Source of the DNA: a virus
Length of the DNA stretch: 40,132 bases
Strand: one strand, 5' to 3'
IMG/VR virus record: IMGVR_UViG_3300009285_000594
Location: 1 to 40,132 of that record
Below are positions 1-40,132 of the stretch, piece by piece. The position numbers and the translations under genes were made by a program. Positions within the stretch are counted from its first letter, which is position 1. Each line of letters opens with the position of its first letter. The notes beneath the pieces are model-generated. The model saw only the letters and a list, made by a program, of their open reading frames with translations, made no database searches and had not been told where the DNA came from.

Positions 1-2
1 CA

Positions 3-101
3 ATCCGTCAGAAAAGAAAATTTTTAGGAGTTGAAATCTCAAAAAGATATTTCGATGTTGCAAAAAAAAGAATAGAAAGTCTTCCACCTAATTTATTTTA
101 A
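3..101 (+). CDS. DNA methyltransferase, C-terminal end only (partial)
   Basis: The frame enters from the left edge and stops at TAA 99-101. The visible 32 residues contain KFLGVEISKRYFDVAKKRIE, which matches the usual last motif of N6-adenine/N4-cytosine DNA methyltransferases (G-[IV]-E-[IL]-x3-YF-x-[IV]-A-x2-RI, next to the SAM-binding region). The catalytic motif lies outside the window, so the methylated base and target cannot be told. The gene is convergent with the leftward coiled-coil gene, and the two coding ends overlap by 9 bases. Phages often use such enzymes to protect their DNA from host restriction. The family call rests on one motif. Confidence 0.7.
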   Translation: MRQKRKFLGVEISKRYFDVAKKRIESLPPNLF

Positions 102-857
102 TTCTGAATAACTAAGTAAGTCTTTGGTTGAATACAGCATATCTCTGTATATTTCTGGTGTTGATTCGTCAAAGAAAATTAACACATCTTTTTCTATAAG
201 CTCCCGAAATTTCCTTACTTTTTTATCAATTTCTCCTAACTTATTATTAACTAGATTTTCTTTTTGGGTAATAATATCTATTTTAGATAAACTCGCATTT
301 AACCTCTTTTCTTTATCCCCTAATTCTCTTTCCTTTTTATTTAAAACCTCTATCTTAGAACTAATAGTATCTTCTCTTTCCACTAATCCTTGATACTTAT
401 TCATTAAATCTTTTTCTCTGCTCTCTATCTCTAACTTGTTAGAGTTTAATTCTTTTTCTTTAGTAGTTAATTCTTTATCCTTAATATTTAAAGTATTACT
501 CTTTTCTTCTAATTCTTTCTTAGTATTATCCAATTCTTTTTTTAAAGTTTCCGATTCTTTAATAAATACAAATCTTTCTTCTTCAAGAATATGTTTTCCC
601 TCTTCTTTTTTGTCTTTCAAATAAGTTTCTAACTTAATAGATTCCGTCTTTAAATCATTTCTATTTTTTACTAATTTTTCAATCTCTTTGTTAAACAAAG
701 AGATACTCATTTTTAAACGAGCATTTTCCTCATTTAAACCCCCTATTTCCAAAATGACATCCTCTTTTTCTTTGGCGTAATCATCAAGCGACTCACCTAA
801 GACTTTGAGGATGTCATTTCTAATCTGTCTGAATTGTTCTTTATCAATATTAGGCAT
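93..857 (-). CDS. Coiled-coil protein of unknown function
   Basis: A 254-residue protein made almost entirely of charged heptad-like sequence: residues about 15-215 are rich in Lys, Glu, Leu and Asn with no prolines, as expected for a long parallel coiled coil. A short non-coil tail (FFDESTPEIYRDML) follows. There is no signal peptide or membrane segment. It is the last gene of the leftward head-gene block, so it could be a late structural or assembly factor, but no family is recognised. It contains one copy of the 14-bp palindrome TCTAACTTGTTAGA (430-443). Confidence 0.85.
   Translation of the reverse strand: MPNIDKEQFRQIRNDILKVLGESLDDYAKEKEDVILEIGGLNEENARLKMSISLFNKEIEKLVKNRNDLKTESIKLETYLKDKKEEGKHILEEERFVFIKESETLKKELDNTKKELEEKSNTLNIKDKELTTKEKELNSNKLEIESREKDLMNKYQGLVEREDTISSKIEVLNKKERELGDKEKRLNASLSKIDIITQKENLVNNKLGEIDKKVRKFRELIEKDVLIFFDESTPEIYRDMLYSTKDLLSYSELK
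430..443. promoter_or_regulatory. Palindrome TCTAACTTGTTAGA, copy 1 (inside a coding region)
   Basis: A perfect 6+2+6 palindrome inside the coiled-coil gene. The same 14 bases recur at 13989-14002 and 19498-19511, and a one-base central variant occurs at 11594-11607. The other three copies are intergenic. This copy could be a weak or chance site. Confidence 0.4.
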
Positions 858-875
858 TTGCCCAATTATATCACA

Positions 876-1382
876 TTAGTTTGAAGATGCTACCACGTTT
901 CCATCAGTACTAATCGGAGTCCATATACAATAAAAATCTATTACTCCAGCAGTTACATTAGCTGTCTTTACTGTCAAAATAATATCATTTCCATAAAGTA
1001 AATATTCAGGAACATTACCCGCTGCCGCTGTTTCTGCTCCAGATATAATATATGAAGCATTTGCCGCATCATTTACCCAAATCTGATCTGCATCTATTTG
1101 AGTCGCAGTTTCAATAGGTAAAAATATTGCTGTATCACCAGTAATTCCTACTTCTATTGTTGCCGTATCTCCTGTTAATAAAGTAGTACATACTGCCACT
1201 ACCTGACATTTAACAAGTCCTGTAACAGTAAATATTGCTGCTCCATCTAATGTTCCCCCATCATCTCCCCAAGCATTAGTAGTTCCACCTGCAAAAGTAA
1301 CTGTTTTTTTAGTAATAATACCTGCATTAGTTATAGGCACTCGATTTCCATCACGATAGAAAGTTTCAGTTATTACTGCCAT
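876..1382 (-). CDS. Putative virion structural protein (beta-rich, small)
   Basis: A 168-residue protein starting at MAVITET. This start is preferred over the upstream ATG at 1400 because GAAAGGAATAAC sits directly before it. The composition is rich in Thr, Ala, Val and Gly with few charges, typical of phage decoration or minor structural beta-sandwich proteins. There is no signal peptide. It lies just downstream of the beta-helix protein in the head-gene block and is separated from it by a G/C hairpin (1405-1422). The family is not recognised; a head or accessory fibre component is an inference from composition and position. Confidence 0.75.
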   Translation of the reverse strand: MAVITETFYRDGNRVPITNAGIITKKTVTFAGGTTNAWGDDGGTLDGAAIFTVTGLVKCQVVAVCTTLLTGDTATIEVGITGDTAIFLPIETATQIDADQIWVNDAANASYIISGAETAAAGNVPEYLLYGNDIILTVKTANVTAGVIDFYCIWTPISTDGNVVASSN

Positions 1383-1404
1383 GTTATTCCTTTCATACAT
1401 AGAA

Positions 1405-1422
1405 GGGGGAAATAAATCCCCC
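1405..1422. other. Short G/C hairpin between two structural genes
   Basis: GGGGGA and TCCCCC arms of six bases enclose AATAAA. No T-run follows on either strand, so this is not a classical terminator. It sits upstream of the 1382 start on the leftward transcript and could affect mRNA stability or ribosome access. Confidence 0.4.
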
Positions 1423-1433
1423 CTCCTACACTA

Positions 1434-2402
1434 TTACGCTAATACTTTTTCTATACCAGCAATATTTTGTGTTGCTAACTGACTCATTCCTCCTAAACCA
1501 TATAAAAGTGTAAAGTCATCAGCCCAATCTGTTGCTCCAGTAATCCAACTATCCCAAAGATAAACAGCACCACCAATATCTGCACCCAAATTCATTCCTA
1601 CAGTATTATTAGTTGCTCCTGCATGAGTTGGATTATGAAAGAAACAATGATCAAATATTACATATCTATCAATATCATTAGTACTATCTGCGATCACAAA
1701 GAATGATCCTGCATTATCCGACCAATGAGTTATTAAACAATTATTAAATCTGTTTCTCGCTGATCCTGATGCAAGCTCAATTTGTGCATTTGCAGCAGAA
1801 GAAGCAACTGTATCAATTCCAAAAGTACAACCATTAAACTGATTATCATCACTTCCCGTTAAAACAAGACATCTTCCTGCTGTATCATCTCCAGTTGTAG
1901 CATTTGCAATTCCCGCAAAATGTACATTGTTAAACGTATTATAATCTCCCGTATGATTCACTAAAACATTCACATCATTTGAATTGTAAATCATAATGTT
2001 CGTAAAAGAACAGTTATTAGCAGAAATTGTCATACTTGGAGTAGTTACCGCAGAAGAAAACGAAATTCCTGCTCTATTCCAACCATTTCTTGCTGGACCA
2101 TTTCCAATAATATGAGTCCTTCTTTTAGCCCAAGTTAAAGTTGCCGTTTCGCTAGTTCTACCAGTTGAAGAAGTTGGAGCAAGAATTATTACGTCATCAT
2201 TATCCGCAGACATTGCATTATACGCTTCAGTTACAGTTTTATAAGCATCATCGGCTGTTTTACCACCACCACTAGAAGAAACACCAGGATCAACATAAAA
2301 AATATTTCCTACAGATGGAAGTCCAATCATACCAGCTATATCTTCAGGCATAATTTTGTGTCCATATTTTAAGGCTGGAATATATTCACTTGCTTTTGAC
2401 AT
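1434..2402 (-). CDS. Right-handed parallel beta-helix structural protein
   Basis: A 322-residue protein. After an N-terminal head of about 60 residues (with a GG-rich hinge near GVSSSGGGKTADDA), it shows the irregular repeating turns of pectate-lyase-like beta-helices: MTISANNCSFTNIMIYNSND, NTFNNVHFAGIAN, DNQFNGCTFG and RNRFNNCLITHW, each with N-x-F-x-N/G-C/V-x-F spacing. Catalytic residues cannot be assigned, so depolymerase activity is not supported. The position right after coat and decoration genes suggests a capsid-surface or spike protein. It follows the 48-residue gene with one intervening base. Confidence 0.75.
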   Translation of the reverse strand: MSKASEYIPALKYGHKIMPEDIAGMIGLPSVGNIFYVDPGVSSSGGGKTADDAYKTVTEAYNAMSADNDDVIILAPTSSTGRTSETATLTWAKRRTHIIGNGPARNGWNRAGISFSSAVTTPSMTISANNCSFTNIMIYNSNDVNVLVNHTGDYNTFNNVHFAGIANATTGDDTAGRCLVLTGSDDNQFNGCTFGIDTVASSAANAQIELASGSARNRFNNCLITHWSDNAGSFFVIADSTNDIDRYVIFDHCFFHNPTHAGATNNTVGMNLGADIGGAVYLWDSWITGATDWADDFTLLYGLGGMSQLATQNIAGIEKVLA

Positions 2403-2403
2403 A

Positions 2404-2550
2404 TTATTTTACCTCCCCATATTTATTTTCATATTCTAAAACTAATTTATGATCGGGATGATCCACTTCCGATTTTAACCAGTGAATATCATATCCCTTA
2501 TAAATTTTTGGAGCTTTTTTCTCCACTTTTTCTACTTTTTCTTTCGGCAT
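2404..2550 (-). CDS. Small lysine-rich protein of 48 residues
   Basis: Starts at MPKEKVEKVEKKAPKIYKG, where AAAGGAGG lies at ideal spacing. A longer in-frame version starting near 2592 would run back through the terminator hairpin at 2566-2590 and is rejected. The N-terminus is Lys/Glu/Val-rich and the middle reads GYDIHWLKSEVDHPDH. No family is recognised. Its close coupling to the beta-helix gene suggests a late structural or assembly accessory role. Confidence 0.65.
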   Translation of the reverse strand: MPKEKVEKVEKKAPKIYKGYDIHWLKSEVDHPDHKLVLEYENKYGEVK

Positions 2551-2565
2551 AAAACCTCCTTTTAT

Positions 2566-2590
2566 AAAAAGGGGCTCAATCAAGAGCCCC
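2566..2590 (-). terminator. Rho-independent terminator after the decoration-like gene
   Basis: Read leftward: GGGGCTC, loop TTGATT, GAGCCCC, then TTTTT. The perfect 7-bp GC-rich stem ends 15 bases before the next start codon, so it separates the 2670-3398 gene from the three genes to its left. Those genes need read-through or another promoter. Confidence 0.85.
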
Positions 2591-2669
2591 AATTAATTTA
2601 TTTAATAGTGACCCACCTGAATAGTCGTTTTACGACACTTTCTCGTCATCGGTCTAATCTTTCAAAGAG

Positions 2670-3398
2670 CTAATCAATCGTCAAGAAAAATGGATGAGCA
2701 TAGTTTTGAGCACCCGCAATATGGTAGGCACTACCAACTTGAGGATTAACCACAAAGTCTGCTTCTACTACTACATCAATTGCTCCTGCTACACTTCCAT
2801 CACTTTCAGCTTTTGTACCAGCTGCAATAGTTCCATCTGCAAACACTCCACAAATTCCACGAGTCTGTAACCAACCATAATCACCAGCCGCAGTTACCGC
2901 AACAAGAGGAACTCCAGTTGGATGTAAAGTAGCTGTCGCTGTATGCAAAACTCGATTCCAAGGATTAGCTACAATATCAATCTTTGAAGTAGTATCAAGA
3001 GCTACTTTAATTCGATCAAAGAGATAAACATAACTAGATGCTCCACTAACTAATGCTGCTAAAGATTTAATCTTATATGTCTGTCCAATTCCAGTTCCAT
3101 AAGATACTACAACATAACCCTCATCAAAATAACCAGCCGTTGTCGTTGTTGCCGCATTGGTAAAGTTAATTTCATTACTATTAATAGCCCCAGTAACAAC
3201 TGCCATTGTAGTAAGACTTGTATTTCCAGTTGGTTCAGTTGTCATATAACCAGCTGCAAGAGCTTCACCTGCTACCGCATATCGAAAGATACGATCAGCA
3301 GCAATAACTTTTTCTCCAATATTATGAGTTGGTCCTGCTTCTGTACGAATAGAATACGGATCAAAGTCTAATATTTGTGCAGTACTTTCAAGTTTCAT
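2670..3398 (-). CDS. Putative capsid decoration/head-stabilising protein
   Basis: A 242-residue protein of mostly small and hydrophobic residues (Ala, Thr, Gly, Val) placed directly after the major coat gene. Its C-terminal half (GVPLVAVTAAGDYGWLQTRG, then ICGVFADGTIAAGTKAESDG) resembles the pattern of DUF2190-type head proteins, in which a 'W-x-Q-x-x-G' strand precedes a short 'A-x-G-x' turn. No signal peptide is present. A TAG stop is used. An alternative is a head-tail joining beta protein. The family assignment is tentative; the structural role is likely from context. Confidence 0.65.
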   Translation of the reverse strand: MKLESTAQILDFDPYSIRTEAGPTHNIGEKVIAADRIFRYAVAGEALAAGYMTTEPTGNTSLTTMAVVTGAINSNEINFTNAATTTTAGYFDEGYVVVSYGTGIGQTYKIKSLAALVSGASSYVYLFDRIKVALDTTSKIDIVANPWNRVLHTATATLHPTGVPLVAVTAAGDYGWLQTRGICGVFADGTIAAGTKAESDGSVAGAIDVVVEADFVVNPQVGSAYHIAGAQNYAHPFFLTID

Positions 3399-3428
3399 AT
3401 TTTTATCCTCCTATAATTTTATATTAAT

Positions 3429-4505
3429 TTAGACTCCAGTTACTCCAGTTAATCTTCCATGTCTGCGAGGTTGGAATGATAAAAGATTTCCAAGAATAAT
3501 TACATCAGCAATTGACCCAAATTGATTAGTAGAAGTTCTAAATCCACTCCATCCAAATCCAGTGAAATTACTCATTGGTGATTCCGCATAAAGACCTTCT
3601 ACTGTTTGACTTCCAAGACTAATTTTCTTGTAATCAGTACCCTTAGAAGCATCCCATCCATACCAGTCTAACCAATTTTCATTCAACATATAGATAGTTT
3701 GAGCTGTCGCTTTTTCATCACGAACCCAAGGAATACCCTTATAAGTAAGAGCCACAAAACCCTGCATCCCTTTTAATCCTTCTTTTTTAGTCGCTCCACC
3801 ACTTTTTCCAACTTCATAATAACCAGTCATACTATAATTCTCACGAACCATCGGAGTTAAGAGTTGCTCATATAAATCCCAAACTGTTTCGTTAGAAACA
3901 ATTAAGGTAGGAGAAGAAAGAGCTGATCCAGAGGAAATAGCCGAAAATAAAGTTGCTAATTTAGCAAGGGTAAGAGTTCCACCAGAGGCGGTTCTTGTTG
4001 CTTTAATAGCAGTATAAGTAGTTCTGGAAAGTCCACCAAAAGTATCAACAGTAGTACCATCATCAACTACCGCCTGAAGTCCAAGTGGGTCTTTGTTACT
4101 GTTTCCAGTACCATCCCCATAAATAATTGTTCCAAGACCATCAGCCATCTCTTGTTCTGACTCTTCAAGAGATTCTTTAACTAAACCAGTAACCTGTGTT
4201 TCAGAAACCGCATTTGCCACCGTTTCCATTCCAGAAATTGCAACTGGGATTCTGTAACCTCTCATATCAAAAGACATACGAACTTTGGTGTCCAATAAAG
4301 CCGCTGAAAAAGTATCAAGACCAGAGAATGAAGTACCAGTACCAGAAGATTGATACTTGATCGCCTTTTTAATAGATTCACCTTTACCTTGTTTGGCGTT
4401 TCCAAGTAAACGGAAGAGTAAAACATTAGAACCAAGAACATTATCTACAACCTTCGGCAGTAAATAATCTTGGGTTAGGGACAAAACTCGTTCAGAGAAT
4501 GTCAT
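3429..4505 (-). CDS. Major capsid protein (HK97-fold type)
   Basis: A 358-residue protein. Residues about 40-110 carry the coat signature KKAIKYQSSGTGTSFSGLDTF followed by FDMRGYRIPVAISGME. The middle has KDPLGLQAVVDDGTTVDTFG..LSRTTYTAIKA, then LTLAKLATLFSAI and PTLIVSNETVWDLYEQLL, the arrangement seen in podo- and siphovirus major coat proteins. The C-terminus ends RRHGRLTGVTGV. There is no N-terminal prohead-protease delta domain; the scaffold is a separate gene just upstream. The RBS GGAGGCTCCTATG is clear. A dedicated promoter and a terminator-like hairpin lie immediately upstream. Confidence 0.9.
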   Translation of the reverse strand: MTFSERVLSLTQDYLLPKVVDNVLGSNVLLFRLLGNAKQGKGESIKKAIKYQSSGTGTSFSGLDTFSAALLDTKVRMSFDMRGYRIPVAISGMETVANAVSETQVTGLVKESLEESEQEMADGLGTIIYGDGTGNSNKDPLGLQAVVDDGTTVDTFGGLSRTTYTAIKATRTASGGTLTLAKLATLFSAISSGSALSSPTLIVSNETVWDLYEQLLTPMVRENYSMTGYYEVGKSGGATKKEGLKGMQGFVALTYKGIPWVRDEKATAQTIYMLNENWLDWYGWDASKGTDYKKISLGSQTVEGLYAESPMSNFTGFGWSGFRTSTNQFGSIADVIILGNLLSFQPRRHGRLTGVTGV

Positions 4506-4535
4506 AGGAGCCTCCTTTGAATAATAAAATTAAAC

Positions 4536-4565
4536 TAAAAAAAGAGCAGTCAATACGACTGCTCT
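4536..4565 (-). terminator. Terminator/attenuator hairpin in the coat-protein leader
   Basis: Read leftward: AGAGCAGTC, loop GTATT, GACTGCTCT, then seven Ts. The perfect 9-bp stem lies between the scaffold stop and the coat start and also downstream of the predicted promoter at 4599-4627. It can therefore act on both transcripts and may set how much coat mRNA is made. Confidence 0.85.
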
Positions 4566-4598
4566 AATAGGCGTTCAAATTTGTATTCAGTTAGCAAT

Positions 4599-4627
4599 AT
4601 TCTAAATCATAAAAACCTAATTGTCAA
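4599..4627 (-). promoter_or_regulatory. Sigma70-type promoter upstream of the coat gene
   Basis: Read leftward: TTGACA (4627-4622), a 17-base spacer, then TAGAAT (4604-4599). The predicted start is near 4592. It lies just left of the scaffold stop codon and gives the coat gene its own start, but the transcript must pass the 4536-4565 hairpin. Confidence 0.65.
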
Positions 4628-4638
4628 CACCGCAAAAT

Positions 4639-5337
4639 TTACTCATTATTGTATCGTCTTATAATTTCATCCATTGATAAATTGTGAATATCTTTATATG
4701 TTGGTGTATTGCCTTTAGATACTCCACCTGATGGTGAACTAATTGGAGCCATTCTTCCCCCTGGAGTTGGTTTCTTTTTTATAATATTTGGTTTACCTTC
4801 ATTATCTGTTTGACAAACATAACCAGCTTCATGTAACTTTGATCTCACATCTGCCATTTTATGTAAATCTGGAGAATTATAGTAAACTCCAAGACCAAAT
4901 AATTCTTTACGAGCCTTACGACCCTCATCTTCTGGATTATTAGCATCAACAATTCTAGGAATATAATTAGATTTTTCTAATTCACCTAAAGCTACATCAA
5001 ATTCTTTATCAATATCATTTAAAACTGCTTGTTCTTCAGCTTTTGCCAATTCATCCTGTTCCCGACTTTCAGCAATCCTTCTCTCTAAAGTTTGATTAGC
5101 TACTTCTTCTGCTTTAGTAACAAAATCTCCCCAAGTCTTTGGTTTCCAAGGTTCTTCTTCTTGTGGAGGTAATTCCTCTTTAGGAATAGAGCTATCAATC
5201 TTTTCCTCAAGACCCCCCACTCTTTCATTAATCGCATTTAAGGTTTCCGTTAATTGTTGTGATAAAGTATCAAATTTATCTGAAGCTTCTGGAGCTCCTT
5301 CTGGATTTACGTTCTGTAATTCTGGATCATCAGACAT
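4639..5337 (-). CDS. Putative capsid scaffolding protein
   Basis: A 232-residue, strongly acidic, Glu/Gln/Lys-rich protein between portal and coat genes, the standard place for a scaffold. Residues about 20-50 (FDTLSQQLTETLNAINERVG) and 75-125 look helical and coiled-coil. The C-terminal part has a basic, proline-rich stretch (IIKKKPTPGGRMAPISSPSG), plausible for coat binding, and ends with a helical segment YKDIHNLSMDEIIRRYNNE. No protease motif is seen. The RBS is AAAAGGAG. The role is inferred from position and composition. Confidence 0.75.
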   Translation of the reverse strand: MSDDPELQNVNPEGAPEASDKFDTLSQQLTETLNAINERVGGLEEKIDSSIPKEELPPQEEEPWKPKTWGDFVTKAEEVANQTLERRIAESREQDELAKAEEQAVLNDIDKEFDVALGELEKSNYIPRIVDANNPEDEGRKARKELFGLGVYYNSPDLHKMADVRSKLHEAGYVCQTDNEGKPNIIKKKPTPGGRMAPISSPSGGVSKGNTPTYKDIHNLSMDEIIRRYNNE

Positions 5338-5361
5338 TTTATTCTCCTTTTTAATTTAAAA

Positions 5362-7419
5362 TTAAGATACTCCCATTAATTGTTTAAGTTTCTGTACATA
5401 TAATTCAATATTAGACTGTATCTCTTGTGGTAACTGCTCAAATTCTGGAGTTTGTACTAATTCTATGAATACCTGAATATAAGGTTGATCCACATTAGGA
5501 GGTGGTGTTACATCTTGACCACTAGCTAACATCTTAATATCCTCAAGAGCTTGAACCTGACTAGGAGTCGGAGTTTCAGGAGCTACCTGACCCATCATTT
5601 CAGGACTTACTGGAGGAACTGCTGGAACTCCACCAGGCATACCCTCCATTGGCGGGGTAGTTGGCGGAATTTCTGCACCATTACCTTGAGGTTGAGGTGT
5701 TTCTGGAGCTGAAGGTATTACTGTTTGACCTAAACCTGCAATATCTGAATATCCTTGAAAATCTTGTGATTGAAAAGCAATTAATCTTCGAGTTCTCTCT
5801 TTAGGATTAGATAAATCCAAATCTTCAGCTAAAGATAATGGATCAATCTGATTATATTGAGCCATTGTTAAAGAATTATCTCTTAAAACCGCTTTATCAA
5901 CAGTACTACCCTTTACGTTTACCAAAATTCCATCATCTATTGTATCCCGACTCATTTCTAAATAAATCATTTCCCCATCTTTACCTGTATCCTTTATATA
6001 ATGAGTCTCATCATACTGTGTTTTCATCATCTGTACTGCCCAATTACACATTTCATAGAAAACACGCTCAACAACCATTGCAACGATATCATCAGAAGTA
6101 GCTAAATCACCTTCTCTGGTAATTTGTCTGGCAATCCCTGACTCATTTGGCACTCTTTCCCCACGAGTCGTTGCATGAGTATTGAATTTACTATCAATCT
6201 GACTTCTATCATTCTGTAACATCTGTAATAACATCGGAGAAGGCATCTGTGCAGGTATCTGCATAATCGCCTGATTGATATTTTCAGCTCCCTTTATCCA
6301 AATTACTTCATCAGGATCATTAGTAATACTCTCTACATCGTCTTTTTGTAAATATGCTCCTGCTACCGCCAATTTAGGGATAGCTCTATCTGCAATTGTA
6401 GTTATCTGACGACCACGCTTATTTACACTATCCTGCAAATCAAGAGATTGTTCCACCGCAGTCGTATCGTCAATCGGATGATCCCCTAAATTCTGATAAG
6501 TAAAAAAGATATATGGTTTACGAGGTTTGTTAAAATGATTAAAATAAACAGTCTTTTCTTCTTCTTTATATCCTTCCCAGTCATAATAGGGATTCTTCAT
6601 CTTTTTAAGAATTATCTTCTTATATTTCCAACAAACAGCTTCATAAACTTTACCGCTTTCATCATACCAAGTATACCAAACCTCTTGATATTTTAATTTA
6701 GTCGGTCTTTTTTGATTATCTTTATCTAAAATCGCTAATTCTTTTAATAACTCTTCTTTCTTTTCGGGAAATTTTGATAAAATTAAAGATAGAGGTTCTT
6801 CTTTATATTCACAAATATATTCCATTCGATCTGCTGTAAATCCATCTTCAGGATAAGTAGCTGTATGATCAAATATAATATTATTCGGATTAATATTTTC
6901 AAAAGTATAATCACCATTCTCAACCGAATCATCCCACCAACACTTAACTACTCCCACAAAAGAAAGATGATTATCACGAATCCCACGCTTAATTACTCTA
7001 CGACTCATATCACGATGTAATTTAATTTTTAAAGCCTTCGTTAAATTCTTAGCATTTTCAATCTTTTCAAGTTCATTATTAGTAGCCGTTACAATAATAT
7101 CAGGGATTTTGTTTACCGCTAGAGAAATTCTAGTTTCAAGATTTTGATAGATTAAATTATCAACATAACCTTCAGTCCAAGAATGAAGTTTATCATTGTC
7201 TATTTGTTTACCAAGCCAGTATTTCTTATTACGCTCACGTCTAGTTTTTAACTTTAAAGTATTTTCATAGAATATTTGGGAATCAGAGATTTTTCTATCG
7301 ATAAGATCAGCAAGTTCTTTTTCATCCTGTTCTAAGTCAAAAGGATTAGTTTCAACAACTACCTCTTCTCCTTTTTGTTCAGGAATTTCAATAGTATCTT
7401 TAGAATTTAAAATGTCCAT
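5362..7419 (-). CDS. Portal protein
   Basis: A 685-residue protein, the length of podovirus-type portals. The N-terminal 60 residues are acidic. The body contains DNHLSFVGVVKCWWDDSVEN, ENINPNNIIFDHTAT and FTADRMEYICEYKEE, typical of the portal clip/wing region. It also has PYIFFTYQNLGDHPIDDTTA followed by EQSLDLQDSVNKRGRQITT, the conserved stretch before the stem, and ARQITREGDLATSDDIVA near residue 430. Residues about 560-640 are Pro/Gln/Met-rich and probably disordered. RBS GGAGGAATAAACT precedes the ATG. It forms the dodecameric DNA channel and packaging vertex with TerL, encoded two genes upstream. Confidence 0.9.
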   Translation of the reverse strand: MDILNSKDTIEIPEQKGEEVVVETNPFDLEQDEKELADLIDRKISDSQIFYENTLKLKTRRERNKKYWLGKQIDNDKLHSWTEGYVDNLIYQNLETRISLAVNKIPDIIVTATNNELEKIENAKNLTKALKIKLHRDMSRRVIKRGIRDNHLSFVGVVKCWWDDSVENGDYTFENINPNNIIFDHTATYPEDGFTADRMEYICEYKEEPLSLILSKFPEKKEELLKELAILDKDNQKRPTKLKYQEVWYTWYDESGKVYEAVCWKYKKIILKKMKNPYYDWEGYKEEEKTVYFNHFNKPRKPYIFFTYQNLGDHPIDDTTAVEQSLDLQDSVNKRGRQITTIADRAIPKLAVAGAYLQKDDVESITNDPDEVIWIKGAENINQAIMQIPAQMPSPMLLQMLQNDRSQIDSKFNTHATTRGERVPNESGIARQITREGDLATSDDIVAMVVERVFYEMCNWAVQMMKTQYDETHYIKDTGKDGEMIYLEMSRDTIDDGILVNVKGSTVDKAVLRDNSLTMAQYNQIDPLSLAEDLDLSNPKERTRRLIAFQSQDFQGYSDIAGLGQTVIPSAPETPQPQGNGAEIPPTTPPMEGMPGGVPAVPPVSPEMMGQVAPETPTPSQVQALEDIKMLASGQDVTPPPNVDQPYIQVFIELVQTPEFEQLPQEIQSNIELYVQKLKQLMGVS

Positions 7420-7434
7420 AGTTTATTCCTCCAA

Positions 7435-7704
7435 TCATTCAACCCAAAATTTTGCCTTGCATTTAGTATTTACAAGATAGCCGTTTTTATAAACCTGGAT
7501 TGAACCATGACATTGAATTACTTTTGGTGATTTTCCCGCCTTCTCCATCTCTCCAGTAACAATAATCTTAATACTATTATAATATTCAAAAACCACCTTC
7601 CCACAGATAGGACAATGGAACTTTTTTAAAACATTATCTCGTTTGTCATCTAACCAAATACTAATCTTGGGTTGTTCTCCTGTTAAAGGATAAGGTACAT
7701 CCAT
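7435..7704 (-). CDS. Small zinc-binding protein between terminase and portal
   Basis: An 89-residue protein with CPIC at about residues 31-34 and two later cysteines (QCHGSIQ and NTKCKAKF), a spacing that could bind one zinc ion in a zinc-ribbon-like fold. N-terminal ISIWLDDKRDN and the central YYNSIKIIVTG are also seen in small uncharacterised phage proteins located between terminase and portal genes. The function is unknown; a nucleic-acid-binding or packaging accessory role is possible. Confidence 0.75.
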   Translation of the reverse strand: MDVPYPLTGEQPKISIWLDDKRDNVLKKFHCPICGKVVFEYYNSIKIIVTGEMEKAGKSPKVIQCHGSIQVYKNGYLVNTKCKAKFWVE

Positions 7705-7722
7705 AATTATACCACTAAGTTT

Positions 7723-9114
7723 TTAATTTATATACTTCCAGCTTCGATGTTTATTATCTTTTGTAAATTGTTTCCAAAAATCTGGCGTGATTATATCACC
7801 ATGAGTATCAACTTCAAAGAAGTTTCCCTTTTGAGGGAATACAGGCTTAATTCCTCCCCCTGTATTTAACATTACTTTTTCTAATAAAGCTACAGAAATG
7901 GCGTCATAGCAATGATCACTACCAGAACTATCCACATCCTCACTAGGTTTACCAGAACTAGGACTATTATAAACTAACTCTGGGAGTGTTTCAATTAAAT
8001 TTCTACAACTCTCATGTACTTGTAAGTATGGTCGACCATCAGGAGCTTCAGATAAATACTGATGCATAATTGCCAGTCGATTTAGTCTAGCATTATGAGA
8101 AAGGGTTTTACCTCTTTGGATTCTAGTAATTCCATTCTCTCTAAAAACATCAGCAATAGCTATATGACCCTGTACTGTTGCAAAACAATCGTGAGGTAAA
8201 ATAATACTCTCAATCGGCTCATTTTTAATGTACGACATTATCTGCTTCGCCCACTCTTCAGGATTCTTACCACTCTGATAAAGTTCCCGATAAGCATAAA
8301 TCCGCATATCTGGAGTATGAGCCAACCAAATTGCACAACCTGGAGCATTAAAGCCCCAATCAAACCCAATCGTTTTTTTACACAATTCTAAAGGATATTC
8401 AAAATGTTTAACAACGTGTTTATCAGGTCTCCATTCCGTAAATACCTGACCTGAAAATACATCCCAATCTCCTTCTAAAAACGCTTTTCTAAGATCAGTC
8501 GGCAACTTCTTCAATTCCTCTAGGTAGGTAGGATCAGCTTTCATTAGAGTATAGTTATCGTAAACCTTAGCAGGAATAAACTCGTGATCTGGATATGCGT
8601 GAGTAATAAACTCACTTTTAACCCAACCATGACCTACCCCTCCAGGATTACCACCTAGATAAATCTGGGTTTTAATCTTAGGATTTGTAGTTCTTAAACA
8701 GCTTCTTAAAATATCAAATTGGTATTTAGTGAAATTAGTACATTCATCAATACCAATATCATCAAACTCTGATCCCTGATACTTCAAAATATCTACCTCG
8801 AACTGAGCTGAACCCAACTTCAAATAGCTCCCATTCGGAAACATAAACCGACTATCCTTAGAGTTCCAATCTAACCCTTTCCACTCCTCTTGGATTTTAA
8901 AAATATGATTTTCTTGTAATTCTGGAAATGTTCGTCTTAATAATAAACCTTTAGAATTTGGATACTTTAACCGTCTTAAGATTTGCTTAGTCCGTATCGC
9001 CCAACTCTTGCCTCCCCCCTTACTTCCACCATAAAGAATAAACTTATTACGGCTCTTGAAAAACCGTTTCTGCTTTTCATTGGCAACAATACTAACATTA
9101 ATTAATTTATCCAT
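7723..9114 (-). CDS. terL: Terminase large subunit (packaging ATPase and nuclease)
   Basis: A 463-residue protein. The Walker A motif is GGSKGGGKS (residues 29-37), Walker B with the catalytic acid is FDDIGIDE (117-124), and a coupling motif is seen in GGNPGGVGHGW (about 154-164). The C-terminal RNase H-like nuclease begins with FDWG (251-254), with a second acid in PHDC and the last in SDHCYDAI (near 410). All motifs expected for an active enzyme are visible. It cuts concatemeric DNA and pumps it through the portal. The start overlaps the end of the upstream zinc-protein gene by 8 bases. Confidence 0.95.
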   Translation of the reverse strand: MDKLINVSIVANEKQKRFFKSRNKFILYGGSKGGGKSWAIRTKQILRRLKYPNSKGLLLRRTFPELQENHIFKIQEEWKGLDWNSKDSRFMFPNGSYLKLGSAQFEVDILKYQGSEFDDIGIDECTNFTKYQFDILRSCLRTTNPKIKTQIYLGGNPGGVGHGWVKSEFITHAYPDHEFIPAKVYDNYTLMKADPTYLEELKKLPTDLRKAFLEGDWDVFSGQVFTEWRPDKHVVKHFEYPLELCKKTIGFDWGFNAPGCAIWLAHTPDMRIYAYRELYQSGKNPEEWAKQIMSYIKNEPIESIILPHDCFATVQGHIAIADVFRENGITRIQRGKTLSHNARLNRLAIMHQYLSEAPDGRPYLQVHESCRNLIETLPELVYNSPSSGKPSEDVDSSGSDHCYDAISVALLEKVMLNTGGGIKPVFPQKGNFFEVDTHGDIITPDFWKQFTKDNKHRSWKYIN

Positions 9115-9610
9115 TTAGATTTTGAATTGTTTTTGATACTCCCTTACCAATATCTCCCGAATGCTCAATCATCCTCTCTTTTACTCTTTGTAACCCCTGC
9201 TTTAACCTCTTTTCCTGGCTCTTTTGATTTTCTATAAAACTATAAAGTTTAGGACTACCTTTTAAATCTTTTTCTTCCGCGTACTCTTTTACCTTATCAG
9301 GATACAATTTAATAAAATCAGGATTCAATTCCAATTTCCGACTCATCCGATTATAACTATGTGGTTGGATAAAATCAGCTCCGTGCTGTCGTTGATCCTT
9401 CTCTACATCAATTCGATGCGATGATCGCATTGGCGTTACTTTCCCCACTCCTTTAGGATGACTGTCCCAATACTCCTCACTTTTACGCTTACATTCTAAA
9501 CAAGGCAACACTCCATATTGGCTGTCAATGACTGCCTCACCTTTTAAACATCTAGGGCAGACAATCCGACCCCCTATCTTTAACCGATCATTAATATCTT
9601 TGTATTCCAT
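9107..9610 (-). CDS. Zinc-ribbon protein next to terL
   Basis: A 167-residue protein with an N-terminal four-cysteine ribbon: CPRC (about 18-21) and CLEC (about 37-40). A basic, helical C-terminal region (EKRLKQGLQRVKERMIEHSG) follows. It overlaps terL by 8 bases and the preceding 55-residue gene by 20 bases, so translation is probably coupled. It occupies the position where a small terminase might be expected but lacks a visible HTH; the HTH protein at 11621-12082 is the better TerS candidate. Its function is unknown, with DNA or RNA binding plausible. Confidence 0.75.
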   Translation of the reverse strand: MEYKDINDRLKIGGRIVCPRCLKGEAVIDSQYGVLPCLECKRKSEEYWDSHPKGVGKVTPMRSSHRIDVEKDQRQHGADFIQPHSYNRMSRKLELNPDFIKLYPDKVKEYAEEKDLKGSPKLYSFIENQKSQEKRLKQGLQRVKERMIEHSGDIGKGVSKTIQNLNG

Positions 9611-9758
9611 AAATTAACTTCATCACCTTTCTAAAAAAACTATCTTTCATTTGATAAGCGTGAGACCCATCACTACAATGAATTACCTCCCATTTCCTAT
9701 CTTTATGAAAAGAAGTTAAATACTTATTACACTTTTTACATTTAGGATGGTTATTCAT
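9591..9758 (-). CDS. Small CxxC protein of 55 residues
   Basis: Starts MNNHPKCKKCNKYLTSFHKD and ends FRKVMKLIYGIQRY. It has CKKC near the N-terminus plus later His and Cys residues (VIHCSDGSH) that could complete a zinc site. It is joined to the preceding gene by an ATGA overlap (9755-9758) and overlaps the next gene by 20 bases, which supports it as a real coupled gene despite its size. The function is unknown. Confidence 0.6.
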   Translation of the reverse strand: MNNHPKCKKCNKYLTSFHKDRKWEVIHCSDGSHAYQMKDSFFRKVMKLIYGIQRY

Positions 9759-10003
9759 AATTCTTTGATTAACTCTCTGGTTCGATCTATCTCACCTTTA
9801 TAAATACTCTTTTCCTCATTTAACACTTCAGCACTCTTCATCTTTACCCCACCACTTCTCTCACTATTATCCTTCATTATCTTCTCTTCTTTCCGTTTCT
9901 CTTCCTTCTTCCTAAATTCCTGCTTTACCTTATCCTTAACTCCATATAAATAAAACAAAATATTTAAGAGCCCAAAGAGATAACCAATTATAAATAATAA
10001 CAT
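9755..10003 (-). CDS. Small membrane-anchored charged protein
   Basis: An 82-residue protein. Residues 1-22 form one hydrophobic segment (LLFIIGYLFGLLNILFYLYG), followed by a very charged Lys/Glu helix and a C-terminal helix. The arrangement resembles a membrane-anchored coiled coil such as an inner-membrane spanin or a small lysis accessory, but it lies beside terminase genes and no lipobox or partner gene is visible. The stop overlaps the next start (ATGA). The function is unknown. Confidence 0.7.
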   Translation of the reverse strand: MLLFIIGYLFGLLNILFYLYGVKDKVKQEFRKKEEKRKEEKIMKDNSERSGGVKMKSAEVLNEEKSIYKGEIDRTRELIKEL

Positions 10004-10006
10004 ATC

Positions 10007-10618
10007 TTATTCTCCCTCCAAATGTAACACAAAAAGACAAACATTAACCCTCTTATTGAGATTGACCCCACACCTGTACGACAACCCCATTCTACTATAA
10101 GAAGGATTTGTAAGTAAGTCGTTGTGTGAAGGACTATCCTTCCAAGCTTGCAATAACCTTGATGGTTGCCACTTTCCTAACCCTAAATTCTCTCCACAAG
10201 AAACTGTCTCTAAATGACAAGGAAAACCCTGATACCCTATTAAAACCCAAGAATGTTGCCCTTTACTGTCTATATGACTCCAGTAGCTATTATCAATCAT
10301 ATCATTAAGCTTAACACTTGAAGAACTAACCAGTCTAGCATCAGAAACAAGTCTCTGTAACCCCAAGCTATCTCGGTACTCATTAAATAATCCATAAAAT
10401 TCACTTTGGTAAGTATCTATCTCCAACACTTCATACTCATAACTTGATACCTTCTCATAACTAATAGGTACACTCTTCTCATTATCATATCTAACCTCTT
10501 CCTTATAAATTAAAGATTCTAGCTTGGAAACTGTATTGTCCTCATTAGGCAACACTAGAAAAGCACTCGGAGTTAATAGTAATATTAAAACTAATAAAAT
10601 GAAAACCATCCTATTCAT
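10007..10618 (-). CDS. Secreted/anchored CAP-domain (SCP-like) protein
   Basis: A 203-residue protein. Residues 1-25 are an N-terminal hydrophobic signal or anchor (MVFILLVLILLLTPSAFLVL). Residues about 75-200 match the CAP superfamily (PF00188): FNEYRDSLGLQRLV, then YWSHID with His115, CGENLG with Glu143, and SPSHNDLLTNPSYSRMG with His165, followed by a final strand. Cysteines 134, 141, 183 and 194 could form disulfides outside the cell. CAP proteins act extracellularly and their bacterial substrates are mostly unknown. In a phage this suggests a host-surface or superinfection function, which is an inference. It follows the 166-residue gene by two bases. Confidence 0.85.
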   Translation of the reverse strand: MNRMVFILLVLILLLTPSAFLVLPNEDNTVSKLESLIYKEEVRYDNEKSVPISYEKVSSYEYEVLEIDTYQSEFYGLFNEYRDSLGLQRLVSDARLVSSSSVKLNDMIDNSYWSHIDSKGQHSWVLIGYQGFPCHLETVSCGENLGLGKWQPSRLLQAWKDSPSHNDLLTNPSYSRMGLSYRCGVNLNKRVNVCLFVLHLEGE

Positions 10619-10620
10619 AC

Positions 10621-11121
10621 TTAATCCCTCTGTCGATAATACTTAATATTCCCTATTATCCCCCCCACCTTACTCGCTATCCCCCCATAGACCCCATTAC
10701 TCAAATACTCCCTAATCTCTTTATTACCCGCCTTGCTAATCTCTTTCTCCTCCTCTGTCTTTAACCTCGTCTTAAACTCCTTCTCCATCCTCTTCCTAAT
10801 CTTCATGTCAAACCTATTCAACCTCTCATCATTCAACTCCCCCTTACTATCCCTACCATATAACGACCTTACCCAATTAGGTATAAACCCTAACTCACTA
10901 TCTACCCCCTGAATTAACCCCCACCACCTCTCAAGTTCCTCCCAGTACCTTTCCTCATAATTCTCTGTAATCCATTTAGCCTTTACCCTCTCCGCCTTCA
11001 TCTCGGGGATCGTAACCCCATCAATTATCTTCACCCTGACTCCCCCTATCTTCCCTGCCCACTTTTTCCCATCAACCTTTGCTCCCACCTTTAAACCCAT
11101 TATATTATCAATATCATTCAT
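10621..11121 (-). CDS. Unknown basic/acidic helical protein
   Basis: A 166-residue protein with a short N-terminal beta-like part (GLKVGAKVDGKKWAGKIGGVRVKIIDG) and a long charged helical middle (RFDMKIRKRMEKEFKTRLKTEEEKEI). The C-terminus is Gly-rich (SNGVYGGIASKVGGIIGNIKYY). It overlaps the Phd/YefM-like regulator by 8 bases, the place a toxin would occupy in a toxin-antitoxin pair, but no RelE/Doc/YoeB/PIN motif is seen. Its coding strand is strikingly purine-rich, more than most neighbours. The function is unknown. Confidence 0.7.
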   Translation of the reverse strand: MNDIDNIMGLKVGAKVDGKKWAGKIGGVRVKIIDGVTIPEMKAERVKAKWITENYEERYWEELERWWGLIQGVDSELGFIPNWVRSLYGRDSKGELNDERLNRFDMKIRKRMEKEFKTRLKTEEEKEISKAGNKEIREYLSNGVYGGIASKVGGIIGNIKYYRQRD

Positions 11122-11326
11122 ATAACCCCCTTATTTGTTTTATCTTTTCGAGACTAAATACCTTATCGTCTATAAAAAATAACACCCCTACAGGACAATC
11201 ATTCCTGGTTATCAATACCCCCTTCTCTTTCTCTAACTCTCTCAATATCTTCGTAGCCCCCCTACTTATCTCTCTTATCCCATATTCTTTAATTGTCAGT
11301 ACATTGTCCGTTTTATTATCTTCCAT
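11114..11326 (-). CDS. Phd/YefM-like antitoxin-type regulator
   Basis: A 70-residue protein with TIKEYGIREISRGATKILRE and, further on, GVLITRNDCPVGVLF. The latter corresponds to the 'P-V-x-I-T-R-x-G-x-P-V-A-V-L' core of Phd/YefM DNA-binding domains. The protein is about the length of the DNA-binding part, with only a short C-terminal segment for toxin binding. Four copies of a 14-bp repeat lie at and upstream of its start (11291-11383), consistent with autoregulation. No strong Shine-Dalgarno is seen. It may act as a solitary phage repressor or as the antitoxin of the overlapping downstream gene. Confidence 0.7.
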   Translation of the reverse strand: MEDNKTDNVLTIKEYGIREISRGATKILRELEKEKGVLITRNDCPVGVLFFIDDKVFSLEKIKQIRGLYE

Positions 11327-11383
11327 GTCAGTACTTTATCATATTGTCAGTACATTGTAAAGGGAATTGTCAGTACATTCATA
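11291..11383. repeat. Four-copy operator-like repeat AATTGTCAGTACATT
   Basis: The core TGTCAGTACATT occurs at about 11294-11305, 11346-11357 and 11369-11380; a variant TGTCAGTACTTT occurs at 11326-11337. The core TGTcagtACA is weakly palindromic. One copy lies inside the start of the Phd/YefM-like gene, one overlaps its ATG and two lie upstream. Spacing is about 32, 20 and 23 bases, close to helical multiples. The arrangement suggests cooperative binding of the encoded regulator. Confidence 0.7.
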
Positions 11384-11399
11384 ATAGCTACTTTTTATC

Positions 11400-11429
11400 A
11401 AGGGGGGCTATACCTCCCTTTATTTTTTT
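11400..11429 (+). terminator. Rightward terminator with no rightward gene upstream
   Basis: AAGGGGGG, loop CTATA, CCTCCCTT (8 bp with one G-T), then TATTTTTTT. The T-run is on the plus strand, so it would end a rightward transcript, yet all genes nearby are leftward. The gap 11327-11620 otherwise holds the operator repeats and palindrome copy 2, with no further gene seen. It may end an antisense RNA starting near the repeats, or block rightward read-through. Confidence 0.65.
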
Positions 11430-11593
11430 ATAGTACTGGCAACGTGGTACTAGCCCCCTCTATCAACTTAAACTAGCAATCAGGTTCTGATTATTGCCGT
11501 TATAATAATTGATGATGTTTTATCCAGTGGGATATATGTTTAGGGCTATAGATAGGCTTTAATGTCGCAGATGATTGATTGTGCGACCTTTAT

Positions 11594-11607
11594 TCTAACG
11601 TGTTAGA
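11594..11607. promoter_or_regulatory. Palindrome TCTAACGTGTTAGA, copy 2
   Basis: A palindrome with the same 6-base arms as the other three copies and a central CG step (TCTAAC-GT-GTTAGA, differing from the others at one centre base). It lies 14 bases beyond the stop of the small-terminase-like gene, in the gap upstream of the Phd/YefM-like regulator. Confidence 0.5.
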
Positions 11608-11620
11608 GATTATCTCAATA

Positions 11621-12082
11621 CTATTTAGCGTATTCTTCCACTTCTTTAGAGCCAAAATTAATTTGAATAGCTACTGTGCCTTGTTGTTTATCGTTATTGA
11701 CGATATTGAGCACTTGCCTCTCCAACGCCACGCCTTCATTAAGTGTCTCTTTTGCTTCTCTGTAATTACGCGGCGTGAACTTCTTCCTCTGTATATAATC
11801 TGCTCCTATCTCTTGTAGTATTTTAGAAATTGTCAGATGTCTGTTGTTTGCTTCTTCTTGTCTATCTGCTAGCTTGTCTAACCATTTAACCTTTATCTGT
11901 TCGAGTTCTTTCTTGGTTCTTTCACCTCTTAACCTAACCCATTCTTCTTTTCTGCATTTTAAAGCTATTGTTCTTATACTTAAATTATACTTCTTTGATA
12001 TCTCTCTTAGAGTTTTATCGGGATTAGCAATGTATTCTCTTCTTATTGTTGACCAATCTATCCTTGTAGTTATATTAGGCAT
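11621..12082 (-). CDS. HTH protein, probable terminase small subunit
   Basis: A 153-residue protein. Residues about 8-50 (DWSTIRREYIANPDKTLREI, then SKKYNLSIRTIALKCRKEEW) form an HTH that closely resembles the N-terminal DNA-binding domain of phage small terminases ('I-D-W-x-x-I-x-x-E-Y-x...S-x-x-x-L-A-x-K-Y-x-V-S'). A helical centre (residues 55-95) would serve oligomerisation, and a short C-terminal beta tail (VAIQINFGSKEVEEYAK) follows. It would recognise pac/cos and load TerL. It lies about 2.5 kb upstream of terL, farther than usual, so an alternative is a transcription regulator. Confidence 0.65.
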   Translation of the reverse strand: MPNITTRIDWSTIRREYIANPDKTLREISKKYNLSIRTIALKCRKEEWVRLRGERTKKELEQIKVKWLDKLADRQEEANNRHLTISKILQEIGADYIQRKKFTPRNYREAKETLNEGVALERQVLNIVNNDKQQGTVAIQINFGSKEVEEYAK

Positions 12083-12107
12083 AGTTAAAAGTTTAACCTT
12101 GTTTTCT

Positions 12108-12136
12108 ATTATAGCATATTTTAATTATTATCTTAA
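12108..12136 (-). promoter_or_regulatory. Leftward promoter of the head/packaging block
   Basis: Read leftward: TTAAGA (12136-12131), a 17-base spacer, then TATAAT (12113-12108), a perfect -10 box. It is back-to-back with the rightward promoter at 12151-12179, leaving only 14 bases between the -35 boxes, so one regulator could control both. Confidence 0.65.
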
Positions 12137-12150
12137 TTGAGGGATTGTAC

Positions 12151-12179
12151 TTGACATTGACGTCAATATGTGTTAGTAT
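12151..12179 (+). promoter_or_regulatory. Rightward promoter with embedded palindromic operator
   Basis: TTGACA (12151-12156), a 17-base spacer and TAGTAT (12174-12179). The palindrome ATTGACGTCAAT (12155-12166) starts in the -35 box and fills half the spacer, a typical repressor-site position. The same TTGACATTGACRTCAA block occurs in the promoter at 20297-20325. It drives the six-gene rightward operon. Confidence 0.75.
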
Positions 12180-12218
12180 TATCTTAATAGTAATTTAAAA
12201 CATAAAGGAAGGTACATT

Positions 12219-12353
12219 ATGTCTCGCTCATCTCTCATTTATTTCCTAATTGATTGTCAGGGTTATGATCCTGAATATCTCGAAAATTTAGATACTGTTG
12301 AATTAGCTTGTTTAGTTGATAGTTTTAAAGGTTTGGAGATATACAATGCTTAA
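12219..12353 (+). CDS. Small protein of 44 residues, first gene of the rightward operon
   Basis: ATG 12219 follows the strong RBS AAGGAAGGT at good spacing, about 33 bases after the predicted transcription start. The product MSRSSLIYFLIDCQGYDPEY plus 24 more residues is acidic in its second half (ENLDTVELACLVDSFKGLEI) and looks helical. It overlaps the next gene by 8 bases (ATGCTTAA). No family is recognised; small first genes of phage operons are often regulators or host-takeover peptides. Confidence 0.6.
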   Translation: MSRSSLIYFLIDCQGYDPEYLENLDTVELACLVDSFKGLEIYNA

Positions 12354-12465
12354 CGACCTAAAACATTACCAAGTTAAAAAAATTAACTATCTTGAATATC
12401 TTGAAGGTGTTAGCTTCTTAATTGGTGTAGTTATAATTGTATATTTAATAGTTTTAATTTTTTAA
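12346..12465 (+). CDS. Small single-pass membrane protein of 39 residues
   Basis: Starts MLNDLKHYQVKKINYLEYLE and ends with one hydrophobic segment (GVSFLIGVVIIVYLIVLIF) reaching the C-terminus, so it is probably tail-anchored with a basic cytoplasmic N-terminus. The start overlaps the previous stop by 8 bases, which supports coupled translation. The function is unknown. Confidence 0.55.
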   Translation: MLNDLKHYQVKKINYLEYLEGVSFLIGVVIIVYLIVLIF

Positions 12466-12482
12466 AACAGAAAGGATTTAAA

Positions 12483-12722
12483 ATGAAAATAATGCAAGTA
12501 AAAGAATATAACAGAATGGAAATGATGGAATATGATAAAAAATGCAATGAATTAGCGGAAGAATGGAGACAGGGAAATTGTTCTTTTCCTCAACAATCAT
12601 TATATGGATTTTATTACAATGGAAATTTTAGACAAACGGGATATGTTGCTTTTGATGGGAGAAGAGCAATTTTAAGAAAAACCAAAAAACAAGCAATTCA
12701 AGATTTTAACAAAATGATCTAA
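12483..12722 (+). CDS. Unknown protein of 79 residues
   Basis: The third gene of the rightward operon, with RBS AGAAAGGATTTAAA. The N-terminal third is helical and charged (MKIMQVKEYNRMEMMEYDKK), followed by an aromatic Gly/Tyr segment (YGFYYNGNFRQTGYVAFDGR) and a basic helix. No domain is recognised. A short hairpin (CCTTGC/GCAAGG, about 12733-12765) lies in the gap to the next gene. Confidence 0.7.
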   Translation: MKIMQVKEYNRMEMMEYDKKCNELAEEWRQGNCSFPQQSLYGFYYNGNFRQTGYVAFDGRRAILRKTKKQAIQDFNKMI

Positions 12723-12794
12723 TTGTCCGCTTCCCTTGCTCTATCAGCTTTTGAAGGGCAAGGATAAACGAATAATTTTATAGAAAGAATTAAA

Positions 12795-13100
12795 ATGATA
12801 ACAAAATTTATAGTTAAAAACAAAATAAGTTCGGGATTTTATGAATTTAGACCAGTTGAATATATTGTTACTATTGAAAAACCAGCAGAATTAGAAATTA
12901 CAATTGCTAATGCTTATCAAATATTTTGGAATAATTTTTTAAAATATGGAATTGATAGAAAAAATATAAAATGCGTAGAAGGTGAAACCCATTTCACTGA
13001 ATTTCCTATTGATAAAATTAAACTCTCAAAAATAAAAGTTTTGAACATTTCATTAGTTAAAGATAAAAAAACCAAAACCTGCCCCTATTGTGGAAAATAA
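12795..13100 (+). CDS. Unknown protein ending in a CxxC knuckle
   Basis: A 101-residue protein with RBS AGAAAG. The body looks like an alpha/beta fold (YEFRPVEYIVTIEKPAELEI, then ANAYQIFWNNFLKYG). The last residues are KTCPYCGK, half of a zinc ribbon, so zinc binding would need a dimer or a partner. The function is unknown. Confidence 0.7.
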   Translation: MITKFIVKNKISSGFYEFRPVEYIVTIEKPAELEITIANAYQIFWNNFLKYGIDRKNIKCVEGETHFTEFPIDKIKLSKIKVLNISLVKDKKTKTCPYCGK

Positions 13101-13165
13101 ATAAAATTGAAGCACTTTAAAAATTAAATACTGCATTGAGAAAAGAAAATCCAAAAGGATAAAAT

Positions 13166-13447
13166 ATGCAAATACCAAAAGTAGAAAACATGATAAGCTC
13201 AAATGGTAACACTGTTGCGAATCAGTTTATCATTCGATTAAATAGTATAGGAACATTTTTCCAAAGCTATAACTCTATAATCGCAGGTAAAACCCCTGAA
13301 GGAATTGTATTAGATAAGTATTACTGGAATTATTCAAAAACTACGGGAAAATATCGCAATATCTTTCTAGGAGAAACTAAGAAAGAAACAGAACAAAAGA
13401 TAAAATCAGGCGAGTATATACTTACTGATTTGAATGGAGGCAAGTAA
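13166..13447 (+). CDS. Conserved phage-type hypothetical protein
   Basis: A 93-residue protein with RBS AAAAGGATAAAAT. Motifs NGNTVANQFII, FFQSYNSIIAG and YWNYSKTTGKYRNIFLGE recall a family of small uncharacterised proteins common in phage and plasmid early regions, usually paired with a partner like the next gene. The stop overlaps the next start by one base (TAATG). No enzymatic motif is seen. The family memory is informal and needs a profile search. Confidence 0.75.
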   Translation: MQIPKVENMISSNGNTVANQFIIRLNSIGTFFQSYNSIIAGKTPEGIVLDKYYWNYSKTTGKYRNIFLGETKKETEQKIKSGEYILTDLNGGK

Positions 13448-13695
13448 TGAAAAATTATATCTTTGCCGTCTTTGATAACGGCGGAAAAACACAGGACAGA
13501 TATACCATTTTAACTGAACCGTGGTATTTTGGAAAATCTTGTGAATGCCTAGGGTTATCGGATAATTGTGATACTCCACAAGGTTTTTCACAGTGGAACG
13601 ATTGCTTTTATGGAGAACATCTCGGAAAACAAATTAACTTTTCAAACTTACCAGAAAACGTGCAAGAACACGCTCTTAATAGAATTATAAATTAA
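13447..13695 (+). CDS. Conserved phage/plasmid-type hypothetical protein
   Basis: An 82-residue protein. FDNGGKTQDRYTIL, GLSDNCDTPQGFSQW and HLGKQINFSNLPENVQ resemble small proteins found in many phages and mobile elements with no assigned function. It is the last gene of the rightward operon, 26 bases before the terminator. The one-base overlap with the previous gene suggests co-translation. Confidence 0.75.
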   Translation: MKNYIFAVFDNGGKTQDRYTILTEPWYFGKSCECLGLSDNCDTPQGFSQWNDCFYGEHLGKQINFSNLPENVQEHALNRIIN

Positions 13696-13721
13696 CCTCT
13701 CTTCTCAATGCTAACCAATTT

Positions 13722-13755
13722 AAACGGCTTTCATTGACTTGAGAGCCGTTTTTTT
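13722..13755 (+). terminator. Terminator of the rightward operon
   Basis: AAACGGCT, a 14-base loop, AGCCGTTT, then a T-run (eight Ts in total including the stem end). The stem is a perfect 8 bp. It closes the six-gene operon. Confidence 0.8.
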
Positions 13756-13794
13756 ATGTCTCAATCTTAATTTAAACCTATAGAAAGGTAAAAC

Positions 13795-13842
13795 ATGAAT
13801 ATTATTATTCAATTTCTAGCTCAAATCTTCTTAAGTGAATGA
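13795..13842 (+). CDS. Possible 15-residue peptide after the terminator
   Basis: ATG 13795 follows AGAAAGGTAAAAC, a good RBS, and encodes MNIIIQFLAQIFLSE, a short hydrophobic or amphipathic peptide. It lies beyond the operon terminator, so it needs read-through or its own promoter. Size alone makes this uncertain. It is followed by the hairpin at 13857-13885. Confidence 0.3.
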   Translation: MNIIIQFLAQIFLSE

Positions 13843-13856
13843 TTTTAAATAGATAA

Positions 13857-13885
13857 ACTAGCAGTGTTGTTGTAACATTGCTAGT
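13857..13885. other. 12-bp hairpin in the central non-coding region
   Basis: ACTAGCAGTGTT, loop GTTGT, AACATTGCTAGT: 12 pairs with one G-T. No T-run follows on either strand. A second small palindrome (TAAACatgGTTTA) lies at about 13894-13906. The stretch 13756-14094 holds no convincing gene beyond the 15-residue candidate; it contains this hairpin, palindrome copy 3 and the promoter/terminator pair described below. Confidence 0.5.
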
Positions 13886-13988
13886 TGTACCCCTTAAACA
13901 TGGTTTAGAATGTACAAAAAGCAATGAAACGCAAAAAAATACGGAAACTGACTTTCTAAATCGACAGATTTAATTAAGAAGGGGAAAC

Positions 13989-14002
13989 TCTAACTTGTTA
14001 GA
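13989..14002. promoter_or_regulatory. Palindrome TCTAACTTGTTAGA, copy 3
   Basis: Identical to copies 1 and 4. It lies just beyond the leftward terminator at 14005-14033, in the convergence zone between the rightward operon and the leftward early block. Confidence 0.5.
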
Positions 14003-14004
14003 AA

Positions 14005-14063
14005 ACTACAAAAGACCCCAGTTAAGAGGTCTTCAGCAGAATAGTAATTCCAATAAAGGAATC
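14005..14063 (-). ncRNA. Candidate small RNA bounded by promoter and terminator
   Basis: A strong leftward promoter (14070-14098) predicts a start near 14063, and a terminator hairpin ends about 14005: AAGACCTC, loop TTAACT, GGGGTCTT (14014-14033; 8 pairs with one G-T), then TTTTGTAGTTTT. The region between holds another small hairpin (GATTCC/GGAATt, about 14047-14063) and no gene. The product would be about 55-60 nt. Alternatively the hairpin simply terminates the 14095-22394 transcript and the promoter is fortuitous. Confidence 0.45.
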
Positions 14064-14069
14064 ATAAAT

Positions 14070-14098
14070 ACTATACCATATTTCCCCGTTTTTGTCAA
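14070..14098 (-). promoter_or_regulatory. Leftward sigma70-type promoter with no gene downstream
   Basis: Read leftward: TTGACA (14098-14093), a 17-base spacer, TATAGT (14075-14070). It overlaps the stop codon of the 14095-14307 gene. The next leftward gene is 2 kb away beyond a terminator and an opposing operon, so it most likely makes a short RNA. Confidence 0.6.
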
Positions 14099-14307
14099 GA
14101 GATTATATGCTGCACTTTGGGCTTTGACAGCCTAGACATCATTAAGACAAACTTTTTATGACAGGTAGGGCATATCATATATTTATCCTCATATTTTGTA
14201 ATTTGATACGAAACGTGTCCACAAGGGAGTCTTATAATCGTTTTTGGAGTTTTACGATCTCTCTCTTCAAATCTTCTATATTCATCTGGAGTTATAATCT
14301 TATTCAT
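14095..14307 (-). CDS. Small putative zinc-binding protein
   Basis: A 70-residue protein, the last gene of the leftward early block. LPCGHVSYQI and MICPTCHKKF give a C-x-H...C-x2-C-H pattern like a short zinc finger. The N-terminus DEYRRFEERDRKTPKTIIRL is charged. It overlaps the previous gene by 8 bases. The function is unknown; binding of nucleic acid is plausible. Confidence 0.7.
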   Translation of the reverse strand: MNKIITPDEYRRFEERDRKTPKTIIRLPCGHVSYQITKYEDKYMICPTCHKKFVLMMSRLSKPKVQHIIS

Positions 14308-14524
14308 TATTTTTTTTAATACCTTTTTTAAAAAACGATAATAATTTATATTTTGTCGATTTTTTATTCCAATTACTCTTATTTATACTAAAATTTATAA
14401 AAGTATTACCTTCTCCAATAACAAAAGTTATAGGCATACCCAACCAATCATTTATATCTAAAATACAAAAATATATAAATTGGTACTTACCATTAAACTT
14501 TTTATTATTTAATAATAATTTCAT
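14300..14524 (-). CDS. Unknown small protein (74 residues)
   Basis: Start chosen at MKLLLNNKKFNGKYQFIYFC, three bases beyond the stop of the 31-residue membrane gene. A longer version starting near 14566 would overlap that gene and is less likely. No good Shine-Dalgarno is visible, so translation may depend on re-initiation. The sequence is basic and aromatic with a basic Lys/Asn C-terminus. No family is recognised. Confidence 0.55.
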   Translation of the reverse strand: MKLLLNNKKFNGKYQFIYFCILDINDWLGMPITFVIGEGNTFINFSINKSNWNKKSTKYKLLSFFKKGIKKNNE

Positions 14525-14526
14525 TT

Positions 14527-14622
14527 TTAAAAGATTAATAATATAACCCAAATAATAATACCCCAAAGAAGTACATTGGCAATTAAATTTATTAAGTTTT
14601 CGATTCCATCAGGTTCGTGCAT
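14527..14622 (-). CDS. 31-residue single-pass membrane peptide
   Basis: ATG 14622 follows GGAGAATTAA, a good RBS, and starts immediately after the stop of the preceding gene. The product MHEPDGIENLINLIANVLLW continues as GIIIWVILLIF, one membrane segment with an acidic N-terminus. Small membrane peptides of this sort are common in phage early regions; the function is unknown. Confidence 0.5.
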   Translation of the reverse strand: MHEPDGIENLINLIANVLLWGIIIWVILLIF

Positions 14623-14877
14623 TTAATTCTCCTTTAAAGTATTTCTATTTTTACCAATAATCGTGATAGTTTTACCTGATAATCCAATATATTTAATAAA
14701 CATTCCTAATAATAAATATTCTCCATCTTGGTAATCCGCAGCAAAAGCATCTTGATGTAATAAAATTGCAACTTCACCTTCTTGATTAGCTCTTTCTACC
14801 ATTTTTTTAGCTTCAGGAAGTTTATTTTCAATAAATTCAATTAAATCTTTCTCTCTTTTTTTAATTTCATTTTCCAT
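14623..14877 (-). CDS. Unknown protein of 84 residues
   Basis: The N-terminal half is a charged helix (MENEIKKREKDLIEFIENKL) and the C-terminal half is mixed beta (GEYLLLGMFIKYIGLSGKTI). It overlaps the end of the NinG-like gene by 11 bases, so translation is probably coupled. No family is recognised. Confidence 0.65.
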   Translation of the reverse strand: MENEIKKREKDLIEFIENKLPEAKKMVERANQEGEVAILLHQDAFAADYQDGEYLLLGMFIKYIGLSGKTITIIGKNRNTLKEN

Positions 14878-15253
14878 TTAATTTCTCCATTTTTTCTTTA
14901 TAATATTTAATTAAATCTTCAACTTCCCAATCCCTAAATTTCACGTTTTGAATCGAAATACTGCATAATTCATCATATTCTTGCTTTCCGAGCTTATCAA
15001 TAGCCCAAACTGTCTTTTCGGTAGGATGCGTATCAATATATAGATGACAACCATAACACATCCCAAAAGCGTTGAACTCATTCCACCTTACTGATTGTTT
15101 AGTTCTACCTAATATATGAGCACAATGATAACCTGTTGACTTCTCTTTCTGTTGTTTCCCACATCTTTGACATACCCATTTATCACGAGTTCTAATATAT
15201 AACGAAAATATCTTATCAAGTTTACCTTTTTTACCTTTTTGATAGAGGCTCAT
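14867..15253 (-). CDS. NinG/Rap-like recombination endonuclease
   Basis: A 128-residue protein. CQRCGK (about 28-33) and YHCAHILGRTKQSVRWNEFN followed by MCYGCHLYIDTHPTE give the two CxxC knuckles and the H-x-x-H...N...H core of the NinG/Rap and HNH superfamily. Such enzymes cut branched DNA during phage recombination. It is shorter than lambda NinG (about 200 residues) and lacks its N-terminal extension. It overlaps its neighbours by 11 and 23 bases in the early block, consistent with a DNA-metabolism role. A generic HNH nuclease is the alternative. Confidence 0.75.
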   Translation of the reverse strand: MSLYQKGKKGKLDKIFSLYIRTRDKWVCQRCGKQQKEKSTGYHCAHILGRTKQSVRWNEFNAFGMCYGCHLYIDTHPTEKTVWAIDKLGKQEYDELCSISIQNVKFRDWEVEDLIKYYKEKMEKLNGK

Positions 15254-15446
15254 TTAGAAACTCCTCCCAATCTTCTTTAAGAATTATCATTTTATTGCCT
15301 ATATATTTTATGCCATCTTCATCAGGTTCATTACGATATTTTTTAATTCGCCACTTCACAAACGATTTAAATATCCCAGGTTTTAAAAACTCTTTCATTT
15401 CCTTAATCTCATAACCCTTATAAAGTCCGTTTTGATAGAGCTTCAT
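15231..15446 (-). CDS. Unknown basic protein of 71 residues
   Basis: The sequence MKLYQNGLYKGYEIKEMKEF, then FKSFVKWRIKKYRNE and YIGNKMIILKEDWEEFLNEP resembles a small winged-helix or excisionase-like fold (a helix pair followed by 'x-I-x-E-x-W-x-x-F'), a suggestion only. It is coupled to the previous gene by an ATGA overlap (15443-15446) and overlaps the NinG-like gene by 23 bases. Confidence 0.65.
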   Translation of the reverse strand: MKLYQNGLYKGYEIKEMKEFLKPGIFKSFVKWRIKKYRNEPDEDGIKYIGNKMIILKEDWEEFLNEPLSKR

Positions 15447-15598
15447 TTTATCTTCTTTAATTTGAGTTTATTGTTTTTCCTTTTTCCAAAATGTTTTTTT
15501 AAAGGTGAATAAATAATCATATCTAGTAAATTTGGAATTGCCACAAATTTACAATATATTCTATGTTCTCTTTCCGCTTCTTCTATTAGATCAAACAT
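15443..15598 (-). CDS. Small basic protein of 51 residues
   Basis: Starts MFDLIEEAEREHRIYCKFVA and ends with a lysine-rich tail (KKHFGKRKNNKLKLKKIK). Its TGA overlaps the next ATG. The next upstream gene's stop (15600) lies one base before it, so the gene fills the gap exactly. Its very basic end could bind nucleic acid. The function is unknown. Confidence 0.55.
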   Translation of the reverse strand: MFDLIEEAEREHRIYCKFVAIPNLLDMIIYSPLKKHFGKRKNNKLKLKKIK

Positions 15599-15599
15599 T

Positions 15600-15854
15600 T
15601 TACTCCTTAATAGTTGGCATTGACAATATCTTATAATTAACTATCTTTTTAACATTTGCTTTAATCTCTTCATCCGTATAAAATCTCCACTCTCTATCTC
15701 CTATCAAAGTTGAATTGACAGGTTTATCTACAACTCCTTTTCTTTCGTAATCCATAAGAGTCATATATGACGATCCGATATTAAGATGAGGATATTTTTC
15801 CCCAGCTTCTTTTAAGGCTTTTAACATTTCGCCTCTAGTTTTTAGTGTTTCCAC
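15600..15854 (-). CDS. MerR-like winged-helix DNA-binding protein
   Basis: An 84-residue protein. TRGEMLKALKEAGEKYPHLN, MTLMDYERKGVVDKP and EWRFYTDEEIKANVKKIVNY fit the MerR-type winged helix ('x-T-x-x-x-Y-E-x-x-G-[VI]-[IV]-x-P...R-x-Y-x-x-x-D-[IL]'). No effector-binding domain follows, so it is a stand-alone DNA-binding module, as seen in phage regulators and excisionases. It overlaps the preceding gene by 20 bases. Confidence 0.6.
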   Translation of the reverse strand: METLKTRGEMLKALKEAGEKYPHLNIGSSYMTLMDYERKGVVDKPVNSTLIGDREWRFYTDEEIKANVKKIVNYKILSMPTIKE

Positions 15855-16362
15855 AATGGCACTCCTTTACATCTTTTGGTAATTTCCAATTATGACATTC
15901 TTTACACATTACAATTCTCACGAAACGCTCATAAAATTTACCCTCTTTATCCGCTAATCCTGTTTCGATTGCTAAATCACTTCTACTTAATACTCTCGCT
16001 TTATCAAAAACTTCCCTAATCTCTCTTTTATTCTTATTTCTAACATGAGGTAAAATCATTTTCAGCTTATCCCAAGTCATATCAGCCACTTCTTCTACTT
16101 TAAAGTCATGTTTCATTATATAAAATTCATATAGAGATATATACGCATAAGCCGTTGACTGTTTAATTCCGATATCCCCATTCGCTAAAAAAGTACCCCA
16201 AGTATCATAACCCCCATCTCCTAAGAGTAGATACGTTTCATTCTTCCGAAACTCCCAGAGTATCCTTCCAATTTCAAAAAACATCATATTATGGGCGGCA
16301 ATCATTCCCCGTAACTCATCAAGCATATTTGTGGCTGTAATCATTTTATCTTTATCAATCAT
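15835..16362 (-). CDS. Conserved phage-type protein with C-terminal zinc ribbon
   Basis: A 175-residue protein. The central part GYDTWGTFLANGDIGIKQST and AYAYISLYEFYIM looks like a helical DNA-binding region (an HTH-like turn at GIKQSTAYAYISLY). The C-terminus has CKECHNW and CHCGN, a four-cysteine zinc ribbon. Two His/Met-rich helices lie at the N-terminus. Possible roles are replication initiation or regulation; no specific family is claimed. It starts two bases after the stop of the 59-residue HTH-like gene. Confidence 0.7.
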   Translation of the reverse strand: MIDKDKMITATNMLDELRGMIAAHNMMFFEIGRILWEFRKNETYLLLGDGGYDTWGTFLANGDIGIKQSTAYAYISLYEFYIMKHDFKVEEVADMTWDKLKMILPHVRNKNKREIREVFDKARVLSRSDLAIETGLADKEGKFYERFVRIVMCKECHNWKLPKDVKECHCGNTKN

Positions 16363-16364
16363 AA

Positions 16365-16544
16365 TTATTTATCCTTGTTCTGCGAAATTCTGATAGTCCT
16401 TTTGGGTAAACTTTTTATTTTATACTTCTTCCTAATTTTAGAAATCTCTGTAGAGGATAAGTTACAAGCAAAAGCAACCATTTCACTTATCTCTCCTTTT
16501 TTCAATAACTCCACCGCTTTTTGTTCTTTTTCTTTATTAATCAT
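16365..16544 (-). CDS. Small HTH-like protein of 59 residues
   Basis: Starts MINKEKEQKAVELLKKGEIS and continues EMVAFACNLSSTEISKIRKK, a helix-turn-helix-like pattern, with a basic tail. Its start is tied to the previous stop by ATGA (16541-16544) and its stop lies two bases before the next start. It is probably a small DNA-binding regulator; this is inferred from the pattern only. Confidence 0.6.
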   Translation of the reverse strand: MINKEKEQKAVELLKKGEISEMVAFACNLSSTEISKIRKKYKIKSLPKRTIRISQNKDK

Positions 16545-16843
16545 CTTATATAGTGTATATTATTATAATTCTCAAACATTTCTAAAAACCGTCTTGTCAT
16601 AATTGCGTTGTAGAAGCTTTGGAAGACTAACAATACCAGTAAGAACACAATTAGTATCTGCAATATCTCTTTGTGGTTATCTATATACCACTTTTTAAAT
16701 TGCTTAATTTGTTTTTTGTGGTTAGCTTTTTCTTCCTTTATCAATTGTTTACTGATACGGTTAAGAGTAGGTGTATTATGGTCGGGATTACCGCAATTAT
16801 CCCCATAATAGTGTGTTTGACCTTCTTTACTATCTTTAAACAT
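16541..16843 (-). CDS. Membrane protein with one transmembrane segment
   Basis: A 100-residue protein. Residues 1-55 are hydrophilic and charged (His, Lys, Asn). One strong membrane segment (EILQILIVFLLVLLVFQSFY) occupies about 59-78, followed by a short tail. The start overlaps the previous stop by one base (TAATG). An N-in or N-out orientation cannot be told, and the function is unknown. Confidence 0.7.
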   Translation of the reverse strand: MFKDSKEGQTHYYGDNCGNPDHNTPTLNRISKQLIKEEKANHKKQIKQFKKWYIDNHKEILQILIVFLLVLLVFQSFYNAIMTRRFLEMFENYNNIHYIR

Positions 16844-17088
16844 TATTTTTCCTCCACTAATCCATATTCTTTTATAATATCTTCAAGCTCTTTATCTATA
16901 TAATTATAACTATAGTCGAAATCATGTGACTGATCTTCAATCTCTGCATTATTTATCCTTCCTATTACTTTTTGAAGTTCTGAACAGAAGAAATTCTTAA
17001 TAGCTGAATAATCTATAAATTGACTGTGTTTAAACTTTTTATCAAATCTCTCTTCAAATCTCTCTTCAAAACTTGTTTGTTTGGTCAT
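16843..17088 (-). CDS. Unknown acidic helical protein of 81 residues
   Basis: The N-terminus carries a duplicated EERFEERF motif, followed by helical and Tyr/Asp-rich sequence (HDFDYSYNYIDKELEDIIKE). No domain is recognised. It is part of the tightly packed early block. Confidence 0.65.
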   Translation of the reverse strand: MTKQTSFEERFEERFDKKFKHSQFIDYSAIKNFFCSELQKVIGRINNAEIEDQSHDFDYSYNYIDKELEDIIKEYGLVEEK

Positions 17089-17121
17089 TTTGTTAAGTTC
17101 TTCTCTTGTTTATCTAAAATC

Positions 17122-17616
17122 TTACAAATAAAAACCAATTTTGTTTTCAACCCATTTTCTAGTTCCACTATTTAATTGCATTTTATTACTATTTTTTCTA
17201 TACCATTCCCTTACTTCACCATATCTATCACCATTTTTAGATAAATGACCTTGAGCCTTTCCAGCTCCAATCCAGTCACACACCATTTCAATTCGACATT
17301 TATTTGGCATTGGAAGAGAAATTTTCTCTCCATCGTCTTGTCTTAAAATCCAATATTGCCAATGATGATCGTTTCTATGAATATGTTTTAACCATGCAGT
17401 ATCAAAAGCAAGATTCCTTCCTGGAATATGAAAATCTGAATAATAAGATGGAGTCTTCCCGTAAAAATAATTCATATAAGAAAACCACTCACTTAATAAT
17501 AATTTACTTAAATCATGAGTAAAAGCTCTTTGATATAAACCCTCTCGCCAACATTCTAATCCTACATACCATTTATGTTTAATTAAATACCAGGCATATT
17601 GAAAATATTTCTTCAT
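17122..17616 (-). CDS. DUF5662-like protein
   Basis: A 164-residue protein. HKWYVGLECWREGLYQRAFT, then HDLSK, HIHRNDHHWQYW, IEMVCDWIGAGKAQG and a final TRKWVENKI match the pattern I know as DUF5662: conserved His/Asp pairs, repeated His residues and EMVCDW, suggesting a metal-binding helical fold related to HD hydrolases. Activity is unproven. RBS AAGGAG precedes the ATG. The leader upstream contains an interleaved inverted-repeat structure and a possible leader peptide, so expression may be controlled after transcription starts. Confidence 0.75.
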   Translation of the reverse strand: MKKYFQYAWYLIKHKWYVGLECWREGLYQRAFTHDLSKLLLSEWFSYMNYFYGKTPSYYSDFHIPGRNLAFDTAWLKHIHRNDHHWQYWILRQDDGEKISLPMPNKCRIEMVCDWIGAGKAQGHLSKNGDRYGEVREWYRKNSNKMQLNSGTRKWVENKIGFYL

Positions 17617-17638
17617 AAATTCTCCTTGTTATTTATTA

Positions 17639-17739
17639 CACTCTTAAGTCTTAGATAGGATTGCGGATTTTAACCGCTTACATTTTCGACCTTTCCTACA
17701 TGGATTAGACCGCCTATCTAAGATTAAAAGTGCAATCCT
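17639..17739 (-). promoter_or_regulatory. Structured leader with interleaved inverted repeats upstream of the DUF5662-like gene
   Basis: Arm A: CACTCTTAAGTCTTAGATAGG (17639-17659, written with a break at the mismatch: CACTCTTAAG then TCTTAGATAGG) pairs with CCTATCTAAGATTAAAAGTG (17713-17732). The inner 11 pairs are perfect, and the outer part has one wobble and one bulge. Arm X: AGGATTGC (17657-17664) pairs perfectly with GCAATCCT (17732-17739). The order on the RNA is X, A, X', A', so the two pairings interleave: a pseudoknot or two exclusive states. A small GCGG/CCGC hairpin lies in the loop. Confidence 0.6.
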
Positions 17740-17774
17740 TGTTTCTCTTTTTTAGTATAAACTTTGATATTCAT
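17724..17774 (-). CDS. Possible 16-residue leader peptide
   Basis: ATG 17774 has RBS TAGGAG at good spacing and encodes MNIKVYTKKEKQGLHF. Its last codons and stop lie in the 5' arms of the interleaved structure at 17639-17739. A ribosome translating or stalling here would disrupt those arms and could change the folding ahead of the DUF5662-like gene. No amino-acid run typical of classical attenuators is seen. Confidence 0.4.
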   Translation of the reverse strand: MNIKVYTKKEKQGLHF

Positions 17775-17785
17775 ATATATTTCTC

Positions 17786-18676
17786 CTACAGTTTATTAGC
17801 TTGTTCTAAAAGCTCATCAGCTTTCTGTTTTAGCTCTTCTGCTTTATCTATCAACTGTTGTTTCTTTTTATTATCTTTACTATCAATACCTGTTATCTCT
17901 AGGAAAATAGTTGCATCAAAATTAGGAAGATTAAGAAACTTTTGACGATTTTCTTCACTTGTATCTTTCCAAAAATTAGACCAAGCCTCTTTGTAGGTAT
18001 AAGTCTTTAAATAACCACCTCTAACATGAAACTCAGGATCAGCTTCTTTCTCCTTATCTGTCATATCTTTTTCTTCAACCCACTTCGTAAGATAATATTC
18101 ATCAAAAGATGGATGATCTATTTCATCCCATTTTTTATTAGTTGGCTTGTTAAACATTCTAATAGTCGGTTCTTCTGAATTAAATATACCACTTTCTCTA
18201 TTGGTTGAATTCCCGTACCCACTATTCCAGTCCCCACTATTCCAGTACCCGCTATTCCTGTCCCCACTATTCCTGTACCCGCTATTCCAGTTCCCGCTAT
18301 TCCTGTCCCCGCTATTCCTGTACCCGCTATTCCAGCCCCCACTATTCCAGTTCCCGCTATTCCAGTCCCCGCTATTCCTGTACCCGCTATTCCAGTCCCC
18401 ACTATTCCAGTACCCGCTATTCCTGTCCCCACTATTCCTGTACCCGCTATTCCCGTACCCACTATTCCCGTACCCACTATTCCAGTACCCGCTATTCCTG
18501 TTCCCGCTATTCCCGTTCCCGCTATTCCAGTCCCCACTATTCCCGTACCCACTATTCCCGTACCCACTATTCCCGTACCCGCTATTCCTGTCCCCACTAT
18601 TCCCGTTCCCGCTATTCCTGTCCCCGCTATTCCTGTACCCGCTATTATCTATACCAGTATTATTTTTATCTTTCAT
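17786..18676 (-). CDS. Pentapeptide-repeat (NSGxx) protein
   Basis: A 296-residue protein. Residues 11-155 are 29 uninterrupted five-residue units NSG-[YDNG]-[RGW], followed by three degenerate units (NSTNR, ESGIF, NSEEP). This matches the Pentapeptide_2 / mycobacterial MPTR-like NxGxG pattern rather than the A(D/N)Lxx class; both are thought to form right-handed beta-helical rods. Residues about 165-296 form a charged helical domain with LEITGIDSKDNKKKQQLIDK and a coiled-coil C-terminus. RBS AAAAAGGAG is clear. Possible roles are DNA mimicry, surface binding or a structural rod; none is proven. Expression may be affected by the inverted repeat in its leader. Confidence 0.85.
   Translation of the reverse strand: MKDKNNTGIDNSGYRNSGDRNSGNGNSGDRNSGYGNSGYGNSGYGNSGDWNSGNGNSGNRNSGYWNSGYGNSGYGNSGYRNSGDRNSGYWNSGDWNSGYRNSGDWNSGNWNSGGWNSGYRNSGDRNSGNWNSGYRNSGDRNSGYWNSGDWNSGYGNSTNRESGIFNSEEPTIRMFNKPTNKKWDEIDHPSFDEYYLTKWVEEKDMTDKEKEADPEFHVRGGYLKTYTYKEAWSNFWKDTSEENRQKFLNLPNFDATIFLEITGIDSKDNKKKQQLIDKAEELKQKADELLEQANKL
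18212..18646. repeat. 29 tandem 15-bp units encoding NSGxx
   Basis: Each unit on the coding strand is AAT AG[CT] GGG [TGA]AC [TAG]GG. Three codons are fixed; almost all variation falls on the first base of codons 4 and 5 (one unit has GGC at codon 4). Because 15 is divisible by three and the unit has no stop in other frames, several overlapping frames stay open on both strands; these are by-products. Confidence 0.95.
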
Positions 18677-18703
18677 AATAAACTCCTTTTTAATTATTAT
18701 TCC

Positions 18704-18772
18704 CTACAAGCTGGTGTGCGTCAGCAAGAGCAGTGCTTTGAGAAACAAAACTCAACCCATACCAGCTTGTAG
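18704..18772 (-). promoter_or_regulatory. 12-bp perfect inverted repeat in the leader of the pentapeptide gene
   Basis: CTACAAGCTGGT (18704-18715) and ACCAGCTTGTAG (18761-18772) enclose 45 bases that can form an inner hairpin (TTGAG/CTCAA). A segment within the loop (GTCAGCAAGAGCAG, 18720-18733) is partly complementary to CTGCCTTCTGCTAAC (18831-18845) outside, again an interleaved arrangement but with mismatches. The rest of 18677-18907 holds no gene; CAACGA/TCGTTG forms a small hairpin near 18882-18896. Confidence 0.55.
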
Positions 18773-18907
18773 AGAGAGAAGGCTTCAAACTTTCCGCAAC
18801 TCGAGTACTTAGGATGTCATCTGCCTTCTGCTAACTACACTTATCTTTATGGCAACGTGGTGTGGAGACTGATCGCTGTAAACAACGAAATCGTTGCATA
18901 AGAAAAG

Positions 18908-19093
18908 CTAATTGTTAAGTATATATCTAATTAAATCTTCCGCTTTTTCTAATGTTGTAAATACTGCTATCTTTTTGTTTTCCTCTGGAGTCTTTTGAAA
19001 TACTCGGTAGTCATCTTGAGCATACTTGCGAATGTAATACCCTTCTATATACTTCACATAACCTACTTTTTTACAATAAGATTGTATTGACAT
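18908..19093 (-). CDS. Unknown protein of 61 residues
   Basis: The sequence MSIQSYCKKVGYVKYIEGYY, then VFQKTPEENKKIAVFTTLEK and AEDLIRYILNN looks like a small beta-beta-alpha fold in which a fixed peptide binds a substrate, but no family is recognised. RBS AGAGGTAAAAAT lies directly after the 3' arm of the 19106-19178 hairpin, so that structure could influence translation. Confidence 0.65.
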   Translation of the reverse strand: MSIQSYCKKVGYVKYIEGYYIRKYAQDDYRVFQKTPEENKKIAVFTTLEKAEDLIRYILNN

Positions 19094-19105
19094 ATTTTTA
19101 CCTCT

Positions 19106-19178
19106 GGGTTGGTAGTAAGTTAGGGAGCGATAGTCGACTTCTCATTCCCGCCCACTTACAGGGACTTCTTACCAACCC
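19106..19178 (-). promoter_or_regulatory. Long nested hairpin between two early genes
   Basis: GGGTTGGTA (19106-19114) pairs with TACCAACCC (19170-19178). Inside, GTAAGT (19115-19120) pairs with ACTTAC (19154-19159), and GGGA (19123-19126) pairs with TCCC (19146-19149), with a bulge of about ten bases on one side. The structure ends next to the RBS of the 61-residue gene. There is no T-run, so this is not a terminator. Confidence 0.6.
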
Positions 19179-19183
19179 GCAGA

Positions 19184-19489
19184 TTAAAATAGTGTTTTCT
19201 GATCAGGTTCCTGCTTTCGCTGTTTATCATCTACAAAAGTATAATCCACTAAGTAATACTTCTGTCCTTTTTTAATATCTTTGTTAGTATATTGTGCGAC
19301 AAATTGATTAAAGGTATTCTTATGAGCTTTTAAACTTAAATCGGAAGGGGTTAAAGTCATTATCTTATCGTGATACCTTACTTTAATCCCCTTGTTTTGC
19401 TTAATACATCTTTCTACTTGATAAGAACGCAGTGTTATCATACTTCCAAACCTTAACTCTTTTTTGTGCTCGAAAGTTTCAAAGTCCAT
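19184..19489 (-). CDS. Unknown protein of 101 residues, next to the SSB-like gene
   Basis: The protein is mixed alpha/beta (KKELRFGSMITLRSYQVERC and GIKVRYHDKIMTLTPSDLSL). The C-terminus ends DQKTLF, which resembles the short Q-x-x-L-F motif with which many replication and repair proteins bind the beta sliding clamp. Its RBS (AGAAGGT) overlaps the 14-bp palindrome at 19498-19511, so binding of a repressor or RNA folding there could block the gene. The function is unknown; a replication accessory role is possible. Confidence 0.7.
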   Translation of the reverse strand: MDFETFEHKKELRFGSMITLRSYQVERCIKQNKGIKVRYHDKIMTLTPSDLSLKAHKNTFNQFVAQYTNKDIKKGQKYYLVDYTFVDDKQRKQEPDQKTLF

Positions 19490-19497
19490 AATTACCT

Positions 19498-19511
19498 TCT
19501 AACTTGTTAGA
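19498..19511. promoter_or_regulatory. Palindrome TCTAACTTGTTAGA, copy 4 (overlaps an RBS)
   Basis: A perfect palindrome between two coupled early genes, overlapping the Shine-Dalgarno of the 19184-19489 gene. On the RNA it could form a 5-bp hairpin (TCTAA-CAAG-TTAGA) that hides part of the RBS; on the DNA it could be an operator. Confidence 0.55.
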
Positions 19512-19518
19512 ATAATTA

Positions 19519-20088
19519 TTATTTCAATATTTTATCTAGGTCTACTGATTTTCCTTCATCTTTATTAAAAGGGTCTTCACTTTTCCACCACGCTTCCCAA
19601 TCAATATTCAAAGCCAGATAATCAGCTTGTATCTTAGGACTAATTACCTCTTTAGGTGTCGGCATTACTGAATACTTAGTTTCCTTCTCTTTACCAGTTC
19701 TAGTTACTGAAATATCGTAGTCAATTGGATTTCCCCACGCCTTACTATTACTTAAAGCTACTAATGCTTTTCTAATACTAGCTTGAGTAACTACCCATAT
19801 CTGCACTACCTTTTCGTTATAATTCCAGACAGGCATCGCCCAGAAAAACTTAACATCCCTCACCTCTTCATCAAAACTATCTACCTGAAAACCTTGAGTG
19901 TCATCATCTTTGACTCTTACTGGCTTACTTACTTTCTCTTGCTTGTCATTAACACCATCCTCCCAACCCTGCCAACCCATAATTGGCTTATCAAGTATTC
20001 GTAAAACTGTTTCCCCTTCCTCTAATTTTGTGTAATTAGAAGGAGGCGTTTTCTCTTTATAATCTTTCGGCAAGAAGTCATTATTCAT
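19519..20088 (-). CDS. Putative single-stranded DNA-binding protein
   Basis: A 189-residue protein. The N-terminal YTKLEEGETVLRILDKPIMG, then WGWEDG-like W and G residues, FFWAMPVWNYNEKVVQIWVV and TQASIRKALVALSNSKAWGN match a family of phage ssDNA-binding proteins (gp32/gp2.5-like in function) in which 'L-x-x-G-x-N/T-x-x-R-I-L' opens the OB fold and 'W-x-Y-x-x-x-x-V-Q-I-W-x-I-T' follows. The C-terminus is acidic (EDPFNKDEGKSVDLDKILK), as is usual for tails that recruit partners. The recognition is by pattern memory and needs a profile search. Confidence 0.6.
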   Translation of the reverse strand: MNNDFLPKDYKEKTPPSNYTKLEEGETVLRILDKPIMGWQGWEDGVNDKQEKVSKPVRVKDDDTQGFQVDSFDEEVRDVKFFWAMPVWNYNEKVVQIWVVTQASIRKALVALSNSKAWGNPIDYDISVTRTGKEKETKYSVMPTPKEVISPKIQADYLALNIDWEAWWKSEDPFNKDEGKSVDLDKILK

Positions 20089-20260
20089 TTTTGATCCTTT
20101 CGTTAATTTTAGATACCTTGTAAGGTCTTATGTAATATTCTGGTTGCTGATTCTCTAATTGTTCTCTCTCATACTGATCTCTCTCATATTGATCCTTTAA
20201 ATCATCCTCATAATTTCTAATATGTTCGTTCTCACTTTCCCAACCGTAAAAGTATGACAT
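20081..20260 (-). CDS. Small acidic protein of 59 residues, first gene after the 20297 promoter
   Basis: ATG 20260 has a strong RBS (GAGGAGG). The product starts MSYFYGWESENEHIRNYEDD and contains a short duplicated segment (DQYERDQYERE). It overlaps the SSB-like gene by 8 bases (ATGAATAA), so it is coupled to it. No family is recognised. It could modulate the SSB-like protein. Confidence 0.65.
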   Translation of the reverse strand: MSYFYGWESENEHIRNYEDDLKDQYERDQYEREQLENQQPEYYIRPYKVSKINERIKNE

Positions 20261-20296
20261 TTTTATCCTCCTCGTAATTACTATTAATTCTATTCC

Positions 20297-20325
20297 TTTA
20301 TATCATATCTTGATGTCAATGTCAA
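20297..20325 (-). promoter_or_regulatory. Leftward early promoter with the shared operator block
   Basis: Read leftward: TTGACA (20325-20320), a 17-base spacer, TATAAA (20302-20297). The first 16 bases TTGACATTGACATCAA differ by one base from the rightward promoter at 12151. The predicted start is near 20290, and it reads into the 59-residue gene and the SSB-like gene. Confidence 0.75.
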
Positions 20326-20333
20326 GAGGTATA

Positions 20334-20573
20334 TTATCTTGGTTTTTTTCTTGCAAAATAAATTGGATAGAATAACATTAGTAATTCGGGTCTGGCTTGA
20401 TCGATAGCTTGTTTGATTAACTCTTTCTTTTTCTTTGTTTCCACAACCATAAATATATTGATAATATTCTCGTTGTTAATATTTAAGTTTTCTAATGTTG
20501 TTAGACAAAGAGCGGGTAATTGTTTGAATTTAGCTAAGTAGGAGAATTGTTCTTTAGTTAGCATAAATATCAT
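20334..20573 (-). CDS. Unknown protein of up to 79 residues
   Basis: The sequence after MLTKEQFSYLAKFKQLPALC is a helical body with KKKKELIKQAIDQARPELLM and a basic C-terminus. The start is uncertain: ATG 20573 overlaps the previous gene by 20 bases and ATG 20564 by 11; neither has a strong Shine-Dalgarno. It ends just upstream of the 20297 promoter. No family is recognised. Confidence 0.65.
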   Translation of the reverse strand: MIFMLTKEQFSYLAKFKQLPALCLTTLENLNINNENIINIFMVVETKKKKELIKQAIDQARPELLMLFYPIYFARKKPR

Positions 20574-20799
20574 TTATTAAATCAATTAAGGCACTTTCTA
20601 CCAAATCAAGTCTAACTTCAATACTATCCCTATTCATGTGCGAAAAAGAATTAGTGTGATGTTCAATAAAATCTCTTACACTACCTTTAGGATATTTAGA
20701 CAACCTTTCTTTTTCTTCTTCCCTCCACTTTTGAGATATTTTCCTACATTCTCTAAAGTCTTTTTCTATTTTGTTTATTTGTTCTTTAGTTAGAGTCAT
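20554..20799 (-). CDS. Unknown helical protein of 81 residues
   Basis: Charged and helical throughout (INKIEKDFRECRKISQKWRE), with a His-rich middle (FIEHHTNSFSHMNRDSIEVR) and an acidic hydrophobic end (VESALIDLINDIYAN). It starts three bases after the YopX-like gene. No family is recognised. Confidence 0.65.
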   Translation of the reverse strand: MTLTKEQINKIEKDFRECRKISQKWREEEKERLSKYPKGSVRDFIEHHTNSFSHMNRDSIEVRLDLVESALIDLINDIYAN

Positions 20800-20802
20800 T
20801 TT

Positions 20803-21180
20803 TTAATATTTTGTACTAATAATTCTAATAAAGCATAGGTTCTCCTTCTTGAGCAGTTCTGGGTTTTCATAAATGTTTCCAATTACTTCAAGTTTTATTC
20901 TTCCTTCATAATCTGCTATTTGGGAAAAACTTGGAGCTGCTGTATTATCTTTATGTTCTCTACCCCAAGCACAAAATCCCCATACTACTCTTGATTTATC
21001 ATTAAAAATATCCCCCTCATATATCTCTTTTCCGTTTTTATCGTGGAGTCCTGTGTATTGCATTAAATCAAATCTAACTTGGTTACGGGTTTCAGTGTGT
21101 GCAAAATACTCCATTGCGTGCATATCTATCATAGTTTTATTTTCTTTATCCCAAGCTCGAAATTTAATTTCTCTATTCAT
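20803..21180 (-). CDS. YopX-family protein
   Basis: A 125-residue protein with IKFRAWDKENKTMID, LMQYTGLHDKNGKEIYEGDI and KLEVIGNIYENPELLK, the signature blocks of the YopX domain (PF09643) common in phages of low-GC bacteria. The domain is beta-rich and its role is unknown; the Bacillus SPbeta protein gives the name. The ATGA overlap with the 40-residue gene upstream shows coupled translation. Confidence 0.9.
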   Translation of the reverse strand: MNREIKFRAWDKENKTMIDMHAMEYFAHTETRNQVRFDLMQYTGLHDKNGKEIYEGDIFNDKSRVVWGFCAWGREHKDNTAAPSFSQIADYEGRIKLEVIGNIYENPELLKKENLCFIRIISTKY

Positions 21181-21299
21181 AGGTTCTCCTTTAATTTATC
21201 TTTAAAAACATTATCAATTCTCTTTTGTAATTTATCTAACGACTTGTGAAATTTATATGAAAAATTAACTTTCCACTTTAGTAATTCTTTCTTCTTCAT
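21177..21299 (-). CDS. Small basic protein of 40 residues
   Basis: MKKKELLKWKVNFSYKFHKS is followed by LDKLQKRIDNVFKDKLKENL, a very basic helical peptide with an RBS GAGGAG. It is joined at both ends by ATGA overlaps to the RHH gene (21296-21299) and the YopX gene (21177-21180), strong evidence that it is translated. The function is unknown; it may partner the RHH protein. Confidence 0.6.
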   Translation of the reverse strand: MKKKELLKWKVNFSYKFHKSLDKLQKRIDNVFKDKLKENL

Positions 21300-21436
21300 A
21301 AGTTCTCCTCTAGTATTTCATTTATTATTTGTTTAATTGTTTTACCTGTTTTTGCCGATTTTATCTTCAATTTTTCGTGATGCTTTTTGCTGATATGAAT
21401 ACTCTTTCTAGCGTTTTTGTATATTTGTATACTCAT
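21296..21436 (-). CDS. Ribbon-helix-helix DNA-binding protein (CopG/Arc-like)
   Basis: A 46-residue protein. After a short N-terminus, RKSIHISKKHHEKLKIKSAK forms the beta strand and first helix, and TGKTIKQIINEILEEN the second helix, the standard RHH arrangement. Such proteins bind DNA as dimers. Size and fold suit a phage repressor of an early promoter. RBS GGAGGAATTAT is strong. It could bind one of the palindromes in this window; that is inference. Confidence 0.7.
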   Translation of the reverse strand: MSIQIYKNARKSIHISKKHHEKLKIKSAKTGKTIKQIINEILEENL

Positions 21437-21599
21437 ATAATTCCTCCCCCATTCCCGTAAATGTAATGCCTCTGGCTCTTCCCTTTCTCCCCTACCCCTG
21501 TGATGATGGTTTGCTATGCTGGTTTGTAGATACCCTTAGTGTTTCTTCTCTTCTTGTGGCTTCCTAGAAAAAGTCTAGGTCTTGATACTCTTACCATAT

Positions 21600-21977
21600 C
21601 TATATCACAGTACGCAGGTCTTCAGGTTTGAACGCCGTCGTGTGTAAGAGTTGCTTACACAAAGGACATATCTTTTTAGATACGTCTTTTCTATAAGGAA
21701 CTATCTTACTATTTTTCATTAAATTCAATATTAAAGTTCGGACTTCTTTGGAATAATAATTTTCTTTCATATAGGCTAACGAATTTTCCCACCAACTTAA
21801 TTTATCGGTTTGTTTTTCATTAAGATTATGTTTTTGGGAATATGTTTTTAGATTGGAGATTAACTTTTCTTTACGAAAGATATAACTATTAAGGAAAGTA
21901 TTAACACTTGTACTATCACAAGTCTTTTGACCGTTAAATCCAACTATCGATGCTTGTATTTTTGTAGGTATTTTCAT
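21600..21977 (-). CDS. Unknown protein with C-terminal CxxC motif
   Basis: A 125-residue helical, basic protein (FRKEKLISNLKTYSQKHNLN, then SWWENSLAYMKENYYSKEVR) ending with ICPLCKQLLHTTAFKP, half of a zinc site plus a nearby His. No family is recognised. The gap 21437-21599 downstream holds only a small CCTAGA/TCTAGG hairpin (about 21564-21580) and no gene. Confidence 0.65.
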   Translation of the reverse strand: MKIPTKIQASIVGFNGQKTCDSTSVNTFLNSYIFRKEKLISNLKTYSQKHNLNEKQTDKLSWWENSLAYMKENYYSKEVRTLILNLMKNSKIVPYRKDVSKKICPLCKQLLHTTAFKPEDLRTVI

Positions 21978-21984
21978 AGTTTAA

Positions 21985-22022
21985 TTAAAAAACCGCCGAC
22001 CATTGAAAAATGATTAGCGGTT
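21985..22022 (-). terminator. Terminator after the 110-residue gene
   Basis: Read leftward: AACCGCTAATCATT, loop TTTC, AATGGTCGGCGGTT, then TTTTTTAATT. The stem is 14 pairs with one mismatch and two wobbles. It begins inside the stop region of the 22014-22346 gene and ends just before the next start. Confidence 0.7.
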
Positions 22023-22346
22023 GTCTGGGTTTAATAATTTTGTGACGATATTTTTTATTTTTTCTTCATTTCTACCAATCTCTCCCCCAATATGCCATTC
22101 AGTTATATCCTTAGTTTTTAACCCTTTGTTTCCTAAATAATTTTTACCATCTTTGTAATTATAAATTGTAATACATCCTTCTGATGTAAGAATAATCCAT
22201 TCCGCATCTGTTTTATCTTCTCCCTTATTTGGTTTACCGAATGTTTTAACCAATCTATTATAAGAAATATCTATATAATCTTTAAATGAAGTTCCTGCAA
22301 TGGGAGAGTAGTGAAAATCTGGAATACAAACTTTTATTATGTCCAT
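22014..22346 (-). CDS. Conserved phage-type hypothetical protein
   Basis: Start chosen at MDIIKVCIPDFHYSPIAG (RBS GAGGG), not the upstream TTG at 22394, which would put the N-terminus in a structured leader. The 110 residues include YNRLVKTFGKPNKGEDKTDA, EWIILTSEGCITIYNYKDGK, NYLG and WHIGG, blocks I recall from small uncharacterised phage proteins. It is the first gene after the strong promoter at 22464-22492 and is preceded by an unusual interleaved structure. Confidence 0.75.
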   Translation of the reverse strand: MDIIKVCIPDFHYSPIAGTSFKDYIDISYNRLVKTFGKPNKGEDKTDAEWIILTSEGCITIYNYKDGKNYLGNKGLKTKDITEWHIGGEIGRNEEKIKNIVTKLLNPDNR

Positions 22347-22435
22347 AAAAAAATCCCTCTGTTCGTTGGGTCTGGGCTGTAGGTTCTGCGACAAACCGTT
22401 ACAGACCCAGCGAATAAAAGGATCTTTTGTCGCAT
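22337..22435 (-). CDS. Possible upstream reading frame across the structured leader (32 codons)
   Basis: ATG 22435 is preceded by AAGG at about 8 bases and starts MRQKILLFAGSVTVCRRTYS; it ends at TAA 22337-22339, overlapping the start of the next gene by 10 bases in another frame. A ribosome on it would open the whole interleaved structure. Coding potential is not otherwise supported, so it may be chance. Confidence 0.3.
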   Translation of the reverse strand: MRQKILLFAGSVTVCRRTYSPDPTNRGIFLWT

Positions 22436-22445
22436 ATTTACAGCC
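22362..22445 (-). promoter_or_regulatory. Interleaved inverted-repeat leader (pseudoknot/switch topology)
   Basis: Pairing A: TTCGTTGGGTCTG (22362-22374) with CAGACCCAGCGAA (22402-22414), 13 pairs with one wobble. Pairing B: GGCTGTA (22375-22381) and GCGACAAA (22388-22395) with TTTGTCGC (22426-22433) and TACAGCC (22439-22445), 15 pairs in two blocks. The order on the RNA is B, A, B', A', directly after the promoter's start site and directly before the RBS. It can fold as a large H-type pseudoknot or as two exclusive hairpins. Confidence 0.75.
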
Positions 22446-22463
22446 TTATTTAATTCAAATTAC

Positions 22464-22492
22464 ATACTAGCACAAACAAAAAGAAATGTCAA
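22464..22492 (-). promoter_or_regulatory. Strong leftward promoter of the early block
   Basis: Read leftward: TTGACA (22492-22487), exactly 17 bases, TAGTAT (22469-22464). The predicted start is near 22457, so the transcript begins just before the interleaved structure. The -10 and spacing match the rightward promoter at 12151-12179. Confidence 0.8.
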
Positions 22493-22495
22493 GAA

Positions 22496-22526
22496 CCCAA
22501 AAAGCCAACCATTTCTGGAAGGCTTG
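22496..22526 (-). terminator. Weak terminator just upstream of the early promoter
   Basis: Read leftward: AAGCCTTCC, loop AGAAAT, GGTTGGCTT, then TTT. Five outer pairs, two mismatches and two inner pairs. It may help insulate the promoter from late transcription. Confidence 0.45.
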
Positions 22527-22614
22527 TTGAGACTTGTTGTTTAATATTATATCACGTTTAACTATATATCGAAACCATATATCATAATAATAATATTTTG
22601 ATATACAAGAAAAC

Positions 22615-22643
22615 GGGAAACTAAAGGGAAACTAAAGGGAAAC
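22615..22643. repeat. GGGAAACTAAA direct repeats
   Basis: An 11-bp unit GGGAAACTAAA repeated about 2.5 times without gaps, in an AT-rich stretch with ATATAT arms (about 22564-22582). One helical turn per unit suggests a protein-binding array. The rest of 22527-22643 holds no gene. Confidence 0.55.
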
Positions 22644-22690
22644 AAAAAAGAGGCAAGTTGACTATGAATACATAGTATTGGCTTACCTCT
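22644..22690 (-). terminator. Main terminator of the late block
   Basis: Read leftward: AGAGGTAAG, a 24-base loop with an inner CTATG/CATAG hairpin, CTTGCCTCT, then TTTTTT. Nine pairs with one wobble. Confidence 0.75.
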
Positions 22691-22698
22691 CCAAAGAA

Positions 22699-22731
22699 AG
22701 AGGTAGGATAACTGCCCAGCAACCTACCTCT
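22699..22731 (-). terminator. First of two tandem hairpins after the holin-like gene
   Basis: Read leftward: AGAGGTAGG, a 15-base loop, CCTACCTCT, then TTCTTT. A perfect 9-bp stem. It shares the AGAGGTA sequence with the second hairpin, so the two may be duplicates. Confidence 0.65.
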
Positions 22732-22744
22732 CACCTTCATTATA

Positions 22745-22984
22745 TCACTTACTTCCTAGAACTTGGCTAATTTTATAAACTCCCGAACTTGATATTCCAA
22801 CCGCGAATCCAATCTCTAAACTTGGTAGACCAAACCACTTAAGATAACCAAAGACTGTACCTGCTATTACTGCTACCATAAAGAATACAAAAGACTTCCA
22901 ATTACGTTCAAAAGCAAATTGTATTCCGTTCACAAGTCCAATTAAAACAAAAGCCGCCATTACATAACCTTCTAATTCTGGCAT
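22745..22984 (-). CDS. Holin-like membrane protein
   Basis: A 79-residue protein with two or three membrane segments (about 8-25, 30-48 and 55-72): VMAAFVLIGLVNGIQFAF, SFVFFMVAVIAGTVFGYL and LEIGFAVGISSSGVYKIS. A short charged loop (ERNWKS) follows the first, and the tail is basic. Size, topology and the position at the end of the lysis cassette fit a phage holin, which would let the lytic enzyme reach the cell wall. No specific holin family is claimed. RBS AGAAGGTG is present. Confidence 0.7.
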   Translation of the reverse strand: MPELEGYVMAAFVLIGLVNGIQFAFERNWKSFVFFMVAVIAGTVFGYLKWFGLPSLEIGFAVGISSSGVYKISQVLGSK

Positions 22985-23026
22985 AATAATTCACCTTCTT
23001 TCGTTAGATATATAATTTATTAGTAA

Positions 23027-23081
23027 TAAAAAGAGAGACAGAGTTTCAATGTATGCATATTGTAAGCCTGTCTGCCTCTCT
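23027..23081 (-). terminator. Terminator between HNH and holin-like genes
   Basis: Read leftward: AGAGAGGCAGACAG, a 26-base loop with an inner AT-rich palindrome, CTGTCTCTCT, then TTTTTATT. The stem contains a four-base bulge. Holin expression would rely on read-through or a nearby promoter. Confidence 0.6.
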
Positions 23082-23098
23082 CCTAGAAATGGATCACC

Positions 23099-23545
23099 TC
23101 ACTTTCGATGGTGTACTTTCGTTCTGGGGAACTTGTATCCACCACGTCTCTTGAAGGTAAAAGTATTTTTCTCTGCAATGCGTAGAAGCATTAAGTCATA
23201 CTGTGAATCCCAATAGATTTCACCTCTCTTCATTCTCTCATCACGTCTGTGAATCATTTTACTAAAAGAATGTTGATCCGCATGATAAGCGTTAAAAGCT
23301 TGAGCTAAGTCTTTGTGGATTTTTTTATGACATTCAAGACAGATTAAAATACCGTTTGTGGCGATATCAAGGGTACAACCTCTAGTTGCGATTGAAAAAC
23401 GCTGGGGAATAATATGGTGAACTTGAAGCTCAACAGTGCTTCCACAAATTCGCCATTGTCTGCGTTTTGAATCCCATATCGGGAATTGACAGCGATCTTG
23501 ATCCCTATGGTGAAACCACTTTTTCTGCTCCAAGCTGTAAGCCAC
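23099..23545 (-). CDS. HNH endonuclease
   Basis: A GTG start is chosen (AAAGGAAGG then TGTATT then GTG), giving 148 residues; a longer TTG start is less likely. The HNH core is complete: CQFPIW...CGSTVELQVHHIIPQRF, then TLDIATNGILICLECHKKIH, with two CxxC-type cysteine pairs binding structural zinc, the His-His pair, Asn and final His. It nicks or cuts DNA. It sits inside the lysis cassette, where free-standing homing endonucleases often insert; a packaging role is less likely given its distance from terL. Confidence 0.85.
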   Translation of the reverse strand: MAYSLEQKKWFHHRDQDRCQFPIWDSKRRQWRICGSTVELQVHHIIPQRFSIATRGCTLDIATNGILICLECHKKIHKDLAQAFNAYHADQHSFSKMIHRRDERMKRGEIYWDSQYDLMLLRIAEKNTFTFKRRGGYKFPRTKVHHRK

Positions 23546-23562
23546 AATACACCTTCCTTTCA

Positions 23563-23763
23563 TTAGCAAATGGCTTCAATATGGTTATCTAGTAACACCC
23601 TTCCTTTCTGGTTTTGACAATCAACGTATTCAATGATCTGCAAATGGATAGCGTCTAGCGTACACGCGGTAAACGTCACCCTGTCATCGGTCTGGCAATC
23701 ACTGCCAACCTCCTCAAAAGTACCAACCCACACGATTGAGATTGACCTCATTGGAAGTACCAC
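23563..23763 (-). CDS. Unknown protein of 66 residues
   Basis: GTG start with RBS AAAGGAG at good spacing. The product is beta-rich with four cysteines (SDCQTDD, FTACTLD, YVDCQNQ and a C-terminal Cys), and VTFTACTLDAIHLQIIEYVD in the middle. There is no signal peptide. It is placed between a coiled-coil gene and the HNH gene. No family is recognised. Confidence 0.6.
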   Translation of the reverse strand: MVLPMRSISIVWVGTFEEVGSDCQTDDRVTFTACTLDAIHLQIIEYVDCQNQKGRVLLDNHIEAIC

Positions 23764-23820
23764 CTTACACTCTCCTTTCTTAACTTGTGAACGTGCGAAT
23801 ATATTTATCTAGCTCTTTGG

Positions 23821-24012
23821 CTAGGTTAACGACTCTTTTTTAATGTCTTGTTTAGCTTTGACTAAGGCTGTTGCTGAAACTTCTAAAGCCTTTTGTGCTT
23901 CTTCAATACGGTATTGATTAACAAGTCCATTAACTTTCTCCAACTGTTTAATTTTAGTTTCCAGATCGGATACTCGTTGTTCTAGTTCTTTAAATTCCTC
24001 TTTGATAGGCAT
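23821..24012 (-). CDS. Small coiled-coil protein of 63 residues
   Basis: MPIKEEFKELEQRVSDLETK continues with a leucine heptad pattern (IKQLEKVNGLVNQYRIEEAQ), so it is probably a parallel coiled coil. It follows the peptidase gene by one base and may be an accessory of the lysis module or a structural peptide. The function is unknown. Confidence 0.7.
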   Translation of the reverse strand: MPIKEEFKELEQRVSDLETKIKQLEKVNGLVNQYRIEEAQKALEVSATALVKAKQDIKKESLT

Positions 24013-24013
24013 A

Positions 24014-24691
24014 TTAGGATTTGTTTAATATATCTTGTATCTTTTTCTTTAAGTTATCGTATTTATTTCTCCACGCAGTAAGTTCAGTTTGAGTCTGTTT
24101 TAATTTCTGTTCACAAGTTTGAACAGGTGGAGTAGGAGTAGTAACTGGTTTAGATTTCTGCACTTCCCAACAAGTATAACCTGTAACTTTCCACGCTGGA
24201 TCAAGGTTTTTCCAAGATATCCATTTCTTGTTATTCATCCAACCCTCTTCACGACTAGCCCCACTATAAATAGGATCAGCATAACGGATAGAGTTATTAT
24301 TATCATCAATGCCTGTAATTAAAATAGCATGAACCCCGTTATAGTTCATCCCCTTAATTGGCATTTTAGAATAATCAATAATGGCAATTAGTAAATGACC
24401 ATAATCTAGAAATTCCTTGATCTGTGAAATTGCGATTGGCTTGTGTTGGAATAGAGGAAAACCAAGCCACTTAGCGGATTTAACCGCCCCCTCAAAAGTA
24501 GTAGTTTTAGGGTTATTATCCCCATTTTTAACAATATTAATAATAGCGTTTTGTCTACCTGTTAGATAGTTGTCTATCATTTTAAGGCAAGTCTCGACAC
24601 AAGTACCCGACTTCTTAACTCCATCCTTATAGTACCACATTGTATCGCCATCAAACTGACTGGCAAAATAATTTATATCTATACTTGGCAT
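24014..24691 (-). CDS. C39-like cysteine peptidase, candidate endolysin
   Basis: Start set at MPSIDINYFASQFDGD (RBS AAGGAGCTTATT); a longer upstream start lacks an RBS. The 225 residues contain a papain-like C39 triad: Cys31 in SGTCVETCLKM, His121 in NGVHAILITGID and Asp139 in RYADP. The C-terminal part after about residue 170 is a Pro/Thr linker (KPVTTPTPPVQTCEQK) and a helical tail that may bind the wall or form oligomers. The substrate is unproven; the neighbours (holin-like and XhlA-like genes) support a role in peptidoglycan cleavage. Confidence 0.75.
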   Translation of the reverse strand: MPSIDINYFASQFDGDTMWYYKDGVKKSGTCVETCLKMIDNYLTGRQNAIINIVKNGDNNPKTTTFEGAVKSAKWLGFPLFQHKPIAISQIKEFLDYGHLLIAIIDYSKMPIKGMNYNGVHAILITGIDDNNNSIRYADPIYSGASREEGWMNNKKWISWKNLDPAWKVTGYTCWEVQKSKPVTTPTPPVQTCEQKLKQTQTELTAWRNKYDNLKKKIQDILNKS

Positions 24692-24701
24692 AATAAGCTC
24701 C

Positions 24702-25091
24702 TTATTGAAGAATATGATAAACAATTAAACCGACTAAAGTACTCAAAATTGCACCACTTATTGTCAATAGAACTGTTATTCTAGTCTTTTCGGTTTCCAA
24801 ACTATTAAGCCTATCCTCATGATCCTCAATTCTTTTTAATACTTCTGTGTGCTGAATAGCAGTCACAAAAGACTTACTCATCTCATTTAGAGCCGCCTCT
24901 ACCCGCACAAGTGTACCCTTCATCCATGAGGTATCAGTAGCCACAACCGCAATCGCTGTAGCTGATTCAGCGGCGGCTTTGGCGGCGATAGCCGCGTTAT
25001 GAGAAGCATTAGAAGCCGCATCCGAAGCATTCTTAGCGGCAATAGCCGCGTTTTCTGCAGCAGATGAAACTACTGATATTTCTGATTTCAT
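24702..25091 (-). CDS. XhlA-like membrane-associated protein with Ala-rich N-terminus
   Basis: A 129-residue protein. Residues about 10-50 are Ala/Ser/Asn-rich (AAENAAIAAKNASDAASNAS), probably a helical rod. A coiled coil (RIEDHEDRLNSLETEKTR) at about 85-105 leads into one C-terminal membrane segment (ITVLLTISGAILSTLVGLIV). The coiled coil plus terminal anchor matches the XhlA haemolysin family of lysis modules; the Ala-rich region is an addition. It lies next to the peptidase gene. Confidence 0.65.
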   Translation of the reverse strand: MKSEISVVSSAAENAAIAAKNASDAASNASHNAAIAAKAAAESATAIAVVATDTSWMKGTLVRVEAALNEMSKSFVTAIQHTEVLKRIEDHEDRLNSLETEKTRITVLLTISGAILSTLVGLIVYHILQ

Positions 25092-25121
25092 AATTTTTTC
25101 CCTTAAATTGTTAATCTTTTA

Positions 25122-25646
25122 TTAATATCTATTTCCTGGATTAAAACCTGTAGCACCTGCTGCCACTAATTTACGTTGAGTAGGTTCATTATAATATCTA
25201 CCACCTGGATTAAAACCTGTAGCACCTGCTGCCACTAATTTACGTTGAGTAGGTTCATTATAATATCTACCACCTGGTTTTTTAGCATTTGCCATCACAT
25301 AGTTACGACCATAGGCATTTCCTCTTGGTGTTTTACTGCGACCATAAGCATTACCTCTTGGCGTTCTACCTTTTGTCATTGTGTAATTTCTACCAAAATC
25401 ATCTCCACCTGGTACTGGCATATTCACTTTTTGACGACTACCTGTATCAGTATCACCTACTGCTCTTTTTCTCATTGCCTCCATTTGCATTTGTCTGCGA
25501 TTTAAATTATTCATTCTTTTCTCCTTTTTATTATTTAAAATTTCTCGATAATCTTTTTTTTCAATGTTTTGTCTTTTTTCTTTTTTACGATCACGAGCAA
25601 TCTGTACTAATTCTTTTTCATCCTCGTAATCTCTTACTGTAGGCAT
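25122..25646 (-). CDS. Basic, repeat-containing putative virion protein
   Basis: A 174-residue protein. Residues 1-60 are a highly charged helix (QIARDRKKEKRQNIEKKDYR). The C-terminus contains two copies of GRYYNEPTQRKLVAAGATGF joined by NPG, and an earlier short duplication TPRGNAYGR. The composition (Arg, Gly, Tyr) suggests nucleic-acid binding or disorder. It sits between the lysis genes and the internal virion genes. The function is unknown. Confidence 0.7.
   Translation of the reverse strand: MPTVRDYEDEKELVQIARDRKKEKRQNIEKKDYREILNNKKEKRMNNLNRRQMQMEAMRKRAVGDTDTGSRQKVNMPVPGGDDFGRNYTMTKGRTPRGNAYGRSKTPRGNAYGRNYVMANAKKPGGRYYNEPTQRKLVAAGATGFNPGGRYYNEPTQRKLVAAGATGFNPGNRY
25135..25277. repeat. 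69-bp tandem duplication inside a coding region
   Basis: Two identical 69-bp units (25135-25203 and 25204-25272), followed by the first five bases of a third. Identity at DNA level, not just protein level, indicates a recent duplication. The unit encodes 23 residues. Confidence 0.9.
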
Positions 25647-25753
25647 TTTATTTACACCTCCTCTAGGTAATAAATATCCTTTTTAAAATTATCATTATTT
25701 TTAGAGCCATTGTAGGGCTTAATGTATTTTTAGGGTTGATACATCAACCACGC

Positions 25754-25831
25754 TCAACGCACCTTTTTGTATTTTCTCTTTTTTAAATATTCTTTTATCT
25801 TGTTTTTAATATTTTGTATAAAATCTTTCAT
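25754..25831 (-). CDS. Possible 25-residue basic peptide
   Basis: ATG 25831 comes immediately after the stop of the 25832-27937 gene with GGAGATATAA as RBS. The product MKDFIQNIKNKIKEYLKKRK ends YKKVR, a strongly basic amphipathic helix. A GGTTGA/TCAACC hairpin follows (25735-25750). The rest of 25647-25753 shows no gene. Small size keeps confidence low. Confidence 0.4.
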   Translation of the reverse strand: MKDFIQNIKNKIKEYLKKRKYKKVR

Positions 25832-27937
25832 TTATATCTCCAAATTTAATTCTGATGGGGTGTTTGGAACCGTTAAAGAATTTGTTCCCGTATCCCGATT
25901 ATAAATTGTACTAAATAAATCTTCAAACAATTTTAATTTTCCAGCCACAACTTCAGCAGGATCAAATGGTTGTGGTAATTTTCCTTCATAGAATGAATGT
26001 TCTGTATTTGAGATAGCAGCTCCAGTTCTAAGACGTTGTAAAACATCTTTTATTTCGTCTGCATATGTTTGATATTGTTTACCTTCTGATGATTTTAAGA
26101 AATATATCGGATTTAATTTCTCATATAATAAATCAGGGTTTTTATTATATAATTCTTTGAGACTAGATAACGCTGACAATCCCGATTTTGAGTTAGCTGC
26201 ATTTACTGAAAGAGGCTTTTCTTCTTTTTGTTCTAATGATCCATACATAATTTCATAGATATCTTTTAATTGACTAGCATATTTAGGTTGAGCTGCCATT
26301 GCCTGAATAAGACCTAGTTTTTGTGGGGTAAGTTGTGGTGTAGTTCCAAATTGTTCTGTACTAGGCGGTACTAACCCAGAAATTAAATCATAAACCTGTT
26401 GATTAGGATCAACTGTCTCTGTTTGCAATTCAGGCTCTTTAAGAGCTTCTATAGCTCCAACACGAGGAGCTACATAGCTAGGGACTCCTTGTAGCTTTGA
26501 GCCTACTTTACCAGTAACATTACCAATAGCTCCCGCTGCTTTATCAGCAAAAGTTAAAGCTGGAATTTCAGGTACCATTACATTAGGAGTTGTTGTTTTT
26601 ACTGGAGCTCCTGCTTTTTTAAGCATACTTTCACCTATTTTTTGACGAGTAGCTGCAACAGGTTTTTCAAAATTAGCTCTAGCTCCTATTGACGATAACC
26701 ATAAATTAGCCCCTTTAGCCTTCATTACATCTGGAGCCCATTCATTTAAAAGACTAAGATTATCAAGATATTGACCAGCACCAGCTACTTGATCCCTCAA
26801 TTCACCATTAAAAGTATCTCTTAATGTTTTAATAATTTGTTCGCTATCTAAAATATCTCTAGCTTTGTCTAACTTGTTATAAACACCACCTAATTTACTA
26901 TTAAGCTGATGATTTAAAAATGAAAGAGTTTTAGTATCTGGATTTTTAGTTAAAACATCATCTAAATAATAACTTCCTTCTGCTAAGGTATCTAAAACTG
27001 AAGCGGTTTTGCTAGTTTTAAGATAACTAGGAATAGAAGATAACCATTTCTCTTTAATTTTAGTAGGATCAACTATGGTAGGATTATTATCTACTAAATC
27101 AATATATTCTTTTAATAGTTTTTCATAAGTTTTACCATACCCTTCTTTACTAACTTTTTCTCCTGCACCCGTAATAATCTTAGATATATCTATTTCTGCC
27201 TGTTTTTTTAATTGAAATCCATTAGATCTTTTAGGAGTTTCAAGATGTAAATTTTTTCCCATCATAGAATAAGCTTTATCATCAGCCTGTCCTGCTGTTG
27301 CTTGAGTAATAGCTTTACTTCCACCTTTTCCCAGTATGTTAGAGATACCTTGAATTACTCCCCCTGTTGCTGCACCCCCGATTGCTCCCACTCCAGCAGA
27401 CTCAATACTTCTAACTAAATCAGGTGATTTCTCGGTACCAAATCCAAACAAACCTCCCGACAAAGCACCTCTACCTGCTGCTGTTAAAACCTTACCTCCA
27501 GCAGTTGTAGCTGCCCCTCCTCCTCCTGGTACTGCATAGCTAAGCACTCCTGCTGCGTTTTTACCCGCTTGTAGCATACCACGACCTATTCTGTTAATAT
27601 CGCTAGTTTCACCTTCCTGACGAGCAAAAGGTTGCATCTCTGCTTCAGTATTAAATGGTGATTTATATAATTCTCCACGAGATTCAGCTCCAGATAGTTT
27701 ATAACCTAATCCATACCCAGCTTCACCTACTAATTTAGCTGTCTTTACAAATGGAGAAATAGCTGTCTGTACTAGACTGCGTAACCAGTTAGGTTTCTCT
27801 GGTGTAGGAGTATTAATTGTTGGAGCAGATTGCTGTTCTGAAGCCATCATTTCCATTAGTTTACGTTGAGTATAGTCATCAGGAATACCAGCTTGTTTAG
27901 CAAGACTGATTATTTGTTGGGTTTTTTGAGCATCCAT
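25832..27937 (-). CDS. Large internal virion protein (DNA-ejection candidate)
   Basis: A 701-residue protein. Residues about 48-200 contain several short Gly/Ala-rich amphipathic or hydrophobic stretches (SLVQTAISPFVKTAKLVGEA, GGAATTAGGKVLTAAGRGAL, GVGAIGGAATGGVIQGISNI) that could cross a membrane. A long helical region follows (about 225-450), then a Pro/Gln-rich linker and a helical C-terminus. The arrangement resembles podovirus internal virion proteins ejected into the host envelope. There is no lytic transglycosylase motif. Position next to another coiled-coil virion protein and lack of a tape measure support this. Confidence 0.65.
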   Translation of the reverse strand: MDAQKTQQIISLAKQAGIPDDYTQRKLMEMMASEQQSAPTINTPTPEKPNWLRSLVQTAISPFVKTAKLVGEAGYGLGYKLSGAESRGELYKSPFNTEAEMQPFARQEGETSDINRIGRGMLQAGKNAAGVLSYAVPGGGGAATTAGGKVLTAAGRGALSGGLFGFGTEKSPDLVRSIESAGVGAIGGAATGGVIQGISNILGKGGSKAITQATAGQADDKAYSMMGKNLHLETPKRSNGFQLKKQAEIDISKIITGAGEKVSKEGYGKTYEKLLKEYIDLVDNNPTIVDPTKIKEKWLSSIPSYLKTSKTASVLDTLAEGSYYLDDVLTKNPDTKTLSFLNHQLNSKLGGVYNKLDKARDILDSEQIIKTLRDTFNGELRDQVAGAGQYLDNLSLLNEWAPDVMKAKGANLWLSSIGARANFEKPVAATRQKIGESMLKKAGAPVKTTTPNVMVPEIPALTFADKAAGAIGNVTGKVGSKLQGVPSYVAPRVGAIEALKEPELQTETVDPNQQVYDLISGLVPPSTEQFGTTPQLTPQKLGLIQAMAAQPKYASQLKDIYEIMYGSLEQKEEKPLSVNAANSKSGLSALSSLKELYNKNPDLLYEKLNPIYFLKSSEGKQYQTYADEIKDVLQRLRTGAAISNTEHSFYEGKLPQPFDPAEVVAGKLKLFEDLFSTIYNRDTGTNSLTVPNTPSELNLEI

Positions 27938-27960
27938 AGTTGATCCTTAGTTATTTATAA

Positions 27961-29397
27961 TCATTTACCGAAATTTAATAAATCTAATGGACTTTTACTT
28001 AAATTAGATATAAAGGTTGAGGTATTTGAAGTTGGTGTAGTAGTTACATTTAATGGTGTATTCCCTGTTAAATTATTCTTAGATGTAAAATTACTAATAG
28101 TTGTAGGTGAAAGAGCAGGTTGAGGAGTATATGGAGTAGTATTTTGTCCTGTTGTTTGTTGATTAGTTGTAGTTAAACCAGCTAAAACTCTAGCCCAAGC
28201 ATCATCATAATTAGCAGTAGGTTGTGTAGTTTGACCATAATCACCCAAATTTAAGGTAATACCTTCTCCACCACTACCAGTACTATACTTCGCACTTTCT
28301 TTTATTTTCTCTAAATCAGCCGCAAGGTTGCTTTGAATTAAAGATTTCTCCATTCCAAACTGTTGCTCATTAAGTCCTAGCTGTTTATCATAGGCACGTT
28401 TTTCTGCTGCCAAAGTATTAGCTAAATTATATTCATCAGTAGATAGTTGACGACCTGCATTTATTTTATCCTGTAACATTGCTAATCTCATTTCTTTGTC
28501 TGAAGTGAACCCAGTCATTTCACGAGCAGCCCTTTGAGCAAAAGCAGATATTTGACCTCTAAGCGGTTCTAACATCTTATTCTGTTGAGTTGCCAACATA
28601 TTTAATTGATTTTGAAGATTACCACTAGCTGTTGATAGTTGATCTGAAGCTACCCCCTGACCACTAACTAAACGAGCTAGAGAGTTACGAAGAGAATCAC
28701 CTTCAGCTGCTATCTGTCGTCTACGTTGAGCATCAGTTACCATAAATCCTTTATCACGAGAGGTAACATCCTCATCAAGTCGATCTAATAAATCAGAGGT
28801 ATTAAAAGCTTGTTCTCTAACCTCTTGTAACTGTCTTTGTAATTCAGGGATTTTCTCTTCTTGAGATATTCTTTTATAAGCATCAGGTAGACCTTCTTGA
28901 GCCTTTAATTCATTTTGTAATTGCTTATATAAACCTGCTTCTTCATTCTTTAATCTAGTCAATAATGCTTGGGTATTAGCTTGTTCTGTTTTGACAGTAG
29001 TTGCCTTCTCTTTTTCAATATTCTTTTCTTGGTTATATCTATTTGCCAAAGCCTCTTCTACTGTAGGGATTTTCTTAGTAGTAGGAGTTGGATTAGATTT
29101 TGCTACAGTTTTAGCTACAGGTTTAGCTGTTGTCTTAGCTGTGGGTTTAGCAACATATTTAGCATTTAGAGAACTTTCTAACGCTTTATTACGAGAAAAA
29201 ATACCACTATTACTGGGTCTTGGTACTGATTGAGATTCCTTATTCATCATCGAAAGAATTTGCCTCTCCGTGTAACCCCTCTTAGCTAAAGTTAAAAAAT
29301 CATTACCTTTTCCTGGAATAAATTTATTAGGTTCTCTTCCCAAAATACTTCTTGCCATTGCATATACTTGTGCATCAGATACAGTTTGTTTTGCCAT
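27961..29397 (-). CDS. Internal virion/ejection-type coiled-coil protein
   Basis: A 478-residue protein. Its first 60 residues (AQVYAMARSILGREPNKFIP and DFLTLAKRGYTERQILSMMN) resemble a short helical module that also opens the neighbouring 701-residue protein (GIPDDYTQRKLMEMM). Residues about 75-105 are Ala/Lys/Thr/Pro-rich (KPTAKTTAKPVAKTVAKSNP), then a long Gln-rich helical and coiled-coil region (130-350), then a Thr/Asn/Pro-rich C-terminus. It is probably an internal core or ejection protein working with its neighbour. No enzyme motif is seen. Confidence 0.6.
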   Translation of the reverse strand: MAKQTVSDAQVYAMARSILGREPNKFIPGKGNDFLTLAKRGYTERQILSMMNKESQSVPRPSNSGIFSRNKALESSLNAKYVAKPTAKTTAKPVAKTVAKSNPTPTTKKIPTVEEALANRYNQEKNIEKEKATTVKTEQANTQALLTRLKNEEAGLYKQLQNELKAQEGLPDAYKRISQEEKIPELQRQLQEVREQAFNTSDLLDRLDEDVTSRDKGFMVTDAQRRRQIAAEGDSLRNSLARLVSGQGVASDQLSTASGNLQNQLNMLATQQNKMLEPLRGQISAFAQRAAREMTGFTSDKEMRLAMLQDKINAGRQLSTDEYNLANTLAAEKRAYDKQLGLNEQQFGMEKSLIQSNLAADLEKIKESAKYSTGSGGEGITLNLGDYGQTTQPTANYDDAWARVLAGLTTTNQQTTGQNTTPYTPQPALSPTTISNFTSKNNLTGNTPLNVTTTPTSNTSTFISNLSKSPLDLLNFGK

Positions 29398-29420
29398 AGT
29401 TATCTCCTAAATATATTTAC

Positions 29421-29449
29421 AAAAAAAGCAGTTCCATATTAGAACTGCT
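29421..29449 (-). terminator. Terminator between fibre and internal-protein genes
   Basis: Read leftward: AGCAGTTC, a 7-base loop, GAACTGCT, then TTTTTT. A perfect 8-bp stem. The internal-protein and lysis genes to the left need read-through or their own promoter. Confidence 0.8.
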
Positions 29450-29493
29450 CGAGTTGCTAATATGATTATAAATCTAAACTATTTATTTTTCAA

Positions 29494-32400
29494 TTACTTG
29501 CTTTCTAATTTATTTAATCTTTCATTTATTTCCTTAAAAGCCCCGATCATAATTGAGAACATTGAAGTCATCTCTATTCCGTCCGCCCCCTCTATGGGTT
29601 CGTCTTTTTTGTTTCGTTTTATTAACTTACCCTTCTTATCAGCTTTTTTATACGAAACCACAGGGAATGATTTATAGTCTAGCATTGGTTTACCGTAAAT
29701 TGTTTTCTTCTCATCATCCCTTACTTTGATCATTGATAAGGCGGTAAGATCAGAATAGGTTTTACCGTCTGGCATTTCTACACCCTCGTCAAAGAAGCCG
29801 AGACAGCCCCTATCCGTCAATGTTTTATAAGATACATCAGCAAAATAATTTGCCGCAGTTCCTAAATTAGTAGCTCCAGCGTCATCAGGATATATATCAT
29901 TACCAACCGCTTGTAAAATCATATCACCAGTAGCATAGACTGTTCCATTAGTCCCATTATGGGATAATGATACACGCGAATTATTATCATCGTCAAAAAC
30001 ATCAAAACGATTATATCTTCCATTATGACCTAAGATTTGAGTAACCGCCATCGAAGTAAGAGAGATTGTCTTAAACATCTCGTCACCATTAACGTCTTGT
30101 AATGACCATGTTTGGTTAGGAGAAGCGTCCGATCCAGTGTTTCCGTCTGCACCAGTTTTTAGTACAAAATTTCCTGAACTACCAAGTAAAATTGGATTAG
30201 TGTCATCATGGTATAGCTGTACATATTTATCATTACCTGCTGACATAATACCTAGCTTAGTTCCATTCCTTAAAGAGATATCTAAACCAGCAGGCTCTAT
30301 ATATAGATCTCCACTACAAGTTATTTGACCATTAGTATCATCATGGGAAATAGTAACATTTTTATCATCTCCAGCCGAGTTAATTATTAAACTAGCTCCA
30401 TTCTTAATTGTTGTACTTTGTAATAATCTTATTCCTGTAGTTGCCCCTATGTCTAAATATCCATCTGCTAGCGAATCAATATATTCATTACCATCGGTTT
30501 GAGTAAAAGCTACTTTATCACCAAATAAAGCCCCACCAGTCGGGGAAACATAAGCTAATACATCCGCACTACTATTTTGCCATTCAGTGAGGTTGGCAGT
30601 TTGAGTAGAATGTCCTTGTATAGTAAGTTGGATTATGTCATTAACCCCATCTATTACTTGATTACCTGTTAGAGTAATATTTTTGTTATCAAATTCACCC
30701 TGAATTAGAGGAATATAGCCTATAGAATTAGAGTTTGCTATTATCAATTTATTAGAATCAGAATCAGCATTAGTCTCAGCTCTATATCCAATACATACAT
30801 TATATGAACCAGTTGTAGTATTTCCACCCGCACTATCTCCAATAAATACATTACCTTCTCCAGTTGTAATAGATATTCCTGAAGAATATCCATATAATAC
30901 ATTATAAGAACCACCCTCTATTGATTGTCCACTACCACCACCAAAAGCAATATTATATCTCCCAGAACTATAAAGCAAAGCATCTAATACATTTGTCCCA
31001 ATTCCTAAATTAGTATCTGAAAAAAAAGAAGTTCTAGTTGTTTTAAATATTAGAGAACCACTTGTCATATTTTCCTTATAATCAGAAAGTACTGTACCCA
31101 AAGCTGTATCAGAAATATTATCAGTATATGTTGTTGTGGTATTATCATTTATAGAACCTAGATAAAAATATCCAACACCACTTGCAGGAGTTCTATATAT
31201 ATTCCTGCTAGTAACAGCATTAGAACTGCTAGTTGGAATATTACTTAAACTTACTTGTTGATGAGTACCATCAGTTATTACAGTATTTGAACCTATCCCC
31301 AAATTGGTTTCACCATGACTTGAAATATAAGTAATCTTGTATATACGTGTACCTGCTTCAACATTTCCTGCTGCTGTTATTAAAGCAGCGGTTGCAGCAC
31401 CAGCGGAACTCACCACACTAAAATATAAATCTCCACCTTCTTTTAATAAAATATTTCCCCCATTATTTATGGTAATTGCATTTGCTGCTGAGGTAACTAT
31501 CCTTAAATTATTAGTTGGATCAACTGAAATATAGTTAGAACTATCTCCCACCGCAAAACCGTAAATATCAGTAACATAGTCTAAATATCCGTTTAAATTT
31601 CCTACTCTTAGTCTAGTTGTTAATGTATCCCAAGGAACACCAGCATGAGTAAAAACTGACATATATGGAGCATTAGTTTCAGAAGAAGTTAGATAGATTC
31701 CTCCTTCACCAGATGCACCAAAATTAACAACTGTTGCTCCTTTTTTCCAAGTAGGATTAGCATCAGCTCCATATTGAGCATCTTTATCACGGGTAACTGT
31801 ATAGGTTGGAGCTGAAGCAATATCTGTAACCTCGAACCATTCAGAATCCACTCCGTCTTTAATTTGTAAGAAATCACCCACCGCAAATGTTTCACTTCCA
31901 GAAATAGTTAAAGTTGAGCTATCTGCTGCTGTCATATCAGTATCAAGAACATCTGAAGGTCTTACTAAGAGATTTCCTCCAACCGCAGAAACAACATCTT
32001 TTTGAAAGACTGCTGATCTAATAACTCCTCTAACCGCCATATTACCAGCTTCGATCAAATCAGAATCAATGTTAAATCCTGATCCAGCTACACCAGTAAC
32101 ATAATTAGAACTTCTTATTCGCTGATTATCACCATCGATTGTAATATAGTTTCCTGAAGTTGCTCCCAAACGAATTGATGCTGTTGTTTTGTTTATTAAA
32201 ACTTCAGCGTTAGCTTCAGTAGCATCAGTTGATATCCCATTAGTAGTTATAATCCATCCACCTATAGTTCCCGAAGTAGCCGTAATTGCACCAGAGATAG
32301 TTGCAGAAGTAGCCGTTAAAGCTCCAGCCTGTGTTACTCTAAACGGGGCTGATCCTGGAGTTGCTGAACCAGCATAAAAAGCAGGATTAATACCCGCACT

Positions 32401-32814
32401 ATCTATGCCAGTTGTTGTTGCACCAGTACCAGAAACTAAAGAAGTCGCTCCAATTGTCCAACCACCTATTGTTCCAGTTGTTGCTGTAATAGAACCAGTT
32501 ATTGTTGCTGAACTAGCTACCAAATTACCACTTTCATCAACCCTAAAAGGAGCACTAGAAGCTGTAGCATTACCAGCCCAAAATCTCCAATCCACTCCTG
32601 TTGTTACCTCTGAACTTAATCCTACTGCTCCACTAGACGAGGTTAAAGAAGTTTCTCTTAATCTCCAACCCCCAATAGCATATTCTCCTATTGCTGGAGT
32701 ATTAACTGATTGAGCAACAAGCATATTTCCATCAATCCTTCTATCTTCTTGTTGAGTTACCAATTCTTCCTTATCTGGTATTTCGGGGAAACTTTCTTCT
32801 TTAATAGTAGGCAT
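29494..32814 (-). CDS. Tail fibre/spike protein 1
   Basis: A 1106-residue protein. Residues about 50-190 hold repeated beta modules around GTIGGWTIGATSLVSGTG, SAPFRVTQAGALTATSATIS and GAITATSGTIGGW. The middle includes an NTTTGSYNVCIGYRAETNAD type of segment (fibre-like hexapeptide loops) and the module QGHSTQTANLTEWQ...TQTDGNEYIDSLADGYLDIG, which also occurs in fibre 2. The last 110 residues contain DGVEMPDG-like loops, a Lys-rich stretch and a trimerising coiled coil (FKEINERLNKLESK). It probably binds host receptors. It overlaps the nozzle gene by one base. Confidence 0.85.
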   Translation of the reverse strand: MPTIKEESFPEIPDKEELVTQQEDRRIDGNMLVAQSVNTPAIGEYAIGGWRLRETSLTSSSGAVGLSSEVTTGVDWRFWAGNATASSAPFRVDESGNLVASSATITGSITATTGTIGGWTIGATSLVSGTGATTTGIDSAGINPAFYAGSATPGSAPFRVTQAGALTATSATISGAITATSGTIGGWIITTNGISTDATEANAEVLINKTTASIRLGATSGNYITIDGDNQRIRSSNYVTGVAGSGFNIDSDLIEAGNMAVRGVIRSAVFQKDVVSAVGGNLLVRPSDVLDTDMTAADSSTLTISGSETFAVGDFLQIKDGVDSEWFEVTDIASAPTYTVTRDKDAQYGADANPTWKKGATVVNFGASGEGGIYLTSSETNAPYMSVFTHAGVPWDTLTTRLRVGNLNGYLDYVTDIYGFAVGDSSNYISVDPTNNLRIVTSAANAITINNGGNILLKEGGDLYFSVVSSAGAATAALITAAGNVEAGTRIYKITYISSHGETNLGIGSNTVITDGTHQQVSLSNIPTSSSNAVTSRNIYRTPASGVGYFYLGSINDNTTTTYTDNISDTALGTVLSDYKENMTSGSLIFKTTRTSFFSDTNLGIGTNVLDALLYSSGRYNIAFGGGSGQSIEGGSYNVLYGYSSGISITTGEGNVFIGDSAGGNTTTGSYNVCIGYRAETNADSDSNKLIIANSNSIGYIPLIQGEFDNKNITLTGNQVIDGVNDIIQLTIQGHSTQTANLTEWQNSSADVLAYVSPTGGALFGDKVAFTQTDGNEYIDSLADGYLDIGATTGIRLLQSTTIKNGASLIINSAGDDKNVTISHDDTNGQITCSGDLYIEPAGLDISLRNGTKLGIMSAGNDKYVQLYHDDTNPILLGSSGNFVLKTGADGNTGSDASPNQTWSLQDVNGDEMFKTISLTSMAVTQILGHNGRYNRFDVFDDDNNSRVSLSHNGTNGTVYATGDMILQAVGNDIYPDDAGATNLGTAANYFADVSYKTLTDRGCLGFFDEGVEMPDGKTYSDLTALSMIKVRDDEKKTIYGKPMLDYKSFPVVSYKKADKKGKLIKRNKKDEPIEGADGIEMTSMFSIMIGAFKEINERLNKLESK

Positions 32815-34259
32815 TAGTATTTTGCTTCCTCTAATAGATTATCATATAACAATGAAACTTCAGTAACAGTCGGAGAAGTAGAACCGCTTGTTGCTAAAAC
32901 TACCTCAAATTGAAATTCCCTAAATCTAGCCGCACTAGCCTTAATTGGCAATCTAGTTTCAGTACTACCAACTGTGGAGTTTGCTGTATCAGTAGTGTAA
33001 CTAGAAGCACGATTTGTTTTATAACCTAATTGAATACTCTCTCCACTAACAAGAGGTAAATGGTTTACCTTTATTACCAAAGCTAGTTTATCACGACCCA
33101 CACTTCCATCGTCAAAGATTAAACTTTCCCATGTCCCAGTAGCAAAAGGACTTGCAGTTTGAATTATTCGATCTACTCCATAAGTAGTATTATCCTTCCA
33201 ACCGATATATAATTCATCTCCAAAACCTTGTACTGATCCTATCGAAATATTAGTAGCACTTGTATTCCCAGAAGAAATTGTATATCCAAAATTAAGAGCT
33301 TCTCCATATTTATCATTCTTAGTCCCATACTGATAAATACCCTGATAAATAGAAGCAGAATCAGTCGCTCCTGCTACTCCTATTAAAGTTAATCCCTTCC
33401 AATTAGTTATCGCTCCAGGATAAACATCAATATATTTAGTATTTGTAAGTTTCGGTATTTGAGCCACTTTTTGAAAAGGATTATAACCAAGATATAAATT
33501 ACCACTAGAACCATAAGTAGAGAGTAATCTATTTCTTGAATTTATCATCGCACTAACTGCCCCATCAGGAACTCTAATAAAAAAGTTAGCGTAAGTAGAA
33601 GTCCCATCCCAAAAAACTAAATAACCATCCTCGGTATCTGTAATTGCTGTTCCCCTCCAAGCTCCAATTACCAGATATTCATCCAAAACATCTAAAGTTC
33701 TAATATTAAATCCAGGTGGTAAAACTATGCGATCTGTATCCCAAACCGAACCATCCCACCAGCCTAGATAATTACCATGACCTACAGCAAAACCTGCTTG
33801 AAATGCTTTAATTGGAGCAAACTTAGTTGTAGAAGTATCATTTAATCCAGTTTGCCAATCATCATCAAAAGCAGGTGTTCCCGATAATGTTCCATATCTT
33901 CCTATTTGTGTATTTTGAGTATAATAGAGATAGTCGTTATAAATCTCAAATCCCTGACCATAAGAGTTGCTAGTTGTTTGTAAATCAGTCCATGTTCCAT
34001 TTGAAGCTCTTACATAAACATGACCAGCATTACCATAAAAATAAGTATTAGTACTATAAGGAGTTCCTGCTTTAATCCATTTTACTAGATCAACTACAGT
34101 AGTTCCCGAATTTTTAGTAGTTAAAGAATTAAGACTTAATTTAGAAGAATCAGAATAAATATCTAAGTTGTTAGAGAAATAGAAAGAACCTCTAGCTCCT
34201 TCTTTCTCAGATTCAGAGATTCCCCCATTAAAATATTTTTGTATTAAGAGTTTTTTCAT
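32814..34259 (-). CDS. Tail nozzle/beta-propeller-like structural protein
   Basis: A 481-residue protein starting MKKLLIQKYFNGGISESEKE, a basic N-terminus followed by repeated Trp/Gly/Tyr strands typical of beta-propeller tail-tip proteins: NTYFYGNAGHVYVRASNGTW, DYLYYTQNTQIGRYGTLSG, GNYLGWWDGSVWD and DEYLVIGAWRG. The C-terminus is a beta-sandwich (REFQFEVVLATSGSTSPTVT). It lies between the fibre gene and the neck gene, where podoviruses encode the tubular nozzle. The assignment is by pattern and position. Confidence 0.7.
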   Translation of the reverse strand: MKKLLIQKYFNGGISESEKEGARGSFYFSNNLDIYSDSSKLSLNSLTTKNSGTTVVDLVKWIKAGTPYSTNTYFYGNAGHVYVRASNGTWTDLQTTSNSYGQGFEIYNDYLYYTQNTQIGRYGTLSGTPAFDDDWQTGLNDTSTTKFAPIKAFQAGFAVGHGNYLGWWDGSVWDTDRIVLPPGFNIRTLDVLDEYLVIGAWRGTAITDTEDGYLVFWDGTSTYANFFIRVPDGAVSAMINSRNRLLSTYGSSGNLYLGYNPFQKVAQIPKLTNTKYIDVYPGAITNWKGLTLIGVAGATDSASIYQGIYQYGTKNDKYGEALNFGYTISSGNTSATNISIGSVQGFGDELYIGWKDNTTYGVDRIIQTASPFATGTWESLIFDDGSVGRDKLALVIKVNHLPLVSGESIQLGYKTNRASSYTTDTANSTVGSTETRLPIKASAARFREFQFEVVLATSGSTSPTVTEVSLLYDNLLEEAKY

Positions 34260-34260
34260 G

Positions 34261-35163
34261 TTATTCCGTTATAGAGGTCGGAAAATTATTAGGAGCCCAT
34301 TGTCCCCACTTAGAACCATACTTGTTCTTTCTAATAATAGACGATCTTGTTTTTCCCGCCCATCTATTTTTTCCATTTTTAAGTTCGTTAGTAAATAAAG
34401 ACCAATATTTGTTTTCCTGTGCCTGATCCTTTTTCATTCCAAAATAAGTAGCCAAAGCATACCAACAAGGCAATATTTGCATCTCTTCAGGTAAAATAAA
34501 TAGTTCGTGAATGGCTGTAGTTACTCCTGCCGTTGTAGTTCCTTCATAGTTTTTATCAACTTCAATACTGGTAGTACTCGTAAAAGTAACTATCTGATAC
34601 CAATATCCATCATTACCTTTGATATAACGACCTACCATTCCTGCTGTAAAAGTAGTCCCACTACCCGTTACAGTAGCATCACCATTAGTAAAAGTTACTG
34701 TTCCTGTTGTATAAGCATCATTAGACAAATCTTTATCCATTTTTTCATAAATAACTGTGATTGTATTATCAGCGGATACTGGCGTTGGATAAATACCAAG
34801 CTCTGATTTACCTACCCCATAATTCAATCTAACAAAATATACTTCAGGAATATCGCTAGTTTGAGAGTTTTGATGTAGATAATCCCATGTTTCTTGGCTT
34901 CCTTCTTCTTGCACAACATACACTATTCCACCTACAGTAATTGTAACTGACCTAATAAATATACAATCCATTGGTAAATCATACCAAGTAGTACTTGCCG
35001 CCGTAGTTAAAGTATTAGTTCTTTCAATCGCTGGTCTACCTAGTTCTGCTAAAACCAGTTTATAGCCAACATTCCCCATACGCTTAAAAAAGGTAAGGCT
35101 ATCAGAAGTGCTATCTGACGATAAATCCTGACAATTGGTCTGGAAGTCATTCCAAGTAATCAT
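34261..35163 (-). CDS. Head-to-tail adaptor/neck protein
   Basis: A 300-residue protein. The N-terminus MITWNDFQTNCQDLSSDSTS followed by FKRMGNVGYKLVLAEL is the helical start common to podovirus adaptors, and TTWYDLPMDCIFIRSVTITV is a beta segment after it. Residues about 145-215 insert a small beta domain (GTVTFTNGDATVTGSGTTFT, then GRYIKGNDGYWYQIVTF). The C-terminus returns to helices (FILPEEMQILPCWYALATYF) and a basic tail. It would sit below the portal. A terminator lies just upstream of its start. Confidence 0.75.
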   Translation of the reverse strand: MITWNDFQTNCQDLSSDSTSDSLTFFKRMGNVGYKLVLAELGRPAIERTNTLTTAASTTWYDLPMDCIFIRSVTITVGGIVYVVQEEGSQETWDYLHQNSQTSDIPEVYFVRLNYGVGKSELGIYPTPVSADNTITVIYEKMDKDLSNDAYTTGTVTFTNGDATVTGSGTTFTAGMVGRYIKGNDGYWYQIVTFTSTTSIEVDKNYEGTTTAGVTTAIHELFILPEEMQILPCWYALATYFGMKKDQAQENKYWSLFTNELKNGKNRWAGKTRSSIIRKNKYGSKWGQWAPNNFPTSITE

Positions 35164-35179
35164 TTTTTCTCCTTCTTAC

Positions 35180-35218
35180 AAAAAAAGTCCTAAAGATTTG
35201 CTCGAATCTCTAGGACTT
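35180..35218 (-). terminator. Terminator between the small coiled-coil gene and the adaptor gene
   Basis: Read leftward: AAGTCCTAGAGATT, loop CGAGCA, AATCTTTAGGACTT, then TTTTT. A 14-base stem with one mismatch. Confidence 0.85.
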
Positions 35219-35239
35219 CTATAATAATTATGCAATTGT

Positions 35240-35506
35240 TTACTTAATCGATAATTCTTTCTTAAATTGATTATACTGCTTATTGGTAATTTCTTCTACA
35301 CTTTTCTTCTTTATTTCTACCATATCCTTTAAGTCGTTTAAAATCTTAATCTGATCGTTTACTTTTAAATTAAGGAGAAACAATTCTTTTCTTAAAACTG
35401 AAATATTATCAGTTATTGATTTCTTCTGTTTTATCAACTCCGCTATCTCCTTGCCGAGAAGCATCACTGACTTTTTCATTTCCAGTTTCTTCTGATAAAT
35501 GTCCAT
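35240..35506 (-). CDS. Small coiled-coil protein, overlapping the previous gene
   Basis: Start at MDIYQKKLEMKKSVMLLGKE (AGGAGG, but only three bases before ATG). A TTG at 35437 with AAGGAG at nine bases is an alternative. The product is a Lys/Leu/Ile heptad helix (ELIKQKKSITDNISVLRKEL) to the end. It overlaps the end of the 35409-35831 gene by up to 98 bases in another frame, far more than any other pair here. The function is unknown; its position suggests a tail assembly accessory. Confidence 0.6.
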   Translation of the reverse strand: MDIYQKKLEMKKSVMLLGKEIAELIKQKKSITDNISVLRKELFLLNLKVNDQIKILNDLKDMVEIKKKSVEEITNKQYNQFKKELSIK

Positions 35507-35831
35507 CTTCCTCCTTAACACTTTTAGTGTTACCTTCTAAAAGATCATAAACCTGACCAACAATTAAAGTAGTAAAAGCCATTCCTAATAACTTTTTAAT
35601 CAAAGTTACTTCTTCTGCATTTAAACCAATTACACTATTCTGATTATTTTCAAGTCGTTGAGCTAATTTAAACCTTTTATATTTTTCAGCTCCATCAATT
35701 TTGTTATCTTCTGTCGTAAAATTAGCTAAAAGAGCCTGAATACAAACATCTTTTACTGTTAACGAAATATTAGAATCTTTTATTGGTTCACCTTTAATAT
35801 CAACTATTTTTACTGATAAATCGTATTTCAT
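35409..35831 (-). CDS. Unknown phage-type protein of 140 residues
   Basis: Residues 1-30 form a beta part (KYDLSVKIVDIKGEPIKDSN), then KDVCIQALLANF and EKYKRFKLAQRLENNQ, and LNAEEVTLIKKLLGMAFTTL with a final GQVYDLLEG. The order 'beta strand, AL helix, ek.kR..LA, L..eEv.liKk' is familiar from small uncharacterised phage proteins near tail genes. The last 30 residues are acidic and disordered and overlap the next gene. The function is unknown. Confidence 0.7.
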   Translation of the reverse strand: MKYDLSVKIVDIKGEPIKDSNISLTVKDVCIQALLANFTTEDNKIDGAEKYKRFKLAQRLENNQNSVIGLNAEEVTLIKKLLGMAFTTLIVGQVYDLLEGNTKSVKEEDGHLSEETGNEKVSDASRQGDSGVDKTEEINN

Positions 35832-35840
35832 ATTACTCCT

Positions 35841-36476
35841 TTAAAACTTTTTAATTTTTTCTACTAATTCTTCAACTGTTTCTTTACCTGTTAACTCAAT
35901 GTCTAACTTCATACATTCTTCTAACAATTCTTTTCTAGTAGGTAAAGATTTCTTAGGATCAACTATTGAAGTCTTTTTAGGTTCTTCCTTAGTCTCTACT
36001 TTAGGCTCTTCCTTATTTTCAGTTTGTAAATTATTTACAACTTCATTTATTTTTTCAGGAGCTTTGGATAAATCGGTTTTAATTTCTTCTTCTGTATAAT
36101 CTTTATTTAAATTACTAACAACTTCAACTACTCTTTCACCAACGCTTTTAATCTCTTCAGCTAAATGCCATTCATCAACCCCCAGAATAATAGTATTAAT
36201 AACCTTTGGTCTTTCTATAGGAGAAGTCATTAAACCTTTTTTCTTAGTCGTTTCTTCCATTTTTAATAAAATATGATCAGCAAGATGTTTAGCAAAATGT
36301 TCCGCCAAATAACGAGGCATACGTTTGGTTTTTCCTGGAATAATTCGATGAGGTTTGCCATCCCAATTAACTTGAAAGTAATCGGAATGTCTATATCCAT
36401 ATTCAGTGTCTATATCGTTGCATCCCACATGAGGATTAGCAACCACCAGAATATCGGATTCGTGAGGTTGAGGCAT
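35841..36476 (-). CDS. Virion-associated protein with C-terminal SAP/HeH-like motif
   Basis: A 211-residue protein. Residues 1-90 are a folded N-terminal part (YGYRHSDYFQVNWDGKPHRI, then PRYLAEHFAKHLADHILLKM). A Lys/Glu/Thr-rich linker spans about 135-175. The last 37 residues (LPTRKELLEECMKLDIELTG, then KETVEELVEKIKKF) resemble the helix-extended-helix or SAP/LEM fold that binds nucleic acid or terminates transcription complexes. It is the first gene after the 36513 promoter. The function is unknown. Confidence 0.65.
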   Translation of the reverse strand: MPQPHESDILVVANPHVGCNDIDTEYGYRHSDYFQVNWDGKPHRIIPGKTKRMPRYLAEHFAKHLADHILLKMEETTKKKGLMTSPIERPKVINTIILGVDEWHLAEEIKSVGERVVEVVSNLNKDYTEEEIKTDLSKAPEKINEVVNNLQTENKEEPKVETKEEPKKTSIVDPKKSLPTRKELLEECMKLDIELTGKETVEELVEKIKKF

Positions 36477-36512
36477 TTGATCTCCTTTGGTTATTTAAAA
36501 TACTCTGACGAG

Positions 36513-36541
36513 ATTATAGTATAAATATTAATATCAAGCAA
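36513..36541 (-). promoter_or_regulatory. Possible promoter after the fibre 2 gene
   Basis: Read leftward: TTGCTT (36541-36536), a 17-base spacer, TATAAT (36518-36513). The -10 is perfect but the -35 is poor. It would serve the adaptor/nozzle/fibre 1 group. Confidence 0.5.
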
Positions 36542-39271
36542 TTAATTTAATTTATTTTCTAATTTATTTATCCGTGCTTCAAGTTGTCTAATGGCACCCG
36601 TTTTAAGCATTGCTAATTTTGTAAAGTTTACAAATCCATGCGTTGTTGTATCATCATCAAAACTAATAATCTTACTGTCTTTAATAATTTTTAATTTAGC
36701 TTCATGTTTAACTTTTTCTTCTCCTGTCTTTACGGGTTTATTCCCCTTCCTCATTTCAAACTCTTCTTCTAAAGCGTTAAGCAGTTCCACATCGGTATAC
36801 TCATCAAAGGTTGTCCATTCCACATTAGCGTGTGCTGATCCTTCAGCGTCAAAGATAAATTCGGCTGTGGTGTTATTGCGTATGACAACTAGATTGCCAT
36901 CAGCACTCATAGCCCCATAAGTAGTAGTAGACTTCAACGCTCCGTCTAATAGAAAAGCTCCTAAAGCAGCGGTTGTTTTAGCAGTATTGGCGGTTGATCC
37001 AACTCCTCGCATCCTAAGTCCGTATTCTAACTCCCCATAGCCTTCAATACCCAAGCCACCAGCCGTTAAAGACACTTTTTTAAATACTCCATAGGTATCA
37101 GTTTCAGCAATATCAGTCATACCATGAGCTACATCTGATGATTTAAGTGATAGTATTTCATCATCATTTGCCCCTTGATTGATAGTCAAGCCAGCCGTCA
37201 TATTAGTATTAGCCGATTCATTGATGAACCATAGTCCATTGCCAATTTGATCTGTAGTTGAACTTCCTGGTATAAAAAGTTCTCCTTCCGCATCGAATAT
37301 AAACCTAGCCGTTCCTGCGTTACTAATAACCATTAGGTTAGCATCTGCACCTGCCGCACCGTAACTTGTCCCACTCTTTTTATAGGCTACATTCTCAACG
37401 TAAGCTCTAGCGGCGGTTGTTTTAGTGGTATTATCAGTTACTCCCATACCCGTGAAACTTACTGCAACGGTAGCTTCACTAAATCCATAAAGTCCACCAC
37501 CACCTGCGGCGGCTGATAATTTACGAATTGAAAAGTAGGTATCAGTTTCGGTAAAGTCTGTAATCCCATGAGCTACATCTGAAGATTTGAGGGATAATAT
37601 CTCGTCATCATACCCACCTTGATTGATCGTTAGACCAAGAGATGTAGTTGTATTGGCAGTATCATTTATATAGACATTTCCTCCCTGGTCTATAGTTACC
37701 CTAGCAGTGAGAGTGGTTGAGTCGTTGGAAGTCGTGCCAATTCTGATTTGTGTTCCATTAGCAGTAGTTGTCCAATCTTGGGTAGCGGCACAAACAATAT
37801 ACCCTTTAGAGCCAGTCCATGCCTCACCATTATAACCCCTAAAAGAGATAGCCCCTAAACCATCAGCACTAAGAACAGTCGTAGGGATAGCTTCTGTTCC
37901 CCTAGCTTTTCTTAAAGCAAATTGTGGAGAAACAGTTGAATCAACATAACACGTTCCCCAAAAAGCAGAATTATCAGCAGTAGTCCCTACGACACTTACC
38001 TGTCCACCTGAATTAGTCACCGATCCTACTGTTAGTGTTCCACTAATAGTCGTATTTTGTAATAGCCGTACAGCAGTAGTTGCTCCTATGTCAATATATC
38101 CGTCATTGAGTGAATCTATATATTCATTTCCATCTGTTTGGGTAAACTCTATCTTATCTCCTGCGTGAATAATTCCCGTATTTGTATAAATAGCATAAGC
38201 TAAAGAAGAACCTGTAATATTTTCTACATATAACCCATAAGTATTTACGGGCGTATTCTGTCCAGTAAAATTAGTAGTATTGATATGTAACATTCTAAGA
38301 TTTGTAATTGCTGTAGTATTAGCTCCCGACCCATAAGTACCTAAAACATATCCAGTAAGATTGGTAATTGTTCCTGCTCCATCTGCTGTCATTTGCATAA
38401 TAACCCTGTTTGCTTCTACATAACTCGCTGTACCAGCATGAGTAGCTTTAATAACTGCCACATTATATGCTCCTGTAAAGTGTGGAGCAGAGGTTGTAGC
38501 CGCATCCGTAACCGCAACATCTACACGCCCATATAGACCATTCTTTGCATATCCTGCTGTCCCCGTCTCACCTGCTCCCATAGTGGCATTCATATATCCA
38601 TAAACTCCTGTACCACTTTCAGCCGCCGTAGTAGAGGTTGTATTAACTTGTAATTTATAAGCAGTATTAGGAACAACCCCAATCCCCACATTTCCAACCC
38701 CACTAACCGCCATAAAGTCTGTACCAGCGGAGTTTTCCAAAACAAAAAGATCAGAGGTTTGAGTAGAATGCCCTTGAACTCGTAACTGGATTGCGTCACT
38801 AGACCCGTCTATTACTTGGTTTATGCTAAAGGTATTAGCTGTACCCAATAGTGCCACCGTTCCTGTGGCTGGTATTGTTAGAGTAGTATCGGCAGGAGAA
38901 GTAAGTGAGTTTCTCCCCACACCTATAGACTTAGCGTATTGTGTATGATCATCATCAGTTAAGCCGTCTAATCCCCCATGATCATGTTTATGTAATGTAG
39001 TAGCTCCAGTATCCGTTAGGTCTGTCCAGTTAGTTCCTGAAAAATTAGCGGAATCAAGATAATAAGAACCTTGCTGACTATCTAATAGATCAGCATTTAG
39101 ATTGGTATTTAAAGTTGTGGAAGTAGTCGCGTATGGTTGTGTTCCTATCGCTATATTGGAAACAAAATTAGGAGAAGTTAACACTCCCGTCATCGTATCA
39201 CCTATAATATTCACATATCGTGAATCCATTGTTGCTACACCTATATTGTGTTGAGTACGAGAATTACTCAT
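36542..39271 (-). CDS. Tail fibre/spike protein 2
   Basis: Start at MSNSRTQHNIGVATMDSRYV is supported by RBS AAGGTGG and an ATGA overlap with the preceding gene; a GTG start 12 bases earlier is less likely. The 909 residues include YVNIIGDTMTGVL (a common N-terminal fibre motif), LHKHDHGGLDGLTDDDHTQYA (metal-binding turn seen in many fibres) and the module TQTDGNEYIDSLNDGYIDIG shared with fibre 1. Two long internal repeats follow, each with NQGG/NQGANDDEILSLKSSDVA (about residues 555-700 and 705-815). The end is a short coiled coil (RQLEARINKLENKLN). A receptor-binding role is inferred. Confidence 0.85.
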   Translation of the reverse strand: MSNSRTQHNIGVATMDSRYVNIIGDTMTGVLTSPNFVSNIAIGTQPYATTSTTLNTNLNADLLDSQQGSYYLDSANFSGTNWTDLTDTGATTLHKHDHGGLDGLTDDDHTQYAKSIGVGRNSLTSPADTTLTIPATGTVALLGTANTFSINQVIDGSSDAIQLRVQGHSTQTSDLFVLENSAGTDFMAVSGVGNVGIGVVPNTAYKLQVNTTSTTAAESGTGVYGYMNATMGAGETGTAGYAKNGLYGRVDVAVTDAATTSAPHFTGAYNVAVIKATHAGTASYVEANRVIMQMTADGAGTITNLTGYVLGTYGSGANTTAITNLRMLHINTTNFTGQNTPVNTYGLYVENITGSSLAYAIYTNTGIIHAGDKIEFTQTDGNEYIDSLNDGYIDIGATTAVRLLQNTTISGTLTVGSVTNSGGQVSVVGTTADNSAFWGTCYVDSTVSPQFALRKARGTEAIPTTVLSADGLGAISFRGYNGEAWTGSKGYIVCAATQDWTTTANGTQIRIGTTSNDSTTLTARVTIDQGGNVYINDTANTTTSLGLTINQGGYDDEILSLKSSDVAHGITDFTETDTYFSIRKLSAAAGGGGLYGFSEATVAVSFTGMGVTDNTTKTTAARAYVENVAYKKSGTSYGAAGADANLMVISNAGTARFIFDAEGELFIPGSSTTDQIGNGLWFINESANTNMTAGLTINQGANDDEILSLKSSDVAHGMTDIAETDTYGVFKKVSLTAGGLGIEGYGELEYGLRMRGVGSTANTAKTTAALGAFLLDGALKSTTTYGAMSADGNLVVIRNNTTAEFIFDAEGSAHANVEWTTFDEYTDVELLNALEEEFEMRKGNKPVKTGEEKVKHEAKLKIIKDSKIISFDDDTTTHGFVNFTKLAMLKTGAIRQLEARINKLENKLN

Positions 39272-39687
39272 ATTGCAATCCACCTTATTACTTGTGCGGC
39301 TGATCCACTAATACAATAGCAATCAGCCACATTATCAATATCTAAACTAATTGATTCACCTGCCAATAACTCAAACCCATTAGCAGTTGTTACTCCAGTT
39401 GTCCCAATATATAAAGCTACAGTATTTGTTGATAAAGATTTAATCGTAATTGAATGTATCGCCTGTGAACTACCTATAGCTTCTGCTGTATCAGTAGGAA
39501 CTGTTTTCGTGTTGTTGAATACTGTAGACTCTGGAGAAATATAAATATCACCACTAATTGTAGAATTAGTTAATAATCTATAAGTTAAAGGATCAATTCT
39601 AAATATTAATTGAGTATCATTTCCATCATTAGAAATTCCTGAAGCAGTTGTAATTCTATTTTCATCTCTTTTATTTGTATCCGCCAT
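39268..39687 (-). CDS. Small beta-rich structural protein
   Basis: A 139-residue protein of beta-sandwich type: STISGDIYISPESTVFNNTK, SIHSITIKSLSTNTVALYIG and NGFELLAGESISLDIDNVAD, with a Cys pair near the end (DCYCISG). Such proteins are common near phage fibres and may be tail-tip or fibre-adaptor subunits. The stop overlaps the fibre 2 start (ATGA). The assignment is from pattern and position. Confidence 0.7.
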   Translation of the reverse strand: MADTNKRDENRITTASGISNDGNDTQLIFRIDPLTYRLLTNSTISGDIYISPESTVFNNTKTVPTDTAEAIGSSQAIHSITIKSLSTNTVALYIGTTGVTTANGFELLAGESISLDIDNVADCYCISGSAAQVIRWIAI

Positions 39688-39696
39688 CTTGCTCTC

Positions 39697-40098
39697 CTAA
39701 TTTGTATTATAAGTTTTTATTCTATCATTTAACCAAATCTCTTTTTTATTTAATTCTTCAAACTTTTTTTCAGTCTCTTTTTTTAAATTGACAAGCAAAT
39801 TCTGATCCTGCCTATTTCTCTCTATTAATTTATTTAATTCACCTTCTTTGATCTCAACGACCGTAATCGGGATAATGCCTTCGCCGATCAGCCGGCGGAT
39901 GTCTGGTCCAACCAGGCACAGATATGTGCCCAGGACGATCATGGACCCAGCCGGATCAAAGGTCATCAGTCCTACCGTGAAGGTGGGGTTAGACGTGGCC
40001 GTGTATAGAAACGCGACTAGGCCGAGGAAGGCTAGGCCGATGAGCAAGCGGAGCTGAACGTCGGTCAGCTTGAGGAAAAAAGATTTAATCTTTTCCAT
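39697..40098 (-). CDS. Small membrane protein with a GC-rich N-terminal half
   Basis: A 133-residue protein with two membrane segments (about 16-35, LRLLIGLAFLGLVAFLYTAT, and 51-69, GSMIVLGTYLCLVGPDIRRL). A charged coiled-coil C-terminus follows (about 85-130, KLIERNRQDQNLLVNLKKET). Codons for residues about 9-82 are GC-rich (39854-40073, about 55-58% G+C by hand count per 60-base line), whereas the C-terminal codons match the genome (about 22-25%). A hybrid gene or acquired segment is likely. RBS AAAGGAG. The function is unknown; a holin-like or membrane-anchor role is possible. Confidence 0.75.
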   Translation of the reverse strand: MEKIKSFFLKLTDVQLRLLIGLAFLGLVAFLYTATSNPTFTVGLMTFDPAGSMIVLGTYLCLVGPDIRRLIGEGIIPITVVEIKEGELNKLIERNRQDQNLLVNLKKETEKKFEELNKKEIWLNDRIKTYNTN

Positions 40099-40132
40099 TT
40101 GCGATCTCCTTTAAAGTACTATATTTTGATTG

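Follow-up and report, generated by a model that had tools for sequence, protein, structure and literature searches.

Do two long inverted repeats that interleave in the leader of one small phage gene build a single structure, or do they make alternative structures that decide whether the gene is expressed? The question arises in an IMG/VR virus record, linear, with about 34% G+C and nearly all genes on the minus strand; the window, meaning the whole stretch that was analyzed, is 40,132 nt long. In it a leader (E1) carrying two pairings, A and B, separates a promoter from the gene P0001, with the following features from 5′ to 3′.

22502-22525 (-): terminator-like hairpin AAGCC-TTCCA...TGG-TTGGCTT, then T5, just 5′ of the promoter, by sequence reading
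22464-22492 (-): promoter TTGACA-17-TAGTAT, 10 of 12 matches, predicted start near 22457
22347-22457 (-): leader RNA with both pairings (E1), about 110 nt
22439-22445 (-): B1, GGCTGTA, partner of B1′
22337-22435 (-): putative leader ORF, 32 codons, MRQKILLFAGSVTVCRRTYSPDPTNRGIFLWT, ATG at 22435, SD AAGG 8 nt 5′ of the ATG
22426-22433 (-): B2, GCGACAAA, partner of B2′
22416-22428 (-): 5′ side of the helix A extension, AAAAGATCCTTTT, which pairs with the SD and U-run
22402-22414 (-): 5′ arm of A, TTCGCTGGGTCTG
22388-22395 (-): B2′, TTTGTCGC
22375-22381 (-): B1′, TACAGCC, adjoining A′
22362-22374 (-): A′, the 3′ arm, CAGACCCAACGAA
22347-22360 (-): SD GAGG (22356-22359) and U7 run (22347-22353); 22348-22360 are paired in state A
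22014-22346 (-): gene P0001, 110 aa, the controlled gene in our proposal
21987-22022 (-): possible terminator 3′ of P0001 (AACCGC...GCGGTTTTTT), again read from the sequence; its loop exceeds the limit of the scan

The consensus promoter that a first-pass annotation had placed here is indeed present at 22492-22464 on the minus strand, where it also has an extended -10 TGn; sites of its class number 20 in the promoter scan against 20.0 expected, so that it is not significant as a scan. About 20 nt 5′ of the terminator-like hairpin at 22525-22502 lies a perfect extended -10, TGATATAAT (22546-22554, minus strand), and the two together could produce a short terminated transcript 5′ of the leader promoter. 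The same intergenic region 5′ of the leader promoter also holds direct repeats of GGGAAACTAAA, about 2.5 copies at 22615-22643 on the plus strand.

Between promoter and P0001 the arms run B1-B2-A-B2′-B1′-A′ on the minus strand, and the interleaved order B-A-B′-A′ with B1′ abutting A′, as annotated earlier, is correct by coordinates. The 15 pairs that had been given for B are correct as a count (7 + 8) but are not continuous, as a 5x6 internal loop splits the helix; because of this loop, an ungapped scan for 12-pair interleaved stems returned nothing. Of the 13 pairs given for A, one of them as a wobble, 12 are Watson-Crick, but the remaining position is a C.A mismatch on the minus strand and G.U on the plus strand only. 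Helix A has in addition an extension that had been overlooked, in which AAAAGATCCTTTT (22428-22416) pairs with AGAGGGATTTTTT (22360-22348) through 13 pairs, three of them G.U, spanning the SD GAGG and nearly the whole U7 run before the ATG. This run lies between the SD and the AUG and ends right at the P0001 start codon. Within the fold that contains B (state B), GATCC of the 5′ arm of the extension pairs with GGGTC.

The two pairings are real and beyond chance, as the annotation had held. The minimum free energy of E1 has a z of -4.28, matched by 0 of 200 shuffles, and the foldings of A and B, which are nearly independent (r = 0.07), were jointly reached by 0 of 2000 dinucleotide shuffles. 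Taken singly, the B-only part (-28.2 kcal/mol) was reached by 2 of 2000 and the A-only part (-31.8 kcal/mol) by 1 of 2000; E1 was chosen for its repeats from 40 kb, and these shuffle figures are thus not genome-wide probabilities. Scored as duplexes, the whole of A gives -31.6 kcal/mol and B -22.9 kcal/mol. Over 116 nt two alternative states of the leader are predicted, one at -35.7 and the other at -31.7 kcal/mol; shuffles produce either less often than 1 in 500, and state A has the lower energy once the transcript is complete.

The first-pass annotation had left open whether the interleaving means a large H-type pseudoknot or two exclusive states. The geometry disfavors a knot of full A with full B, which, judged from linker lengths rather than a 3D model, is sterically implausible because no nucleotide lies between B1′ and A′ to span the 15-pair helix B; two exclusive states therefore fit better. 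Partial knots are possible by loop lengths, combining A either with B1 alone or with B2 alone, where the linkers measure about 11, 6 and 13 nt. Folding calculations lend support to exclusive states through their similar energies, the high barrier between them, the order in which they form and an SD that is fully paired only in A. When growing transcripts of the leader are folded with nested structures alone, B reaches its full form at -29 kcal/mol ahead of the synthesis of A′, and A becomes the better fold at about the U-run. The computed barrier for refolding between A and B is 26-30 kcal/mol without pseudoknots, an upper bound since knotted intermediates are ignored, and a barrier this high means that the choice of state is likely made during transcription. 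The predicted probability that the SD GAGG is unpaired is 0.00 in state A and 0.46 in state B. Against a switch stand the facts that the SD is only about half open in state B, that in state A, as in state B, the leader AUG is mainly base-paired (unpaired probability 0.04 in a 142-nt ensemble) and that the folding energy of E1 favors neither strand (z -0.21). In these predictions the reciprocal exposure of SD and leader AUG is imperfect.

A short frame from ATG 22435 across the element, also noted earlier, is there, with 32 codons and its end at 22337. Its stop overlaps the start of P0001 (ATGGACATAA), and its SD and start codon sit inside B. Of the shuffles, 1.1% contain a start with a spaced SD and a frame open as far as the gene, and 11% an open frame without the SD. 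Just 5′ of the P0001 ATG the frame contains an in-frame U UUU UUA run, from which a -1 reading enters the gene frame; this run may be due to chance.

Based on these predictions, we propose that E1 controls P0001 (22014-22346) in cis, as a two-state leader RNA of the attenuator type, the best of the readings weighed, to which we give a probability of roughly 0.45. Translation of the putative leader ORF would be the input. B would form first, and state A would become the more stable only once the SD and U-run had been transcribed. State A would be OFF, through blocked initiation, premature termination or both, because it buries the SD and places a hairpin directly before the U7 run; state B would be ON because it leaves the SD partly open. 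A ribosome initiating or stalled on the leader ORF would prevent B and favor A, whereas ribosomes reading through the ORF would melt A and arrive, by coupling, at the gene start that the ORF overlaps. P0001, which has a promoter of its own and terminator-like hairpins on either side, would form an accessory cassette. If this proposal is right, an RNA switch governs a phage gene from a widespread, unknown family; it would do without a ligand pocket, and its two states would be mutually exclusive through topology, without a shared strand.

Members of the P0001 family occur widely in viral contigs (15 and 80 loci), and the family has the consensus KTDAEW...TIYNYKDGKNY...WHIGG; the protein has no family match in Pfam, PHROGs, NCBIfam or PADLOC. 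Its structural model (pLDDT 84) matches uncharacterized viral proteins and, more weakly, proteins of giant viruses, and a comparison to the Tetrahymena mitoribosomal chain 6z1p_AR gave a Foldseek E of 7e-4 and a Z of 8.4 with an rmsd of 3.3 over 106 residues. Searching solved structures with the sequence yielded nothing useful.

The first-pass annotation had advised collecting related phage leaders and looking for compensatory changes, and no homologous leader was found in IMG/VR, GTDB, phages or plasmids. Exact and gapped patterns found none in IMG/VR and GTDB genomes, and blastn against phages and plasmids returned only promoter or AT-rich scraps. None of up to 80 loci with P0001 relatives has a similar leader; their upstream regions are ordinary, and several low-energy ones look like terminators of the previous gene. 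Phages that are kin by terminase and portal, one of them (G050) with 80% identity over the 3429-4505 protein, lack both P0001 and the leader, which marks the two as an accessory cassette. The nearest named phages of the portal protein (5362-7419, minus strand) are MW202566 (39%) and TM7 phage DolZOral124_53_65 (29%), a kinship by which the host may be a Patescibacterium.

The evidence does not establish a new RNA class. No Rfam covariance model matched the window at its gathering score, and relaxed thresholds gave a best E of 0.52 with eukaryotic snoRNA and miRNA models, which we attribute to chance; equally, the databases searched yielded no homologous leader in which to look for compensatory change. 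ARAGORN found neither tRNA nor tmRNA. An HDV-like ribozyme (P1-P2-P3-P1′-P4-P2′) was rejected by eye for want of a P4 between B′ and A′, and integron attC sites for inconsistent core sites. We also rejected a type III toxin-antitoxin system (ToxIN): with the settings of the tool, 22000-23000 has no direct repeats, and the protein has no match in Pfam, NCBIfam or PADLOC.

Elsewhere in the window a second leader has the same order of arms as E1, and two more leaders near it are structured.

17635-17774 (-): second leader with the same order (E2), before the gene 17122-17616
17774-17726 (-): E2 leader ORF, 16 codons, strong SD, ending inside B/A
17739-17732 and 17664-17657 (-): E2 B, AGGATTGC, and B′, GCAATCCT
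17736-17713 and 17659-17635 (-): E2 A and A′, forming about 24 pairs interrupted by one bulge; B′ overlaps A′
18690-18840 (-): structured intergenic leader (E3), 15-pair stem around CTACAAGCTGG/CCAGCTTGTAG, before a pentapeptide-repeat gene (18676)
19106-19178 (-): E4, single strong hairpin GGGTTGGTAAG/CTTACTACCAACCC, before 18908-19093

E2 folds with a z of -5.94, and given its A, a B this good appeared in 7 of 2000 shuffles. Its coding strand folds better than the complement (difference -10.9 against a null of -2.7 +/- 3.2, z -2.58). Along its predicted folding path B comes first (-23.0), and once A′ is complete A replaces it (-36 to -39). Helix A of E2 neither covers the SD nor has a U-run after it, so the mechanism drawn for E1 cannot simply be transferred, and a common OFF mechanism is not supported. 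The loop of its A contains a start codon directly followed by a stop (ATG-TAA, 17683), which has an SD of its own. A tRNA-like reading of E2, from a 7-pair outer stem, was rejected by eye, as T-arm and acceptor would share bases. About two dozen relatives of the E2 gene were tested and have no homologous leader; the upstream region of one (L230) is formally interleaved, and we rejected it as G+C-rich, coding-like DNA rather than a homologous leader.

E3 and E4 belong to the same accessory block as E2. E3 has a very strong A and a B pairing that is not significant (259 of 2000 shuffles). Rfam has no match for E2 to E4, and the structured leaders have no sequence in common. Across all leaders of the window a scan for the order B-A-B′-A′ found six, E1 among them, against 0.2 expected; in two sister phages the same scan found 12 against 13.6 expected and 5 against 2.4 expected, so there the order is not over-represented. 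Three of the six, at 14524, at 11326 and on the plus strand at 32405, are weaker; we judge them to be chance or repeats in or beside other genes, and probably not leaders of this kind. The stretch 11326-11460 has several copies of TGTCAGTAC, together with GGGGGCTA...TAGCCCCC in inverted form, around the start of a small gene and looks like a separate regulatory region.

One could ask whether architecture, and not sequence, defines a new kind of two-state leader, in which B and B′ sit immediately 5′ of the arms of A in the order B-A-B′-A′, B′ abuts A′, a short leader ORF crosses the element and B forms first during transcription, and which controls the accessory genes at 22346 and 17616 and perhaps 18676. 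We regard this as a long shot. Were it true, such leaders might sense in a general way how translation proceeds in the infected cell, and more than one such leader per genome would provide a sequence-independent search rule for other phages.

Reading E1 as a two-state attenuator draws support from both foldings beating the shuffles, from the difference in SD exposure, from the rarity of such a leader ORF in shuffles, from the excess of interleaved leaders in the window and from E2, which repeats the order and the path from B to A; it is weakened by the lack of a homologous leader and of covariation and by the ordinary upstream regions of the relatives. A simpler account has no switch at all: helix A would be a constitutive 5′ hairpin that serves silencing, weak expression or mRNA stabilization, and B an unused folding intermediate. 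The greater stability of state A in the full transcript, with its hidden SD, fits such a hairpin, as do E3 and E4, single strong hairpins before an RBS in the same block, yet chance accounts for B alone as poorly as for A (2 of 2000), and B comprises two perfectly complementary segments, and we consider this account unlikely. We think it quite unlikely that the leader is instead bound by a protein, possibly the P0001 product, which would recognize one fold or a partial pseudoknot and repress its own translation. The partial knots A + B2 and A + B1 should be sterically possible by loop lengths, and the resemblance of the P0001 model to 6z1p_AR could mean RNA binding; however, a Z near 8 may reflect merely a common arrangement, and homologous genes without the leader indicate that the protein is not tied to this RNA.

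Other explanations move the function away from the minus-strand RNA. The repeats might act as DNA and lie in the leader by chance, whether they form operator dyads, serve as a recombination site or belong to a mobile insert with hairpin ends; both E1 and E2 do resemble insertions between genes, with relatives of both genes lacking them and complementary ends of about 24 nt bounding E2. The structured leaders nevertheless have no common sequence, A extends through G.U pairs into the SD, which would be meaningless for DNA, and E2 folds far better on its coding strand (z -2.58); we consider a DNA element quite improbable. Highly improbable, in our assessment, is a functional RNA from the plus strand, a short antisense RNA covering the leader, of the sort that controls plasmid copy number or acts in type I toxin-antitoxin loci. 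On that strand the odd pair of A becomes a G.U wobble, which makes a continuous 15-pair stem (z -3.75), and a weak promoter-like site at 22311-22340 would start a transcript near 22347; but this site is no better than in shuffles, the SD extension has three G.U pairs that exist on the minus strand only, and the strong promoter faces the opposite direction.

How does the proposed two-state attenuator compare with known systems? In the SAM-II and preQ1 pseudoknot riboswitches, pairings interleave and the SD lies at the 3′ arm. E1 is alike in both respects, whereas it has no Rfam match or recognized aptamer, its helices are much longer and its linker has zero nucleotides. In attenuators of the trp and pyr type a hairpin made early competes with one that forms later and has a U-run behind it, as would be the case in E1; unlike these, E1 has its U-run between SD and AUG, which would place termination just before the gene, and its core B and core A have no arm nucleotides in common.

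The repY-repZ region of ColIb-P9 has a leader ORF beside or overlapping the gene, an SD in a stem, a possible pseudoknot and translational coupling. E1 resembles it in its putative leader ORF overlapping the gene, an SD predicted to be buried in a stem, a possible pseudoknot and, as we propose, translational coupling, but it differs in pairing order and sequences, its gene is not a replication initiator, and no antisense RNA has been demonstrated. Among the references of PMC10724649 are papers on IncI-alpha/IncB rep control (Asano and Mizobuchi 1998, Praszkier 1992). The translational attenuators of ermB and ermC use a short leader ORF and alternative hairpins, one state of which buries the downstream SD (PMC8274638, PMC5118997). 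E1 has the same elements, a putative short leader ORF and predicted alternative hairpins with SD burial in one state, in a different arrangement: its order is B-A-B′-A′ with separate core nucleotides, whereas in erm a shared strand switches partners, and its leader ORF overlaps the start of a gene that is not a methylase and for which no inducer is known. In our best reading, E1 would work like an attenuator with a leader ORF, of the kind seen in erm and repY-repZ, a likeness of mechanism and not of family membership by sequence.
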